The notes beneath the pieces were generated by a model. The model did no database searches. It had not been told where the DNA came from and saw nothing but the letters and a program-made list of their open reading frames with translations. From contig NZ_CP058215.1 in assembly GCF_013388255.1 (NCBI RefSeq), positions 2,161,332 to 2,225,331 of the forward strand: a stretch of DNA of 64,000 bases, read 5' to 3'. The position numbers and the translations under genes were made by a program. Source of the stretch: Methanolobus zinderi. GTDB lineage: Archaea; Halobacteriota; Methanosarcinia; Methanosarcinales; Methanosarcinaceae. Positions 1 through 64,000 of this stretch are shown here, piece after piece (position 1 is the first letter of the stretch; each line of letters opens with the position of its first letter).

Positions 1-1130
1 GTCACCGATGCCATCTGTCCTATGATAGGACTAATGTTCTCCCAGCCATAGTTGTACTCCATGCTGTCAAGCCCTATGTAATCCAGAAGAGGAGAACCAT
101 GCTGTCGCACCATCTCATTCTTTGACTGATAGAAGACATCCATGTCTTTATATACATTACCTGAAAAAGCAGCGATGTATGAAGGAATTCGACCTTTCTG
201 GTCACGTATCTCAAAACCCTTGAACTGCCCTGCAAGATCCTGGCCTGTGGTAAAGGGTGAGATCATCCTCTTTTCGGTCTCAACACTGGTACCCTCCGTG
301 GGCATGCTTAACAGACCCCTGCCAAGGATCAGGTGATTGATAAATGTAGGAAGCAGAAGGCTGTAGAATGAGTCTCCGACACCACTTGTGATCTCAAAGA
401 GGTTGAAGCTGCCTTTCTGATACCCGCCACCGAGTATCTCATCAAAATCGGGACTGCCGGTGGATATCTTGCTTTCCATGGGATCTGCAATAGCATCGGG
501 AACAGCGGTATTTTTGGGATAGGAAACCCTGAAGGGTTCGAAACTTGTGAACTTCCCGCCATCCAGTGTAAAAACATAGCGCGACTGGGACATCTCAACC
601 CCACGGAGTTTTAGCAACTGAATCTTACGGATATCAGCATCATAGATCTCCGAAACTTCAAGGGATACCACTCCGTCAACCAGATAATCAAGTGATGTGA
701 CCTCTGTCTGCTCGGTTATGAGCACAAGATCAGCATTCACCTTTCTGGAAAAATCGGATAGCAGACGCTCGAGCTCGAACTTGTTGTCTTCCCATCGGGA
801 CGATCTGGTTGTGGCAATGCTCAGTGAGTCAATGGAGTCTACCACGATCATGGGTTTTGAATCACCGGACTCCCAGATCACCTTGATCCGGGAAGCAAGC
901 ATCCTGAGAAAATCCTCGTTATTGCTGAAATCCCCCTCTATCCACGGGAATTTGCCATAGGATGAAGTTTTGTCTATCCGTGGAGATATGTAGACACAGT
1001 TCCCCTCGGGACAGAGCTCATTCAGTATTTCGAATACGAATGTGGTTTTACCGGTACCTGGTTTGCCTTTTACGAGCAGGGACTTCCCGAACTGGGAAGA
1101 AAAGAACTGCTCTATCTCCCCTGGAATCAT
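1..1130 (-). CDS. GvpD/RAD55-like RecA-superfamily ATPase (partial, C-terminus outside window)
   Basis: The minus-strand frame is open from an ATG at 1130 to the window edge (376 codons visible). A Walker A motif GKPGTGKT lies at residues 22-29 and a Walker B stretch (IVVD) near 95-98, typical of the KaiC/RAD55 branch of RecA-like ATPases. A second region (about residues 235-265) looks like a degenerate second KaiC-type domain without a good P-loop, as in GvpD-family proteins. It starts 10 bp after the alaS stop, behind a GAGGCG ribosome-binding site, so it is probably co-transcribed with alaS. GvpD represses gas-vesicle genes in haloarchaea, but no gas-vesicle gene is visible here, so the true role is unknown. 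Confidence 0.8.
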   Translation of the reverse strand, partial: MIPGEIEQFFSSQFGKSLLVKGKPGTGKTTFVFEILNELCPEGNCVYISPRIDKTSSYGKFPWIEGDFSNNEDFLRMLASRIKVIWESGDSKPMIVVDSIDSLSIATTRSSRWEDNKFELERLLSDFSRKVNADLVLITEQTEVTSLDYLVDGVVSLEVSEIYDADIRKIQLLKLRGVEMSQSRYVFTLDGGKFTSFEPFRVSYPKNTAVPDAIADPMESKISTGSPDFDEILGGGYQKGSFNLFEITSGVGDSFYSLLLPTFINHLILGRGLLSMPTEGTSVETEKRMISPFTTGQDLAGQFKGFEIRDQKGRIPSYIAAFSGNVYKDMDVFYQSKNEMVRQHGSPLLDYIGLDSMEYNYGWENISPIIGQMASV

Positions 1131-1140
1131 GATTCGCCTC

Positions 1141-3918
1141 TCAGAAAGCCTTTAACTGACCTTTTAACACCGACACACCGCATTCCAGTGAATCGTCCAC
1201 TTTCTGCGAGTCTGTTCCGCCACCACGGGCCATGTTCGGACGACCGCCGCCACCGCCGCCGACCACTTTAGACATTTCCCTCACAATGGAGCCTGCATTG
1301 GCACCGGCTTTGAGGGCATCGTCACCTGCAGCAGCTACGATCTTGACACTTTCGCCATCACTTGCAAGTATAGCCACGACATCCCCGTTCTGTGTGAGCT
1401 CGCCTGCGATCTTTACCAGTTCATCGGCATCCGCATTTGGTATAAGACTGGCTATAACACGCAGCCCTTCCACATCCCGGGCGTCATTTACCATGCCTGC
1501 AACACGGGCATGCGCGAGTTCGTCCTTGAGTCTTTCATTCTCTTTCTTGAACTCCTTCCATTCGCCAAAGAAACGCTCGATCGTTGATGGAAGATGTTCG
1601 GGAAGTACGCGCAGAGCTTCTGCAGACTGATCCAGATAGGACTCCATCTCCTGTGTGGCCCTGACAGCCGCAAGTCCGGCAGCATATTCTATACGTTCCA
1701 CACCGTCCTGTATACGCTCGGTCTTGAGCATCTTGATGGGACCTACAAGACCAGTACTTGTACAGTGTGTACCTCCGCAGGCCTCCACATCATCCGCGAC
1801 CTTGAGCACACGTATCCTGTTGCCAGGAGGGACACCTCCCTGATAGAGCTTGAAGCCGTATTTCTTCTCGGCATCGATACGGTCCATCCATTCAGCAGTA
1901 ACGCGCTGGTTCTCCATAACCGTGCGGTTGGCTATGAGTTCTATCTGGTTGAGCTCATCCTGGGTGATGCGTTTATAGTGAGATATATCAAGACGGGCAC
2001 GGTCAACTGTCTTCTGTGCACCTGTCTGCCAGACATGATCACCGAGTACCTTTCTGGCTGCATCGTTCACAATGTGAGTGGCAGTGTGATGGCATGCATG
2101 GGCCATCCTTCTATCTTCGTTAACCTTGCCGACGACCATGTCACCTTTGCGCAGCTGAAGCTCATCCACGACACCATCGAAAGTGTGGACCACGACACCA
2201 TCCACGACCTGGACGTCTATGACGTTCAATACATTGTCATAAACTGTTATTGTACCATGGTCTGCGGGCTGTCCGCCACCTTCCGGATAGAAGAGGGTAC
2301 TGTCAAGTACAAGATGGTTGTCAAAAATATCCAGTACCACTGCCTCGAACTCAAGACGCGTTGGCTCGTCATAGAAGAGACGTTTTGTCTCCGGGAGTTT
2401 CTCGACCTTGGCAGCATAAGGGAAAACCTTCTCCTCCTTGGCCTCTGCCTTGCTGTGACCCTCTGCCACCAGTGAATAGAAGTTATCCGGGAGCTCGGTC
2501 TCCACACCCATCTCTGATGCGACCTCCTTTGAGATCTCCGGAGGAATACCGTGGCTGTCGTACATCTCGACAACAGTATCAAGGGGTATTTTCTCACCTG
2601 CAGACTTATAGTGCTTTGCAGACTTCTGGATCATACGTCTTCCACGATCAAGGGTCTCCGAGAATTTCTTTTCCTCATGTTCCAGTATGTCCTGTATTAC
2701 ATCCAGTTTCTCGCTGAATTCAGGATACTCCGGCAGGTTGTTGATGTGCATCTCAACGATCTCGGACAGAGGGATCCTGATATCCATCTCATCCATCATC
2801 CTCAGGGTCCTGCGCAGCACCAGACGCGCGAGATATCCTGCCTTCACATTAGAAGGTATGATGCCGTCTGCCAGCATGAAGGTCAGACAGCGGCTATGAT
2901 CGGTAATGGCGTATATGTTCTCCACTGGCTCCATAATGGCTGAAAGCTTGTCCACGGTGATACCGATACTGGACGCAACCTGTTTGCGCAACTCAAAGAG
3001 ATTTGCCTTTTCGCTTACATCCATGAGTCCCGCAAGGCGGGCATTCTGGGCAAGGATATTGGAGTATTCGGTATTGTCCAGCTCATGTTCAAGCCCCGCA
3101 AGTTCCATAAGCTCATTGACAATATTCGGGAAAACAGCATCATATATGGTTGGCGAGCCCTGTGAAGCCCACACGAACCTCTCCAGCCCGTATCCCGTAT
3201 CAACGATATAATTATCCATCTTCTGGTATTTGTCACCCTTGATCTCAATATTGCCTTCCTTTGACTGCTCAAGGTCCATGAACACAAGTGTTGCTACTTC
3301 AAGACCACCTACAAGTGCCTCAACACACGGACCGGCATTGCCTCCGCCCGCCCAGGGTTCCTCCTTATAGGTCACAGCCAGCGGATCCACACCAAGGGAG
3401 TTGAAGAGCTCGTCACAGAGCTCCAGCGTGTGATCCTTCCAGTAAATTACCTCATCCTTCTTATTGAAGGCATGATGCGCCATCATCTCGAATGTGGTCA
3501 GATGACGACCGCTCCTGCCCACTGCATCAAGGTCTGAAAGACGGATACATGGCTGTGAGATCGTCAGTGGATTTGCCGGAGGGCGTACCTGTCCGGAAGT
3601 GACGAATGGCTGGAAATCGGCAATTGATGCGATTGTCAGGTATATGTCGTCTCTCCACCTGGCCACGACAGGATATCTTTCCAGTCTGGTATGGCCTCTT
3701 TCTTCGAAAAAACTAAGATAATATTCCCTCATCTCTGCGAGGTCGAACTTTTTCTTGAAAACCGGATTACCTATGAAGCTATATGGATCACAGGGAGCGT
3801 CGCCGCAGGTATTCCTGTCAAGGTCCCGTGTCCAGAAGAATTTACCGCATTTTGAACACTGCTTACGAATAAAGCCGTTTTCATAGAAAAAGTCAAGCTG
3901 ATATTCATCCTCAAGCAT
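1141..3918 (-). CDS. alaS: Alanyl-tRNA synthetase, archaeal type
   Basis: This 925-residue protein charges tRNA-Ala in the cytoplasm. The N-terminus carries the archaeal zinc module (C21, C24, C38, C43) before the class II catalytic domain. The editing domain shows HHTATH and the later CGGTHC zinc/deacylation motif. The C-terminal domain has a glycine-rich run (GGGGGGRPNMARGGG) typical of the C-Ala/DHHA1 part. Length matches archaeal AlaRS. The first ATG at 3918 gives the full zinc module. Long open frames on the opposite strand inside this gene are shadows. Confidence 0.98.
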   Translation of the reverse strand: MLEDEYQLDFFYENGFIRKQCSKCGKFFWTRDLDRNTCGDAPCDPYSFIGNPVFKKKFDLAEMREYYLSFFEERGHTRLERYPVVARWRDDIYLTIASIADFQPFVTSGQVRPPANPLTISQPCIRLSDLDAVGRSGRHLTTFEMMAHHAFNKKDEVIYWKDHTLELCDELFNSLGVDPLAVTYKEEPWAGGGNAGPCVEALVGGLEVATLVFMDLEQSKEGNIEIKGDKYQKMDNYIVDTGYGLERFVWASQGSPTIYDAVFPNIVNELMELAGLEHELDNTEYSNILAQNARLAGLMDVSEKANLFELRKQVASSIGITVDKLSAIMEPVENIYAITDHSRCLTFMLADGIIPSNVKAGYLARLVLRRTLRMMDEMDIRIPLSEIVEMHINNLPEYPEFSEKLDVIQDILEHEEKKFSETLDRGRRMIQKSAKHYKSAGEKIPLDTVVEMYDSHGIPPEISKEVASEMGVETELPDNFYSLVAEGHSKAEAKEEKVFPYAAKVEKLPETKRLFYDEPTRLEFEAVVLDIFDNHLVLDSTLFYPEGGGQPADHGTITVYDNVLNVIDVQVVDGVVVHTFDGVVDELQLRKGDMVVGKVNEDRRMAHACHHTATHIVNDAARKVLGDHVWQTGAQKTVDRARLDISHYKRITQDELNQIELIANRTVMENQRVTAEWMDRIDAEKKYGFKLYQGGVPPGNRIRVLKVADDVEACGGTHCTSTGLVGPIKMLKTERIQDGVERIEYAAGLAAVRATQEMESYLDQSAEALRVLPEHLPSTIERFFGEWKEFKKENERLKDELAHARVAGMVNDARDVEGLRVIASLIPNADADELVKIAGELTQNGDVVAILASDGESVKIVAAAGDDALKAGANAGSIVREMSKVVGGGGGGRPNMARGGGTDSQKVDDSLECGVSVLKGQLKAF

Positions 3919-4166
3919 AATTATTCCAACTAGATGATCATTTGATGAAATTTATTCTTCCAAGTATGCCCCAATGATTAAAAATGTTTCTTATAGAAAT
4001 TTGCCGAAAATCTGCCAACCAATAAAATATAATAGTCAATATAAATATACATGATAAATAATGTCAATTGTGTGCGTTTATTAATTTTTTGAGGATTTTT
4101 TATCGCCATGCTATGAACATAGAACTGTCCATAAAACTACATACTCAAAAAATCGAGTACATTATG

Positions 4167-4174
4167 TTTAAATA
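4167..4174 (+). promoter_or_regulatory. TATA box for the 4209-4981 gene pair
   Basis: TTTAAATA lies about 40 bp before the ATG at 4209 in an otherwise AT-rich, gene-free 290 bp between alaS and this gene. Transcription would start near 4195-4200, giving a short leader that still contains the GGTGATG ribosome-binding site. Confidence 0.45.
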
Positions 4175-4208
4175 GATGCTCAGAAACTAGCATAAATGGT
4201 GATGACCG

Positions 4209-4502
4209 ATGGAATCAATGCGATATATGTCATTTGTATTTAGAGGTTTGGTCGAAGAGTACAACAACTCAGGGGCAAGACCTTCGGTTTTCATGGATGC
4301 TGGTGGTAATTTACAGGTATACCTGTGTGATCCCATCGTCGAAGAAAACAGAGAAGAATACGGTATAGATCTTGAAGGCGAATATGACGTTAACGGTGGC
4401 CAGTTCACTGAGATGTATGACGCATTGAAACTTATTGCACCTGCTCCCCTTGAAGCTGAGACCAATCTGAATCTCAGAAAAAAAGTAGCTGACAAACGTT
4501 AA
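4209..4502 (+). CDS. Conserved-looking protein of unknown function (97 aa)
   Basis: I do not recognise a family. The product is a small acidic cytosolic protein with a basic tail (RKKVADKR), no signal peptide, no membrane segment and no cysteine pair. GGTGATG sits 4 bp before the ATG and a TATA box lies upstream, so expression looks real. It precedes another unknown gene (4565) by 62 bp on the same strand, suggesting a two-gene operon divergent from alaS. Confidence 0.8.
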   Translation: MESMRYMSFVFRGLVEEYNNSGARPSVFMDAGGNLQVYLCDPIVEENREEYGIDLEGEYDVNGGQFTEMYDALKLIAPAPLEAETNLNLRKKVADKR

Positions 4503-4564
4503 TTTGTTCTAGCACGGGAAAAACTGCAGGCATATGGACGAGGTCTGCAACAGGACGAGAGAGA

Positions 4565-4981
4565 ATGGACTACAAAAAACTCCTGAAAGTCTTGAAGAAT
4601 TCCAAACAGGTTTACAGGGAAGACTATGTTAGGAAGATTTTCAGGAGCTCACACTACGACATAGGACTTTTTGAGACTCAGTTGAATGAGTTCAATGAAA
4701 CATTAAAAGGAAAGGATTCAGACCTTGCAAGAGAGTATATGGACAGGACAATACTTGCCCAGGTGCTTGATGATGCTTCCTTATTGCTTGAAATTGCAAG
4801 GGACAACAAATGCCTCAGTGAAGAACAGAATGAGGCGGTTGTTGATATAATAGAACAACTTGACAGCATGAGCGAAGACATTGAGGTCATCGAGCAGGTC
4901 AAAGCCCTCTCGGAATTACCGGAAGGTTCTGACCAGGAGATCATTTCCAAAGAAAGGAAAAGGATCTTTGCAAACGTGTGA
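4565..4981 (+). CDS. Helical protein of unknown function (138 aa)
   Basis: The product is rich in charged and leucine-type residues and is likely almost all alpha-helical. It has no recognisable catalytic motif, signal peptide or membrane span. ACGAGAGAG precedes the ATG as a possible ribosome-binding site. It follows the unknown 97-residue gene and is followed by surE, which has its own upstream AT-rich promoter-like DNA. I do not recognise the family. Confidence 0.8.
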   Translation: MDYKKLLKVLKNSKQVYREDYVRKIFRSSHYDIGLFETQLNEFNETLKGKDSDLAREYMDRTILAQVLDDASLLLEIARDNKCLSEEQNEAVVDIIEQLDSMSEDIEVIEQVKALSELPEGSDQEIISKERKRIFANV

Positions 4982-5055
4982 TCACCGGGATTTTGCTCTT
5001 AGCTTTTTTTATTTTAGCCATTAGCTTTAAAACTTTAACCTACAAAGAGTAGGCC

Positions 5056-5844
5056 ATGTCCAGAAAGATCCTTCTTACCAATGACGATGGCGTATATTCC
5101 GCAGGCATAAGGGCTGCTTACAGGAGCGTTGCGGACCTGGGGGATGTTACCGTGTCCGCACCCATTATGCAGCAAAGTGGTGTGGGACGCTCAATATCTA
5201 TTTTTGAACCACTCAGGGTGACGACGACCAGAATAGACGGAGTCGAGGTGAACGCGGTTGGCGGAACACCCACGGACTCTGTGATCATAGGCATGTTCAC
5301 AATAATGAAGGAAAAACCCGACCTCATACTTTCAGGTTTCAATATCGGAGAGAATATCAGCACAGATACAATAACCACCTCCGGCACCATAGGTGCGGCA
5401 CTCGAGGGTGCAAGTTACGGCATACCCGCAATTGCGGCATCTGTTCAGGTGAAAGAGGAAGGCGACAAGTTCGATGATCACAGAGATTATCAGCATGACT
5501 TTGAAGTCGGGATCAAGGTAGTCAACAGGATAGCCAGGAAAATCATTAAGCACGGCCTTCCCCAAAACGTGGATCTGTTAAACGTCAACCTGCCCTATCA
5601 TGTAGAAGAAGATACTGAAATCGAGATCACGCGTCTTTCCAGGAAGCTGTTCAGGACCGATGTGGAGGAAAGACACGATCCCAGGGGCAGACCGTACTAC
5701 TGGATAGCAGGCGACCTGATAAATGAAGACGAAGAGGGTACCGATGTTGATGCACTTGTCAGCAAGGGACACATATCCGTAACACCGATCTCACTGGATG
5801 CCACATCCCCCATTGGCTTCTCGGAGATAGAGCATCTGCTATGA
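5056..5844 (+). CDS. surE: 5'/3'-nucleotidase SurE
   Basis: SurE is a divalent-metal-dependent nucleoside monophosphate phosphatase. The N-terminal LLTNDDGVYSAG (residues 6-17, metal ligands D10 and D11), the SGVGRS loop and the SGFNIGEN motif (Asn metal ligand) are all present. Length (262 aa) is normal. TTTAAAAC near 5022 may be its TATA box. It is convergent with the 49-residue gene/moaA unit downstream, about 45 bp away. Confidence 0.97.
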   Translation: MSRKILLTNDDGVYSAGIRAAYRSVADLGDVTVSAPIMQQSGVGRSISIFEPLRVTTTRIDGVEVNAVGGTPTDSVIIGMFTIMKEKPDLILSGFNIGENISTDTITTSGTIGAALEGASYGIPAIAASVQVKEEGDKFDDHRDYQHDFEVGIKVVNRIARKIIKHGLPQNVDLLNVNLPYHVEEDTEIEITRLSRKLFRTDVEERHDPRGRPYYWIAGDLINEDEEGTDVDALVSKGHISVTPISLDATSPIGFSEIEHLL

Positions 5845-5890
5845 ACAGGAGTATGTCGATAAAAGATTAAGGTAAAGAAAAAGACAAAAT

Positions 5891-6040
5891 TTATTTCTTT
5901 ATTTTCAGAACAATCTCTGTGCAGTCATCCTCGACTCCGCGCAGAGTTCCTGTGGCACCGACTACAGTACTTCCCAGGATATCCTGTACAAAACGATTTA
6001 TCTCTATGTTTTTACCGTCAACTGTCAGTTCAACTTCCAT
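5891..6040 (-). CDS. Small protein of unknown function (49 aa), translationally coupled to moaA
   Basis: An ATG at 6040 opens 49 codons ending TAA at 5891-5893. The start overlaps the 3' end of moaA by 11 bp and is preceded by a strong GAGAGGAGA ribosome-binding site lying inside moaA. The peptide begins MEVELTVDGKNIEI and ends in a lysine-rich tail (LKIKK). Its alternation of beta-strand-like segments (VELTVDG, TEIVLKI) suggests a small beta-rich fold. I do not recognise the family. Coupling suggests that it is made together with MoaA, but a role in molybdopterin synthesis is only an inference. Confidence 0.75.
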   Translation of the reverse strand: MEVELTVDGKNIEINRFVQDILGSTVVGATGTLRGVEDDCTEIVLKIKK

Positions 6041-6965
6041 TTTTATCTCTCCTCTCTGTGTAAAAAGGCACTCTTCTGCTCACTGCACGCTGCAGCAAGC
6101 CCGGCAGTTCTTCCGGATTTGCACCCGAAACATCCACCAGATTATTGTTCACAAGCAGACAGGGTTTGAGCTTGCCTTCCGCTGTGACACGTAACCTGTT
6201 GCAGTTAGCACAGAATTCCGTATTGTCAATGGGGCGTACGAATTCCACTTCTGCACCATTGATTATGTATTTTTTCCTGTGATGCATCCTGCGTACTTTG
6301 ACATCGCTGGCACGGTCAAGCAGTTCATCCTCGACCTTATCGGCATCAACGTGGAACTCTGCAACATCCTTGAAATCCATAAGCTCGATCAGTTGCAGTA
6401 TGACATCTCCCTTGAACTTCCCCGTGAATTCAAGCATATCCTCGATTTCCGTCTCGTTGAGGTCCTTCAGGAGCACCATATTCACCTTAACAGGCTTCAG
6501 GCCCACACGGACGGCTTCCTCTATGCCTTCGAGTATCTGACCGAGAACGTCCTTTTTGCAGTTTGTGATCATGCGAAACTTTGCAGGGTCGAGTGTATCC
6601 AGGCTCACGTTCACCCGGTCCAGCCCGGCATCTTTTAAAGACTGTGCCCTGTCCTTTAGCAAAATTGCGTTTGTGGTCAGAGATACATCCTTAAGCGGTG
6701 GCAGTGCGGCAAGGATCTCCTCAAGGTCTTTCCTGAGGAGAGGTTCCCCTCCGGATATCTTGAGACGGTCGACACCAAAATCCGCAGCCGCCCGTACAAT
6801 GTTTACAATTGTATCAACCGACATCTCCCGTACACTGCCCGGATCTCCTTCGTTGTGACAGTAAATACAGTTGAGATTACACCTGTTAGTAATGGACATT
6901 CTCAGACTTCTGACCGTTCGTCCGAACGGATCCGTCAGAGTGGTGCATGCCACGGATGAATTCAT
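6030..6965 (-). CDS. moaA: GTP 3',8-cyclase MoaA (molybdopterin/tungstopterin biosynthesis)
   Basis: MoaA converts GTP to 3',8-cyclo-7,8-dihydro-GTP, the first step of pterin cofactor synthesis needed for formylmethanofuran dehydrogenase in methanogens. The radical SAM motif CNLNCIYC is near residues 28-35, the SAM-binding GGEPLLR follows, and the C-terminal second-cluster cysteines appear as EFCANCNRLR and PCL. The usual C-terminal GG of bacterial MoaA is absent; the protein ends KNGS. It is divergent from the diamide synthase gene across 85 bp with AT-rich promoter sequence on both sides. Confidence 0.95.
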   Translation of the reverse strand: MNSSVACTTLTDPFGRTVRSLRMSITNRCNLNCIYCHNEGDPGSVREMSVDTIVNIVRAAADFGVDRLKISGGEPLLRKDLEEILAALPPLKDVSLTTNAILLKDRAQSLKDAGLDRVNVSLDTLDPAKFRMITNCKKDVLGQILEGIEEAVRVGLKPVKVNMVLLKDLNETEIEDMLEFTGKFKGDVILQLIELMDFKDVAEFHVDADKVEDELLDRASDVKVRRMHHRKKYIINGAEVEFVRPIDNTEFCANCNRLRVTAEGKLKPCLLVNNNLVDVSGANPEELPGLLQRAVSRRVPFYTERRDKNGS

Positions 6966-7050
6966 AGTACGTAGATAGGCTGCGCTTATTTAACTATTTT
7001 GAATAGGGACAGGAACAATACATATATACAAACTGGACAAACTAACCTGC

Positions 7051-8370
7051 ATGACAAAAGCTGTACTACTTGCAGGAACGAACAGTGGTGTCGGAAAAAC
7101 CACTGTGTCCATGGGAATAATGGCGGCCCTGAAAAAAAGACAGATGGAAGTACAACCTTTCAAAGTGGGACCTGATTACATCGACCCCACATACCACACC
7201 GCAATATGCGGTAAACCCTCAAGGAACCTCGATACCTTCATGATGCAGGTTGACGGGGTGAGAAACACTTTTTCCAGATACTCCAGTAATGCGGACATCA
7301 ATGTGATAGAGGGAGTCATGGGGCTCTTCGACGGCATGGGAGCCACAGAGACAGCGAGCTCCGCACACGTTGCAAAATCACTAGATGTGCCCGTGATCCT
7401 GGTGGTCAATGTCCACGGCATGTCCAGAAGTGCCGCTGCAATGGTTAAGGGATTTTCCGAATATGATAAGGATGTAAATGTTGCAGGAGTGATCCTTAAC
7501 AAGGTAGGCAGCCCGAGACACTCACAGATGATCATTGATTCCATTCAGGACATCCCTGTTGTGGGCACACTCCCACGCAACCAGGACGTAACCGTACCTT
7601 CACGCCATCTTGGCCTCTACATGGCACATGAGCAGGAATTTGATGCCTCAGGACTGGCAGATTTTATCGAGGAGAATATCGATCTTGACGCAATAATCTC
7701 CATTGCGGAAAGTGCCCCGGATATGGGGGATGCAACTGTGGAGGAAACTCCTTCTGATGACAGGGTGAAGGTAGGTATCGCATATGATTCCGCATTTTGT
7801 TTCTACTATCAGGATATGTTCGATGCTTTCAGGCAGGCCGGAGCAGAAGTTGTCTTCTTCAGCCCCATGGAGGGAGAAGTACCGGATGTGGATGGCATGT
7901 ACTTTGGTGGCGGATATCCGGAACTTCACATGGCAGAGCTGGAAAGCTCAAAGACAACAAAGTCCCTGAAAGATCTCTCTACCGACGGCATGCCCATCTA
8001 TGGAGAGTGCGGAGGACTTCAATACCTTTCAACATCTTATGAAATAGAGGATACCGTTTACAAGATGGCAGACCTATTCCCTGCGGAAACTGTGATGACA
8101 AAAAAGCTTCAGGCTCTTGGCTACACCGAGGGTACGGCAAAGGGAGACTTTATCAGGGGAACCATCAGGGGACATGAATTCCACTATTCAGCCACATATT
8201 GTGATAAAGATGCAAAGCTGATCTATGAGATGAAGCGCGGAAAGGGGATCGTGGATGGTATGGACTGTATCACCGAACACAACTCACTGGCAAGTTATAC
8301 ACATGCACACCCTGCCTCATTCCCGGTTAAGAGCTTTGTTGACCGATGCAGGGAATACAAACGAAGTTAA
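7051..8370 (+). CDS. cbiA: Cobyrinate a,c-diamide synthase family (CbiA/CobB; CfbB possible)
   Basis: This ATP- and glutamine-dependent amidase has an N-terminal P-loop GTNSGVGKTT (residues 9-18) and a C-terminal class I glutaminase-like domain with nucleophile Cys in YGECGG (about residue 320) and a late EFHYS histidine. The family amidates side chains a and c of cobyrinate (cobamide synthesis) or of Ni-sirohydrochlorin (coenzyme F430). No other cobamide or cfb gene adjoins it, so the substrate cannot be settled here. There is no ribosome-binding site and ATATATAC lies about 25-30 bp upstream, so the mRNA may be nearly leaderless. Confidence 0.93.
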   Translation: MTKAVLLAGTNSGVGKTTVSMGIMAALKKRQMEVQPFKVGPDYIDPTYHTAICGKPSRNLDTFMMQVDGVRNTFSRYSSNADINVIEGVMGLFDGMGATETASSAHVAKSLDVPVILVVNVHGMSRSAAAMVKGFSEYDKDVNVAGVILNKVGSPRHSQMIIDSIQDIPVVGTLPRNQDVTVPSRHLGLYMAHEQEFDASGLADFIEENIDLDAIISIAESAPDMGDATVEETPSDDRVKVGIAYDSAFCFYYQDMFDAFRQAGAEVVFFSPMEGEVPDVDGMYFGGGYPELHMAELESSKTTKSLKDLSTDGMPIYGECGGLQYLSTSYEIEDTVYKMADLFPAETVMTKKLQALGYTEGTAKGDFIRGTIRGHEFHYSATYCDKDAKLIYEMKRGKGIVDGMDCITEHNSLASYTHAHPASFPVKSFVDRCREYKRS

Positions 8371-9455
8371 GAATCAGGTTTAGATCCGGTTTTGGCGTCA
8401 TCAGTCTTTGATGGTGCCTTTGCTTTATTTTTTTGTGCATCCCTGTTCTTAAACCAGAGCTTGCGCCTGTAATATCCCAGAGGATGCTTGACCTTTTTGC
8501 AGTGCTCGTCCGGGGCATAGCAGTTGCCGTAGGTCTTCATTGTTGAACATGAAGGTGGTTTGTAATTTGTCCCCGATGCACCGGCGATATGTTCAACCTG
8601 GTATCTCGCCTTTTCCTCGTCGAAATCAGGAGATGTGGTAAAAAGGTTCATGATATCATCCACCGACATACCCACAGTGAGCAAAAAGGACGTCATTGCA
8701 AACCTCATGGAATGGGCAAGGTTGACACCTGCCTGTGTCTGTGATACTGCATAGATAACACATGGTGGAAACAGGCCGCTTTCCACAGTACCGAATTCCG
8801 TACCGTCCCCGAAGGTACTCTTGCGTTCATGAAGCGCGGTCTTTATCTCTTCGAGATAGGGCTCACATGCATGCTGTATGTCCTCCGGGACTGATACAGG
8901 TAGGCTACCTTCGATTCGGTTTTTGATACCTTCCTGGAGCAGACGTGCAAATTCATCCTTTGAGACCTTTACATAGCCATGATCCAGTTTGCGGTTCACC
9001 AGTTTCCATTCGCTTGCCTTCAGGGTACTTGCAAGCCTGATGTAATCCGTGAAATGCATCCTGAAACCGGAATCATCGGATTGCGCCTGTATATCGAATT
9101 CAAGAGAGAACTCCCTGAGAAAAGCAGGCTCCCTGCCTTTCAGTGATTTGTATGAGGAGACAGCTTCTGCAAGAGCATATCTCCTGGTCAGAAAAGAATC
9201 GTCCACGCATGAGACAAGTATACGTGAGAAAGGATAGGAAAGGAGCTCGATGAGTATCTTACGATCATCGGAACTCATAAGACCGGGTTTGAGAATATCG
9301 CCCTCAATTGCCTGCAGCACCCTTTCCTTGCCGCGCAGGCGTGCCGAATCCATGGCCCTTGAGGATATCAGCCTGTCAAGGGAGAAATCAAGGCTTGCCA
9401 CATAACCGGAAGCCTCGCTTACGTAAGGATATAGTGCAAGGTCCTTGTGTTCCAT
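8367..9455 (-). CDS. priL: DNA primase large subunit PriL
   Basis: PriL partners with PriS to make replication primers. The C-terminal iron-sulfur domain is visible: cysteines in PPCVIYA, PSCSTMKTYGNCY and DEHCKK, followed by the basic HPLGYYRRKLWF stretch. I set the start at the ATG at 9455 (MEHKDLALYPYV), 4 bp after the pcn stop; a longer frame reaches further upstream but overlaps pcn by 100 bp. The length is then 362 residues. Its stop overlaps the stop of the convergent diamide synthase gene within one TTAA. Confidence 0.95.
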   Translation of the reverse strand: MEHKDLALYPYVSEASGYVASLDFSLDRLISSRAMDSARLRGKERVLQAIEGDILKPGLMSSDDRKILIELLSYPFSRILVSCVDDSFLTRRYALAEAVSSYKSLKGREPAFLREFSLEFDIQAQSDDSGFRMHFTDYIRLASTLKASEWKLVNRKLDHGYVKVSKDEFARLLQEGIKNRIEGSLPVSVPEDIQHACEPYLEEIKTALHERKSTFGDGTEFGTVESGLFPPCVIYAVSQTQAGVNLAHSMRFAMTSFLLTVGMSVDDIMNLFTTSPDFDEEKARYQVEHIAGASGTNYKPPSCSTMKTYGNCYAPDEHCKKVKHPLGYYRRKLWFKNRDAQKNKAKAPSKTDDAKTGSKPDS

Positions 9456-9459
9456 GTCC

Positions 9460-10197
9460 TTAATCAGATTCGATACGTGGGGCAAGTAGATATCCGATCC
9501 TGCCTTCACCGCCGGCAATCGTGAAACCGATCTTGACAGGGAAGTCCTTACCCAGCTCAACTGTTACTTCATTGGACTTTGATGCGGGTTTGACTATGTC
9601 GGATAGATAATCCAGTGAGAAGAGCGAACGTGCTTCACCGGACTTGAGATCTATGAGCTGGTCACGTGGAATATCAAGCCTTACACGATCCGTATCGCCT
9701 TCGGCTTCCATGTAGAATGCATCGCCTTCAACTCCCAGTAACATGTGGTCGCTAATTTTTTCCGCTGCCTTGACGGCCCTCTGCAGATCCTTGCCGTTTA
9801 ATACGACCTCTGCCGGAAGCTCAAGCTGGGGTATCCTGGGCTCTGCCCTGACGGTCGACGGGTCAAGCAATGCAAGGGTATAAGACAGGCCACCAACGTG
9901 AAGTGACATCTTCTGCGACATCTCATCAAGTTCCATACTTACCTTGTCATCTCTTCCTGCCACGCCGAAAATGTCGCTGATCTTGGACAGGTCCATGCCT
10001 ATCTCACTGTCATCAGCAGCGAATTCTTCAAAGGCATTTGAACCGAGTTCAAAACTGACCATTGCCACATTCGCAGGGTCCACCGCCCTGACAGTAAATC
10101 CTTCCGGAGATATTTTGAACCTCGCCTCATCAACAAGAACTGAAAGTGCCTCTATGGAACTCTTAAGTGTATCTGCATCGATTGTTGCCTTGAACAT
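9460..10197 (-). CDS. pcn: DNA polymerase sliding clamp (PCNA)
   Basis: The 245-residue protein is the homotrimeric clamp that tethers DNA polymerase and other replication and repair factors. The N-terminus MFKATIDADTLKSSIEAL and the C-terminal IGFTIAGGEGRIGYLLAPRIE are family hallmarks. The start at 10197 follows GGCGGAGAA; an in-frame upstream start would add 15 non-conserved residues. It is followed at 4 bp by priL, so clamp and primase subunit are co-expressed. Confidence 0.97.
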   Translation of the reverse strand: MFKATIDADTLKSSIEALSVLVDEARFKISPEGFTVRAVDPANVAMVSFELGSNAFEEFAADDSEIGMDLSKISDIFGVAGRDDKVSMELDEMSQKMSLHVGGLSYTLALLDPSTVRAEPRIPQLELPAEVVLNGKDLQRAVKAAEKISDHMLLGVEGDAFYMEAEGDTDRVRLDIPRDQLIDLKSGEARSLFSLDYLSDIVKPASKSNEVTVELGKDFPVKIGFTIAGGEGRIGYLLAPRIESD

Positions 10198-10319
10198 CTG
10201 GATTCTCCGCCAAATAAATTTGATTTTTAGGTCATTATACACATTTACTAATAAAAGCTTTCGTGAAAATAATCTGAAAGTTTGTGCAACCTGCCCTTAT
10301 ATTGTGCAGTAATTATATA

Positions 10320-10634
10320 TTAATCATACTCACGCCAGGTAGTTCCACATTTGGTACACTTGAAGAAACGTGTTTCAGATTCATCAGCAGACCTGAGCTG
10401 GCGAAGCCACCAGTATGCGACGTTATGGCCACATTCCTCACACCTGACTGATGTTGTCGGAAGACCCTGTGCGGTCTCACCTTCAAGGACCGTTACTTCC
10501 CTGTCGGAGCGCTCCGATCTGGACACCAGTGATCCATCTTTGGCTTCCTTTTCTTTCACATAACCGCATTTCCTGCACTGAGAGACACCTTTTACCGGAA
10601 ACATCATACTTTTACATTTTGGACAAAATTCCAT
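10320..10634 (-). CDS. tfs: Transcription factor S (TFS, TFIIS-like RNA cleavage factor)
   Basis: TFS stimulates transcript cleavage by backtracked archaeal RNA polymerase. The 104-residue protein has an N-terminal zinc ribbon (CPKC and CRKC) and a C-terminal one (CEEC and CTKC) with an acidic loop of the type RSADESET that enters the active site. I chose ATG at 10634, preceded by AAGGTGAG; an in-frame GTG three codons upstream is weaker. The start lies 23 bp inside the end of the NUDIX gene, so the two are translationally coupled. Confidence 0.93.
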   Translation of the reverse strand: MEFCPKCKSMMFPVKGVSQCRKCGYVKEKEAKDGSLVSRSERSDREVTVLEGETAQGLPTTSVRCEECGHNVAYWWLRQLRSADESETRFFKCTKCGTTWREYD

Positions 10635-11028
10635 CAATCTCACCTTGTGACTGCTCTAATATCATATTGTGGTCAAACGCCATTTCGGGTAAATTCGAAA
10701 TATCAAAGAGATGTGCGCCACTGGCATCTGAACCTGCTTTGAGATCTCCACTACCGACTGACAGATAGACCACACTTACCGTATGTCCTCTTGGGTCACG
10801 CCGGGGGTCAGAGTATACCCCAAGTAACTTAACTATTTCTATCGACAGCCCGGTTTCCTCCAGAGCCTCCCGTACCACCGCTGCTTCCACGGTCTCACCT
10901 ATTTCAACAAAACCACCCGGCAAAGCAAACTTTCCCTGAAAAGGAGGGTTTTTACGCCGTATCAGGACAATTCTGCCATCATACAGGATCACAGCATCAA
11001 CTGTCAGTTTTGGTGTTTCGGGGCACAT
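10612..11028 (-). CDS. NUDIX hydrolase
   Basis: A complete Nudix box GGFVEIGETVEAAVVREA plus LEETGL lies around residues 38-61 of 138. The family hydrolyses nucleoside diphosphates linked to another group; this length and the FQGKFALPGGFVE context resemble the ADP-ribose pyrophosphatase/8-oxo-dGTPase type, but the substrate cannot be read from sequence. It overlaps the downstream tfs gene by 23 bp and is divergent from artA across 65 bp. Confidence 0.93.
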   Translation of the reverse strand: MCPETPKLTVDAVILYDGRIVLIRRKNPPFQGKFALPGGFVEIGETVEAAVVREALEETGLSIEIVKLLGVYSDPRRDPRGHTVSVVYLSVGSGDLKAGSDASGAHLFDISNLPEMAFDHNMILEQSQGEIDGILSKM

Positions 11029-11093
11029 AGGAACAAAAACTTAATACGCTAAATCAAATATATAGAGCGCATACCTATTAAAGGTGCTTGTAA

Positions 11094-11918
11094 ATGATAG
11101 AAAATGTACTTTGGGTTGCTGTGGCATTCATGCTTGCCAGTGCGCTTACACCCAGAAAAAAGAATTGGCGCAAACTGCTGGGTGCGGCAGGCTGGGTATT
11201 CTTTGCAATACACTGGTTCATCCAGCCAGGGCACTACCTGGAGATCAATGACTACTTCAATGTCGCGCTGGTTATAACCGTAGGTATACTCTGTCTGATG
11301 ATATCATATACTATGTTCAGGGAGTACAGACATCCGGAGATACTGGAGAATAAGTCAGCAGACATAACATCCATGGCAACAAGCGCAACAGCCCTTGGAT
11401 CATTGTTCTACTTCCCCTTTGCACAGATGGAATCCCTCAATGTATGGATCATCGGCCTTGTTACGGACAACGTACTCTGGACGATGCATCTGCTGAACAT
11501 GCCCGCGGAACTGACAGCCTGGAACAAGATTGGTCTTAACGGGTATAGAGTAGAGATAATTCTTGCCTGTACTGCCATTGAGAGTATCGCCCTTTTCATC
11601 GGGCTCATAATCTCTGTGGATGCACCATGGAAGAAACACTTAAAAGCATTCCTCGTTTCCGTACCTGTTATATACGGTTTAAATATAATAAGGGATGTAT
11701 TCGTAATTGCTGCTTACGGATACCAATGGTTCGGCCCTAACAGCTTTGAGATCGCACATCACACCATCGGGAAGATAGGATCCGGCATAGCACTCTTTGC
11801 CATAGCTTATGTGGTCATGCGTATCCTTCCGGAACTTATAGAGCTCATCGAAGGAGTATGGCTGTTGGTCACCGAATGCATCCAGAATATATTAAAAAAA
11901 GTCGTAGGAAATAATTAG
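11094..11918 (+). CDS. artA: Archaeosortase A
   Basis: ArtA is a multi-pass membrane cysteine protease/transpeptidase that processes the C-terminal PGF-type tripartite signal of surface proteins and permits their lipid anchoring. The exosortase/archaeosortase catalytic pattern is seen as ILACTAIES (Cys159), LNIIRDVF (Arg200) and FEIAHHTIGK near residue 220. Seven or eight hydrophobic segments are evident. The gene abuts asd with no intervening base, and asd is followed by pssA, which make the archaetidylethanolamine lipid implicated in ArtA-dependent anchoring in haloarchaea. Confidence 0.9.
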   Translation: MIENVLWVAVAFMLASALTPRKKNWRKLLGAAGWVFFAIHWFIQPGHYLEINDYFNVALVITVGILCLMISYTMFREYRHPEILENKSADITSMATSATALGSLFYFPFAQMESLNVWIIGLVTDNVLWTMHLLNMPAELTAWNKIGLNGYRVEIILACTAIESIALFIGLIISVDAPWKKHLKAFLVSVPVIYGLNIIRDVFVIAAYGYQWFGPNSFEIAHHTIGKIGSGIALFAIAYVVMRILPELIELIEGVWLLVTECIQNILKKVVGNN

Positions 11919-12539
11919 ATGCTTGCAAAAGGTTCGGCTCCCTGGATAGTGACTGCAGTTACTATCAGTATATTCGCTACCATTGCCCATTTTTTTTTAA
12001 GCTGGCCACATACGGATAAAATAGCCTTGCTTGGAATTGCCGTTACCATATTCTTTTTATTCTTTTTTCGGGACCCTGAAAGAAAGGTCGACCAATGTGA
12101 CAGGATCATGCTTGCACCTGCCGACGGAAAGATCGTTGACATCAGGGGACGGAAGATCTGCATTTTCATGAATTTCCAGAATGTCCACGTTAACAGAGTG
12201 CCCATTAACGGAAAGATCCACTCCATCGTGCATAAGAAAGGAGGATACATACCTGCATTCTGTAAGGATTCGGACAGGAACGAGCGCAGTCATATGCTCA
12301 TAGAGACAGAACACGGGCTGGTAGAAGTCATACAGATTGCGGGAACTGTTACCAGAAGAATCGTTTCATATGTAAGGGAAGGGGATCACCTGACACAGGG
12401 AGAGAGGTTCGGAATGATACGTTTCGGGTCAAGGGTTGATGTAACGATCCCCGAGAACTTTGACATAGCCTGCGAGATCGGTGACAGGGTGTTTGCAGGC
12501 TTAACGGTGATCGCCAGGGCGACAGACTGTGAGGAGTGA
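11919..12539 (+). CDS. asd: Archaetidylserine decarboxylase (phosphatidylserine decarboxylase-related)
   Basis: The 206-residue protein has an N-terminal membrane hairpin (two hydrophobic segments before residue 52) and the short-form PSD domain with APADG, FMNFQNVHVNRVP and the autocleavage site RFGS at residues 168-171, where Ser171 should become the pyruvoyl group. It decarboxylates archaetidylserine to archaetidylethanolamine. Its ATG directly follows the artA stop, so the genes are translationally coupled. Confidence 0.9.
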   Translation: MLAKGSAPWIVTAVTISIFATIAHFFLSWPHTDKIALLGIAVTIFFLFFFRDPERKVDQCDRIMLAPADGKIVDIRGRKICIFMNFQNVHVNRVPINGKIHSIVHKKGGYIPAFCKDSDRNERSHMLIETEHGLVEVIQIAGTVTRRIVSYVREGDHLTQGERFGMIRFGSRVDVTIPENFDIACEIGDRVFAGLTVIARATDCEE

Positions 12540-12557
12540 AAAAACATTTTACGGAGT

Positions 12558-13208
12558 TTGAAATTAGCCGACATTGTCACCTTATTCAATTCACTGTGTG
12601 GACTGCTGGCAGTAATTGTGATCCAGGATGGCTTTACCTATCTTGCCCCCATACTGATACTTGCGGCTGCTGTGGCAGATGGTGTTGACGGATATCTTTC
12701 AAGGCTTTTTTCAGGAAGCGAGTTGGGAGCAAATCTTGATTCACTCGCAGATATCGTTTCATTCGGACTTGCCCCCGCTGCTATCCTTTATTCGTTTGCG
12801 GGCGAGAGTGCAGGATATCTGCTTTTTACAGCACTCAGCTTTTACTTTTTCTGCGGGATGCTCAGGCTGGCAAGGTTCAATACATCACATCAGGGTCTTC
12901 CCTCTTTCAGGGGACTCCCGATTACCGCAGGAGGTATCATCCTCTCAGCATATGTACTGGCGGGCGAGAATTACTTTAACAGCTATCTGGCAATACTGCT
13001 TGCTTTTGTCATTGGCTTGCTCATGATCAGCAGGTTCACATACATGAAAGCGAGAAAACCAGAGATCGTAACACCTGTGGCATTGGTCTTCGGAATAACC
13101 ATTCTGTCCTATGCGGTCAACCTGAGTTATACGCATCTAATGGCAAGCCTTTTACTGGGCATAATGTTACTATACGTGATATCACCTGCAATAAAAAAGG
13201 CTGTATAA
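12558..13208 (+). CDS. pssA: CDP-archaeol:serine archaetidyltransferase
   Basis: This integral membrane enzyme joins CDP-archaeol and L-serine to make archaetidylserine, the substrate of the preceding decarboxylase. The CDP-alcohol phosphotransferase signature is present as DGVDGYLSR, then G and the LDSLAD aspartates. About seven hydrophobic segments are visible. The start is uncertain: I take TTG at 12558 (LKLADIVTLFN), but the best ribosome-binding sequence (GAGGAGTGA at 12531-12539) would better suit an ATT at 12546. The first 4 residues are therefore open. Confidence 0.9.
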   Translation: MKLADIVTLFNSLCGLLAVIVIQDGFTYLAPILILAAAVADGVDGYLSRLFSGSELGANLDSLADIVSFGLAPAAILYSFAGESAGYLLFTALSFYFFCGMLRLARFNTSHQGLPSFRGLPITAGGIILSAYVLAGENYFNSYLAILLAFVIGLLMISRFTYMKARKPEIVTPVALVFGITILSYAVNLSYTHLMASLLLGIMLLYVISPAIKKAV

Positions 13209-13210
13209 AA

Positions 13211-13579
13211 ATGAAGGATACATACATGATAACAGACAGAGACAACGTATTATTTGAGGCAGGCATCAAGCTTGGAGCCCTCTACCATCAGTTCACAGGC
13301 TCACCCGTCAATCTCAGGACCGTAGAGAGCCTTGAGACCGCAATACAGGAAAGCATTTCGGTACAACCCTTTGTCAAAGACATAACTGTCTCCATCGACA
13401 GGGACATAATCCGTTCCAGACTGAATGATGAGTTCGGCTACTGCGAACTGGAAGGCCGTATGCTTGATGTGAAAATCACAATGAGATATGAATCAGTACT
13501 TGCTGATGTGAGTCTGGCATTCGACCAGGAACTTGACTACCCGCTTATGAAAATAGATAAAGTTTACAGCTCTGACTGA
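13211..13579 (+). CDS. mptD: Archaeal dihydroneopterin aldolase MptD
   Basis: MptD cleaves 7,8-dihydroneopterin to 6-hydroxymethyl-dihydropterin in tetrahydromethanopterin synthesis. The 122-residue size and the conserved [19 protein letters not shown] segment (about residues 15-33) match this archaeal-only family. It follows pssA by 2 bp, so it is the last gene of the artA operon although the pathway differs. Its 3' end overlaps convergent hisC by 16 bp. Confidence 0.9.
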
Positions 13580-14670
13580 GCTGCAACTTCTTTGAATGCT
13601 TCGACTACCATTTCATTCTGCACGCCTGTGCCAACGGTCACACGTATCAGAGAATCACCGGCTCCTTTGAAAGAGCTGCAGTCCCTGACGATAATCCCCT
13701 TTTTCAACAGCTTCTCAGTAACATCCTTTGATCTTAAGGGTGCAACATCCACAAGTACGAAATTAGCCTGCGAGCCGTAGACCCGGAAAGGAATATGTTC
13801 TGCAAGATAATCGCGCCCTTCCCTGGCACAGAGAATGCTTTTTTCCAGGTGATCGTTTTCAGATAATGCCGCAACACCTGCTGCAATGGACGGAACACTG
13901 ATGTTAAAGGGTGTTGCTATCTTCATGTACTCTTGCTTGATCCATGCAGGCATAATACCATAACCCAGCCTCATGCCGGCAAGTCCGAATGCCTTGGACA
14001 GTGTTCGTCCGATGATAAGGTTGTCATACTCGTTCACAAGATCGGCATAGTTGCGGTCTGCAAACTCCACATAGGCCTCGTCCACAAAGACCAGACCCTT
14101 TGTGTGTTCCAGTATACGGCGCAGATCGGCCTCTGGAATTTGTTTGCCGGTCGGGTTGTTAGGCGAGCACAGGAATATTATCTTCGTACCTGATGATTCG
14201 GCTTCAATTATCACATCGGCATCCAGTACAAAATCCTCCCCCAGATTCACATGAACAGCTACCGCTCCGTTTGCGCGGGCTGCAACCTCATAATAGGAGA
14301 ATGTAGGGATCGGGAGGATGATCTCGTCACCCGGTGAAATCAGTAATCTCATAAGGTTGTCCAGCAGACCGTCCATCCCCGGACCTGCGGCACATATGTT
14401 CTCTGCAGGGAAGCCCGTGTATTCGGAGATGGCATCCACAAGCTCGGATGCGTCTGCCGATGGGTAGATATTCACTTTTCCGGCATGATCTCTGATGGCC
14501 TTGATGGCTTCAGGAGAAGGTCCCAGTACATTCTCATTTGAACCAAGTTTTATGATGGAAGCCGGATCAAGACCGTATTTGCGGGCGATATCCTCAATGG
14601 ATTTACCAGGTACATATTCAGCTATGTTGGCAATTTCCGGTTTTATCAGCTCAGGCCTGCTCAAGCACAT
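13564..14670 (-). CDS. hisC: Histidinol-phosphate aminotransferase
   Basis: HisC is a PLP enzyme of histidine synthesis. Fold-type I signatures are visible: [29 protein letters not shown] and the PLP-lysine motif [21 protein letters not shown] at 14670 is listed as the start, but TTG at 14664 (reading [11 protein letters not shown]) fits the family N-terminus and a GGTGG site equally well. The 5' end overlaps argD by about 20 bp, so the two aminotransferase genes are coupled. Confidence 0.95.
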
Positions 14671-15826
14671 CCACCACCGCATCGATCTGCTCTTTGCTAA
14701 TTGTAAGAGGAGGAGCTATACGCAGCACTTTTTCCGAGGTGCAGTTTAGAAGCACACCCTTTTTCATGCAGGACTCTACAATGTCCGCACACTTGCGATC
14801 AAGTTCGACACCTATCATAAGTCCGCGTCCGCGAACCTCCACAACACCGTCCAGAGACATGTTCCTGAGACGGTCCATGAAATACTCACCCATTTCCTGA
14901 GAGTTCCTGAGAAGATTTTCTTCACGGATGACCTCAATGGATGCCAGGGCTGCAGCACATGCCAGAGGGCTGCCGCCAAAGGTTGCCGCATGCTGACCCC
15001 TGTCAAACGAAATGCCGTCACGCGCGGCAATGGCACCCATGGGGAAGCCTCCACCCATTGCCTTTGCCATTGTCATGATATCCGGCTTAACACCGGAGTG
15101 TTCCTTGCAGAACCATTTCCCAGTACGTCCAAAACCTGTCTGTACCTCGTCAAAGATAAGCAGGGTATCAGTCTCGTCACATATCCTGCGGACCTCCTGA
15201 AGATACTCGTCGGACGGTACATTGATACCGCCTTCTCCCTGTATCGGTTCCACTATCACAGCCGCGGTATTTTCTGTTATCGCATCGGCAAGAGCCCCGG
15301 CGTCATCGTATGGGACAAACTTCTCTTCCTGGACCAGCGGTTTGAAAGGGTTGCGGTAGATATCCTTATAGGTCACCGAAAGTGATCCCATGGTCCTGCC
15401 GTGGAACGATTTCTCCACCGCCACAAAATCGGTCTTGCCGGTGGTCACACGTGCAAGTTTCATGGCAGCTTCAACCGCCTCGGTTCCCGAATTGCAGAAG
15501 AATACCCGTGACATACCTGTGATACCTGCAAGCTCCTTAGCAAGTTCGGCCTGAACTGCTGTATAGTATAGATTGGAAACGTGAATCAGCTTCCCGGCCT
15601 GTTCTTTGATAGCTGCCACAAGTTTGGGGTGGCAGTGACCTATATTGTTTACAGCTATTCCCGCAACACAATCGATGTATTCCCTGCCGTTGATGTCGCG
15701 TACAATACAGCCCTTCCCGCTTTCAAGTACGATATCATAGCGGCCGTAGTTCTGCATGACGTATTCAGCGTCCTTTTTGATAATAGATTCATGATCCGGT
15801 GATTGTGAGGTAATATTCTCTGTCAT
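14651..15826 (-). CDS. argD: Acetylornithine aminotransferase
   Basis: This class III PLP aminotransferase converts N-acetylglutamate semialdehyde to N-acetylornithine in arginine synthesis; close relatives act on other omega-amino substrates. Motifs: [18 protein letters not shown], the [12 protein letters not shown] aspartate, and the PLP-lysine in [13 protein letters not shown]. Length 391 is typical. GGGTG precedes the ATG. It leads a two-gene unit with hisC. Confidence 0.93.
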
Positions 15827-15957
15827 GTAAACACCCTGTGGACTATAATATTGAATTAAACTATTAAAGCTGGCTATTGAAATTCAGGAAAAGTACAAAG
15901 ATTTTACTGCCGGAAAATAAGCAGACCAGAAAAAGAGAAGAAAAAAAGGTCCCAAAA

Positions 15958-16305
15958 TCAGAGAATCCTTTTGTCAGGAACCCTTATGGCAACATAGAGA
16001 TTCACAAGGAAGACCAGGACCAGTGCCTGAAATGTTGCAAGCGCGATTCCCGTAAACGTATTATACTGCCCGCTTGCCACTGCAACCGGTTCACTGATGC
16101 TGACGTAAGCCTCGGACAGATACAGCAGAAAACCGATCGTCATAAGTAAGAAGTACCTTTTAATCTTGCTAAAAGAAACGTATATTCGTGAGCGGATCAC
16201 ATCCGCGTCGATCCTTACCAGTAAGTTGGAAATTAATAGCGCGACCACAACAATACCCAGTCTGGTCGCAAAATCCAGAAAGTTGAATACTCCAATCGAA
16301 TTCAT
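15958..16305 (-). CDS. Small membrane protein of unknown function
   Basis: About 115 residues with three hydrophobic segments (roughly 15-33, 50-68 and 80-110) joined by a basic loop; no family recognised. The GAGGGG ribosome-binding site at 16312-16317 touches an upstream in-frame ATG at 16311 with no spacer, but lies 6 bp ahead of the ATG at 16305, so the latter is preferred. The site is a perfect 10-base complement to an exposed segment of the candidate small RNA at 17949-18100. Confidence 0.75.
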   Translation of the reverse strand: MNSIGVFNFLDFATRLGIVVVALLISNLLVRIDADVIRSRIYVSFSKIKRYFLLMTIGFLLYLSEAYVSISEPVAVASGQYNTFTGIALATFQALVLVFLVNLYVAIRVPDKRIL

Positions 16306-16351
16306 AACCATCCCCTCAGATGCATTTTTAATATCGGTATCTCAACATTTT

Positions 16352-17275
16352 TCAAACATTCAGTTCCATCAGTTCTTTTTCGTTCAGAACCTCTTCTTCC
16401 TCTCTTTCGAACACTATTCCGTCAGGTGCGCGCATGACACCGTCAACACGTGCGCTCTCATGTATCTTTATCGACTGGGCATTGATCTCACCCAGTATAT
16501 GAGTCTCTTCTGCAATGTAGACCGTACCCCTGGAAACGATATTCCCGTGAATAATATTCTTCTGACCCAGTCTTACGTCCTGGATGGTACGGATACTTCC
16601 GTAAAGGGTGGTAGCGTCAGCCATTTCCAGTGAGGTGGCACGGATGTTACCAACCAGCCGGCAATCGCTTCCGATAACCGCCTTTGAAGGCACCCTGATA
16701 GCGTCCATGGAGATCTTGGAACCATTCGGGACTATCATGCTGTTAACACCGATGGACTCAAGCTCTTCATCATCAAAGAGATCTTCCAATGCCTTCTCAA
16801 CCTCTTCGTCCTTACCAAGTCTTAAGAGTTCACTGATGTAGAGGAAGAGATAGACTATGACCGGAATAGGGTTACGTACAACAATCCAGCCCTTTGCCTC
16901 GAAACCGCCATTGATCTTGACATCATTGCCAATATCGAGGTCACCTTTTACAACAAGCTTACCATCTATGGAAACGAACTCACCGATATAGGCGTTTGCA
17001 TCGGTCTTGACGTTCCCCCCGATCTGTGACCAGATATCGACCCTGACATCAGATCTTGATATGAGATCACCGGCAAGCTGAACCCTTTCTCCCAGTATGG
17101 AAGAATTTGAGATCACACCGTACCTGATATCAGAATGGTTACCGATAATGATGTCTCCGTCTACCACTATCGTATGTTCTTCCATTCTGGTTTTATCCGG
17201 AACGATAAAAGTTTTGAAAAACTCCTCTTCTATATTCTCACGCTCCGGAGACGGATTAGTTTTTTTTGAAGGCAT
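16352..17275 (-). CDS. Bactofilin-like polymer-forming beta-helix protein
   Basis: The 307-residue sequence is a series of short beta-strand turns (DGDIIIG, ISNSSILGERVQLAG, IGGNVKTDANAYIG, HILGEINAQSIKIHESARVDG) typical of left-handed or bactofilin-type beta-helices, interrupted near residues 130-175 by a hydrophobic/helical insert (IVYLFLYISELL) and an acidic helix. Bactofilin-type proteins form filaments or scaffolds near membranes. The insert could touch the membrane. It precedes the small membrane protein on the same strand (46 bp gap), so the two may work together; this is inference. Confidence 0.8.
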   Translation of the reverse strand: MPSKKTNPSPERENIEEEFFKTFIVPDKTRMEEHTIVVDGDIIIGNHSDIRYGVISNSSILGERVQLAGDLISRSDVRVDIWSQIGGNVKTDANAYIGEFVSIDGKLVVKGDLDIGNDVKINGGFEAKGWIVVRNPIPVIVYLFLYISELLRLGKDEEVEKALEDLFDDEELESIGVNSMIVPNGSKISMDAIRVPSKAVIGSDCRLVGNIRATSLEMADATTLYGSIRTIQDVRLGQKNIIHGNIVSRGTVYIAEETHILGEINAQSIKIHESARVDGVMRAPDGIVFEREEEEVLNEKELMELNV

Positions 17276-17350
17276 CGCTGCTATTGTCCATTTTTATCGG
17301 CTTGATATTATTTTAATTTTATCCTTTAAACATCTTGTTTGTTATTTATA

Positions 17351-17824
17351 TTATGACTGGTCCCTGCCACGTCTGACATCAACAGCCGCCCCTCTGTCCA
17401 GATCAGCAACCTCACCCGGAGAGAAAAGCAACTGGCCTGTTGCAAGCAAGTCATCGGATTCGCTTACAACCACCACCTCGTCACCTGCACGAAGTTCAGG
17501 ATCAAGGGACAGGACATGTTTGGCAAAAGTGGTCTTACCATTTGCCACAAAGGGCACCGCATCCTCACAAATAACAACACGCCTTGCAGGTGCAGGGAAA
17601 TAATCATGAAGCGCACGGGCACCTTCCATACCAAGGGTTAGCATACCGTCCTTTGCCCTGACTGTTGCGATGTGCTCATCTTCCTTAAAGACCTGCCGTA
17701 CTCGTTTGGTCTTTGAAAGCCTGAAAGTGACATCATCCGGGAAAAGGGCATTTCCACAGCCTTTTCCAAACTGGAAGTCCGCCATAACACGTACTCTTTT
17801 AAGATTTTTCTCGATATCTGGCAT
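17351..17824 (-). CDS. PUA-domain RNA-binding protein
   Basis: A 157-residue protein with the start set at ATG 17824 (MPDIEKNLKRVRVMADFQFG). The N-terminal QFGKGCGNALFP part resembles the domain preceding PUA in archaeal tRNA-guanine transglycosylase/archaeosine proteins, and residues about 75-150 form a PUA domain (VVICEDAVPFVANGKTTFAKHV, AGDEVVVVS). PUA domains bind structured RNA. TTTAAATA at 17901-17908 (read on the minus strand) may be its TATA box. Function is not known. Confidence 0.85.
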   Translation of the reverse strand: MPDIEKNLKRVRVMADFQFGKGCGNALFPDDVTFRLSKTKRVRQVFKEDEHIATVRAKDGMLTLGMEGARALHDYFPAPARRVVICEDAVPFVANGKTTFAKHVLSLDPELRAGDEVVVVSESDDLLATGQLLFSPGEVADLDRGAAVDVRRGRDQS

Positions 17825-17921
17825 AGATGCTAAATAATGGATAAGCATTAAATTGATAGCGGTCCGTGGGAGAGAATATCCCGGACAGGTACAAAAATCG
17901 TATTTAAAGAATATCGAACAG

Positions 17922-17930
17922 ATTTATATA
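17922..17930 (+). promoter_or_regulatory. TATA box of the candidate structured RNA
   Basis: ATTTATATA is followed 20-25 bp downstream by the first base of a 12-bp terminal stem, which is the spacing expected between an archaeal TATA box and its start site. Both flanking genes are on the other strand, so no protein gene uses it. Confidence 0.5.
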
Positions 17931-17948
17931 TAATAATGACTAATTATA

Positions 17949-18100
17949 AGCTGAGGAAGCGGGCTAACTGCTTGTAGCTGTATTCAAAGGTATAGTAACT
18001 GTAACCAAGCAAAACCATTCATCCCCTCAAACATATCCCGCTTCCTCATTGCTCATTCTTACTGGTTTTAAATTACAGGGACTGCAAAGTCTCTTTTTTT
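17949..18100 (+). ncRNA. Candidate structured small RNA (unnamed)
   Basis: The gene-free 322 bp between the PUA gene and rtcB holds TGAGGAAGCGGG at 17952-17963 and its perfect complement CCCGCTTCCTCA at 18037-18048, a 12-bp stem enclosing about 73 bases. Inside it GCTTG (17970-17974) pairs with CAAGC (18006-18010) and CTGTA (17978-17982) with TATAG (17991-17995). The segment CATCCCCTCA (18020-18029) is predicted unpaired and resembles an anti-Shine-Dalgarno sequence. A TATA box lies 20-25 bp upstream and a hairpin with seven T follows at 18079-18100. The size is about 150 nt, or 100 nt if processed. It is not SRP RNA, RNase P RNA or tRNA. Confidence 0.55.
18079..18100 (+). terminator. Hairpin plus T-run ending the candidate RNA
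   Basis: GGACT, loop GCAA, AGTCT and then a run of seven T. It is oriented on the plus strand, where no protein gene reads toward it, and thus supports a plus-strand transcript from 17949. Confidence 0.5.
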
Positions 18101-18146
18101 GCTTTCCTTGTTTTTAGAAGAGAAAAATGAAGAAAAGAAGAGAGGT

Positions 18147-19613
18147 TTAGCCTTTTATAACTCCCATTGGCAGGAGCCTGGCAACCTTCCTGGCAATACC
18201 AAGATCATGAACTACATCCACTACTTCACTGCTGGATTTATAGACCGCCGGTGCTTCTTCAGCTATCAGCGAGGGTTGTGTGGCCCTGACCTGTATACCC
18301 CTGGAGCTTAACTCATCGCGTATGTCCTCACCACGCAACTCCTTTTTGGCATGTTTGCGACTCATGACACGGCCTGCACCATGACATGCACTGCCAAAGC
18401 TGATCTCCATGGAATCCTTCGTGCTGCACAGCACATAAGAAGGTGTTCCCATACTTCCGGGTATCAGGACTGGCTGGCCCAGATCAAGATAATCTTCGGG
18501 CAGGTCAGGATGGCCCGGCGGGAACGCACGTGTGGCTCCTTTCCTGTGTACGTACACCTCGGTGTTCTTTCCGTCGATCTTATGCTCTTCAAGCTTGGCG
18601 ATATTGTGTGCCACATCATAGACAAGGTCAAGACCAAGATCACAGAAGTCATTTGCAAAGTGGCTCTCGAATATCTCGCGGGCCCAGTGCATGATCACAT
18701 GCCTGTTGACCCACGCATAGTTGGCCGCACACACCATTGCTTTGAAATAATCCTGTGCTTCCTGGGACTGGGCCGGAGCACATGCAAGCTGCCTGTCAGG
18801 GAGGGATATGTTATATTTTTTCGAAGCGCTGGTAAGTATCTGCAAGTGATCGGTACATATCTGGTGACCCGCACCGCGTGAGCCGCAATGTACCATGAAA
18901 GTGACCTGTCCTTCCTTGAGTCCCATGGCAGCAGCAGCCTCTTCATCATATATCTTATCGATATACTGGACCTCAAGGAAATGATTTCCACTTCCCAGGG
19001 TTCCTATCTGAGGTCTTCCGCGTTTGCGGGCCTTTGCACTTACCTTGGACGGATCGGCTCCCGGCATCTGTCCCTTACTCTCACAATGTGCGATATCCGC
19101 TTCTACACCGTAACCGTTTTCCACCGCCCACTGTACACCATGCACGAAGATGTCTTCCAGCTCGGCATCCGTAACCCTGAGCCTGCTCTTGGATCCCACA
19201 CCTGTGGGAATCGCCTTGAAGAGGTCATCCAGCAGTTCTGAGAGCTTCGGACGTACATCCTGCTCGGATAAATTGGATCTTATGAGCCGCACTCCGCAAT
19301 TGATATCAAAACCTACTCCACCTGGACTTATTATGCCGGTCTCCTTATCGAATGCAGCAACACCGCCGATGGAAAAACCATAACCAAGGTGTGCATCCGG
19401 CATGGCCATGGAGTATTTCTGTATCCCCGGCAGGGTGGCTACATTCGCCACCTGCCCGAGAGTTTCCATTTCAAGCATATTAAGAAGCGACTCCGAGACA
19501 AAGATGCGGCCGGGAACGTTCATCCCCGGTTTGAATCCTACGGGCACCTCCCATTCATTATCACTGATACGTTTGAGCACATCGAAGACCGAAGTTTCAT
19601 TCTCATCTGACAT
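18147..19613 (-). CDS. rtcB: tRNA-splicing ligase RtcB
   Basis: RtcB is the GTP- and Mn-dependent ligase that joins 2',3'-cyclic phosphate and 5'-OH ends of tRNA halves. Family motifs: GGVGFDINCGVR with metal-binding Asp and Cys, GTLGSGNHFLE, FMVHCGSRGAGH, KGATRAFPPGHP, and the guanylylated histidine in SACHGAGRVMSR (His411). Length is 488 residues with no intein. The archease gene that activates it lies just upstream on the same strand (156 bp gap). Confidence 0.97.
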   Translation of the reverse strand: MSDENETSVFDVLKRISDNEWEVPVGFKPGMNVPGRIFVSESLLNMLEMETLGQVANVATLPGIQKYSMAMPDAHLGYGFSIGGVAAFDKETGIISPGGVGFDINCGVRLIRSNLSEQDVRPKLSELLDDLFKAIPTGVGSKSRLRVTDAELEDIFVHGVQWAVENGYGVEADIAHCESKGQMPGADPSKVSAKARKRGRPQIGTLGSGNHFLEVQYIDKIYDEEAAAAMGLKEGQVTFMVHCGSRGAGHQICTDHLQILTSASKKYNISLPDRQLACAPAQSQEAQDYFKAMVCAANYAWVNRHVIMHWAREIFESHFANDFCDLGLDLVYDVAHNIAKLEEHKIDGKNTEVYVHRKGATRAFPPGHPDLPEDYLDLGQPVLIPGSMGTPSYVLCSTKDSMEISFGSACHGAGRVMSRKHAKKELRGEDIRDELSSRGIQVRATQPSLIAEEAPAVYKSSSEVVDVVHDLGIARKVARLLPMGVIKG

Positions 19614-19769
19614 CTGATTTTTCCTCTGTGATGAAATCTATAAGCCGAACTATATGATTGTGTACGTATGAATGTGTTGATGATATCTCAAGTAAAAACC
19701 TATGTGAACAGAAGACAGACACTGACGGCAGATATCATAACCTGAATTGAAAAAGATCAATGTTATATC

Positions 19770-20201
19770 TCAGGTATCCACCGTTGCCTGTATCATCCAG
19801 CCCTGTGGTGTTTTCTCGACCTTCATGTCGTTGTAGGTTGCGGCCTTGACCTCGGTATCAAACTTATGTCTGGAAAGGTCGATATCCTCACCAATAGCTT
19901 TTGCGTATATTCGGCAGCCTCCGTTGTCCTCTTCCACCCTGTCAACAATGAAGTTACCGAATACCATTGTCTCGACCTCGAATACGAAGAGGAGTTCCGA
20001 GAGCCAGTTGAAAAGAAGAGCTTCGATGTCCTCCGAGCTCAGCTCGATCTCCTGTGAGACTTTATTCTCCACGGTGTCGGTGTCTATCATTACATTGAAC
20101 ATGGCAAAAGCTGCGTTCTCAAAGGCTTCCTCGAGTGTTTTGCCATATGCCCTGAACTTTGCATCAGCCGTATGTTCCAGATATTCGAATCTTTCATCCA
20201 T
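19770..20201 (-). CDS. Archease (RtcB cofactor)
   Basis: The 143-residue protein begins with FEYLEHTADAKFRAYG, the archease signature whose aspartate binds metal, and has the central LLFNWLSELLFVFE helix. Archease accelerates guanylylation and turnover of RtcB. It stands directly upstream of rtcB on the same strand, which matches the known functional pair. Confidence 0.95.
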   Translation of the reverse strand: MDERFEYLEHTADAKFRAYGKTLEEAFENAAFAMFNVMIDTDTVENKVSQEIELSSEDIEALLFNWLSELLFVFEVETMVFGNFIVDRVEEDNGGCRIYAKAIGEDIDLSRHKFDTEVKAATYNDMKVEKTPQGWMIQATVDT

Positions 20202-20264
20202 AAGAGAGATTTTACTCCTGAGTTTATTTTGCTTATGAGGGTAATAAGTATCCCTGAAAGCTGT

Positions 20265-20879
20265 TTACAGACTGAGTTGCTTCCATATATGGGCTATCCT
20301 CTGGAAAGCTGTTATATGGCTTCCCACTGCGATGATAACTATAACCCAGCCAAGCGATGACAGTCCGTAAACTTGTACAGGTGATATCACGTAAATCAGG
20401 GAAGCCAGCATTATAAATATAAGACGATCAGCCCTGCCGATTATCCCGCCATAGTAGCGTCCGAGATTGAGTGCCTGAGCCTGTGTTCCGAGATAACTTG
20501 TTATCTGGACGCCCACGATCGCCACAACGCCTATCATCCAGTCCACATAGCCACCAAAGAAGATACCGCATATGATAAAGACATCTGCATAGCGGTCTAT
20601 CACGTGATCCAGAAAGTCACCCTTGGCACTTGCAACTGAAAGGTAGCGTGCCATGATCCCGTCCATTGCATCAAGCAGTGAGTTCAGTGCTACCATCAAA
20701 CCTGCAGCCATCACAATGATGGGATTTGCATCGGAATAATAGAACAATACACCAGATACTACTGCAAAAATAAGAGAAAGCATGGAAATGGCATTGGGTG
20801 TTACACCGGCATTTGCAGTGATTTTTGCCATTGGTTCCAGATATTTGAGGGCAAGGGGTCTTAGAGCATTGGAAGTCAT
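20265..20879 (-). CDS. CDP-alcohol phosphotransferase (archaetidylinositol-phosphate synthase type)
   Basis: A 204-residue membrane enzyme with about six hydrophobic segments and the full family motif: LDAMDGIMAR, then G, then D and D in KGDFLDHVIDR (about residues 67-95). In methanogens this type transfers inositol phosphate to CDP-archaeol to make archaetidylinositol phosphate; glycerol or serine acceptors are less likely but cannot be excluded. It lies 63 bp upstream of archease on the same strand, with no evident functional link. Confidence 0.9.
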   Translation of the reverse strand: MTSNALRPLALKYLEPMAKITANAGVTPNAISMLSLIFAVVSGVLFYYSDANPIIVMAAGLMVALNSLLDAMDGIMARYLSVASAKGDFLDHVIDRYADVFIICGIFFGGYVDWMIGVVAIVGVQITSYLGTQAQALNLGRYYGGIIGRADRLIFIMLASLIYVISPVQVYGLSSLGWVIVIIAVGSHITAFQRIAHIWKQLSL

Positions 20880-21015
20880 GAATATTGTACTAAAAGAACT
20901 CTTTTTTGATTTAATGTTTTCCGGGTGATAACAGGAAACAGAGCATAATATATAAGATTTTATATAAGAACCGAATAATGGCGAAGTCTTTCAGAGGTCT
21001 AAAAAACAGGATACG

Positions 21016-21567
21016 TCATTTACGTGCCAGATCATACCAGTATCTGATCTTGCAGGAGTGCTCCACCTGGGTGGTCATAACATATGCCTCATCCAGTACG
21101 CGCCCGATTGCAAACGTCCCGTGACTGTAGACTACTGCAGCCCTGTGGGAAGCAAGTGCAGAAGAGAGGTTGTCTGCAAGTTCATCAGAGCCGATACCAC
21201 CCATGACAACAGGGATCTCCCCCAGGAAATACTGCCCTTCACTGTCGGCGGGTTCGATCATATCATTCTCTGCAAGCAGGGACAGGGTCACCGCAAAGGG
21301 ACAGTGGGCATGTACGATGGCAAGTGCAGGTGTGTTCCTGTAGATTGCACGATGCACAATTGCCTCGGAGGATGCGATCATATCAAGGGCACAGGTCCCA
21401 TCGAGCACGACCTCCACGACACCGTCCTCTGTGATCTCATCAAGTGCGCATCCGCTTCGCGTGATAAGCATGCGGTTCCCTATCCTCACACTGATGTTAC
21501 CGAAGTGTGATTCCACAAGACCTGTGTCCACAAGTTTTTTACCGATCCTGGATATTTCACGCCACAT
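21016..21567 (-). CDS. Class II aldolase (L-fuculose-phosphate aldolase type)
   Basis: The 183-residue protein has the zinc-binding AIVHAHCPF and VYSHGTFAIG histidines and the ITRSGCALDEI phosphate-binding segment of the FucA/AraD family. In methanogens a homologue makes L-lactaldehyde from fuculose-1-phosphate for coenzyme F420 synthesis; that role is plausible here but not shown by neighbours. It stands alone, divergent from tRNA-Thr. Confidence 0.9.
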   Translation of the reverse strand: MWREISRIGKKLVDTGLVESHFGNISVRIGNRMLITRSGCALDEITEDGVVEVVLDGTCALDMIASSEAIVHRAIYRNTPALAIVHAHCPFAVTLSLLAENDMIEPADSEGQYFLGEIPVVMGGIGSDELADNLSSALASHRAAVVYSHGTFAIGRVLDEAYVMTTQVEHSCKIRYWYDLARK

Positions 21568-21664
21568 GGATTATCTCCGGAAGTATTACCATAAAATTTA
21601 TCTGCGATAATGATATGTAAGGGAGTGCATCGCATAAATAGATGCGGAATACTTATTCACAGAT

Positions 21665-21738
21665 GCCTCGGTGGCTCAGCCCGGCAGAGCGAGTGACTTG
21701 TAATCACTAGGTCGCGTGTTCAAATCACGCCCGGGGCT
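21665..21738 (+). tRNA. tRNA-Thr (anticodon TGT)
   Basis: A full cloverleaf: acceptor GCCTCGG with CCGGGGC, D-arm GCTC/GAGC, anticodon stem AGTGA/TCACT with loop CTTGTAA, T-arm GCGTG/CACGC with TTCAAAT. The discriminator base is T and CCA is not encoded. ATAAATAG about 30 bp upstream could be its TATA element. No intron. Confidence 0.97.
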
Positions 21739-21856
21739 TCTTACTATTTTTGACGTAAGCTGGTATTACAAAATATTTTTGCAAATTCTCGTTATACTCC
21801 TAAACGCAGATTTGTTTTTGCAATCAAAATCAATATATTCCCGGCGATCAAACTGG

Positions 21857-21892
21857 TGTAAGATGGAATCTTACGTAAGAACACATCTTACA
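21857..21892. promoter_or_regulatory. Nested palindromes upstream of the mazE-like gene (candidate autoregulatory operator)
   Basis: TGTAAGATG at 21857-21865 and CATCTTACA at 21884-21892 are inverted copies, and between them TCTTACGTAAGA (21869-21880) is a perfect 12-bp palindrome with the same core. The four TCTTAC/GTAAGA half sites end 18 bp before the ATG at 21910. AbrB-type antitoxins usually bind such repeats to repress their own operon. Confidence 0.55.
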
Positions 21893-21909
21893 TGTTGAGG
21901 AATGAAATT

Positions 21910-22197
21910 ATGGATACTATAGTCGGCTTCAGGGAAGTGACCGTATCAGGTAAAGGCCAGATAGTGATTCCAAAGGAGCTTCGCAAAACAACATTTCCCG
22001 AAGGAACACAGGCAGTGGTGGTGGCATACACCGACCATATGGAGATCCGTCCGCTCTCCTATGTACTGGAAAAAATGGAGTGCGCCCTGATGTCAGAAAC
22101 GGCATTTGAAGAGGAGTGGGACAGCCCTGAAGAGGATAAAGCCTGGGAAAACCTGCTTGAGCATGCAGCAGAATACCAGCGCAAAAAGAAGGATTGA
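21910..22197 (+). CDS. AbrB/MazE-family antitoxin
   Basis: The 95-residue protein has an N-terminal SpoVT/AbrB swapped-hairpin DNA-binding domain (VTVSGKGQIVIPKELRK, about residues 10-26) and an acidic C-terminal tail of the kind that wraps a toxin. The start at 21910 is preferred because GAGGA lies 9 bp before it, while upstream in-frame starts fall inside the palindromic operator. The mazF-like gene follows after 5 bp. Confidence 0.87.
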   Translation: MDTIVGFREVTVSGKGQIVIPKELRKTTFPEGTQAVVVAYTDHMEIRPLSYVLEKMECALMSETAFEEEWDSPEEDKAWENLLEHAAEYQRKKKD

Positions 22198-22202
22198 GAA
22201 CA

Positions 22203-22541
22203 ATGCCTCCAAGGTACAAAAAAGGAGATGTTGTTGTCCTTCCTTTTCCTTACACGGATATGACGGCAAGCAAAACACGTCCCGTACTGGTGGTTGCACA
22301 TCCAAGAGGCACGAACGTAATTGTTTCCCAGATCACGAGTCAGCAGGCACGCAAAGATGAATATGCGGTATCCCTGACAAAGGAGGACTTTGCAGAGGGT
22401 TCGCTGCCAAGGGCAAGTTTTGTCAAAGCCAATATGATCATGACCCTGGCAGAGGATATGATCCTCACAAAAACGGGAGTAGTGGATAAAGATAAAATGA
22501 AGGATATTGAAAACAAATTAGTCCGGATATTCACGCAGTAA
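22203..22541 (+). CDS. MazF/PemK-family toxin (endoribonuclease)
   Basis: The 112-residue protein opens with YKKGDVVVLPFPYTD and continues with KTRPVLVVAH and IVSQITSQ, the conserved strands and active-site region of MazF/PemK mRNA interferases. The ATG at 22203 follows AAGGATTGAG; a TTG at 22194 overlapping the antitoxin stop is an alternative. With the upstream gene it forms a toxin-antitoxin pair bordering the cas operon. Confidence 0.9.
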   Translation: MPPRYKKGDVVVLPFPYTDMTASKTRPVLVVAHPRGTNVIVSQITSQQARKDEYAVSLTKEDFAEGSLPRASFVKANMIMTLAEDMILTKTGVVDKDKMKDIENKLVRIFTQ

Positions 22542-22588
22542 GAAAGGTAAAAAAAAAGCAGGACATATAATAGGCTTTTTTCGTAACA

Positions 22589-22596
22589 TATAAATA
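22589..22596 (+). promoter_or_regulatory. TATA box for cas6
   Basis: TATAAATA lies 30 bp before the cas6 ATG, so the transcript would begin only a few bases before the start codon; no Shine-Dalgarno sequence is present, consistent with a nearly leaderless mRNA. Confidence 0.55.
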
Positions 22597-22618
22597 ATAT
22601 TGCTTTGTCATATAGAGT

Positions 22619-23344
22619 ATGCGATGCAAAATAACTATTCGAAAGACATCGTCAAATCCTATCCATTATGATTACCAGTACGGCATTGCGTCAATGTTAT
22701 ACAAACGCCTTGCCAATGCCAATATCAGTCTTGCAAATGAGCTTCACAGTCACCAGGGATTCAAATTCTATACATTTTCAAATCTTGTGATCGAAGACCG
22801 GATCAAGGCTAAACAGGGTCTGAATTTCACCAGAGCCCATTTTTTCATATCATCACCTGATTCCGAATTTATTCGCAGTTTCACAGAAGGACTGCTCATG
22901 GAACCTGAGTTTTACCTCGGAAAAGGCAAAAAAGCAAATTTCATAATTGAAAGTGCGGAGGTTCTGCCACAAAAAGATTTTTCGGATACCTGTAAGTTCA
23001 CAACTCTATCCCCCTTATATGTGAAGACCATGAGGAAAAAAGATGGAAAGCTTGCTGAGTTCGACCTTTATCCAAAGGACGCCAAGTTCTACGAGAATCT
23101 CCACACAAATCTCACTTCCAGATATGAGCAGTACCACGGAAAAAAGGTAGAACAGGATTTTTTCGAGATACTGGATGTGAAGAACTTCAAACCAAAACGC
23201 GTGTCCATAGGTAACAGCTTCAGAAGATGCAGTCTGTTGACTATGAAACTAGAGGCAAGTCCAGAACTTGTGAAGTTCGCCTATGATGCCGGACTGGGCG
23301 AGAAAAATGCAATGGGATTCGGGTGTCTGGGGGTTGTGGAGTGA
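22619..23344 (+). CDS. cas6: CRISPR-associated endoribonuclease Cas6
   Basis: Cas6 cleaves the pre-crRNA inside each repeat, leaving an 8-nt 5' handle. The 241-residue protein has the double-RRM layout and the C-terminal glycine-rich loop GLGEKNAMGFGCLG (about residues 224-237). A histidine in YDYQYGIAS context is not conserved; a catalytic His may be one of those near residues 42-45. Its base composition resembles the core genome, unlike the next four genes. A 90-bp AT-rich gap with no recognisable small gene separates it from cas8b. Confidence 0.93.
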   Translation: MRCKITIRKTSSNPIHYDYQYGIASMLYKRLANANISLANELHSHQGFKFYTFSNLVIEDRIKAKQGLNFTRAHFFISSPDSEFIRSFTEGLLMEPEFYLGKGKKANFIIESAEVLPQKDFSDTCKFTTLSPLYVKTMRKKDGKLAEFDLYPKDAKFYENLHTNLTSRYEQYHGKKVEQDFFEILDVKNFKPKRVSIGNSFRRCSLLTMKLEASPELVKFAYDAGLGEKNAMGFGCLGVVE

Positions 23345-23434
23345 ATCGTTTCACTGGACTTAATAAAAGTTTATTTAGTACTATTTATCATTCTTTAATT
23401 ATCAAATTAATTTCATCTTGTTCGGGGAGAAAAA

Positions 23435-25336
23435 ATGTATAATTTTATTGTAAATTTGTTTTCAGAAGATGAATATGATACTTTGCTGAATAGCCAAACA
23501 TCAGATCAAAGGATCGGAAAAACAAAAGCATTGATTATTCCTCCAGAGATATCCGATGAGCCGTTTCTAATTGACCCTGCTAATCTGGAAGATGAATTTG
23601 ATCGAAGACCTTGGCTTGAAGCTTATGGTTCGAAGTATTTTAAATCCGAAAACTTTATTCGTCCAACCCGCAACTCAAGCAATAACATTGGTGGTAACAA
23701 TGCATTATTGAGTCATTCCTTAACTCATTATAAAATAACGGATGCTTTTATTGATAAAGATGAGAATAACAAGGCTAGAAAATATTCAAATGATAATATC
23801 ATCATAGAAATCCCAGCTGAAAAAATTGACAATTTTAAAAAAGCAGCTTCTGAAATTGATTTATACACTCCCTTTTTATATCTCTGTGACAATGTATACA
23901 ATGTCTTTCGTAATTTCAACAATATAAATCCTGATAATCATTATGGTTTAGGACAGAATGATTATATCATTTTTTTGAGTAACAAAGAAGATGTCAATTC
24001 ATACATTGATGCTGTATCAGCTTATACTTTGAATAAACTTTTGAAATATAAAACCTTTGTAAGTGAATGTGATTGTTGTGGCTCACACGAACAACTTTAT
24101 ATGTTAGCTCAAGGAAATTTATTTGATCTTCAAAAAAGTAGAAAGTATTTGCTAAGACATCCTACCAGATATAAAACAAATCTTAAATCAAAAAATCCAG
24201 AAAATTTTAATATTTGTGGTAAATGTGCAAAACAACTACACAATTTTTTTGAATACCTCAAAGCATACAAATTTTATAAATATGTGTTCCCTACTTCTAT
24301 AAATGTTACAAGCAGTGAGTATAAGAATTATTCATCCAAACCGCTTGGAATATTGAAAATGCTAAATAAGCTGTATAAATCAAACCGTTTTCAGGAATTT
24401 GACTATGTGATGATACTTACAGACCCTAAGTTAGAGAATGTCAAATTTGTATATGTCAGCAATTTCGATTATGAACTTCAAAATGAGGATTTTATCAATG
24501 TTGTGGATTTGCCCATATATTCAACATTAAAAAACCTACCTTCAAAGGGTAAGGACAGCGAAATCACACATATTCAAAATCAAAGAGATAAGTCTATTTT
24601 TTTAAGAGAGCTAAATCTACTGTTTAATAATAATCTTGTTGGTTCTCTTTTTGAAACTGATCCTTCAAAATTGATGAAAAATCTTCCTCCATTTTTAAAA
24701 TTAAAGCTAATAGAATATAATTCTCCCATTTGCAACTATGTTTATTTCCAAAACAATTCATTGTTTGAAGACAGGATTTATACCAAACTATTTACAGAAC
24801 TTCTCTCTGAAATGATAAAAAATCCTGCATTACGTGATGAATTAAAGATTAGACCTAACAAAATTCGTTTTTTCCTTACTATTTATTACAAATATTTGTC
24901 TATGGAACAAAAAGGAGAAGATACTATTACAGAATATATGTCATTGAAAGAAAAAATGGATGGAAATGATTTATTTGAAATAGAAAACGACTTTGAAGCA
25001 AGTTACTGCATGGGACAGATATTCTATTATTTGCTTCAAGTTTCAAAAGGACAAAACACATTAGATCTTTTTACCAAATATACTATGAATGTACATAATA
25101 TGGAAATATTAAAAAAGAAATTGATAACAGTTCTTGAAAAATATTCACATAATGAGTATCTTGATGGGAACCGTAAATTCCACAACATGATGAGCGGTGT
25201 ACTTGCATTTAAATTTAGCAAATCATACGATGACAACAAGATTCCATTATATACAGGTTACTTTGATAAAAACTATCTATTTTATTCAAAAAAGGAAGGA
25301 GATGAAAGTGAATTACAACAGGAGGAATCTGAATGA
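23435..25336 (+). CDS. cas8b: Cas8b large subunit of type I-B Cascade (Csh1/TM1802-type)
   Basis: The 633-residue protein is AT-rich and lysine/asparagine-rich. A zinc-finger-like pair CDCCG (about residue 212) and CGKC (about 260) marks the Cas8b/Csh1 family. Within Cascade this subunit recognises the PAM and recruits Cas3. GGGGAG lies 6 bp before the ATG. Its 3' end overlaps cas7 by 4 bp (ATGA). One sampled 60-base line (24241) has 25% GC, against about 43-48% in sampled cas1 and cas4 lines. Confidence 0.9.
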   Translation: MYNFIVNLFSEDEYDTLLNSQTSDQRIGKTKALIIPPEISDEPFLIDPANLEDEFDRRPWLEAYGSKYFKSENFIRPTRNSSNNIGGNNALLSHSLTHYKITDAFIDKDENNKARKYSNDNIIIEIPAEKIDNFKKAASEIDLYTPFLYLCDNVYNVFRNFNNINPDNHYGLGQNDYIIFLSNKEDVNSYIDAVSAYTLNKLLKYKTFVSECDCCGSHEQLYMLAQGNLFDLQKSRKYLLRHPTRYKTNLKSKNPENFNICGKCAKQLHNFFEYLKAYKFYKYVFPTSINVTSSEYKNYSSKPLGILKMLNKLYKSNRFQEFDYVMILTDPKLENVKFVYVSNFDYELQNEDFINVVDLPIYSTLKNLPSKGKDSEITHIQNQRDKSIFLRELNLLFNNNLVGSLFETDPSKLMKNLPPFLKLKLIEYNSPICNYVYFQNNSLFEDRIYTKLFTELLSEMIKNPALRDELKIRPNKIRFFLTIYYKYLSMEQKGEDTITEYMSLKEKMDGNDLFEIENDFEASYCMGQIFYYLLQVSKGQNTLDLFTKYTMNVHNMEILKKKLITVLEKYSHNEYLDGNRKFHNMMSGVLAFKFSKSYDDNKIPLYTGYFDKNYLFYSKKEGDESELQQEESE

Positions 25337-26187
25337 ATTATAATGGGCTAGTAGTTATAAACGCAAAAAATGCAAGTTTTAATGCAGGTTTTGATGGTTT
25401 GCCAAGAAGATTACCAAATGGAAGAATATTTGCCACGGATAAAACATTAAAATATTGTATAAGAGAATATCTTTCTAGTGATGAAACTGTTTTTGTTCAA
25501 AGGACAAAGAAAGAACATGAAACAAAAGACGGAGCTGTCCTAAGATACCTTACATTAAAAGAAAATTATCTGGAAAAGTGTGGAAAGAAATCGATTCCAA
25601 AAAGTGAAATCGAAGTAATGGAGGATTTGAAGTCATTTATTGATGTTCGTCTTTTTGGTGTTGTTTTTGCAGTTGATAAAAACATTTCTATCACAGGTCC
25701 CTGCCAAATAAATTATGGTATAAATTGCTTTGAAAATTCGAGTATCTATTCATCTGACATACTATCCCCGTATAGAAACCCAAATGAAAATAGCAAAGAG
25801 AGCCAACAGACGACCATAGGTTCAGAATCCAGGGCAGATGATGTTTACTATGTGTATGATATTTGTCTAAACATGAACTCTGCTCAAAAACAAGGAATTG
25901 ATATATCTGATGCCGATATTGAAAAGTTAAAAAATGCTCTGAAGTATTCGGTGGGCGGTGTAAATTCCACAACTATGTTTGGCTGTGAAACAGTAAGCAT
26001 GATCTGGTTTGAAAATAAGAATAACCACATTTTCAATAACCTGAATTCACAAGTCAGTGTGTATGAATCAGATGGAAATGTTATTGTGGATTATTCAAAA
26101 GTCTATGGGATAATTGCTGATGGAATTAATAAAGACTCACTTGAGCAATACAGCAATAAAGTTGAGAATATCGGTCTTTCAGATTGA
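25333..26187 (+). CDS. cas7: Cas7 backbone subunit (Csh2-type)
   Basis: The 284-residue protein belongs to the Cas7/Csh2 family that polymerises along the crRNA spacer. Hallmarks are the N-terminal RRM strand GLVVINAKNASFNAGFDG, then RLPNGRIFATDKTLKY, VDVRLFGVVF-like (IDVRLFGVVFAV) and TGPCQINYGIN, with the conserved late SVGGVNSTTMFG. Its ATG overlaps the cas8b stop (ATGA). Confidence 0.93.
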   Translation: MNYNGLVVINAKNASFNAGFDGLPRRLPNGRIFATDKTLKYCIREYLSSDETVFVQRTKKEHETKDGAVLRYLTLKENYLEKCGKKSIPKSEIEVMEDLKSFIDVRLFGVVFAVDKNISITGPCQINYGINCFENSSIYSSDILSPYRNPNENSKESQQTTIGSESRADDVYYVYDICLNMNSAQKQGIDISDADIEKLKNALKYSVGGVNSTTMFGCETVSMIWFENKNNHIFNNLNSQVSVYESDGNVIVDYSKVYGIIADGINKDSLEQYSNKVENIGLSD

Positions 26188-26216
26188 TAATTCTTCAACA
26201 AATTCAGGTGATTCTA

Positions 26217-26981
26217 TTGAATACAACACTTGAATCTTTTTCATCAACAAATGCGAAAGGTCCTGAGAATTCAAATAAACTACTTACCTTTAGACTGCAT
26301 GGGACGTTTGCTCATTTCAATCAACCAATTAGCAATCGCTTTAGAAATACGTATTCTATTATTCCAAAGCCACAATTATTAGGAATTATTGGTTCACTTA
26401 TAGGTCTTAATGGATATAAAAATTCTAGCACTTATCCTGAATTCTATTCAAGATTATCTGACTTAAAAGTGTTCATCAAACCTAATAGCTCAGCTAATAA
26501 AAAATTTGTAGTTACATATAATAGTCTCAATAGCTTTCTAAATAATAGAGTTGATTCGGGTTCTCCTAATGTGATGATTAATGAGCAAATAATTCAAGAT
26601 CCAGATTATGAAATAGGATTAATATTAAATGAAAATGATCCGCTTCATGCCCAGATCATTGAACATATAATTCAAAATAAAAGTGTATTTCCAATATATT
26701 TAGGTAAAAATGAATTCTTTGCTAATATAGAGTATATTTCATTAAACGATTATGAAATAAACTCTGAAAAAAGGGTTGTTTGCTCTAGCATATTTCCTTT
26801 TGATGAATTATCAAAAGAAACAACTCGTTATTTAAAAATGGAATTACTCCCCATAGATTTTGATGAAATGTTCAAGTATGTCTATTGTTTAATGGCAATT
26901 CCGCAAAGTGAAACAAAGGTCGAATTAAAAAATCCAGATAATTGTATTGTATCAGAAGGAAGTGTATATTATGTGTTCTGA
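26217..26981 (+). CDS. cas5: Cas5 subunit of type I-B Cascade
   Basis: The conserved N-terminus LLTFRLHGTFAHFNQP and PKPQLLGIIGSLIGL mark Cas5, which caps the 5' handle of crRNA. No ATG precedes this block in frame. I chose TTG at 26217, 4-5 bp after AGGTGAT; GTG at 26208 and TTG at 26184 (overlapping the cas7 stop) are alternatives. Length is then 254 residues. The 3' end overlaps cas3 by 11 bp. Confidence 0.88.
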   Translation: MNTTLESFSSTNAKGPENSNKLLTFRLHGTFAHFNQPISNRFRNTYSIIPKPQLLGIIGSLIGLNGYKNSSTYPEFYSRLSDLKVFIKPNSSANKKFVVTYNSLNSFLNNRVDSGSPNVMINEQIIQDPDYEIGLILNENDPLHAQIIEHIIQNKSVFPIYLGKNEFFANIEYISLNDYEINSEKRVVCSSIFPFDELSKETTRYLKMELLPIDFDEMFKYVYCLMAIPQSETKVELKNPDNCIVSEGSVYYVF

Positions 26982-29598
26982 TACTTTCAAAGTACTTTTT
27001 GATACAATTGACAAAAGCCTTTTTCCATCAAATACTTATTTTTCTGCACATAAAAAAGACAATAATCTTGAATTATTAGAAGACCATTCCCGGTTATGTG
27101 GAGAATATTTTCTGTATATAGTTGATAAATTAGGGCTTGAACCAATTTTTGACAATTTTATAGATGAATTATTCGGCGAAAAAAATAGAGTATCAGTAAA
27201 GCAGATTTTGCTTTATATGGTCTATTATCATGATATTGGAAAACTAAACCCTAATTTTCAACAGATCAAAGTACATAATAAGAAAAAGTCAGCTAACAGC
27301 AAACATAGTTTTTTTTCAGACAGAATATTGAGTTCATATCTTTTGGATAAATATCCGGATTTTGAGGGGCCAATTTATTTAGCTGCCACTATTGTTTCAA
27401 AGCATCATACAAGACTCAGTGATTTTTCTACAAATTGTGATGAGAGCTTAGATGAGAGAAAAATCATAGAGGAAATAATTCATGAAGTAGGAATTAAAGA
27501 AATTCCAATTTCTGAACAATCAAAAGATGATTTTTTCTGGAAAGAATATGATTGGCAAAAAATGTTTCTTTTTGTGAAACTATCTTATTCTCTACTTGTA
27601 CTTAGCGATTCCTATTCTACCTTGCATTATTCTAAATCACTGGATTCTATGTATGAATTGAACGTAATAGATCGTGAGATTCATGAAAAAATGGCGAAAT
27701 CATATTCGATGATTCCATATAATAGAAATATAGATGCCATGTCCTCTGTCAACCTTGAATCTTGTTATGACATAAATGAAATAAGAAAGGAAATACTTGC
27801 TGAATGTAGCACCAATATGGAGCATTTGTTGCAGCAAGATCATAAAATATTCATGCTGACAGTGCCAACAGGTGGCGGGAAAACAAACATTTCGATGAAT
27901 CTAGCTTTAAAGATACTTGAAAATGATGATACTATTAAACGAATTTTTTATGTATTTCCGTTTATCAATATAATTGAGCAAAATTATAGTGTTATAGAAA
28001 GTTCTTTGTTTCACGAATCACTCTTTCCAGACAGATTAGGTACAGTTTCTGATATTTATTCACGGTCTTATATCGATAAGTTCAACGAGAATGAAGACAC
28101 TAAAGTATCCTATTTTAAGAAAATTAAAATAATTCAGGATGATAATTTCTTAAATAATTGCGTAAATGTAGTCACCAACGTCAATTTTTTCAATTGTTTC
28201 ATTAAAACGCATGGCAACAATCGTTACAAAATTGCCAGTTTGTGTAACAGTGTTGTAATAATCGATGAAATTCAGACATTAAGTGATAGGAATATACGTA
28301 CTTTTTACAATTTTATAAAAGAAACAAGCAAATCGTTGAATATTTATTATATTATTATGAGTGCAACTCTTCCTGATATCAATTACTTTATAGATGATTC
28401 TAATGCTGCACAACTGATAGATAATGCACAGAAATATTATAATCATCCGGTTTTTAAAAGAAATAAAGTAATCTTTAGAAAAGATGTGAATGATATTGAT
28501 GGTATCAAAGATATACTAATTAACGAAATTGAAAATAATTACGTAACAGGGTCCGTAAAAATTCTCATTACTCTAAATCTGGTTGCAACTTCAGCAAAAG
28601 TATATGAAGAACTTAAGTTTGATGAATATTTTGATGACTTCTCGTTTTATCTTTTGAACAGTACCACTTCCAATCTTCGACGCAAAAAGATGATCGAAGA
28701 AATAAAAGATAAAGATAATGATGAGAGAATCATAATTGTTTCCACACAATCAATTGAAGCTGGTGTGGATATAGATTGTGATTTTGGAATAAGAGATTAT
28801 TCTATTTTGGATAGTATAGAACAGGTATCAGGTAGAATTAACAGAGAATGTAGTGGTGATAAATCTAAAAAATCCAAGCTTTTCATTATTAAGTACAAAG
28901 AAAATCGTATTGCAGATTCAAAAAGAATATACGGCAATCAAAAACGATATACTATTTTGCTAGACAAGTCATCAATAAATGAAGAAGAAATAATAGCATT
29001 TAAGCAGTTCAACAATTATTATTCCACTCTTTCAGACGAGGTCAAAAAAATAGCCAATGATAGTTTTTCTTCAGTGAATAGAAAGATTGCTGAACTTCAT
29101 TACCAGTCTTTAAGCAATGAAATCGATATCATTGATACTAAACTTGAAAAAATTGATATATTTATTTGTGATTCTATTTTACTTGACGGCTTGTCCAAGT
29201 ATGATATTGGCAAAATAAAATCTTTACTATCTGATCCAGATATTCTAAAATTTACAGCAAACCGAAGAATCATTTCTGATGGAATGCTAATCACAAAAAA
29301 TATATACATGGTCTGGAAAGACATAATTACAACTACTAATAAGTTTGAAAATATCTATATTATACGGAAAATTACAAGCCTACTCAATCAATTTATTATA
29401 TCCATAAATAATATTAAAAATTATAATACGAATTTACGTGATTATCTGGAAAAAGAAGGATTTATTGAAGTAGACGATAAGTTCGATCTCATTATATCAA
29501 CCCACAAATTTTCAAAATTCTATTCTTTTGAGGATGGATTAAATGTACTTGAAATTAAAGAATTAATGGATAATCAATCATGCGGAGTAATTATCTAA
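26971..29598 (+). CDS. cas3: Cas3 nuclease-helicase
   Basis: Cas3 is the HD nuclease plus superfamily 2 helicase that degrades DNA after Cascade binding. The HD domain shows LEDHSRL (H39), YYHDIGKLN (H87-D88) and SKHHTRL. The helicase has TVPTGGGKTN (about residue 300), IIDEIQTL (about 431), MSATLP (about 463), STQSIEAGVDID and QVSGRINRE. The chosen ATG at 26971 has AAGGAAGTG 8 bp ahead and gives 875 residues; it overlaps the cas5 end. Domain order HD then helicase is complete, so the enzyme looks active. Confidence 0.95.
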   Translation: MCSDTFKVLFDTIDKSLFPSNTYFSAHKKDNNLELLEDHSRLCGEYFLYIVDKLGLEPIFDNFIDELFGEKNRVSVKQILLYMVYYHDIGKLNPNFQQIKVHNKKKSANSKHSFFSDRILSSYLLDKYPDFEGPIYLAATIVSKHHTRLSDFSTNCDESLDERKIIEEIIHEVGIKEIPISEQSKDDFFWKEYDWQKMFLFVKLSYSLLVLSDSYSTLHYSKSLDSMYELNVIDREIHEKMAKSYSMIPYNRNIDAMSSVNLESCYDINEIRKEILAECSTNMEHLLQQDHKIFMLTVPTGGGKTNISMNLALKILENDDTIKRIFYVFPFINIIEQNYSVIESSLFHESLFPDRLGTVSDIYSRSYIDKFNENEDTKVSYFKKIKIIQDDNFLNNCVNVVTNVNFFNCFIKTHGNNRYKIASLCNSVVIIDEIQTLSDRNIRTFYNFIKETSKSLNIYYIIMSATLPDINYFIDDSNAAQLIDNAQKYYNHPVFKRNKVIFRKDVNDIDGIKDILINEIENNYVTGSVKILITLNLVATSAKVYEELKFDEYFDDFSFYLLNSTTSNLRRKKMIEEIKDKDNDERIIIVSTQSIEAGVDIDCDFGIRDYSILDSIEQVSGRINRECSGDKSKKSKLFIIKYKENRIADSKRIYGNQKRYTILLDKSSINEEEIIAFKQFNNYYSTLSDEVKKIANDSFSSVNRKIAELHYQSLSNEIDIIDTKLEKIDIFICDSILLDGLSKYDIGKIKSLLSDPDILKFTANRRIISDGMLITKNIYMVWKDIITTTNKFENIYIIRKITSLLNQFIISINNIKNYNTNLRDYLEKEGFIEVDDKFDLIISTHKFSKFYSFEDGLNVLEIKELMDNQSCGVII

Positions 29599-29650
29599 AT
29601 AATTTTTTTTGAAACTTTAAATGATCAATAGATAGTTAGTTTGTGATAAC

Positions 29651-30226
29651 GTGCCGGATTCAAATAAAAACCAAAAACTAGAATCAAGATCGGAAATTCC
29701 TTCTATATCGTCCCACATGAAAATAACCGGTGTCAAAATCAACTACTACCATATCTGCCACACCAAACTATGGCTCTTCTCCCACAACATCGCACTTGAG
29801 CATGAGCACGAGAACGTCAATATCGGCAAACTGTTGCATGAAGAGCGTTACAGCAAGAAAAAAAAGGACATCACCATCGACAACACCATCAGCATCGACT
29901 TTGTGAAGCAACGTAATGGTGTCATGGAGCTGCACGAGATCAAGAAGACAAAAAAGATGGAGGATGCTCACCTGCGTCAGATGCTGTATTATCTTTATTA
30001 TCTCAAAAAAAGAGGTGTTGAAGGAAAAGGTGTCATGAACTATCCCCTGCTGAACCAGATAAGAGAAGTGGAACTGACACCAGATGGGGAAAAGAGTATT
30101 GAGGAGGACATAAGGGGCATTGAAGAGATCGTTACTGGCAGAATGCCGCATCCTAAACGCATGCGTATATGTCCTAAGTGTGCTTATTTCGAGTTCTGCT
30201 TTTGCGGAGAAGGGAATGAGGATTGA
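29651..30226 (+). CDS. cas4: Cas4 exonuclease (spacer acquisition)
   Basis: The 191-residue protein has the Cas4/RecB-nuclease layout: a first iron-sulfur cysteine in YYHICHTKLWLF, a nuclease core with ELHEIKKTKK and QMLYYLYYLKKRG, and the terminal cluster cysteines in CPKCAYFEFC-x-C. Cas4 trims prespacers with PAM selection. GTG at 29651 is listed; an ATG at 29717 (MKITGVKINYYHI) matches the usual family N-terminus and may be the true start. Base composition returns abruptly to genome-like here. Confidence 0.9.
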   Translation: MPDSNKNQKLESRSEIPSISSHMKITGVKINYYHICHTKLWLFSHNIALEHEHENVNIGKLLHEERYSKKKKDITIDNTISIDFVKQRNGVMELHEIKKTKKMEDAHLRQMLYYLYYLKKRGVEGKGVMNYPLLNQIREVELTPDGEKSIEEDIRGIEEIVTGRMPHPKRMRICPKCAYFEFCFCGEGNED

Positions 30227-30265
30227 CATTATTTCATATTACTATGTTGAGAAGAGGGAAACACG

Positions 30266-31270
30266 ATGAGAACAGACTACTATATCCTTCAGGACGGGAT
30301 CTTAAAGCGAAAGCAAAACACAGTCTATTTTGAAAACAAAGAAGGTAAACGCGCTTTACCTGTAAACAAGATTTATTCTGTTTACGCATACGGAAAACTA
30401 TCATTCTCATCAGGTGTCGTGTCATACCTTTCAAAGAACGGGATCCCGATACACTTCTTCAACTACTACGGTTTCTATGAAGGCAGCATGTACCCACGGG
30501 AGACATTGATCAGCGGTGATCTTGTGATACAGCAGGCATCTCATTATCTTGATGAAGAGAAGCGCAAGTCACTCGGCAGAAAATTCATTGAAGGGGCTTG
30601 CAGTAATATTCTCAAGAACCTGAGATATTATTCGAGAAACAGAGACGATATTCAGGAAAGCATGGACGCATACATAGATTCAATCGAAGCGGAGATACTC
30701 TGCCTTCCGGAATCATCCTCTTCAATACCACAGATGATGAACGTGGAAGGGCGGATACGCAATATCTACTACAGTGCCCTTGATGAGATATTTCCGGAGG
30801 AATATCGGATAGTTACACGTACACGCCGCCCACCGGGAAATAAAATGAATACACTCATCAGTTTCGGCAATTCATTGATGTATACTACAGTGCTTTCAGA
30901 GATCTATAATACCCAGCTAAATCCTACCATCTCCTATCTTCACGAACCTTTTGAACGTCGTTTTTCACTTGCTCTTGATGTCAGTGAAATATTCAAACCG
31001 ATTATCATTGACAGGGTCATATTGAAACTCGTAAACAAGAATATGCTGGATGATAACTGCTTCAGGGGTGAGATCGGAGATATGTTGCTGAGTGAGAAAG
31101 GCAAGAAGATATTCTTGCAGGGGTATAACGATAAGTTAGGTACGACTATCAAACACAAAGGTTTGAAGCGCAATGTATCATATAAGCGTCTCATCCGGCT
31201 GGAGCTTTACAAATTATCAAAGCACGTTCTTGGCGATGAAGAATATAAGCCTCTTGTAATGTGGTGGTAA
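30266..31270 (+). CDS. cas1: Cas1 integrase
   Basis: Cas1 inserts new spacers at the leader end with Cas2. The catalytic residues are visible as E161 (NVEGRIRN), H226 (YLHEPFERR) and D238/E241 ([11 protein letters not shown]). Length 334 is typical of I-B Cas1. GAGGG precedes the ATG. Its stop is one base before the cas2 ATG. Confidence 0.98.
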
Positions 31271-31271
31271 A

Positions 31272-31535
31272 ATGTACGTGATTATTGTCTATGATGCGGG
31301 AATAGAAAGGTTAAACAAAATCCGTATTTTCCTGAAGCAATATCTTAACTGGGTGCAAAACAGCGTTTTTGAAGGCGAACTTACTAAAGCAGAGTATATG
31401 AAAGTGCGTTCCAGACTGAAGGAACTGATAGACGATGATCTGGACTGCATATTTATTTATCACGTAAGGGACAAAAAGTATCTTGGCATTGAAGAATTGG
31501 GTACCAGAAAAGCTGAAATTGATTCAATTATCTGA
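31272..31535 (+). CDS. cas2: Cas2
   Basis: The 87-residue ferredoxin-fold protein begins MYVIIVYDAGIERLNKIRIFL, with the conserved Asp at the end of the first strand, and includes LNWVQNSVFEGELT. It bridges two Cas1 dimers during spacer integration. It starts 1 bp after cas1 and is the last gene before the leader. Confidence 0.97.
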   Translation: MYVIIVYDAGIERLNKIRIFLKQYLNWVQNSVFEGELTKAEYMKVRSRLKELIDDDLDCIFIYHVRDKKYLGIEELGTRKAEIDSII

Positions 31536-31737
31536 TTTTTCGTGGATCTTTATATACCTCCAACCAAATTAACGTTCCCCGAAATCCAGAATTCCATTTT
31601 ATAGCCAGAGAGTTGAATTAAAATAGTATAAATTCTTATTTTCCATCAATAAAACAATACCAGGACAATTCCCGACACTTTTTGCCATTTCAATAATCAA
31701 AAGCAAAAATACCTTAAAATGGGCCAAAATTGGCTTA
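31536..31737 (+). promoter_or_regulatory. CRISPR leader
   Basis: The 202 bp between cas2 and the first repeat are AT-rich and hold no open frame. AGTATAAATTC near 31625 is a TATA-like element for the pre-crRNA; a second AT-rich segment (AAAAATACCTTAAAA, 31705-31719) lies directly before the array. Position next to cas1-cas2 and the repeat orientation both identify this as the leader end. Confidence 0.75.
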
Positions 31738-34700
31738 GTTAAAATCAGACCTTAGAGGGATTGAAATGTGAGTTTGTAGACAGCCTTGTTTGTGCCGCTG
31801 CCGGGTTAAAATCAGACCTTAGAGGGATTGAAATAAATATATAGGAGCATACCTTATCAAGTGCGTACATGTTAAAATCAGACCTTAGAGGGATTGAAAT
31901 TGGAATGGTCACAGAAGCTCTTGAGATAGAGTTTCAGTTAAAATCAGACCTTAGAGGGATTGAAATTAATACACTTTAGCTATGTACTTTGACGCTTTTC
32001 TTGTTAAAATCAGACCTTAGAGGGATTGAAATTCGTCGTCAAAAGACTTACTGTAGACAGGTTTCAATGTTAAAATCAGACCTTAGAGGGATTGAAATTA
32101 GGAGATAAAGAGTATAAAGTTACCACTGATGGTAGTTAAAATCAGACCTTAGAGGGATTGAAATAAATCTGTTATAGGGCAGTTGGCAGCATTGATACAG
32201 GGTTAAAATCAGACCTTAGAGGGATTGAAATATGCTCCGGCAAGGTGTTTCAAAAAGTCGTTTACATGTTAAAATCAGACCTTAGAGGGATTGAAATATG
32301 CTCCGGCAAGGTGTTTCAAAAAGTCGTTTACATGTTAAAATCAGACCTTAGAGGGATTGAAATGAATCTATTCAATATCTTATAGGAAAGCAGGAAGGAG
32401 TTAAAATCAGACCTTAGAGGGATTGAAATTTCTTAATTATAGTCTGTGTTCCTGCTGCAAGTTCAGTTAAAATCAGACCTTAGAGGGATTGAAATTAATC
32501 ATAAGGTTTTAGGAGTAAACTACAATGATACGTTAAAATCAGACCTTAGAGGGATTGAAATAGCTTTGAAAGTGCAGAAATAAGGTTTCCGTTTCCTACG
32601 GTTAAAATCAGACCTTAGAGGGATTGAAATGTAGTGGTGGCATACTGGACAAAAATGCTCATGTTGTTAAAATCAGACCTTAGAGGGATTGAAATACATG
32701 TCAATCCTTTCTATCACAATCCTGATAATTAGTTAAAATCAGACCTTAGAGGGATTGAAATCTGGTCTTAAGTTAACGTAAGTAACGGACGATAACAGTT
32801 AAAATCAGACCTTAGAGGGATTGAAATAAGGCAGAAGCTTCGACTCAAAATGCAAGTGCTGAGTTAAAATCAGACCTTAGAGGGATTGAAATGTCAGGTA
32901 TCTGAAAATACCGAGTTTCTGCAGAAGGGTTAAAATCAGACCTTAGAGGGATTGAAATTCTCTAGTTCAACTGGAGTCTCTTTTGTAATCATCCGTTAAA
33001 ATCAGACCTTAGAGGGATTGAAATAGATATTTTATTTATCAACTCAATGGACATAAATGGTTAAAATCAGACCTTAGAGGGATTGAAATGTACATTGGTA
33101 TTCGACATCGGCGGTATTCTTGATTGTTAAAATCAGACCTTAGAGGGATTGAAATACATGTATTCTTCATAAGTTGCCATGTCAATTACTCGTTAAAATC
33201 AGACCTTAGAGGGATTGAAATGGAGAAAAGGACAAAAGCATTCTACGAGAGAGGCAGGTTAAAATCAGACCTTAGAGGGATTGAAATATTACACTGGCCT
33301 AAAACAGGCTGAAACTACAAACACGTTAAAATCAGACCTTAGAGGGATTGAAATGTTTAATAGAAAAGGGTGTACTCGCAGTTTATGCAGGGTTAAAATC
33401 AGACCTTAGAGGGATTGAAATTTGGATTAGGTGCCAATGAGTTAGCTGAATAGACTTGTTAAAATCAGACCTTAGAGGGATTGAAATTCTGTTTTTGTAT
33501 CACCCGGATAGCGTCTGAGGTGGGTTAAAATCAGACCTTAGAGGGATTGAAATCAAATCTTCCTTCAACGTATACTTCACACCAAGATCGTTAAAATCAG
33601 ACCTTAGAGGGATTGAAATTCTGTTATCATCAACGGGGAGCAGATCAAGGACAGTGTTAAAATCAGACCTTAGAGGGATTGAAATAACTATATTTTACCT
33701 CACTATGTGCAGTTCATAGTCGTTAAAATCAGACCTTAGAGGGATTGAAATTCTGTAGAAGAAATGCGCACGCTTGCAGAAAGCAATGTTAAAATCAGAC
33801 CTTAGAGGGATTGAAATGATTTCTTGCTTCTATTTGGCTTAGGCATGGGCCGTGTTAAAATCAGACCTTAGAGGGATTGAAATATGATATAAAGGATATT
33901 CAAAAATCTATTAAAATCGGTTAAAATCAGACCTTAGAGGGATTGAAATGAAAAACAGATTAAACTTGTAAAGATCAGTGGCAAAGTTAAAATCAGACCT
34001 TAGAGGGATTGAAATATTATTAATTTAGGTATAGTTGATGGTGGTAAATGTGTTAAAATCAGACCTTAGAGGGATTGAAATAAAACACCATAAAAAAGGG
34101 ATTCTATTAACTTTCCGGTTAAAATCAGACCTTAGAGGGATTGAAATTCTATGTCTTGTTCTTTTAATTTTTCACTTGCTTTTTGGTTAAAATCAGACCT
34201 TAGAGGGATTGAAATGTGTTTCCTGCTTCAGCATTTACGCCAATGCCGAACGTTAAAATCAGACCTTAGAGGGATTGAAATCTTTAAGTCGCTGCCCTCG
34301 TAGGTGTCAGTTGAAGGTTAAAATCAGACCTTAGAGGGATTGAAATTTGAGCTTCCGGTTGCATAAGAATTATCAATACTCGAGTTAAAATCAGACCTTA
34401 GAGGGATTGAAATCAAGCAAGAACATGTCACCGCGGTCATCGGGATCGGGTTAAAATCAGACCTTAGAGGGATTGAAATATTATTTCTGTCATTTTTATT
34501 CCTCTTGATTTTTTGTTAAAATCAGACCTTAGAGGGATTGAAATTAATACAGTCCGTTACACCCTCTGTTATTATACAACGTTAAAATCAGACCTTAGAG
34601 GGATTGAAATGCGGCACCGTCTGACCCAGTTGTGAGGGTGTATAATGTTAAAATCAGACCTTAGAGGGATTGAAATAGGAGAGGAAATCATGAATTTTAA

Positions 34701-37700
34701 AGATTTAATATTGTTAAAATCAGACCTTAGAGGGATTGAAATATTTTTTCGGCCACTTTTGAGGGGGTGGTCTGCTCTGTTAAAATCAGACCTTAGAGGG
34801 ATTGAAATTAGAAAAATAGACTTTTTTAACGGCGATGTAAACGAGTTAAAATCAGACCTTAGAGGGATTGAAATAATTCTTGGTCAGAGTTTGATGTTTT
34901 GGTTGATCAGGTTAAAATCAGACCTTAGAGGGATTGAAATCCTGTTATCGAAAACACCATGTTAAAAAGGTGTTAAAGTTAAAATCAGACCTTAGAGGGA
35001 TTGAAATGAAGCAACATTTGAAGTAGATGGACCAAGCGGTATTGTTAAAATCAGACCTTAGAGGGATTGAAATGAATCGGAAAATGTCATTTATGATCAA
35101 TTTAAGATAGTTAAAATCAGACCTTAGAGGGATTGAAATATTTTAGCGACTCCGCTCATCATTGTTCCGTTACCAGTTAAAATCAGACCTTAGAGGGATT
35201 GAAATATATATTTAATATAGGAGATGTATAACTATGAGCAATAGTTAAAATCAGACCTTAGAGGGATTGAAATATTCATATTACGTTATGGATATTGATA
35301 GTTTACTTGGTTAAAATCAGACCTTAGAGGGATTGAAATGAACAATTGAGTATATCAAAAATATTCTAGATGTTTGTTAAAATCAGACCTTAGAGGGATT
35401 GAAATATCGCTGTTTATTGTAGATTCTTCTATCTGTGATCTAGTTAAAATCAGACCTTAGAGGGATTGAAATTTAGTAGCATGTCGCCTCTATCTATTTT
35501 GGTGATTCGTTAAAATCAGACCTTAGAGGGATTGAAATTTGTCTCAGAGATAAACATATAATTGAATCGTCATGTTAAAATCAGACCTTAGAGGGATTGA
35601 AATGCATCATTGGTGACTCACTATATTCTATGTTTGTATGTTAAAATCAGACCTTAGAGGGATTGAAATGACTACCCGAGCCTGAGCACCAATCAAGGAA
35701 AGTTGGTTAAAATCAGACCTTAGAGGGATTGAAATTTGATTTTTCCAGTTTCACGGCGTCGAATAGTTCGGGTTAAAATCAGACCTTAGAGGGATTGAAA
35801 TACAGTGGAATAATCCGCGTAGGGTCGTCCTCTGACGGGTTAAAATCAGACCTTAGAGGGATTGAAATGTGGGTTGGCTTCTCTGTGATGGTTCGGCGGT
35901 TAGTGTTAAAATCAGACCTTAGAGGGATTGAAATGCCAAATATCTGCGGAGCGGTGTTTCGTACTAAGAAGGTTAAAATCAGACCTTAGAGGGATTGAAA
36001 TTCATCTTCAAATTCATCACTGTTATTACCACATAATGTTAAAATCAGACCTTAGAGGGATTGAAATGTCATTGATGAGGTGGTCACATAGAGCTATGCA
36101 CATGTTAAAATCAGACCTTAGAGGGATTGAAATTCGAGTGCTTCTGCCTTTTGCATCTCAAATATTTTAGTTAAAATCAGACCTTAGAGGGATTGAAATT
36201 TGATACGTGGGAGTGGTATGTCAATGGAGTAGTTCGTTAAAATCAGACCTTAGAGGGATTGAAATACATGTATTCTTCATAAGTTGCCATGTCAATTACT
36301 CGTTAAAATCAGACCTTAGAGGGATTGAAATCTTTCATATGTGTCTTCAATTTGTCTAATTATATGGGTTAAAATCAGACCTTAGAGGGATTGAAATATT
36401 GGGTGAAGGTGGAATAAATGTCCGAGGAGAAATCGTTAAAATCAGACCTTAGAGGGATTGAAATTCTCTTCGTATTTGTCTGTAAAAATGTCTGATGCCC
36501 GTTAAAATCAGACCTTAGAGGGATTGAAATCACATAGCACTTTTGGAGACATAGAAAGGGCTTATGGTTAAAATCAGACCTTAGAGGGATTGAAATTAAG
36601 TTAGCTTAAGTCAACTTAAGGCAACATAAGCCGTTAAAATCAGACCTTAGAGGGATTGAAATGATACCTTCCAGATCCAGAGCCAGAAGCATACACAAAG
36701 TTAAAATCAGACCTTAGAGGGATTGAAATTAAGTTAGCTTAAGTCAACTTAAGGCAACATAAGCCGTTAAAATCAGACCTTAGAGGGATTGAAATACTTT
36801 TTACTATTCCATACATTAAGCCGTGTGGGCAGTTAAAATCAGACCTTAGAGGGATTGAAATAGATCATCACAAAAATCAGATATCTCTCGGGCAAACGTT
36901 AAAATCAGACCTTAGAGGGATTGAAATAAGTTCTTTCGCCTCTTCGATTTCAATGGGTTCAATGTTAAAATCAGACCTTAGAGGGATTGAAATTCGAGTA
37001 CGGCGTTATCAGCTTCAATCACATAATGGGTTAAAATCAGACCTTAGAGGGATTGAAATATTGTTGCCAATTCGTTTGACATTCCGTTCAGGAAAGTTAA
37101 AATCAGACCTTAGAGGGATTGAAATTCTGCCTCTCCTGTAACAGACAGCCCGTGCACCAATCACGTTAAAATCAGACCTTAGAGGGATTGAAATGGAGTT
37201 GGGGGAGTAGTTGGGACCCTTAAAGCAAATGTTAAAATCAGACCTTAGAGGGATTGAAATATTTTTAGACCACGGAGTCAGATTAAGTTTTGAAAAGTTA
37301 AAATCAGACCTTAGAGGGATTGAAATCAGATTTTATTAACCGGGCCAGGGCCGAGGGCCTGGGTTAAAATCAGACCTTAGAGGGATTGAAATAAGATATA
37401 CGCCGTCTATAACTGCATCCCTGGGGAGGGTTAAAATCAGACCTTAGAGGGATTGAAATCCCTGAATGGGTATCTTATGGCGTCGGGGTAAAACTGTTAA
37501 AATCAGACCTTAGAGGGATTGAAATTTGTATGTTATTGTAATATCCATTTTAATCATCCTCGTTAAAATCAGACCTTAGAGGGATTGAAATTTTAACGAA
37601 GGCGTCAAAGTCGAATTGAATATTATAGTTAAAATCAGACCTTAGAGGGATTGAAATGCGCTTTTAATATTGAGTTTATCCCCACCGCCGCCCGGTTAAA

Positions 37701-38780
37701 ATCAGACCTTAGAGGGATTGAAATCTTTCAGGAAATCAACAGAGGGCTAAAAGAACACGGTTAAAATCAGACCTTAGAGGGATTGAAATTAGTATATCGA
37801 AAATAGAAAAAATAGAAAAAAAAAGTTAAAATCAGACCTTAGAGGGATTGAAATAAATCAAAAATAGATCAAGGAATCAACCCCCAGGCTAAGTTAAAAT
37901 CAGACCTTAGAGGGATTGAAATCTCGCCCGCCGGGTAGCAAATAGTACCATTTTGTAGCGTTAAAATCAGACCTTAGAGGGATTGAAATTTTTACTGTGG
38001 GGTAGGCCCTTACTTTTTAAAAGGTGTTAAAATCAGACCTTAGAGGGATTGAAATAATAATCAACATGTTTGATTTTTGAGGTTTAAAGAAGTTAAAATC
38101 AGACCTTAGAGGGATTGAAATTAAGAAAGTTTATAGTATTGGAGGTAACAAGCGAGGGTTAAAATCAGACCTTAGAGGGATTGAAATAATATATCCGACT
38201 TCTTAAGGCTGAGGGTCTAACGGTTAAAATCAGACCTTAGAGGGATTGAAATGGAAAAACACCAATACAACCACCCAGAGGCAGAGGGTTAAAATCAGAC
38301 CTTAGAGGGATTGAAATGCAAACTAGTATAGAATGTTATAGTTTTGTATAGTAGTTAAAATCAGACCTTAGAGGGATTGAAATGGATTAGCCCTTATAGA
38401 TATGGCAATAGATCAAAGGTTAAAATCAGACCTTAGAGGGATTGAAATGGCCGCTATTAAATCGGCAAGCTCAGGCAAGATAAGGGTTAAAATCAGACCT
38501 TAGAGGGATTGAAATGGATGTGGGGGATACAATAGGGGCTTATTATTGGAGGTTAAAATCAGACCTTAGAGGGATTGAAATCAGTAAAAAGGATGTAAAC
38601 GAGGCTATCAAAAATTGGTTAAAATCAGACCTTAGAGGGATTGAAATGTTTCCGGAGTTGAGTTTGACTTCTACCCGGGATATCGTTAAAATCAGACCTT
38701 AGAGGGATTGAAATCGGCTTAAAAACTTCCTGTCCTTCCCGGTCGGTAACGTTAAAATCAGACCTTAGAGGGATTGAAAC
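31738..38780 (+). CRISPR. Type I-B CRISPR array, 107 repeats and 106 spacers (hand count)
   Basis: A 30-bp repeat starting GTTAAAATCAGACC and ending AGAGGGATTGAAAT recurs with mean period 66.2 bp, giving spacers of about 36 bp. All repeats look identical except the last (38751-38780), which ends ATTGAAAC. The terminal 8 bases are the expected 5' handle of mature crRNAs, so transcription is on the plus strand from the leader. Three spacer pairs are identical: 32232-32267 with 32298-32333; 33156-33191 with 36266-36301; 36597-36632 with 36730-36765. Translations such as LKSDLRGIE across this region are repeat artefacts, not genes. Confidence 0.99.
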
Positions 38781-38795
38781 GATGAAGCCACCAAG

Positions 38796-38897
38796 GATAT
38801 CAATGCCCCTGACATGAGTATAAGCGACATCATCAAATCTGGAATATTACGTTCTAGTCCTCGATATCAATCAATATAATAAAACACCAGATATCAA
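38796..38897 (+). promoter_or_regulatory. Three GATATCAA copies ahead of the MNT gene
   Basis: GATATCAA occurs at 38796-38803, 38863-38870 and 38890-38897, the last two flanking an AATATAATAAAA TATA-like stretch just before the MNT ATG at 38904. Such repeats could be an operator for the toxin-antitoxin promoter. The first copy lies in the 36 bases directly after the last CRISPR repeat. Confidence 0.35.
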
Positions 38898-38903
38898 ATA
38901 CAT

Positions 38904-39215
38904 ATGAACTCATCACTCAAACATAACGCGACTGAGAGATACATTCAACAACTCCATAACCTGCTACCCGAGTTGGAAGACAGATTCAAGGTCAGCTCTC
39001 TTGCCATATTCGGCTCTTATGGAAGGAGAGAACAAACAGATTCAAGTGATCTTGACATTTTGGTAGAGTTCAGTGAAGCTCCTGGCCTCCTTGAATTCGT
39101 CGAACTTGAAAATTACCTTTCTGACACCTTAGGAGTAAAAGTGGATCTGGTGCTTAAAAGTGCCTTGAAACCAAATATTGGAGAGAACATACTGAACGAG
39201 GCAGTATCGGTATGA
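38904..39215 (+). CDS. MntA-type minimal nucleotidyltransferase (antitoxin of an MNT-HEPN pair)
   Basis: The 103-residue protein carries the nucleotidyltransferase signature IFGSYGRREQTDSSDLDILVEF (about residues 37-58: GS, then D-x-D). MntA antitoxins AMPylate and neutralise HepT RNase toxins. Its stop overlaps the ATG of a collapsed hepT reading frame, so the antitoxin has outlived its partner. Confidence 0.88.
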   Translation: MNSSLKHNATERYIQQLHNLLPELEDRFKVSSLAIFGSYGRREQTDSSDLDILVEFSEAPGLLEFVELENYLSDTLGVKVDLVLKSALKPNIGENILNEAVSV

Positions 39216-39290
39216 AAAAACGCTACAAAAGAAATACCTGCAATCGAACCTCAAATCAAACAAATACTTAATGAAATAACATCTTCTTGA
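39212..39290 (+). pseudogene. Remnant of a HepT (HEPN/DUF86) toxin gene
   Basis: An ATG overlapping the MNT stop (ATGA) begins MKKRYKR. From 39231, in the +1 frame, the sequence reads EIPAIEPQIKQILNEITSS followed by TGA at 39288-39290; this resembles the C-terminal end of HepT proteins. The roughly 100 residues expected between, including the RNase RxxxxH motif, are missing. I infer an internal deletion with a frameshift. Confidence 0.55.
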
Positions 39291-39317
39291 TGGATTTTGT
39301 ACAAAATCTACAAGAAG
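39283..39317. repeat. Long imperfect hairpin after the hepT remnant
   Basis: CTTCTTG (39283-39289) pairs with CAAGAAG (39311-39317), and inside it GATTTTG (39293-39299) pairs with CAAAATC (39302-39308), a 14-bp interrupted stem with a 2-base loop. No T-run follows. A second small hairpin (AAACAA/TTGTTT) lies just beyond. It may be a bidirectional transcription stop or a scar of a small inserted element. The rest of the gene-free stretch to 39680 is AT-rich. Confidence 0.55.
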
Positions 39318-39469
39318 AAAACAAGTATTTGTTTCCTGATAATTTCAGCCATTTTTGATTCCTTAATTAAATACCACGCATTTTGACCAACACATTACTT
39401 TTAAGGAAGCCCTAAAAATACCTTAAAACAGCTTTAGACCAACTTAAGCCCTTTTTTACACCTGCAATC

Positions 39470-39491
39470 TTATATATACTTTAAAGTATAT
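39470..39491 (+). promoter_or_regulatory. TATA region with an 18-bp palindrome upstream of the beta-helix gene
   Basis: TTATATATA merges into the perfect palindrome ATATACTTTAAAGTATAT at 39474-39491. If this is the promoter, transcription would start near 39497-39500 and the beta-helix gene would have a 5' leader of about 180 nt, which ends with a small CTCAA-TCG-TTGAG hairpin near the start codon. No known riboswitch is recognised in that leader. Confidence 0.4.
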
Positions 39492-39680
39492 TATCGAGGA
39501 GCATGTCACAAAATATAGTTACATTGTGTTGACTCTTTAACGGCGGGACGGATGATTTCCCCAAATCTCCATACAGGTCTCCCTTAAATAGCCAATATTG
39601 ACCCATAACTGTATTTTTGGCAGCAAGACCTGAATAATCGAAAAACGGCTATAAGAACTCAATCGTTGAGAGATTAAAAA

Positions 39681-40991
39681 ATGGTTCAAAAAAGAAAAAC
39701 TACAGGCCTTTTAATGGTATGCCTGTTCCTTGGTTTAAGCCTCGGGACGGCAATTGCTTCAGCGGCCGACACCACCACCGATGAAGAAACTAACTACACA
39801 GTAAGCATTTCCAAAGACGCCACCACGACACTCGTTCACACAAGTGAAGGAGAGCTCATTTTCGAAGGAAATAATGACGTAGAAGCCATAAAGGCTGCAG
39901 TGAATGCTGTTGATGAAGGTACCATCCTCTTCAATCCGGGAACATATATGGTCAGTTCGGTGATCGGACTTAAATCCAATATAACCCTGGAAGGAAACGA
40001 TGCGGTACTCAAAGGATACAGCATCTTCAATATACAAAATGCTAACAATGTTACAATAAGAGGGTTCGAATTCAGCAACCCTGACCAGTCATACCTGTCT
40101 GTTGCAGGCGGAATCGGGCTCATTGAATTTGAGAACAGTAACAACTGTCTTGTCGAAGACAATACGTTCACAAACTTCAGAAGCTACGGAGTATACCTTG
40201 ATGTCAACTCACCGTCCCAGTGGAACGAAGAGATAACCATAAAGGACAACGACTTCACTTACTTCGGCTATGCCGGTGTTATGATAGGCAAGCAGGCAAG
40301 CAACATCTACGTTGATAACAACCTCTTCAAGGATATCAACACCAAGAAGATCAACGTGAACTCATATGGTGTTGCAGTTGCCAAGGGAAGTAGCGCATAC
40401 AAATATTCCGAGAATATCTACATCAGGAAGAATACCATCGAGAACAACCCCGTATGGGAAGGCATCGACAGTCACGGATCCAAGAATATCTACATCGAAG
40501 ACAACAATATAACCGATGTAAAGATACCAATTGCAGTATCCCACAGTACCAGTGACGGAAGCTACCCTGAAACCCTGCACGGTGTGAAGATCACAGGCAA
40601 CTATATCCAGGGCTACACCAACGGTCAGAAGCAGGACTCCGGTATCTATGTCATAGGCGGACACGGAGGAACTGTCCTTGCACCTATACAAAGAGTGATC
40701 GTCTCTGACAACACCATCCGTGATGTCAACAACTGGCTTATTGCAGATGATGGTGCAATCGTTCTTCAGAGCGTGGAAAAGGCTATCGTTGAGAACAACG
40801 ACATATCAGGAGTCGGTGGAACAGGAATCAACCTCGAGAACACCGACAACGTGATCGTAAGAAGCAACAGCATAGCCAACGTGAAGCCAATATCAGGTGC
40901 AACCCAGGGACTGGAAATCATATCCAGTGGTAGCAACCTCATATTTGAGAACAACAACTTCGACGGTACAGTACAGATTCCAGGCGTCTGA
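39681..40991 (+). CDS. Secreted right-handed parallel beta-helix protein
   Basis: The N-terminus has a signal peptide (basic MVQKRKTTG, a hydrophobic run to about residue 27, then ASA-A). The remainder is a long series of beta-helix coils with asparagine ladders (NVTIRGFEFSN, NIYVDNNLF, NIYIRKNTIENN, NIYIEDNNITD, NVIVRSNSI), as in NosD/pectate-lyase-like proteins. No C-terminal PGF signal or membrane anchor is seen, so the protein is probably released or bound non-covalently to the envelope. Substrate unknown. Confidence 0.87.
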   Translation: MVQKRKTTGLLMVCLFLGLSLGTAIASAADTTTDEETNYTVSISKDATTTLVHTSEGELIFEGNNDVEAIKAAVNAVDEGTILFNPGTYMVSSVIGLKSNITLEGNDAVLKGYSIFNIQNANNVTIRGFEFSNPDQSYLSVAGGIGLIEFENSNNCLVEDNTFTNFRSYGVYLDVNSPSQWNEEITIKDNDFTYFGYAGVMIGKQASNIYVDNNLFKDINTKKINVNSYGVAVAKGSSAYKYSENIYIRKNTIENNPVWEGIDSHGSKNIYIEDNNITDVKIPIAVSHSTSDGSYPETLHGVKITGNYIQGYTNGQKQDSGIYVIGGHGGTVLAPIQRVIVSDNTIRDVNNWLIADDGAIVLQSVEKAIVENNDISGVGGTGINLENTDNVIVRSNSIANVKPISGATQGLEIISSGSNLIFENNNFDGTVQIPGV

Positions 40992-41009
40992 AACCTACAC
41001 ATATAACCG

Positions 41010-41095
41010 CAATCAGGGAATATGCCTGATTGTATCAGTATAATATAAGACACATGGTTGGCGGACCTGTACCTGTCCGTCAACCCTGCCTCCTT
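41010..41095 (+). terminator. Two hairpins after the beta-helix gene
   Basis: CAATCAGG/CCTGATTG (41010-41032) and GTTGGCGGAC/GTCCGTCAAC with one mismatch (41057-41084), the latter followed by a T/C-rich tract. They plausibly end transcription of the beta-helix gene. The rest of the 335-bp gap up to 41326 is AT-rich and holds no gene I can support. Confidence 0.5.
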
Positions 41096-41326
41096 TCTTT
41101 ATTTCTCCAGCATTTCAATGCTGACAGGTATTTGGATGAATTTTTGTTTTTTTAGCCTTTATAATTCAAAAAATCTTCTGTGCAGGTTGGAATTTTCATA
41201 ACAAAGTTTCTTCTAATTATTTCTTTTATTTATCTATACTCGCAGGTTCGATTTAATTATTGATAATCTAACGTGGGACATAAAGAGTGGCATAGCCGTC
41301 CGGGAAACAAATGAAGGTGGCAGACA

Positions 41327-42301
41327 ATGACAACCATACCTGAAGAAATGGAAGACAGAATAAAAGCAGTGATGGACATCATGAGGGTCCCGCCGGACGA
41401 AAAGATAGATCTGGAGAAGGACTACGATCCTGGCTTCACAGGTAAGTGGATGAAAAAGAAAGAGGCAAAGGAAACTCTTGTCAGGGGAATCCGGCTATTG
41501 GCAGAGATGCAGAACAAGCTCTATGCTCAGGACCAGTATGCCCTGCTCATAGTACTTCAGGCCCTTGATGCAGCCGGAAAGGACAGCACCATAAAACACG
41601 TAATGTCGGGAATCAATCCGCAAGGAGTCGATGTCCACAGTTTCAAAACTCCCTCCGGAGAAGAACTGGACCACGATTACTTGTGGCGCAACTTCAAAGC
41701 GCTTCCTGCCCGCGGCCGTATAGGTATCTTCAACCGTTCCTACTATGAGGAAGTACTTGTCGTGCGTGTGCATCCCGAATTCCTCGCAAGCCAGAAGCTA
41801 CCTCCCATTCTGAAAGACAAACATATCTGGAAACGGCGTTTCGAGGAGATAAACAACTTTGAAAAATACCTTGTGGACAACGGCATTATAGTTCTCAAGT
41901 TCTTCCTGTACGTTTCCAAAGAGAAGCAGAGAGAGCGTTTTCTGGAAAGGGCACTGCTGCCGGAAAAGAACTGGAAGTTTTCTACGGCGGATATGAAAGA
42001 AAGAGCAAGATGGGACGAATATATCGCCGCCTACGAAGACATGTTCAATCATACAAGTACCGAGTGGGCACCCTGGTATGTAGTGCCTGCCGATCACAAG
42101 TGGTTCACGCGACTGGCGGTAGCCGCGGTGATATACAACACAATGGATAAACTCAACCTGACGTATCCTGTTGTCAGCGAGCAGCAGAAGCAAGCTTTGC
42201 TTGCAGCTAAAGAAGAACTTGAGAATGAAAGCGGAGATCCGGATGATAAAGCTGTCCGGAAGGCCAGAGCAAAGACTGCTGCTTCCAGGAAGAAGAAATA
42301 G
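41327..42301 (+). CDS. ppk2: Polyphosphate kinase 2 (polyphosphate:nucleotide phosphotransferase)
   Basis: PPK2 uses polyphosphate to phosphorylate ADP/AMP or GDP/GMP, or the reverse. The P-loop LDAAGKDST is near residues 79-87, followed by NPQGVDVHSFKTPS, the NRSYYEEVLVVRVHP segment and KFFLYVSKEKQRERF. The 324-residue one-domain form with an N-terminal extension matches the PPK2 subgroup that acts on nucleoside di/monophosphates. GGTGG precedes the ATG. A P-type ATPase gene follows after 71 bp. Confidence 0.93.
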   Translation: MTTIPEEMEDRIKAVMDIMRVPPDEKIDLEKDYDPGFTGKWMKKKEAKETLVRGIRLLAEMQNKLYAQDQYALLIVLQALDAAGKDSTIKHVMSGINPQGVDVHSFKTPSGEELDHDYLWRNFKALPARGRIGIFNRSYYEEVLVVRVHPEFLASQKLPPILKDKHIWKRRFEEINNFEKYLVDNGIIVLKFFLYVSKEKQRERFLERALLPEKNWKFSTADMKERARWDEYIAAYEDMFNHTSTEWAPWYVVPADHKWFTRLAVAAVIYNTMDKLNLTYPVVSEQQKQALLAAKEELENESGDPDDKAVRKARAKTAASRKKK

Positions 42302-42372
42302 ACGGCTCGAGCATAAACCCGCAAGCATGGACTCCGAAGACCCCACGCCTTTCAAACAAAGGGAGTAGGAAT

Positions 42373-45132
42373 ATGTCATCCAGATCAGATCATACTGACC
42401 TTTCGGGTTCTGCCCGGAAAGAATCGGAAATCAAATGGTATACGCTTGATACAGAAGAAGTTGCCAAACGGCTCCAGGTCGATCCTTCAAGGGGTCTGAG
42501 TGAAGCAGAAGCTAAGGAACGTTTGAAACTGTATGGCCAAAACCATCTGGAGGATAAGAAAAAAGAGCCGGGTTGGCGTGCATTCCTGCGGCAGTATAAG
42601 GACCTCATGCAAATAGTCCTGCTTTCGGCGGCTATTGTCAACCAGATATTCACCGGCGACCTGAAAACCACGCTGGCACTTGTCGGTCTGACTGTTTTTA
42701 ATGCTATGTTAAGCCTGCGCGGGGAAGCAAAGGCCACGGCCAGCCTGGCTGCTCTGGCCGGAACGATGAAGGTCAATGCCCGCTTGCGCCGTGGTGGTGA
42801 AGTGCAGGAGGTTGATATCTCACAGGTGGTGCCAGGAGATATTGTACTTATGGAGGCAGGAGATGTTGTTCCTGCTGATGGAAGGCTGTTCCTGACAGCC
42901 ACGCTGGAGGTAGAGGAAGCTGCCCTCACAGGAGAGAGTGTTGCCTCGCCGAAGAATAGCGATTCTATCGATACGGACGGGGTGTCACTTGGTGACCGGC
43001 ACAACATGGCCTATATGAACACATCAGTCACCCGAGGCCGGGGCGAGATGATTGTCACTACTACCGGCATGGGTACCCAGATGGGTCATATTGCGGACCT
43101 GCTAAACAAGACAAAGGCAGATAAGACTCCTCTACAAAAACAGCTTGACAGGCTCACGATGATCATTGCAGGACTGGCGGGTATTGCATTTATTCTTATG
43201 GTCATTTTGGGACTGAACAACGGTCAACCTATTGATACTATATTTATCTCCGGCGTGGCACTTGCTATCGCTGCAATCCCTACCGGTCTTCCTGCAGTGG
43301 TTACCACCATGTATTCCACGGGCACACGGGCGCTGGCAGCCCAAAACGCTATCGTTAAGCGGTTGCCATCGGTGGAGACCCTTGGTTCCGTTTCAGCCAT
43401 CTGCACTGACAAGACCGGTACACTGACACTCAACAAAATGACTGCACGCGAATTCTCAGTGCCGGGCAAGAATCACTATAAGGTTACAGGAGAAGGATAC
43501 AGCATACAGGGACAACTCCTCAACGATGGTGGTATTAAGGTCGATCTCGATGATGTCCTGTTGCCCATGGCCCTGTGCGCAGATGCCCGGCTGGATGGTG
43601 AAGAACTTATCGGCGATCCTACAGAAGGCGCACTGATAGTGCTGGCAGCCAAGGGAGGCATTGATCTTGAGGGAGTCAGGCAACGCTATCCACGTGTTGC
43701 AGAGGTTCCTTTCGATGCAGAATACAAGTTCATGGCAACCTTCCACAACATGACAAACGCCCAAGGGGAGCCTGTTGTACGCTGCTGTGTAAAGGGTGCG
43801 CCGGACGTGTTGATCGCACGTGCAGGTTCCTTCTGGATGCCGGGAGGAGACGTGGAGCCGATCAATGAAGAGGGGAAGGCTGTAGCACTTAAAGAGAACA
43901 AACGTATGGCTGAATCAGGTGAACGTGTAATGGTTATTGCACGTCGTGACTTCGATCCGGAGACCTTTAATCCCAAAGGAAATCTCCTTGACCTTATAAC
44001 TGACCTGACACTTCTTGCAATGGTCGGTATTGTCGATCCGCCACGTGCCGAGGCAAAAGATGCCATCGCCAAATGCCATAACGCCGGCATACAGGTGCGC
44101 ATGATCACCGGTGATCATGCAGTGACGGCTGCCGCCATTGGTGATGAACTGGGTATTAAAGGCAATGCACTCACAGGAGCCCAATTTGCTGCTATTCCTG
44201 ATGAGAAGTTGAAGTCACAACTTGACCAGATCGGTGTGGTTGCACGGGTGACACCAGAGGACAAGATAAGACTGGTGACTCTGCTCCAGCAGAATGAGAA
44301 CATAGTGTCAATGACAGGCGACGGGGTCAATGACGCACCGGCACTCAAGAAGGCCGACATAGGAGTAGCCATGGGCATCACAGGTACCGAGGTCTCCAAA
44401 GATGCGGCTGTTATGATCCTTACCGACGATAACTTTGCCACCATTGTCAAGGCAGTGGAATATGGGCGTCAGATCTATAACAACCTGTTCAACTTCGTTC
44501 GCTTCCAGATGGGACAACTGGTAGCCTACATTACCTGCTACCTGCTGGCTGCGTTCTTTTTCGTACTCAATGGAACTCCATTTTCAGCACTTGTAGTCCT
44601 GTTCCTGAACTTCCTGATATCTGTCCCGGTGGCTATAGCACTTGGATTAGATGAACGGGCCACAGGCCTGATGGAAAAGAAACCCAGACCGTTGAAACAA
44701 CCTCTCTTGTCAACTTCGCAGTGGATACGCATCACCTTCCTGGGAATCCTGATGGCAGTGGCCACTGTATATCTGGAAGCAATCTACGAGACAAGCAGCA
44801 CAGCTACTGCAGCAAGCGTGGGCTTTGTGGCTTTTTCCCTTCTCAGCATATCCAGAGGGCTCAGTTCCCGCAGCGAGACAGAAACCGCATTCAATCGGGA
44901 TATTATTCATGACAGGACCCAGGTACAGCTATATGGAGCGGCTTTGTTGATTACCATCCTGGCAACAGAACTTGACTTCCTGCAGCGCATTCTGGGACTG
45001 GTTCCATTGAGAGAGGGACAGTGGCTGATCTGCATTTCTGTAGCTATCGGTTTGTTGCTCGTTGATGAGGTGATCAAAATATTCATGCGCAGCCGACGCA
45101 GCCATGAAACAGCAGCCCCTGTCACTTCATAA
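42373..45132 (+). CDS. Cation-transporting P-type ATPase with atypical ion site
   Basis: The 919-residue protein has the P2-like order: N-terminal cation-ATPase domain, actuator with ALTGES, phosphorylation motif CTDKTGTLT (D346), hinge TGDGVNDAPAL (about 650), and about ten membrane spans. In TM4 the usual IPEGLP reads IPTGLP (about 302-307), and in TM6 the Ca-pump NLVTDGLPA region reads NFLISVPVA, so two acidic Ca2+ ligands are missing. Transport of Na+, H+ or another ion is possible; specificity cannot be assigned. GGGAG lies 8 bp before the ATG; it may be co-transcribed with ppk2. Confidence 0.93.
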   Translation: MSSRSDHTDLSGSARKESEIKWYTLDTEEVAKRLQVDPSRGLSEAEAKERLKLYGQNHLEDKKKEPGWRAFLRQYKDLMQIVLLSAAIVNQIFTGDLKTTLALVGLTVFNAMLSLRGEAKATASLAALAGTMKVNARLRRGGEVQEVDISQVVPGDIVLMEAGDVVPADGRLFLTATLEVEEAALTGESVASPKNSDSIDTDGVSLGDRHNMAYMNTSVTRGRGEMIVTTTGMGTQMGHIADLLNKTKADKTPLQKQLDRLTMIIAGLAGIAFILMVILGLNNGQPIDTIFISGVALAIAAIPTGLPAVVTTMYSTGTRALAAQNAIVKRLPSVETLGSVSAICTDKTGTLTLNKMTAREFSVPGKNHYKVTGEGYSIQGQLLNDGGIKVDLDDVLLPMALCADARLDGEELIGDPTEGALIVLAAKGGIDLEGVRQRYPRVAEVPFDAEYKFMATFHNMTNAQGEPVVRCCVKGAPDVLIARAGSFWMPGGDVEPINEEGKAVALKENKRMAESGERVMVIARRDFDPETFNPKGNLLDLITDLTLLAMVGIVDPPRAEAKDAIAKCHNAGIQVRMITGDHAVTAAAIGDELGIKGNALTGAQFAAIPDEKLKSQLDQIGVVARVTPEDKIRLVTLLQQNENIVSMTGDGVNDAPALKKADIGVAMGITGTEVSKDAAVMILTDDNFATIVKAVEYGRQIYNNLFNFVRFQMGQLVAYITCYLLAAFFFVLNGTPFSALVVLFLNFLISVPVAIALGLDERATGLMEKKPRPLKQPLLSTSQWIRITFLGILMAVATVYLEAIYETSSTATAASVGFVAFSLLSISRGLSSRSETETAFNRDIIHDRTQVQLYGAALLITILATELDFLQRILGLVPLREGQWLICISVAIGLLLVDEVIKIFMRSRRSHETAAPVTS

Positions 45133-45163
45133 CCAGACCTGATATTCTCATATATGAATAGCC

Positions 45164-45172
45164 TTATATATA
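45164..45172 (+). promoter_or_regulatory. TATA box for the YwbE-family gene
   Basis: TTATATATA ends 19 bp before the ATG at 45192; with normal archaeal spacing the transcript would begin within a few bases of the start codon, and there is no ribosome-binding site, so the mRNA is probably leaderless. Confidence 0.5.
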
Positions 45173-45191
45173 CACAAACCTACCTTGCGCC

Positions 45192-45395
45192 ATGAATCCA
45201 GGCAAAACCAGAGAAAATATCAAGATAGGATTAAACGTAGGCATCGTCCTAAAACAGGACCAGAAAAGCGGGAAAATAACCCGGGGTGTTGTCAAAAGGA
45301 TACTGACAAAATCCCCATCCCACCCACATGGCATAAAAGTGCAACTGGAAGATGGCTGTGTCGGAAGAGTAAAGGAAATTCACTCAAATAAATGA
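45192..45395 (+). CDS. YwbE family small protein (DUF2196)
   Basis: The 67-residue sequence fits the YwbE family: NIKIGLNVGIVLKQDQKSGK, then TRGVVKRILTKSPSHPHGIKV and DGCVGRVKEI, a small basic beta-barrel-like protein. The biochemical role is unknown; the basic barrel suggests nucleic-acid binding, which is inference. It is convergent with the small zinc-binding gene at 45415. Confidence 0.85.
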   Translation: MNPGKTRENIKIGLNVGIVLKQDQKSGKITRGVVKRILTKSPSHPHGIKVQLEDGCVGRVKEIHSNK

Positions 45396-45414
45396 TTGTT
45401 TTTTATCTGCCTGT

Positions 45415-45603
45415 TCAGACATTTCGTGTATAGCATGCAAAACTTTTCTGGCAGCTCGTACATCTTGACGAGGACTTGAATGTTGCTCCAAAGTCACCCG
45501 GCTTACCGGAAACTGTCGAAACACAAACAATGCACTGACCCAGTGGTATAGTAGAAATTATTTGAGAACCACAGGCCGGACACAGTACTTTTTCAATTTT
45601 CAT
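45415..45603 (-). CDS. Small zinc-ribbon-like protein (62 aa), unknown function
   Basis: Cysteine pairs CPACG and CIVC in the first half and CTSCQKSFAC in the second suggest one or two zinc sites. No family recognised. The gene sits between the YwbE gene and the CxxC protein gene; no clear ribosome-binding site is visible. The spacing of cysteines supports a real protein rather than a chance frame. Confidence 0.62.
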   Translation of the reverse strand: MKIEKVLCPACGSQIISTIPLGQCIVCVSTVSGKPGDFGATFKSSSRCTSCQKSFACYTRNV

Positions 45604-45738
45604 ATTAAAATGCCTCCATCTGGCTTACGCTAATTTATTTTGGAAAAAGAGAGAATTGGCAGAAGATTGCCGTAAAATATGAGTTTTCCGTAAGTCGCCT
45701 GCCTTTAAAAGTTCATTGAAGATAATACTTCAATTAAA

Positions 45739-45924
45739 TTAATATCTTGAAGGTTTGTGTTTCTGGAAACACTCCCTGCAGTAAACAGGTCTGTCACCAT
45801 CTGGTTTGAACGGTACTTCTGTTTCCTGTTTGCAGTCTGAGCATGTTGCCTTGTGCATCTCTCTTGGACCACTGGATCTGAAGCCGCCGCCTCTACCTTT
45901 TCCGCCTCTGTTATCGTATCCCAT
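45739..45924 (-). CDS. CxxC-x17-CxxC domain small zinc-binding protein
   Basis: The 61-residue protein has a glycine/arginine-rich N-terminus (GYDNRGGKGRGGGFRSSG) and a zinc knuckle CSDC and CREC separated by 17 residues, the defining feature of this family. The RGG-like segment suggests RNA binding. A strong AAGGAGAAA site precedes the ATG. Confidence 0.87.
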   Translation of the reverse strand: MGYDNRGGKGRGGGFRSSGPREMHKATCSDCKQETEVPFKPDGDRPVYCRECFQKHKPSRY

Positions 45925-46313
45925 TATTAATTTCTCCTTAAATTTTATTTAGTTCCCCCGAATGATATCGGGACCGAGAATCTTCGCATGACTTGTTTAC
46001 CTGATTATACCAGATCTTCATTCCGATACGATTAACTCTAACTGTCCAATTAATTGTAAAAAAGAAACACACAAAAGTAGAGTAATTCTTTGTTAAATCA
46101 TTGATCAATCGAACTATACCTGTAGTATCACCCTATTTTATATAAACCCAATCCTGAAAAGAGAAAATAGAGATCTAAAGGCAACGAATACAATAATAAA
46201 ATATGAATGATAAATAATGCATAAGTCTTATTTCAGTTCTTTTTTGATTATTTTAATGCTATTTCAGGTAATGCTAAATAATAATAGAAATTAAGTTTTT
46301 CCGGGTGAGTGAT
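45925..46313. other. Gene-free 389-bp divergent promoter region
   Basis: This AT-rich stretch separates the divergent CxxC protein and flavoprotein genes. TTTTATATAAAC near 46135-46146 and TAAATAATAATAG near 46275 are TATA-like elements for the rightward flavoprotein gene. A short CCCGA/TCGGG hairpin lies near 45958. No open frame or RNA gene is supported. Confidence 0.5.
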
Positions 46314-47666
46314 ATGACAGAAAAATATGATGCTTTTGTAATCGGTACCGGTGCCTCAGGAACCACTTTTGCATATAAGTTACTGGATGCAGGCAAAAAA
46401 GTAGCGGTCGCCGATTGCAGGGCCTACGGAGGGACCTGCGCTCTGAGGGGTTGCATCCCAAAAAAGGTCCTCTACGGTGCAGCCAGCATTGTTGATGCAC
46501 ACAACAGAATGCTGGGAAAAGGCACCGGTGATACAAGAAATACTGTGAAATGGAAAGAACTTATAGATTTTAAAAGAACCTTCACGCAACCCCATCCAGA
46601 TCGTCATGAACAAAACTTCAGGGATTCCGGTATCGACACCTATCATGGGGTGGTGAGCTTTGAGGATGAATCCACTTTAGTGGTCAATGATCAGAGAATA
46701 CAGGCAGATCAAATAGTTATTACCACCGGATCAAAGCCCCGTGAGCTCAACATAGCCGGTGAGGAGTATCTGGTAACAAGTGAAGAATTCATGGAACTGG
46801 AAGATATCCCGGAAAAGATAATATTTGCAGGCGGAGGCTACATCTCCTTTGAATTTGCCCACGTTGCTGCAAGGTGCGGATCACAGGTAACTATATTGCA
46901 AAGGGGAGATCGTGTCTTGAAGAATTTTGATCCGGACCTGGTGGATATGCTTATAAAAGCATCCGAGGACGCTGGCATCCGGGTGATCACCGGTCGAAGC
47001 CTTGAAAGAATAGAGAAGATGGGCGATGGTTTCAAAGTAACAGGCTGCTGCACAGAGGGTGGAAAAGAAGATACTTTTTCAGCAGACATGGTAGTACACG
47101 GACTGGGAAGGGTTCCCGCCCTGGAAGAACTTCATCTTGGAAAAGGCGGTGTGGAAACAGACGACAGGGGAAACATAAAGCTGAACGAATACCTCCAGAG
47201 TGTCTCAAACCCCGGAGTTTACGCAGCAGGTGACTGCATACAGCCGGGACCCATGTTGACCCCTGTTGTAAGCATGCAGGGAGATGTGGCAGCAAGCAAT
47301 ATGATCGAAGGCAACAAGTACACTGCAGATTACAGCGTCATACCCTCGACTGTGTTTACTATACCTCCCCTTGCAGGGGTAGGGATCACGGAAAACAGGT
47401 CATCGGACAGGCATAAAGTACTCTTCCATGATATGAGTGAATGGTATTCAGCAAAAAGAATAAATCTGGGATATGCAGCATCAAAGGTAATCATCGATGA
47501 AGAAACTGACAGGATACTCGGAGCCCACATTCTTGGTCCAGAGGCTGAAGAGCTGATCAACATATTTGCAGTTGCCATGAAATATGATATTACGGCAACA
47601 CAACTCAAATCCACTGTATATTCATATCCCACACTGGGATATGATCTGAACTATATACTAAAATAA
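46314..47666 (+). CDS. FAD/NAD(P)-dependent disulfide-reductase-like flavoprotein
   Basis: The 450-residue protein has the glutathione reductase/dihydrolipoamide dehydrogenase/mercuric reductase layout: FAD motif GTGASG (residues 11-16), redox pair TCALRGC (C42, C47), NAD(P) motif FAGGGYISFEFA, second FAD motif VYAAGDC and a dimerisation domain. The usual C-terminal HPTxxE dyad is replaced by YPTLGYD, so proton shuttling must differ. ATG at 46314 follows GGTGAG; an upstream GTG overlaps that site. No lipoyl or mer gene adjoins. Substrate unknown. Confidence 0.9.
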   Translation: MTEKYDAFVIGTGASGTTFAYKLLDAGKKVAVADCRAYGGTCALRGCIPKKVLYGAASIVDAHNRMLGKGTGDTRNTVKWKELIDFKRTFTQPHPDRHEQNFRDSGIDTYHGVVSFEDESTLVVNDQRIQADQIVITTGSKPRELNIAGEEYLVTSEEFMELEDIPEKIIFAGGGYISFEFAHVAARCGSQVTILQRGDRVLKNFDPDLVDMLIKASEDAGIRVITGRSLERIEKMGDGFKVTGCCTEGGKEDTFSADMVVHGLGRVPALEELHLGKGGVETDDRGNIKLNEYLQSVSNPGVYAAGDCIQPGPMLTPVVSMQGDVAASNMIEGNKYTADYSVIPSTVFTIPPLAGVGITENRSSDRHKVLFHDMSEWYSAKRINLGYAASKVIIDEETDRILGAHILGPEAEELINIFAVAMKYDITATQLKSTVYSYPTLGYDLNYILK

Positions 47667-47863
47667 GGATGCAGCAGAATCCACACTGCTGTATTCACAC
47701 TATTTCTTTATTCAACTAATCATTTGCTTTAATAAATTCTGAGACGATAGAGTTGATATACTTAATTATAAATATGTCTATATACTAATTTAAATATGCT
47801 AAATATTGCAGCATAAAAAAAGCTGTTTCTTCCCAAAAACGCATAAATCATGAGGAGTTTTGC

Positions 47864-50299
47864 ATGGCTTCCACACAATACGAAAAAATCCCGCCTATTA
47901 AGCCAGAGGAAAAAATGGAAAACTCCGGAAAACTTCTGGACGAGCTGCCTGTAGGGGTGATCTCATTTGATAAACAGGGCAATATTCTGGAAGTGAACAG
48001 ATTTCTTCTGGATATTTTAGGTTCACCTTCAGCAGAAGCAACCAAAAAGATCAATATGCTCAGCTTTCCTCCGCTTGTATCCTCCGGTATATCCGGAACT
48101 ATCAGGCAGACATTAAAAAACGGAGAGACCACTTCAATCGAGACATTTTACAATTCCCGGTGGGGAAAGAATCTTTTTTTACGCATAAAAATTGTCCCAT
48201 ATAAAACCGATGAAGGCAATATTGCCGGATGCCATGCCATAATCGAGGATGCAACGGAAGTTGTCAAAACCGAAAAACAGCTTGAACAAAAGGATCTGAA
48301 AGAAAGACTTATTTCACAGATATCCAGTAAGTTCATAAATAGTACATTTAAGGACATCGATAAAGAGATTAAAACGGCTCTGGAACAAATGGCAAGATTC
48401 CTGGATGCCGAACGTGCAGTACTTTTCTCAATAACAGAAGACGGCAAATACGTTACAAAGACACATGAATGGCATTCTGATAATGTACATTCGTTCATAA
48501 AGATAAATGAAAGAATCCCGAAAGAAAAGTTTGTATCAAAACAACTTGAAAACCTGGATATTGTCAGTATTTATGATGTTGAGGAACTACCTGAAGAAGA
48601 TACACTTAAAAAATCTCTAAAAGAGGTAAATATTACTTCGGCTGTTTTAATACCTCTCTCCTTAAGAGGATCATTTAAAGGCTTCATTGGTCTAGACTCA
48701 ATAACAGGTCCCAAGAAATGGGATGATGATATATTCAATTTGTCAAAGCTTGTAGGAGAAATGATAACCAGTCTTCTTGAGCGTAAGCACGCAGAAAGTC
48801 TGCTACTCGAAAAAGAAAAAGAATATGAAGAGGTTATAGACGCCATTGATGCAATCATATGGAAGGCGGATGTTGACAGAGAAGGTAATTTTACAAGAAC
48901 CTACATCTCCTCTTCAGCTGATAGTATACTTCAACTGCCTACGGGCTCTATTGGAAATGATTGGGACAAATATTTTTCACATGTGCATCCCGATGACATG
49001 CAGAATATCCATGATACGTTCCAGAAGGGTTTTCAAAACCCAGGAGTTTTCTTTAACGCTGATTACCGACTTGTTACAAGCAGCGGCGAAATAGTCTGGG
49101 TCAATTCGAATGGGACAGCACACGTGTTGCAGGATGGAACTTTACGGGTATTCGGAAACTCCACAAATATCACAGAGCGAAAGAATGCTGAAGAGCAGAT
49201 CACAAAAAATGAAAAGAAATACAGATCCCTTTTTGAACAGTCAAATGATGGCATTATCCTGAACACGCTGGATGGCCGGATAGTTGATACAAATAATAGA
49301 GTCTGTGAAATGACAGGATATACCAGAGAACAACTCCTGAACATGTCGGTCCTTGACCTTCAGACTCCGGATGAGCGGATAGAAGGAGTAAATGTTCTGA
49401 AAAAATTCAGGATGGAGGGTTCTTTTAGCGGGGAAACAGAATACCTCACAGCAAATGGCAGTATTATATTTGTCAAAATCGACGCTACAATCCTCGAAGG
49501 ATATAGTAATCTTGCCCAGGCCGTAATAAGAGATATAACCGAACAGAAAATAGCAGAAGAAGCCATGTTCAATGCAAAGATTGAGGCTGAGACGGCTAGC
49601 AGGATTAAGAGCGAGTTCCTTGCCAATATGAGCCATGAACTGCGCACACCACTTAATTCCATAATTGGTTTTTCGGACATGCTCATGGAGGGACATGCGG
49701 GGCATCTGGAAGAGAAACAGAGCAGGTATGTTAAAAACGTATCAGAGAGCGGAAAATATCTTCTTACGCTGATAAACAATATACTCGACATTGCAAAGAT
49801 TGAAAGTGGAAAAATGGAGCTTGAGCCCGAGAATTTCACAATCGGAGAAATGTTCGACGATGTTGAGAATCTTATGGGCCATCTTGCCAAGAAAAAACAC
49901 ATCGAATTCCATGTGGAAAAGCCTGAGTATATCCAATTATTCGCTGATAAACTGAAGATAAAACAGATCATCTATAATCTGCTAAGCAATGCCATCAAAT
50001 TCACTCCCGAGTACGGGATTGTAAGCATTTTTGCAAGATCTTCTGACAATGAGATCATTATTTCCATACAGGATAGCGGTATTGGAATCGCCCGGGAGAA
50101 CTTAAAAGAGATGTTCAGGCCTTTCAGACAGCTCGAGAGTTCCCTATCGCGCCAGTACATGGGAACAGGTCTTGGGCTGTCCATTGTAAAAAAACTAGTA
50201 GAACTGCATGGTGGCAGCGTCAGTGTTGAAAGCGAAATTGGGAAGGGAAGTATGTTCAGCTTTACAATACCCATCACAGCCCCTTCAACGGACACATAA
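47864..50299 (+). CDS. Multi-sensor histidine kinase (PAS-GAF-PAS-PAS-HisKA-HATPase)
   Basis: The 811-residue soluble sensor kinase has PAS at about 20-125, a short coiled coil, GAF at about 150-310, two PAS domains with PAC motifs at about 320-435 and 440-565, HisKA with phosphoaccepting His in [12 protein letters not shown] (about 590), and the ATPase boxes NLLSNAIKF (about 704), DSGIGIA (about 736) and GTGLGLS (about 766). There are no transmembrane segments, so it senses a cytosolic signal. No response regulator adjoins. Confidence 0.96.
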
Positions 50300-50406
50300 A
50301 GATAACTTTTTTGAAAATACCTGCAATACAGGTAATTAAAACCGGAAAAAACCTTACTTAATAAAGTTTCATACAGGACTATATCTTCAGCAAGTCATTA
50401 TAAATT

Positions 50407-51699
50407 ATGCGAATAGTTCAGGTGCTTATCCCAAATGGAAAACGGGAGCCAGTACTGGCTGTACTTGACGAAGAAGAAATCGATTATGCGGTATGGGAAG
50501 AAACAGGAAGAGGAGATTTTGAAGCCCTTGTACAGTTCCCCATTCCTCCCATTGGTGTTGAACCCATATTTGAGAAACTGCTGGAGGCAGGTATAAGCAA
50601 AGATACCTATGCTGTAGTTTATTCTCCTGAGACAGTTGTTTCTTCCCGCCTGGGTAAATTGCAAAAAAAATACTCGGGCAAACGTATTGCCAGGGAGGAG
50701 CTAATTGCGCGTGCAGAAGATCTTGCACCTGCCACCTCGACATTCTTTGCATTCCTTATTCTGAGTACTATTATTGCTACCGGAGGACTGCTTCTCGACT
50801 CGGCCGCAACAATTATCGGAGCCATGGTAGTTGCCCCGCTTATGGGACCTGCAGTGTCCGCCAGTGTAGGAACAATCCTTGACTTAAGAAAGCTCGCATC
50901 CAGAGGCGTTATACTGCAGGTTACCGGCCTTCTGGCTGCAATCGCAACCGCCGCGATCATCGGTTACCTCGTTCAGCAGACTATACTTGTACCAGCCGGA
51001 CTGGATATCCGTGAGATCCCCCAGGTCGCCGAACGTACAAGCCCGAACTTCCTGTCCCTTTTCCTTGCCCTTGGTTCAGGACTTGCCGGAGCCATAAGCA
51101 TCATGCGCGGTTCCGGATCAACACTGGTAGGAGTTGCAATTGCAGTTGCACTCGTTCCACCTGCGGCGACCGCCGGACTTGGGATTGCCTGGGGCCTGCC
51201 AGGAGTGGCACTTACTGCATCTGTACTGGTACTGGTAAACCTGCTTGCTATCAATGTATCCGCACTTGCCCTTTTCTGGATCTCGGGGTTCAGGCCCATG
51301 GAGGAAACTGCAGTCGGTCGTGCTCGTAAAGCTGTGATCGGACGTGCGGTCATCCTTTTGATCGCCATTGCTATCCTTTCTATTGTACTCGCACTTGTCA
51401 CATATTCCACCTACGAAACATCCCTGGTCCAGGAACAGATCCAACAGGAAGTACAGAACATGTATGATGAATCCGGGTGGGCTGAAGAGGGAGTGATACT
51501 TGTAAGTACAAATGTAGAGTATGAACCTGCAGACCTTCTGCTGGGTGATCCTCCCACGGCTTCCGTACTGATAGGCTATCAGGCAGGGCAGACCATACCA
51601 CCCGACATTGCCCAAAGGGTCGATGATCGTCTCAAGGATACTATTGGGATGGATGTCGTCGTAAGGGTTGGATTCATCGAATCGCAACAGGCTGCCTGA
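50407..51699 (+). CDS. DUF389/TIGR00341 family membrane protein, copy 1
   Basis: The 430-residue protein has an N-terminal soluble domain (MRIVQVLIPNGKREPVLAVL, about 1-110), roughly seven membrane spans starting near residue 113 (FFAFLILSTIIATGGLLLDSAATIIGA) with conserved GAMVVAPLMGP and VPPAATAGLGIAWG segments, and a C-terminal soluble domain of about 100 residues. The function of the family is unknown. It is a near copy of the next gene. Confidence 0.93.
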   Translation: MRIVQVLIPNGKREPVLAVLDEEEIDYAVWEETGRGDFEALVQFPIPPIGVEPIFEKLLEAGISKDTYAVVYSPETVVSSRLGKLQKKYSGKRIAREELIARAEDLAPATSTFFAFLILSTIIATGGLLLDSAATIIGAMVVAPLMGPAVSASVGTILDLRKLASRGVILQVTGLLAAIATAAIIGYLVQQTILVPAGLDIREIPQVAERTSPNFLSLFLALGSGLAGAISIMRGSGSTLVGVAIAVALVPPAATAGLGIAWGLPGVALTASVLVLVNLLAINVSALALFWISGFRPMEETAVGRARKAVIGRAVILLIAIAILSIVLALVTYSTYETSLVQEQIQQEVQNMYDESGWAEEGVILVSTNVEYEPADLLLGDPPTASVLIGYQAGQTIPPDIAQRVDDRLKDTIGMDVVVRVGFIESQQAA

Positions 51700-51808
51700 A
51701 AGTTTTAGCTTTTTCTTCGGGTGTACTGTAAAAACGATTCTTTTTCTAAAAATGACAGCAGACATGTGTTTCTGTGAATTTTGAAATTAACTTAAGAAGG
51801 TGTAATAA

Positions 51809-53101
51809 ATGCGAGTAGTTCAAGTACTAATCCCAAATGGAAAACGAGAGCCAGTGCTGGCCGTGCTTGACGAAGAAGAAATCGATTACGCGGTATGGGA
51901 AGAAACAGGAAGAGGAAATTTTGAAGCCCTTGTGCAGTTTCCGATCCCTCCGATAGGTGTTGAACCTATAATGGAGAAACTGCGAGATGCAGGTATAAGC
52001 AAGGACTCCTATGCAATAGTTTTCTCTCCTGAGCTCGTGGTTTCTGAAAGGATCGGAGCGTTGCAAAAGCGCTTCTCAGGCAAACGGATCGCCAGGGAAG
52101 AACTCATTGCGCGCGCTGAAGAACTTGCACCTGCTACCTCGACATTCTTTGCATTCCTTATCCTGAGCACCGTTATTGCTACCGGAGGGCTGCTACTCGA
52201 CTCGGCTGCGACAATTATTGGAGCCATGGTGGTTGCCCCGCTTATGGGGCCGGCCATCTCTGCAAGTGTAGGAACGGTACTTGACTACAGAAAACTTGCA
52301 TCAAGAGGAGTGATATTACAGGTTACCGGCCTTCTTGCTGCAATCGCAACCGCCGCTATCATCGGATATATTGTACAGCAGACCACACTTGTAGCTCCTG
52401 GACTTGATATTCGCACTATACCACAGATCGCCGAGCGTACGAGTCCTAACTTCCTGTCCCTTTTCCTTGCTCTTGGTTCCGGACTTGCAGGTGGTATCAG
52501 TATCATGCGTGGTGCAGGATCAGCACTCGTAGGAGTTGCTATTGCTGTTGCACTTGTTCCGCCTGCAGCGACCGCAGGACTTGGAATTGCATGGGGCCTG
52601 ACTGGAGTTACACTCACCGCAGGTGTGCTCGTACTTGTGAACCTGCTTGCAATCAATGTATCTGCACTTGTCCTTTTCTGGATCTCGGGTTTCAGGCCTA
52701 TGGAGAAAACTGCGATTGGTCGTGCACGTATATCTGTAATAGTACGTGTAGGTGTTCTTGTGGTTGCCATTGCTGTACTTTCTATTGTGCTTGCAGTGGT
52801 CACATATACCTCTTACCAGAGCACACTGTTTCAAGAAGAGATGAAGCAGGAGATAGAGACTATGTATGAGGAAACGGGTTATGCTGACCAGGGGGTTCTC
52901 CTTCTCGATACAACAATTGACTACACACCTACAGACTTTTTGCTAAATTATCCTCCCGAGGTTTCCATAATCATAGGTTACCGGGAAGGACAGGACATCC
53001 CTCCCGATGTTGCCACCCAGGTTGATGAACGTCTGAAAGAGAATACAGGTCTGAATCCTGTTGTAACTGTTGAGTTCATTCAATCACAGCAATCCGCCTG
53101 A
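51809..53101 (+). CDS. DUF389/TIGR00341 family membrane protein, copy 2
   Basis: It has the same length (430 aa) and layout as the preceding gene, almost identical in the first 100 residues and in the membrane core, and diverging most in the C-terminal soluble domain after about residue 335. AAGAAGGTG lies 7 bp before the ATG. The pair arose by tandem duplication and the two proteins could form a hetero-oligomer; this is inference. Confidence 0.93.
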   Translation: MRVVQVLIPNGKREPVLAVLDEEEIDYAVWEETGRGNFEALVQFPIPPIGVEPIMEKLRDAGISKDSYAIVFSPELVVSERIGALQKRFSGKRIAREELIARAEELAPATSTFFAFLILSTVIATGGLLLDSAATIIGAMVVAPLMGPAISASVGTVLDYRKLASRGVILQVTGLLAAIATAAIIGYIVQQTTLVAPGLDIRTIPQIAERTSPNFLSLFLALGSGLAGGISIMRGAGSALVGVAIAVALVPPAATAGLGIAWGLTGVTLTAGVLVLVNLLAINVSALVLFWISGFRPMEKTAIGRARISVIVRVGVLVVAIAVLSIVLAVVTYTSYQSTLFQEEMKQEIETMYEETGYADQGVLLLDTTIDYTPTDFLLNYPPEVSIIIGYREGQDIPPDVATQVDERLKENTGLNPVVTVEFIQSQQSA

Positions 53102-53251
53102 AAGCTTGGTTTTTCTTTTGGGCACCATATCAAAAAACGACTTTTTTCTAAAAAGCAGATGGCAGACGTACATTTCTGCAAAACTTTATTAGTGTTGATG
53201 AGGTTAAACGGGAAAAACAAGCTAATTCTGAATTGGACTGTGTGACCGAAG

Positions 53252-54064
53252 ATGTCGTCAACAAAAAATGCAGTAGACTCAAAAACACCCCTCATCGAGA
53301 TGAAGAATATAACAGTGTCCAGAAAAGATCGGAAGATACTGGACTCTGTAGACCTGCAAATCAATAAAGGTGAGAACATAGCCATAATAGGACCCAACGG
53401 GTCTGGCAAATCATCCCTGATAAAGGTCATCACAGGTGATTACCGCCCCAGGGCTGACAGCAGAGATATGGTACTCCGAATACTGGGAAAGGACAAATGG
53501 AGTCTCTTTGATCTCAGGGACCTTCTGGGAATCGTTTCAGGAGACCTACAGCAGGAGTATAACAGGGACATAAGTGGTTTTGAGGTTGTACTTTCCGGTT
53601 TCTTCAGCAGTATAGGCATCTATTCAAATCATAAGGTTACGCTGGAAATGGTAGCTACGGTCCGTGAAGTGATGAAATTTCTCGAGATCACTAGACTTTC
53701 GGATAAACTGATATCCGAGATGTCAACAGGGGAGGCCAGAAGATTGCTCATAGGACGGGCTCTTGTTCACGATCCTCATATCCTGGTACTCGATGAGCCC
53801 ACAAACAGCCTTGACATGAAAAGCCATCACCAATTCAGGGAGCTGACAAGAAAGATCGCATCTGCCGGAAAGAGCATAGTCCTTGTAACCCACGAACTAG
53901 ATGACATCATACCCGAAATTGACAGGATTGTACTGTTGAAGGAAGGAAAGATATTTGCCGACGGGAAAAAGGAAAATATTCTCAGTGAAGATAAGTTTTC
54001 AGACCTTTTCGAGCTTCCCGTAAAGCTTACAAGAAACAATGGTTACTATCATGCGATATACTGA
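53252..54064 (+). CDS. Stand-alone ABC-type ATPase
   Basis: The 270-residue protein has a single ABC domain: Walker A GPNGSGKSS (about 47-55), signature MSTGEARR (about 156-163, a variant of LSGGQ), Walker B HILVLDEPTNS (about 175-185) and H-loop VTHEL. No permease or binding-protein gene is next to it; 118 bp separate it from the mevalonate operon. It resembles the ATPase half of ModF-like or metal/cofactor-type ABC systems, but the partner and substrate are unknown. Confidence 0.9.
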   Translation: MSSTKNAVDSKTPLIEMKNITVSRKDRKILDSVDLQINKGENIAIIGPNGSGKSSLIKVITGDYRPRADSRDMVLRILGKDKWSLFDLRDLLGIVSGDLQQEYNRDISGFEVVLSGFFSSIGIYSNHKVTLEMVATVREVMKFLEITRLSDKLISEMSTGEARRLLIGRALVHDPHILVLDEPTNSLDMKSHHQFRELTRKIASAGKSIVLVTHELDDIIPEIDRIVLLKEGKIFADGKKENILSEDKFSDLFELPVKLTRNNGYYHAIY

Positions 54065-54182
54065 GTTCAAATGACTTTATTCGATGATACTATTTTTCTA
54101 TCTATTTCGTTCGTACTTAAGATAATGATTTAAAGCAACAATTTCCTTTAACTATCCATATACCTGTAATACGGATGATACT

Positions 54183-55442
54183 ATGAGGGAATTCATCGAA
54201 AAACTCAAAGAGAACGGGAAGCTTGTTGAGATCAAAGATCCCGTGTCAAAGGTGTTTGAAGCTCCGAAGATTGCAAAACAGACCAATGCTCCTGTACTTT
54301 TTCACGATATAGATGGCAACAGGGCAATCATGAATGTCCTGGGTTCCAGAGACGAGCTCGCAGCAATGCTTGGCGTGGAAAAAGATATGATCATACAGAG
54401 ACTCTCGGAAATAAATCCTGAGGGTGAAGTCTTACTGGTTGAGGATTCTCCCACAAAGGAAGTTGTGAAAACAGACGTAGACCTGAACAAACTCCCCATA
54501 ATGACGCATTTTGAAAGGGACGGCGGACCCTACATCACCGCAGGCGTGGTAGTTACCGAATATGATGGTGTCATGAATGCGGCAATCCACAGGATGCTTG
54601 TGGTCGATAAGAACAGGATTGCTGCAAGGCTTGTGGCTCCAAGGCATACCTATGTGCTGCACAAAAAAGCTGCTGAGAAAGGAGAAAAACTGCCAGTAGC
54701 AATCGTTCTCGGTGCAGACCCGGCAGTCACCTACGCCTCCACAACAAGAGTACCTGCAGGCAAGGAATTCAACTACGCTGCAGCGCTCAGGGGCAAGCCT
54801 GTCGAACTGTTCGAATGCAGCAACGGTATAAAGGTTCCGCATGCAGAGATAGTCCTTGAAGGATATATTGACCCAGAAGAGCGGGTTGATGAAGGTCCTT
54901 TTGTGGATATTACCGGCACATACGACCATGTGAGACAGGAACCTGTGATACACATCACAAAGATACTGCACCGCAAGGATCCAATCTACCACGGCATACT
55001 TCCTGCCGGACCCGAACACCTTCTGATGATGGGAGTACCGTATGAGCCAAGGATCTACAAGGCAGTAAGTGAGGTAACCACTGTAAAGAATGTAGTACTC
55101 ACAGAAGGCGGCTGCTGTTACCTGCATGCTGTAGTCCAGATCGAGAAACAGACAGAAGGCGACGGGAAGAATGCAATCATGGCGGCATTTGCCAGCCACA
55201 CCAGCCTCAAACATGTGGTCGTGGTCGACGAGGATATCGACATTTTCGATATGCAGGATCTGGAATTTGCAATTGCTACAAGGGTAAAGGGTGACATGGA
55301 TATCATGATAATACCCAATGTCCGCGGAAGTTCCCTTGACCCAAGAGGATCACCGGACGGAACCACCACAAAGGTCGGGATCGATGCGACAAAGGTGCTG
55401 GCAGAGGCAGAGAATTTCGAAAGGGCGAAAATGCCCGAATGA
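54183..55442 (+). CDS. UbiD-family decarboxylase, trans-anhydromevalonate 5-phosphate decarboxylase
   Basis: The 419-residue prenylated-FMN enzyme has the UbiD catalytic region [17 protein letters not shown] (about residues 231-247) and metal/prFMN-binding NAAIHRMLV segment. Its placement 35 bp before the AcnX large-subunit gene identifies it, by established archaeal mevalonate-pathway gene clustering, as the decarboxylase that converts trans-anhydromevalonate 5-phosphate to isopentenyl phosphate. A UbiX partner must be elsewhere. TATA-like CCATATACC lies about 25 bp upstream. Confidence 0.93.
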
Positions 55443-55477
55443 ACTGAAATTGATAATTTAACTGATACGGGATTCCA

Positions 55478-56674
55478 ATGTATCTTACAAAGGAAGAAGA
55501 AAAGACCCTTGAAGGGGAGTACGGTGAGACACTCCGCAAGGCCATAGAAATACTTGTGGCACTCGGGGATATATACGGGGCCGACAGTCTGATACCCATA
55601 AAAAGCGCCCAGATAGCCGGGGTATCCTACAAGACCATCGGAGACGCAGGACTTGAGTGGATATCCGACCTTGAAGGAAAGGTAAAGGTCCCCGCGATAC
55701 TCAATCCTGCGGGTATGGATATGCTGCGATGGGAAGAGATGGGAATAGAGCCTGATTTTGCCAGGAAGCAGCAAGAGATCATAGATGCCTACGAAAGTCT
55801 TGGCATCAGAACAAAATGTACCTGCACTCCCTATTATCTGGAAGGTTTTGATGCGAAGTTGGGAGACCACCTTGCATGGAGTGAATCATCTGCGGTATCC
55901 TATGCCAACTCTGTAATCGGAGCAAGAACAAATAGGGAAGGCGGACCTTCCGCACTCTCTGCTGCACTCGTAGGAAAGACCGCAAACTACGGATACCATC
56001 TTGATGAGATGCGCAAGCCTGTTGTCGCAGTTACCGTTGATTGTGAACTGTCTGGATCAGACTATGGTGCACTGGGTTATGTGGCCGGAAAATCTATAGG
56101 CAGTCGTGTACCGATATTTTACATGCAAAACAAACCCTCAAATGATGAGCTAAAAACACTTGGTGCAGCCCTCGCAGCATCCGGTGCTGTTGCACTGTAC
56201 CATGTGGAAGGAGTTACACCAGAAGCTATCCGGTCAAATTTTGAAAGACCTGACGAGAACATAATAATCGAAAAGCAGCAGATTGCAGATGTCTATGAAG
56301 CCTCGGCAGAATTCACAGAAGGAGGACTTGACACCGATATAATCACCGTCGGTTGTCCTCACTGCTCACCTGAGGAACTGGAGACCATAGCAAGAATGCT
56401 TGAAGGCAAGAGCATACAGAAAGAGATGTGGGTATGTACCTCAAGAGAGGTAGCAGAGAAGTGTGTCGGACATGTAAAAGCCATCGAAAAAAGCGGAGCC
56501 AAGGTTGTCTGTGACACATGCATGGTCGTATCCCCCGCTTCAAACAACTACAAGGCAATGATGGTTAATTCCGGAAAGGCACTGGCATACGTTCCGAGCA
56601 TGTGCAGAGTTGCTTCACGATATGGAAGTATCGAGCAGTGTATCAGAGAGGCAGGTGTTGTCGATGAGAATTAA
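55478..56674 (+). CDS. Phosphomevalonate dehydratase large subunit (AcnX type)
   Basis: The 398-residue protein is the iron-sulfur subunit of the aconitase-X family enzyme that dehydrates (R)-5-phosphomevalonate. Cysteines in TKCTCTP, VGCPHCS, CDTCMV and SMCRVAS are candidate cluster ligands, and [19 protein letters not shown] is a family-typical segment. The small-subunit gene overlaps its end by 11 bp, as expected for a two-subunit enzyme. Confidence 0.94.
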
Positions 56675-57065
56675 ATGCAGAAGCATTTCAAGAGGTACTG
56701 CCGAAGGCGAGGTACTCCTCACCCATGATTCCATCTCATTCCTTGGTAATGTAGATCCGAAGACCGGAGAAATAGTGGAACCAGAGCATGAGCTTTTTGG
56801 CCAGTGCATTAAGGACAAAGTCCTGGTCTTCCCACATGGAAAGGGTTCGACCGTAGGTTCATATGTACTCTACCAGCTTATCAAAAACGAGGTCGCACCT
56901 GCTGCCATGATCAATATCGAATCTGAGCCCATAGTTGCGGTCGGCGCTATTATTTCCGGCATTCCTCTGGTTGATAAGATGGAGAAGGATCCTTTTGAGG
57001 TACTTAAGAACGGCGACCATGTGAAGGTTGACGCTGCTTCCGGGTTCGTGGAAACTGAGATTTGA
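56664..57065 (+). CDS. Phosphomevalonate dehydratase small subunit (AcnX swivel domain)
   Basis: The 133-residue swivelling domain has [36 protein letters not shown] with the catalytic serine, and [15 protein letters not shown]. Start at ATG 56664 inside the end of the large-subunit gene; a longer frame begins at 56610 but would lengthen the overlap and is not family-like. The gene overlaps the radical SAM gene by 4 bp (TTGA). Confidence 0.93.
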
Positions 57066-58198
57066 GTGCTATTACATATTTAAACTTAGATATGGATATC
57101 AATTTTCGCTGGAACAGGAAGAATTCCTACAGTCTTGCCGCACTTGCACCGCTTCTCCCGGATGCACGAATGGCAAAAAAGCCCGAGAATGGCCTGATGG
57201 TCTACAGTTTTGCATCCAGACAGAAAGATACCGTATTCAGGGAAGTGGAAAACGCAAGCACTGATTCTGTCTTCATAGCTGGCGGACCTCATCCCTCCGG
57301 TGCACCTGAGGAAACACTTCGCTATTTTGATTATGTGGTCATCGGAGAGGGTGAAGAGACATTACCGGAGCTGGTGAGAACACTAAAAAACGGTGACGAT
57401 GTCAGCAAGGTCAGAGGAATCGCATACAAGAATAATTCAGGCGATATTATCTTTACAGAAGCCAGAAACCCCGTAAATCTTGACAATTATCCCTGTTTTG
57501 ATCCGGCAAGAGCCATGGCACCACTGGAGATAAGCCGGGGCTGTCCTTTCAGGTGCAAGTATTGCCAGACACCACGGCTTTTCGGAGGAAAGGTCAGGCA
57601 CAGGAGCATCGATTCAGTCGTCAGGTATGCACAGTATTACAGCGACCTCAGGTTCACATCTTCCAATGCACTTGCGTATGGAAGTGACGGGGTTCGTCCG
57701 CGATTGGACAAAGTGGAGAAACTGCTTTCAACCCTTCGTAAGCTGGAAGATAAGAAAATATATTTCGGGACATTTCCTTCAGAGGTCAGGCCTGAATTCA
57801 TTACCGAAGAATCCATCGAACTGATCACAAAATATTGTGATAACACAAAACTGAATATGGGAGCACAATCAGGCAGTGACCGGATCCTGAAAGAGATACG
57901 AAGGGGACACAGTACAGAAGATAGTCTGAGGGGCATAGAAATCTGTTTTGAACACGGAATTGTCCCGGTTGTCGATTTTATCGTGGGATCCCCGGATGAG
58001 ACCGAAGAGGAACAGGAAATGAGTCTTGAGATGATAAAGTGGATTTGTAAAAAAGGAGGGAAGGTACATGCACACTACCTTACACCCCTTCCGGGAACAC
58101 CTTATGAAAATACTCAACCTTCCACTGTCAGCAGCCGTTTTAAGAAAGTGCTCGGAAAGATGGCACTGGAAGGTAAGGCTACCGGCTCATGGGAATAA
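57062..58198 (+). CDS. B12-binding-like/radical SAM protein (MJ1487-type)
   Basis: The 378-residue protein has an N-terminal cobalamin-binding-like region with [14 protein letters not shown] (about 71-84) and [12 protein letters not shown], then the radical SAM motif CPFRCKYC (C161, C165, C168), and later [14 protein letters not shown]. The start is TTG at 57062, overlapping the stop of the AcnX small subunit, so it is translationally coupled to the mevalonate operon. Substrate is unknown; methylation or another radical step on an isoprenoid or tRNA is possible. Confidence 0.9.
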
Positions 58199-58227
58199 AA
58201 ACCAGGAAAAATATATTGCATTAAAGT

Positions 58228-59007
58228 TCAGATCTTATCCAGTTTTTTTGATCTTTTCCTGTAATATTCAAATAATTCTCTGCCCCATTTAACTGCCTTA
58301 TCATTACAGGCTGTGATCAGCTTATTATCAAACCCGTCATCTTTCTTGAAGAGTCGGAACATGATACATGAGTCTGTAACTGAAAATGAGACAAAATCAA
58401 TGCTTTCAGGGTAAAGGTAGACACTGGACCGTTCATCTTCTACAAGTCTTTTAAAATCAACATAACGGTCCCTTTTCATTTTTCCAAGCATTGCCTGGTC
58501 GATTATTACCGATATATGTACTCCCCGATCCATCAACTCCAGAGTAAACTCATTAAATGTGGGGTAGAGGAAAGTAGTGATAACGGAAAAAGAGGTTGAG
58601 ACCGTGCTCATAAATTCCTTATCAGGTTCGTGGATCTCAGAAAGTCTGGGTTCTTTTGCATTCAAAACACCGATCTCATGGAATCTTTCAAGCAGATCCG
58701 AAGGAATGAAGTCAAGCTTATAGTCGCCAAGAAAATCCGAAGCATTATCAATAAATGACAGTGTCTCAAGGAAAGGTATCATTTCAGAAACGGTTATTTT
58801 CCCCATACCTGTCAGTTTGTAGACACCATCCTGATCCGTGATGAGGCCGTTCTCTTCCAGTGACCTTATATGAGGAACAAGTGCCTGACGACTGATACCC
58901 ATGGAAAGGAGTATGGACTCTTTTTCCTTTGAACCTTCATACAACAGTAAGAGCAGATCCTTCTTCTCTTCTGATATACCCAATAACTCAAACAGCGGCG
59001 TTTTCAA
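58228..59007 (-). CDS. Winged-helix transcriptional regulator, DUF1724 type
   Basis: Residues about 8-65 form a winged HTH (EEKKDLLLLLYEG, MGISRQALVPHIRSLEENGLI), followed by a linker and the C-terminal DUF1724-type domain seen in many methanogen regulators (FIPSDLLERFHEIGVLN, then GVHISVIIDQAML). Such regulators control methyltransferase and stress genes. It is convergent with the radical SAM gene and 192 bp from the MFS gene on the same strand. Confidence 0.88.
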   Translation of the reverse strand: MKTPLFELLGISEEKKDLLLLLYEGSKEKESILLSMGISRQALVPHIRSLEENGLITDQDGVYKLTGMGKITVSEMIPFLETLSFIDNASDFLGDYKLDFIPSDLLERFHEIGVLNAKEPRLSEIHEPDKEFMSTVSTSFSVITTFLYPTFNEFTLELMDRGVHISVIIDQAMLGKMKRDRYVDFKRLVEDERSSVYLYPESIDFVSFSVTDSCIMFRLFKKDDGFDNKLITACNDKAVKWGRELFEYYRKRSKKLDKI

Positions 59008-59199
59008 ATATATCCCCTCACCGATCTTACCCCTGCGGGAAATTCATAGATATCGGGACAAAACAGATTGTAAATCTGTACTGTCAATAATTATATTCCT
59101 ATTGCAGACTATATAGGTATTTCTTAAATGAAATTAAGCCAACACATTTTTTATTTTGAGAACAAGTGATCTCCTGGAAATTTACTGTAGATTAATTGG

Positions 59200-60363
59200 T
59201 CAGGCTTCTGCAATGTCAGCATAGATATCCCTGGCAATGTAAATTGAAGCTGCGACTGTAAATGCAAATATGCAGGAAGTGACGAAGACCGCTTCCATAC
59301 CAAAGTTCAGTAGTACTACAGCAAGTATCAGAGGGGCCGCTGTTTGTCCTCCATATTTCATTATATTGAAAATTGAGACAATACTCCCCATCATGCCCCT
59401 GGGAGCGATCTGTGTTGCAAGTGTGTTGAGGGGAGGCTGCACCATCCCAAAACCCAGACCGAACAAAAGAATCATCAGAAGGGTCTGTGGGAGTGTATGC
59501 GCAAATATGAGTCCGCCTATTGCAATTCCAGTTATCGCAAAACCAGTTCTGATCACCTTTTGTTTCCCGTACTTTGCTGAAAGTTTTCTTGCCTGAGATG
59601 AGACGGATGCCATTGCTATCCCTTCGATACCCAGTGCAAGTCCTGCTTCTGCTGCATTGAATCCGAAGTTATCTTTCAGGATGAAAGGTACATAGATAAC
59701 GATCGTGTACAGAAGGAAGAATATTGAAAAACTTAGGAATATGGTGTACAGGATATTCAAGTTTCTGAAAACCCCCAGCATATCAGAAAGCTTTTTCTCC
59801 ATCCTTTTACCTGGCGGATTTGTTTCCGGGAGAGCGAATGCAACTATTACTGCAAGGGGTACTGTCAGTCCATAGAAAAGAAAAGGGACATTCCATCCGT
59901 AAACGGCAAGTGTACCGCCAATAAGAGGAGCAGATACGGCACCGATACCGGTAGTCATACTCATCTTACCCATAGCATTGACCCTGTCAAGACCTTCATA
60001 CAATTCCCCGATCATGGTCATTGCAATGGGCAGCATTCCCGCAATACCTATTCCCTGTACGAATCTAAGGATCAGAAGTGTCTCAAAATCGGTTGCGAAA
60101 TAGCAGGCAAGACCAGCAACGCCGTTGATCAGAAGACAGGGCACAAGTATCTTTTTTCTTCCCACACTGTCGGTGATCACACTGACAAAGAGCATGAAAA
60201 GGGCAGTGGAAAAGGTATACATACCAAGGACAAGTCCCACAGATGCACGTGTGGTATCAAGCGGTTCCACCATGAAAGGAAGGACAGGTCCCAGAAGAGC
60301 ACCTGCAGACATTGCAAAAAATGCTACCAGGCATATAATCGAAAGCTTGTGGTTTCCCGCCAT
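59200..60363 (-). CDS. MFS transporter
   Basis: The 387-residue membrane protein has about 12 hydrophobic spans in two sets of six, the loop 2-3 motif DSVGRKKILVP (about 66-76) and a second-half counterpart SAKYGKQKV. The family exports drugs or metabolites by proton exchange; substrate unknown. It lies upstream of the DUF1724 regulator on the same strand and downstream of the cysteine-cluster gene (37 bp). Confidence 0.94.
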   Translation of the reverse strand: MAGNHKLSIICLVAFFAMSAGALLGPVLPFMVEPLDTTRASVGLVLGMYTFSTALFMLFVSVITDSVGRKKILVPCLLINGVAGLACYFATDFETLLILRFVQGIGIAGMLPIAMTMIGELYEGLDRVNAMGKMSMTTGIGAVSAPLIGGTLAVYGWNVPFLFYGLTVPLAVIVAFALPETNPPGKRMEKKLSDMLGVFRNLNILYTIFLSFSIFFLLYTIVIYVPFILKDNFGFNAAEAGLALGIEGIAMASVSSQARKLSAKYGKQKVIRTGFAITGIAIGGLIFAHTLPQTLLMILLFGLGFGMVQPPLNTLATQIAPRGMMGSIVSIFNIMKYGGQTAAPLILAVVLLNFGMEAVFVTSCIFAFTVAASIYIARDIYADIAEA

Positions 60364-60400
60364 ATTTACTCCGCAAAAGGTCCTGCCAGTTAATACTTGA

Positions 60401-61189
60401 TTACTTCAGTTTAAGGCTGTGCTCTATAAAAGTGCCTCTGTAATATACAAATACTGTTATTTCTCCACCTTTTTTGTACTTTCTCATTTCCCTGTCATAT
60501 ACTCCCTGCACATGACGGAGTTTCTTATCCTTGAAATGCTGTTTTGCCTTTTCAAAGAATGTTATCTTCTGTTCAAGGAATAAACGCTCATATCTTTTTA
60601 TATCAGCGGCTATTTCACTGCACTGCTCATCATCGATAGCGGTATGATAACAGCCATGGAGGTTGAGTCCGCTTATCTGCCTCCATTCCACATTCCCTTC
60701 CTCATCCGCTTCCAGGTGAAGCATATAGGGATATAATCTGCAGATAAAAGGACGTTTTTCATATATGGTGCAGCGTTTGTTTTCCAGGAAAACGCAGGAA
60801 CCATCCTCTTTTGTCTTGAGAGCATAACCCGATACATAGAAGTTGCCGTGCTGGTCACATAGTTCATAATATGGTGCAGGTTCGACCTTTTCAGGATCGA
60901 TATGCCGGATGGTCTCAACGTCTTCTTCCAGCAAGAAGACATGATCATTGAACTCCTGAGTACAGCAACGTGCACACAAATCACACTGAAATCCCACTTC
61001 TCTGATGATATCCACGAGCTTCTCATCAGGGTATGCAAGCAGTCCCTCTAGTTCATCTTTTGCAAGTGAAAGTTCTTCATCTATTGCTACTTTAAAAGTG
61101 ACCAGCTCCTTTTGTATACCTGCATAGAGACTTGGCCTTAAAAGCAATTTTGGTACGCTTTCATTTTTCAGAAGAGAGGATTTCCGCAA
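60401..61189 (-). CDS. YkgJ-family cysteine-cluster protein
   Basis: Residues about 72-80 hold CDLCARCC, and a second group [23 protein letters not shown] follows near 130-155, the pattern of the CxxCxxxCC zinc/iron-sulfur YkgJ family. The protein (262 aa) has long N-terminal and C-terminal helical extensions. Function unknown. It is divergent from the small basic protein gene at 61280. Confidence 0.87.
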
Positions 61190-61279
61190 GATTTAATAGG
61201 AAGCATTACGTGTAGAGGTAAACTCGAAAATTTAATTAGTTATTATTATCGAATATTAGGATCATACAGAGGACTGATA

Positions 61280-61453
61280 ATGGGTAAAACTGGCAGCATT
61301 GAATGGGCAAAAGTGAAAGGACGTAAAGGCAGAACAATCAAGGTACCAAAATCCAGGGAAGCAAAAGCACATCCTGGTCCTGCACAGAGATACAGCTCAT
61401 CCGGAGCCAAGAGAAGATTCCTTCACAGGTCTCCGAAATCAATTGTAAAGTGA
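61280..61453 (+). CDS. Small basic protein (57 aa, DUF5350-like)
   Basis: The ATG at 61280 follows GAGGA at 61269-61273 and opens 57 codons: [19 protein letters not shown], then [20 protein letters not shown]. It is very basic, with ribosomal-protein-like composition. I believe it is the archaeal DUF5350 family; it is not S30e, S27e or L37e. It ends at a hairpin terminator, so it is a single-gene transcript. Confidence 0.85.
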
Positions 61454-61488
61454 GTTTATCTCACTCTCTTTTTATCTTATCTTTTTTG
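61450..61488 (+). terminator. Hairpin and T-rich terminator of the small basic gene
   Basis: GTGAG (61450-61454) pairs with CTCAC (61460-61464), followed by TCTCTTTTTATCTTATC and TTTTTT. The stem begins in the stop codon of the preceding gene. Confidence 0.6.
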
Positions 61489-61572
61489 ATCTGCATAAAA
61501 TCCCGAGTGGATTCGCTATCGTTTCAGACACGTACATCCATTTTTTAGCAATGACTTTGCGAGCCGATACGC

Positions 61573-61580
61573 TTATATAG
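61573..61580 (+). promoter_or_regulatory. TATA box of the thermosome gene
   Basis: TTATATAG lies about 75 bp before the start codon; transcription near 61600 would give a leader of about 50 nt that contains the AGGAGGAT ribosome-binding site at 61639-61646. This is one of the strongest promoter and ribosome-site pairs in the window, as expected for a chaperonin. Confidence 0.6.
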
Positions 61581-61653
61581 AACTACATTCATTAGAAAAC
61601 GACCGGAATTAATAGTTATTCTATAATTTCCATTACTAGGAGGATAGAAACAA

Positions 61654-63303
61654 ATGGCAGGACAGATGGCTGGACAGCCAATTTTCATATTAAGAGAAGG
61701 AAGCCAGAGAACAAGAGGCAGAGAAGCACAGAGTAACAACATCATGGCTGCAAAAGCAGTCGCTGAAGCTGTAAGAACAACACTTGGTCCAAAAGGTATG
61801 GACAAGATGCTTGTGGACAGCCTCGGAGATGTTGTCATTACCAACGACGGTGCAACCATTCTCAGAGAGATGGACATCGAGCACCCTGCAGCAAAGATGA
61901 TCGTAGAGGTCGCAAAGACCCAGGACGATGAGGTAGGAGACGGTACAACCTCAGCTGCAGTTATTGCCGGTGAACTTCTTAAGAAAGCAGAAGAGCTTAT
62001 CGACCAGGACATACACCCAACAATCATAGCTTCCGGATACAGGATGGCTTCAGAGAAGGCTGGAGAGATCATCCAGACACTCGCAAAGTCAGTAACCAGA
62101 GAGAACAGGGATATCCTTACCAACATCTCCGGAACCGCAATGACAGGCAAGGGCGCAGAGGCAAACAAGGATGTACTTTCAGACATCGCAGTTTCAGCCA
62201 TCATAAGCGTTGCCGATGAGGACAACAATGTCGACATGGACAACATCAAGGTAGAGAAGAAGGTCGGTGCACGCATTGAAGAATCAAAGCTCATCGAGGG
62301 TATGATCATCGATAAAGAGCGTGTACACACAAACATGCCAAAGAAGGTCAACGATGCAAAGATCCTGCTCGTAAACACCGCGATCGAGCTCAAGGACACA
62401 GAAGTGGATGCAGAGATCTCCATCACATCACCTGAGCAGCTCCAGTCCTTCCTTGACCAGGAAGAGCAGATGATCAAGAAGCTTGTTGACAAGGTTGTAG
62501 CAAGCGGTGCAAATGTCGTATTCTGCCAGAAGGGTATTGACGACATGGCACAGCACTACCTCGCAAAGGCAGGTATCTTTGCTGTCAGACGTGTCAAGAA
62601 GAGCGACATGCAGAAACTCGCAAGGGCAACCAGCGCAAAACTTGTGACAAACGTTGACGAGATCACCGCAGAGGACCTTGGAAAGGCAGAACTTGTCGAA
62701 GAGAAGAAGATCGGCGGCGACGAGATGACCTTTGTCACAGGATGCGAGAATCCAAAGGCAGTATCCATTCTCCTGCGCGGCGGCACAGAGCACGTTATCG
62801 ACAACATCGAGAGAGCACTCAACGACGCACTCAGAGTGGTCGGCGTTGCAATCGAAGATGAGAAGCTCGTAGCCGGTGGCGGATCACCTGAAGTAGAGGT
62901 CGCACTCAGACTCCAGGAATACGCTTCAACCCTCAGCGGAAGAGAGCAGCTTGCTGTGAAGGGATTCGCGGAAGCCCTTGAGATCGTACCAAGAACCCTC
63001 GCAGAAAATGCAGGTCTTGACCCGATCGACATGCTCATGGAACTACGTGCACACCACGAAAAGGGACAGAAGACAGCAGGTCTCAATGTCTATACCGGTG
63101 AGGTAATCGACATGTGGGAAGCAGGCGTTGTTGAACCACTCAGGGTAAAGACCCAGGCAGTCAACGCTGCAGCAGAATCCGCAGTCATGATCCTAAGGAT
63201 CGATGACATCATCGCATCCAAGCAGGGACCAGCAGGACCTTCAGCAGAAGACATGGTTCCAGGCATGCCACCAGGCGGAATGCCAGGCATGGACATGATG
63301 TAA
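61654..63303 (+). CDS. thsA: Thermosome subunit (group II chaperonin)
   Basis: The 549-residue protein is an ATP-driven protein-folding subunit. Motifs: [12 protein letters not shown] and NDGATIL (about 45-70), the catalytic GDGTTSAAV (about 94-102), the late [13 protein letters not shown], and the C-terminal GGMPGMDMM tail. The gene letter is approximate because methanogens have several paralogues. It has its own TATA box, strong ribosome site and terminator. Confidence 0.98.
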
Positions 63304-63333
63304 ACCCATCGGGAAAGAAAATAATATTTCAGG

Positions 63334-63367
63334 AAGCGCAGTTTGATCTGCGCTTAACTACTTTTTT
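63334..63367 (+). terminator. Thermosome terminator
   Basis: AAGCGCAG (63334-63341), loop TTTGAT, CTGCGCTT (63348-63355), then AACTACTTTTTTT. An 8-bp perfect stem with T-run 31 bp after the stop codon. Confidence 0.7.
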
Positions 63368-63521
63368 TAAACCGAACATAATTGTTCAGTCTCTTTTCAA
63401 TATAAGTTCTGCAAGCTATAGCTGATTGTATTCAACAGCATAAAATCCACTTGCAATTTAAGACAGTCAGATTTTACAAAATGCTCGTTGTCGGAGTGAT
63501 TTAAAATCAGACGTCAAAATA

Positions 63522-64000
63522 TCAGTACTCAAGACATTTCAGAATATCCTGAGGGTTGTGTTTTGCTTTGATTACCCGGGTCCTTCCACGCATACCTTTT
63601 CCGGAAAAATCCACATCCAACATCTGGGTAGCGTTCATCTTTTCAATTATCTCATAGAAGCGGGTGTATCCAAGTCCTGTGATCTCATGGAATGACTTGT
63701 ACAGATCACCGGCCTGCACGTCTTTTTCTTGTTCTGCCACAAGTTTCAGAAGAGTTCTTTCGTTTTCAGTCAGGGAACGTATACTGCGACATAAGTAGAG
63801 AAGCCGTGAAGCATCATAGGCCTTTTCCACATCCTCCATGGAAATCGTCCTGCTCGCCCTGCGTTCTGCGTTCAGGCCGGAGCGTCTCAGCAGGTCGATA
63901 CCGACCCTGAGATCACCGGTATAGTCAACATACTCTACCACTTTATCACAGACCTCATCGGGTACGACATCCTGATAGAACGCATGCTGGACCCTGTTGG
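63522..64000 (-). CDS. cdc6: Orc1/Cdc6-type replication initiator (partial, N-terminus outside window)
   Basis: The visible 158 C-terminal residues hold the sensor-2 region (GDLRVGIDLLRRSGLNAERR), the linker helix (TISMEDVEKAYDASRL) and the winged-helix domain (LTENERTLLKLVAEQ, then YTRFYEIIEKMNATQMLDVDFSGKGMRGRT) of archaeal Cdc6. The protein binds origin recognition boxes and loads MCM. The AAA+ P-loop part is beyond the right edge, where an origin might also be found. Confidence 0.92.
   Translation of the reverse strand, partial: NRVQHAFYQDVVPDEVCDKVVEYVDYTGDLRVGIDLLRRSGLNAERRASRTISMEDVEKAYDASRLLYLCRSIRSLTENERTLLKLVAEQEKDVQAGDLYKSFHEITGLGYTRFYEIIEKMNATQMLDVDFSGKGMRGRTRVIKAKHNPQDILKCLEY

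Follow-up and report, generated by a model that had tools for sequence, protein, structure and literature searches.

The window analyzed here, the whole stretch of 64,000 nucleotides, contains an intergenic segment flanked by two genes on the minus strand, one for a PUA protein (17351-17848) and the other for RtcB (18147-19613). The PUA neighbor is a free-standing TGT_C2+PUA protein that resembles the C-terminus of the archaeosine synthase ArcS, and its gene adjoins rtcB in all genera checked. On the plus strand between them lies a candidate small RNA (sRNA) of 97 nt (17952-18048), bounded by its terminal stem and delimited by the fold z-score and a covariance model. A first-pass annotation had proposed a structured RNA at this site, opposite in strand to both neighbors, and the elements that it described are indeed present. 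The terminal stem is a perfect 12 bp pairing between TGAGGAAGCGGG (17952-17963) and CCCGCTTCCTCA (18037-18048). Folding places two further stems inside it, an inner helix of TGCTTG with CAAGCA (17969-17974 with 18006-18011) and a hairpin, GCTGTATT-CAAA-GGTATAGT (17977-17996), in which 17977-17984 pairs with 17989-17996. The closed terminal stem would create a large loop that keeps CCAUUCAUCCCCUCA single-stranded, and the core of this open segment, CCATTCATCCCCTCA (18015-18029), has a mean unpaired probability of 0.98.

The predicted minimum free energy of the 97-nt RNA is -28.9 kcal/mol, compared with -16.4 ± 2.4 in dinucleotide shuffles (z of -5.16; 0 of 200 as good), and the 171-nt region around it gives a fold z of -3.8. 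Structure on the minus strand of the locus was considered and set aside as weak (z of -1.4). A DNA search returns a strong match to the locus in 26 of 26 other Methanolobus genomes and in several other genera. The covariance search of relatives that the first-pass annotation had called for, carried out with model R1, places the sRNA in 65 of 112 family genomes, all 27 Methanolobus included, with the rtcB/PUA synteny kept; both genes flank the sRNA in nearly all 53 loci inspected, the exceptions being loci that end at contig ends. Eight genera are represented: Methanolobus, Methanococcoides, Methanohalophilus, Methanohalobium, Methanosalsum, Methanomethylovorans, ANME-3, and one more. The model has no match in any genome of g7 or g11, which are large-genome, Methanosarcina-like genera, g7 being Methanosarcina by assumption.

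In alignment A1, 95.9% of cells are paired across the 26 named pairs, whereas controls in which the structure was slid along the alignment pair in only 42-51% of cells. The terminal stem is paired in 96% of cells and 5 of its 12 pairs are altered on both sides, the kind of compensatory change by which the first-pass annotation had wished the stem to be judged. The whole-structure covariation score of 0.145 exceeds all 500 of 500 shuffles (mean 0.110) and all slid controls; related sequences can beat shuffles without any structure, and the less biased measure is the count of doubly changed pairs, which is 7 as compared with 2.9 in shuffles (1 of 500). The TGCTTG/CAAGCA helix is mostly invariant and so contributes little covariation evidence, and the inner hairpin at 17977-17996, with 2 of 8 pairs doubly changed, is altered or absent in several other genera. 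Compensatory changes in the terminal stem and persistence through eight genera strongly support an unannotated gene for a structured RNA with its own promoter.

The TATA box of that promoter, TTTATATATAA (17923-17933, plus strand), begins 29 nt 5' of the terminal stem and is nearly invariant in Methanolobus. A pattern scan of other genera recovers a TATA box in 29 loci, 25 of which have it 29-31 nt before the stem, the remaining 4 matches representing a closer or internal site. Transcription probably starts at or within a few nucleotides of 17952. As described in the main text of a study of Methanolobus psychrophilus R15, 195 intergenic sRNA start sites have promoters 19-22 nt upstream, which fits such a start (PMC5378194). 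The Methanolobus alignment also reveals an upstream block, GTATTTAAAGAATATCGAACAG (17900-17921, plus strand), that may serve as a second TATA-like or BRE-like stretch; within the genus a TATA-like block, TATTTAAAG (TATATAAAG in relatives), is kept ∼22 nt 5' of the sRNA TATA box. The terminator in the first-pass annotation fared less well: the hairpin GGGACT-GCAA-AGTCTC and its run of seven T residues exist in the sequence (18078-18100, plus strand), but they are common to the host and its nearest relative only. The conserved TATA box at a fixed distance and the opposite-strand neighbors argue for an independent transcription unit, distant from the putative target described below. A small protein encoded within the sRNA was also considered and rejected, because the spacing between stem and core does not hold to one frame (mod 3 = 12/11/4) and indels shift the frame. 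In agreement with the earlier failure to recognize a known RNA class, Rfam gives nothing at the gathering threshold for the locus, its loose E-values marking weak low-complexity matches only; over the whole window its sole match is a tRNA-Thr elsewhere. Neither a box C/D nor an H/ACA guide is matched by Rfam, and by eye the 3' end has no ACA and the terminal stem lacks C/D boxes on either side.

Conservation in the sRNA is highest in the open segment, ACTGTAACCAAGCAAAACCATTCATCCCCTCAAAC, and not in the stem; the core of this segment (18015-18029) is invariant in Methanolobus and nearly so across the family. Its reverse complement, TGAGGGGATGAATGG, resembled an mRNA leader, and the host genome (2.7 Mb) was therefore searched for TGAGGGGATRNATGG. 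Apart from the sRNA locus itself, the only exact matches are a tandem pair on the minus strand (C1:2100641-2100655 and C1:2100674-2100688), both within a single gene's leader, which lies ∼60 kb before the window. Chance matches of 15 bases are expected at ∼0.005 per genome of this size (4^-15 x 2 x 2.7 Mb), and sites elsewhere in the host that differ by one mismatch are not recognizable as leaders of the same kind. In G006 and G021, the 11-mer TCTGAGGGGAT occurs twice in the target leader and nowhere else. The same 11-mer is strongly over-represented in G002, a Methanolobus (41 sites), and in G044 (11 sites), an excess that probably comes from a repeat or insertion element. The sRNA locus thus combines an unpaired segment with complementarity to an mRNA leader, as a trans-encoded antisense sRNA should. 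The first-pass annotation had been drawn to a role connected with RtcB and the PUA protein; that functional tie is unsupported, and the open segment instead matches a distant and different mRNA leader.

The gene in question (L118; G000:C1:2099833-2100618, minus strand) encodes a winged-helix protein of ∼262 amino acids, in which a disordered Q-rich linker joins an N-terminal beta-beta-alpha part to a C-terminal winged helix; over the latter, the AlphaFold pLDDT is mostly >90. A fold search identifies a generic winged helix, the best match being a Fur-type domain (Z of 9.1 over 69 residues), with the 40-residue N-terminal part covered only as part of the whole. Pfam matches are weak and below the cutoff (Penicillinase_R, E of 0.0025). 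The divergent gene is, by eye, what we take to be a pan-like AAA ATPase. The 5' leader contains UCUGAGGGGAU, two tandem hairpin loops that bear the complement of the open segment; in the host, a GAGG Shine-Dalgarno sequence follows the second pairing site by ∼10 nt and the ATG by ∼22 nt. Across genomes, hairpins of at least 5 bp present the GAGG loop in 57 of 57 cases for the first and 55 of 55 for the second, through 26 and 27 distinct arm sets, respectively. Methanohalobium has lost the second loop, and its first pairs with its sRNA over 19 nt. Two other readings of the leader were discarded. A kink-turn (CUGA..GAUGA) is incompatible with the GAUAA loop of most Methanolobus first hairpins, which breaks the required C-G pair, and an upstream AUG in hairpin 2 that would start a longer protein is not kept in frame in ANME-3 and Methanosalsum.

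Of the 112 family genomes, 65 contain a homologue of the target and 63 contain both it and the sRNA; the two exceptions in each direction (sRNA without target, target without sRNA) are all incomplete assemblies. This co-occurrence falls mostly within a single clade and counts as evidence from few independent events. Among 61 genomes with both partners, at least one perfect 15 bp site is present in 52 and at least one mismatch-free site in 56. Most Methanolobus genomes carry one uncompensated mismatch at hairpin 1, and in G024 insertions in both sites leave ∼10 bp. The duplex of the full open segment with the leader scores -32.3, versus -18.0 ± 3.0 with shuffled leaders (1 of 1000), and among 2554 window tiles the only ones to outscore it are three over the sRNA's own locus. 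At hairpin 2, a hybridization energy of -27.3 kcal/mol is set against opening costs of 9.2 for the hairpin and 0.1 for the sRNA, giving a net of -18.1 kcal/mol; duplex and opening energies were used because RNAcofold is unable to represent pairing within a closed loop. The two partners also change together. In Methanosalsum natronophilum (G097), the sRNA has CCGUUC and hairpin 2 has GAACGG, as compared with CCAUUC and GAAUGG elsewhere, the full sequences being CCGUUCAUCCCCUCAGA for the sRNA segment and UCUGAGGGGAUGAACGG for hairpin 2. In all, changes on both sides are seen at two positions of the duplex, the first within a single species and the second between families.

Considering the computed conservation of the sRNA, the covariation of its stem, its complementarity to the target and the uniqueness of that match, and the co-conservation of the two partners, we think it probable that 17952-18048 on the plus strand is a stand-alone, trans-acting antisense sRNA that is transcribed and pairs in cells with the leader hairpins of the winged-helix mRNA by its ribosome-binding site. 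Judged from these sequence comparisons, the sRNA probably controls the winged-helix gene by base pairing. In such a mechanism, CCUC of the sRNA would first contact the GAGG loops of the leader, after which the sRNA would invade each hairpin, pairing with the UCUGAGGGGAU loop and 3' arm and displacing the 5' arm. The displaced arms would lie just upstream of the GAGG Shine-Dalgarno sequence, and the resulting duplex beside the ribosome-binding site could lower translation. The effect is likely to be repression, a sign that we draw from sRNA162 and sRNA41 of Methanosarcina mazei (PMC3510493, PMC5867862), with stabilization or activation a serious alternative.

Within the order, 127 of 186 genomes carry a winged-helix homologue, with none found among Methanosarcina-like genera. 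In families f2, f3, and f5 (L243-L262), these genes are preceded by leader hairpins with GAGGGGA loops, even where no partner RNA was found, and the hairpins may constitute an unreported leader motif. At the Rfam gathering threshold, riboswitches included, the target leader, these other leaders, and the ANME-2 elements described below have no match. No matching sRNA was found in f2 or f5, although both families carry the hairpins; a 12-mer search for a partner in nine f2 genomes returned repeats and coding-like matches, with no stem-flanked candidate. These observations suggest that the leader predates, or does not need, the sRNA, and something else, for instance a protein, may read it as well.

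In the ANME-2 family (f3), elements carrying CCAUCCAUCCCCUC occur in one or two places per genome, and the winged-helix leaders carry GAGGGGAUGGAUGG; relative to the pair in Methanosarcinaceae, this element/leader pair differs by a compensating base change. The elements (L093/L094, L263-L280, L311-L314, L326-L329, L341) present the open segment CCATCCATCCCCTCAA, or one close to it, within a terminal stem of their own, GGAATTCGG/CCGAATTCC, which is largely invariant, so that its structure rests on folding and not on covariation. They lie ∼35 to 140 nt before the start codons of genes that, from their sequences, we take to be ribH (lumazine synthase) and a RibD-type reductase. Where the start could be located, the riboflavin genes sampled from Methanolobus, and from other genomes of f1, f2, and f5, have no CCCCTC element upstream. 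We tentatively suggest, with less conviction than we attach to the pairing itself, a portable RNA-RNA circuit in Methanosarcinales, in which a closed-loop RNA module controls the winged-helix mRNA, with its GAGGGGA leader loops, from different seats: a stand-alone gene beside rtcB in Methanosarcinaceae, and, in ANME-2, a position upstream of ribH and the RibD-type gene, from which it might couple the expression of riboflavin genes to the regulator.

The ANME-2 arrangement also bears on explanations that dispense with RNA pairing. Winged-helix DNA-binding proteins commonly autoregulate, the target is itself predicted to be such a protein, and in ANME-2 two riboflavin genes have the motif upstream; TGAGGGGATGRATGG might accordingly be a protein-binding DNA site, perhaps for the winged-helix protein itself, that recurs in the leader and at the sRNA and riboflavin loci. 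Parallel drift of sites within one genome would be expected in that case too, and the matched sRNA and leader changes could track a protein's shifting site. A DNA site, however, has no need of a covarying sRNA terminal stem or of leader hairpins that keep their pairing through 26-27 arm sets, and the motif is non-palindromic, with a uniform sense orientation in the leaders and the opposite one in all sRNA-like elements. We consider this operator quite improbable, and give slightly less credence still to a structured sRNA that acts otherwise, as a protein scaffold or a partner of RtcB or the PUA protein, with an incidental or secondary leader match. The strict rtcB/PUA synteny, the conserved stem and promoter, and the conservation of segments outside the core, such as ACTGTAACCAAGC, would all suit such a role, yet so few chance matches are expected that tandem sites in one leader, kept across eight genera, speak against it, as does the ANME-2 module, which adjoins genes other than rtcB.

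The persistence of leader hairpins in two families that yielded no sRNA (f2 and f5) and the resemblance of the tandem GAGGGGA loops to tandem sites for an RNA-binding protein are what a protein-binding leader would predict; sRNA pairing would then mainly strip the protein or expose a site, resulting in activation. We know of no protein that binds these hairpins, and the constant UC before GAGG is accounted for by pairing with GGA inside the hairpin. This version is unlikely in our estimation, and antisense pairing at the ribosome-binding site remains our preferred reading.

To our knowledge, convincing targets have been established for very few archaeal sRNAs, most of which are restricted to a single genus. 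In the present case, an sRNA and an mRNA leader can be traced jointly across eight genera and carry base changes that match, so the pairing is directly testable by swapped mutations. Methanosarcina acetivorans, a standard genetic host from a genus that apparently has neither part, would be a clean place to rebuild the circuit. If the proposal is true, the ANME-2 setting ties the circuit to flavin supply in anaerobic methane oxidizers.

Outside subscription papers and supplements, we found no paper describing the sRNA or its target. The R15 set comes from the same genus and may already hold this sRNA as an unnamed entry, although the main text of that paper does not mention rtcB and reports neither a target nor a structure for an RNA of this kind (PMC5378194). 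Among characterized archaeal sRNAs, sRNA41 and sRNA154 of M. mazei, which target ACDS and the nif and gln genes, respectively, with sRNA154 also stabilizing mRNAs, are likewise intergenic, use anti-ribosome-binding-site segments, and act in trans (PMC5867862); their targets and distribution differ from those of the Methanolobus sRNA, a separation based on their published descriptions. The M. mazei sRNA162 is 191 nt long, with three stem-loops and a variable linker, and is reported only in Methanosarcina (PMC3510493). It too is an intergenic archaeal sRNA, with an unpaired linker that acts in trans to cover the ribosome-binding site on the mRNA of a regulator (PMC3510493). The Methanolobus sRNA has no match in Methanosarcina-like genera and is not of the same sequence family; unlike sRNA162, it is ∼100 nt long, is closed by one terminal stem, and would direct a near-invariant open segment to a leader of tandem hairpins.

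Follow-up and report, generated by a model that had tools for sequence, protein, structure and literature searches.

A mevalonate-branch gene set followed by a radical SAM gene

We analyzed a 64,000-nt stretch of the Methanolobus zinderi genome (referred to here as the window), in which four genes lie on one strand at positions 54183 to 58198, in the order UbiD, AcnX large subunit, AcnX small subunit, and radical SAM protein. The features are as follows.

54183 to 55442, plus strand: UbiD-family decarboxylase, candidate trans-anhydromevalonate phosphate decarboxylase (TIGR00148, 469.2 bits, cut-off 244.85; PF01977, PF20695, and PF20696)
55478 to 56674, plus strand: AcnX large subunit (phosphomevalonate dehydratase, type II; PF04412, 526.8 bits, cut-off 31.5)
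56664 to 57065, plus strand: AcnX small (swivel) subunit, start ATG at 56664 read from the sequence (NF003046, 200.2 bits, cut-off 163; PF01989)
57066 to 57091, no strand: gap of 26 nt from the AcnX small-subunit stop to the conserved radical SAM start (from the alignment of starts)
57092 to 58198, plus strand: TIGR04013 radical SAM protein (491.4 bits, cut-off 251; predicted model; fold match to MgmA)

The UbiD and AcnX large genes are separated by 35 nt, and the reading frames of the two AcnX subunits overlap by 11 nt. The first-pass annotation had described four genes with small gaps or overlaps at this place, and all of them were located there, with matches far above curated cut-offs. It had also assigned the first three genes to the trans-anhydromevalonate branch, in agreement with the families that they match. 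The AcnX subunits are encoded separately and both exceed their family cut-offs (i.e., type II AcnX), while UbiD family membership combined with adjacency to AcnX marks the first gene as a putative UbiD-type anhydromevalonate phosphate decarboxylase. By sequence, all three are unremarkable representatives of the families of the archaeal mevalonate branch. As regards the archaeal phosphomevalonate dehydratase (AcnX type II) and the UbiD-type decarboxylase, both subunits and the decarboxylase are adjacent here, and their activity is predicted.

A TTGA overlap had been proposed to join the radical SAM gene to the AcnX small-subunit gene and to couple their translation. This overlap needs a start at TTG 57062. 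Most of 18 aligned relatives have their first residue at the equivalent of ATG 57092, and in-frame stops occur directly 5' of that ATG in several Methanolobus and Methanosarcina loci. TTG 57062 is therefore probably not the start, and these observations do not support the proposed coupling. The AcnX small-subunit stop and the radical SAM start are thus likely separated by the 26-nt gap listed above, a spacing that is still operon-like. In other lineages, the two frames overlap by 4 nt according to longest-ORF mapping (L061, L069, and L174).

A gene for a FilR1-type winged-helix regulator (PF08350; 58228 to 59007) lies in convergent orientation 29 nt past the radical SAM stop, so that an operon, if one exists, ends at the radical SAM gene. 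We infer co-transcription of the four genes; a scan for sigma-70 promoters and terminators gave no more matches than in shuffled sequence. Elsewhere in the window, two tandem 430-aa ORFs with very similar sequences (50407 to 51699 and 51809 to 53101), apparently encoding membrane proteins, lie just 5' of an ABC ATPase gene.

Family, predicted fold, and conserved residues of the radical SAM protein

The fourth gene product matched TIGR04013 (B12_SAM_MJ_1487) over the full length of the profile (positions 1 to 382). NCBIfam catalogs this family as a hypothetical equivalog ("hypoth_equivalog"), so the window protein is a full-length member of a family that itself has no function assigned, as had been noted for this gene in the first-pass annotation. 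We found no function for TIGR04013 or MJ1487 in the open-licence PubMed Central literature, and no relevant report of an AcnX operon with a radical SAM gene in the same literature, including PMC12622379. The second-best family score was that of MgmA (TIGR04014, 115.6 bits), which is below the cut-off of 360 and places the protein outside that family. The nearest named relative is from a Methanolobus (94% identity).

The AlphaFold model (mean pLDDT, 95.5; pTM, 0.90) comprises a cobalamin-binding-like Rossmann domain at the N terminus (approximately residues 1 to 125) followed by a radical SAM core. The best match among solved folds was MgmA, the methyl-coenzyme M reductase glutamine C-methyltransferase (9ccb; Z, 34.1; rmsd, 2.8; 350 of 368 residues; 23% identity), followed by CysS (Z, 27.5), AprD4 (27.0), MiaB (25.9), OxsB (25.6), and TsrM (25.2). 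The Rossmann domain before the radical SAM barrel in the model, with fold matches to MgmA, OxsB, TsrM, and CysS, agrees with the Rossmann type of cobalamin-dependent radical SAM enzymes. AprD4 and MiaB are not known to use cobalamin, and because the Rossmann-radical SAM fold also fits these two, cobalamin use is only predicted. At the profile level, TIGR04013 matched 9ccb with an E value of 5.8e-39, and its positions 1 to 98 matched the 128-residue chain 4q37, which we take to be the N-terminal domain of the bacterial protein TM0182 from Thermotoga maritima. TM0182 is described as a cobalamin-dependent radical SAM enzyme, with a domain structure without bound cobalamin, in a review (PMC13331322).

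The CX3CX2C cluster motif (C151, C155, and C158) was present in 128 of 129 sequences, and H273, H328, D295, E231, R233, and Q259 were invariant in all 129, including a protein from the actinomycete Nonomuraea gerenzanensis. The same domain order and fold are shared with MgmA over 350 residues; however, H273 and H328 are not shared with MgmA in the pairwise alignment, and these two histidines are candidate substrate-binding residues. The DxHxxG motif occurred in none of the 129 sequences, and known radical SAM members likewise lack a histidine ligand, according to the same review (PMC13331322). In MgmA, Gln49 is given as the nearest candidate lower ligand (PMC11796369); assuming a 20-residue tag offset, it aligns with Ala41 of the window protein. 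Of the 54 Methanomicrobiales-type proteins, 52 have Asn at this position, and most of the other proteins carry a small residue there. OxsB is reported to use an Asn from the loop that follows strand 3 (PMC13331322), and this may be the same loop as that of the Ala41 position.

Distribution of TIGR04013 and its distance from AcnX

We surveyed 294 genomes of the window's phylum, with presence defined as a score above the family cut-off. TIGR04013 was present in 118 genomes and AcnX in 236, and all 118 TIGR04013 genomes had AcnX (106 by coordinates and 12 by genome table). Among the 106 genomes with listed coordinates, AcnX large lay within 10 kb of the TIGR04013 gene in 42, namely, all 39 from the window's family, 2 from its order, and 1 distant genome (G149). 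The first-pass annotation had made its reading depend on this linkage recurring in other genomes, and in this neighborhood survey it does.

AcnX small lay within 2.6 kb of the TIGR04013 gene more often (85 of 118 genomes). Using family labels assigned from matches to named records and from the radical SAM tree, these comprised f1 (39/39), f2 (2/2), f4 (5/7; the other 2 on other contigs), and f27 (1/1), as well as 38 of 54 genomes in six Methanomicrobiales-type families (f13, 14/19; f16, 9/9; f22, 3/3; f23, 6/6; f24, 6/6; f5, 0/11). The remaining 33 genomes belonged to f3 (10), f5 (11), f11 (4), f31 (1), f13 (5), and f4 (2), a count that includes one f3 and one f5 genome with no listed AcnX small coordinate and two f13 genomes limited by contig ends. 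Methanoperedens-type loci (L107 to L113 and L117) had no AcnX within the 13-kb stretch. In Methanomicrobiales-type genomes, UbiD and AcnX large are found together elsewhere (L162, L175, L197 to L199, and L203 to L206), and AcnX small stays by the radical SAM gene. The split subunits of one enzyme are thus encoded apart in these genomes.

In the radical SAM tree (proteins of 300 to 560 aa, duplicates removed), four groups were each recovered as a single clade, as expected of vertical descent: Methanomicrobiales-type (54 sequences), Methanosarcinaceae (36), Methanotrichaceae-type (15), and Methanocella-type (4). Support for the deep branches was weak (0.28 to 0.67). Two sequences labelled "Bog38" (L126 and L127) grouped with two labelled as Methanoperedens type, apart from the other Bog38 sequences. 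A protein with 56% identity to the archaeal enzyme is encoded on a 3-kb contig labelled as a Flavobacteriales bacterium (L106), which is probably a mis-binned archaeal contig. The TIGR04013 cut-off was exceeded in 3 of 14 named control genomes, the third of which is, judging from the NCBI family description, presumably Thermotoga maritima.

A mixed gene block around the enzyme

The neighbors of the radical SAM gene are varied. In Methanosarcina, Methanococcoides, Methanohalophilus, f2, and f4, an M50 protease gene separates AcnX small from the radical SAM gene; it also follows AcnX small where the radical SAM gene sits elsewhere (L164 and L200) and in AcnX large-AcnX small-M50 loci without a radical SAM gene (L184, L185, L186, L193, L212, and L213). 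In 24 of 40 loci (approximately 15 kb each), the next gene 3' of the radical SAM gene encodes a calcineurin-like phosphoesterase, often followed by CYTH and FKBP genes, and in Methanoculleus-type loci it is kept by the radical SAM gene although AcnX small is elsewhere. Longer versions run AcnX large-AcnX small-M50-radical SAM-phosphoesterase-FKBP (L060, L063, L124, and L125) or, in Methanomicrobiales-type loci, AcnX small-(c18 or SPASM)-radical SAM-phosphoesterase-CYTH-FKBP. The same neighbors occur without a TIGR04013 gene, as UbiD-AcnX large-AcnX small-phosphoesterase-CYTH-FKBP in L178 and, lacking UbiD, in L195. Adenine deaminase lies directly 5' of the TIGR04013 gene in 5 of 5 Methanotrichaceae-type 15-kb loci (L051:5147-6889, L039, L042, L062, and L064).

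Within the window's own family, two genomes (G022 and G251; loci L157 and L158) have kept UbiD-AcnX large-AcnX small-M50 and lack the radical SAM gene. From these two genomes and the mixed neighbors, we conclude that the branch can do without the enzyme and that the block forms no obvious functional set. A search of the window's own genome for M50, run without a positive control, gave no match; its phosphoesterase gene (45% identity) is far from the locus, with neither CYTH nor FKBP beside it.

A second radical SAM gene of the SPASM type (TIGR04084) lies between AcnX small and TIGR04013 in some Methanomicrobiales-type genomes (L055:5845-6969, L050, L066, L070, L133, L149, and L173). A different, AhbD-like radical SAM gene occupies this place in L072 (G149).

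Candidate roles of the TIGR04013 enzyme

Taken as a whole, we regard it as rather probable that the fourth gene encodes a cobalamin-dependent radical SAM methyltransferase that acts on a shared, probably protein, substrate and is carried in an inherited mixed block. In the proposed reaction, base-off cobalamin in the Rossmann domain would be methylated by SAM, cleavage of a second SAM at the [4Fe-4S] cluster would yield the 5'-deoxyadenosyl radical, and this radical would activate a C-H bond, to which the methyl group would go. The substrate would probably be a protein or other broadly shared molecule rather than an intermediate found only in archaeal isoprenoid synthesis. The Nonomuraea protein (436.4 bits, above the TIGR04013 cut-off) shares the invariant residues; a profile scan of its locus (L155) found no AcnX-like gene within 10 kb. 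It is thus likely that archaea and actinomycetes have the substrate in common. In AcnX searches, the Nonomuraea record was not among the matches listed (60 rows of 132 and of 160 records). The ancestral block may have consisted of UbiD, AcnX large, AcnX small, M50 protease, radical SAM, phosphoesterase, CYTH, and FKBP genes, of which different lineages would have lost different members, with Methanolobus trimmed to the four genes of the window.

The function in isoprenoid or lipid modification that the first-pass annotation proposed for the linked genes draws on three observations: AcnX large lies close to the enzyme gene in all 39 Methanosarcinaceae-type members, the mapped loci have the two on one strand, and every genome with the enzyme has AcnX. 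Nevertheless, 118 of the 236 AcnX-positive genomes have no TIGR04013 member above the cut-off, the operon persists without the enzyme in L157 and L158, unrelated genes share the block, and the invariant residues extend to an actinobacterial protein with no AcnX nearby; we thus consider an enzyme dedicated to such modification improbable. It is also unlikely that the enzyme modifies or matures a branch enzyme (e.g., by C-methylating AcnX small, as MgmA does methyl-coenzyme M reductase). AcnX small lies within 2.6 kb of the enzyme in 85 of 118 genomes, including 38 of 54 Methanomicrobiales-type genomes whose AcnX large moved off; its retention after the subunit split speaks most strongly for a functional link, and the closest fold is that of a protein methylase. 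In an alignment of AcnX small, however, no column tracked the presence of the enzyme. In a signature test (a column conserved in at least 85% of sequences with the enzyme and at most 35% without it; L001, L002 to L031, L106, L153 to L156, and identical sequences excluded), the number of passing columns was 0 for AcnX small (86 sequences with the enzyme and 26 without), 2 for AcnX large (59 and 23), 3 for UbiD (47 and 11), and 7 for M50 (31 and 9); because the test ignores phylogeny, only the negative for AcnX small is informative. Position 135 of AcnX large (Ser in 54 of 59 with the enzyme; Ala in 18 of 23 without) was not among the changes listed for the two enzyme-free relatives. Moreover, enzyme-free genomes retain AcnX, and the Nonomuraea member has none within 10 kb. 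That cobalamin-dependent C-methylation of AcnX, most likely of its small subunit, tunes a key step of archaeal isoprenoid synthesis is more doubtful again; were it true, it would explain why AcnX small stayed with the enzyme when the large subunit left, and we know of no earlier case in which archaeal isoprenoid synthesis is controlled in this way.

It is equally unlikely that the substrate is a methanogenesis protein, be it methyl-coenzyme M reductase, as for MgmA, or another. Beyond the nearest fold being MgmA, 112 of the 118 enzyme-bearing genomes have McrA and 4 of the 6 others an McrB match, but the enzyme was absent from 46 of 158 McrA-positive genomes, a family member occurs in Nonomuraea, and G149 (100% complete) has the enzyme and neither McrA nor McrB. 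A second such genome, G054, is 61% complete. The methanogenesis link is about as loose as the AcnX link. The block-inheritance reading has its own difficulty in that the persistence of AcnX small beside the enzyme in Methanomicrobiales-type genomes exceeds the expectation of pure inertia, which counts against it. The arrangement is real and well conserved; on balance, the enzyme is more likely a methylase that acts on a protein or another shared substrate and is carried in an inherited block than an enzyme with an isoprenoid function.

The pairing of the radical SAM gene with the AcnX genes is real and old. TIGR04013 is a widespread methanogen family with a fold close to that of the enzyme that modifies methyl-coenzyme M reductase, and its position in a mevalonate block is a testable lead. 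The genomes that separate the explanations are two relatives that have the operon without the gene and one that has the gene without methyl-coenzyme M reductase.
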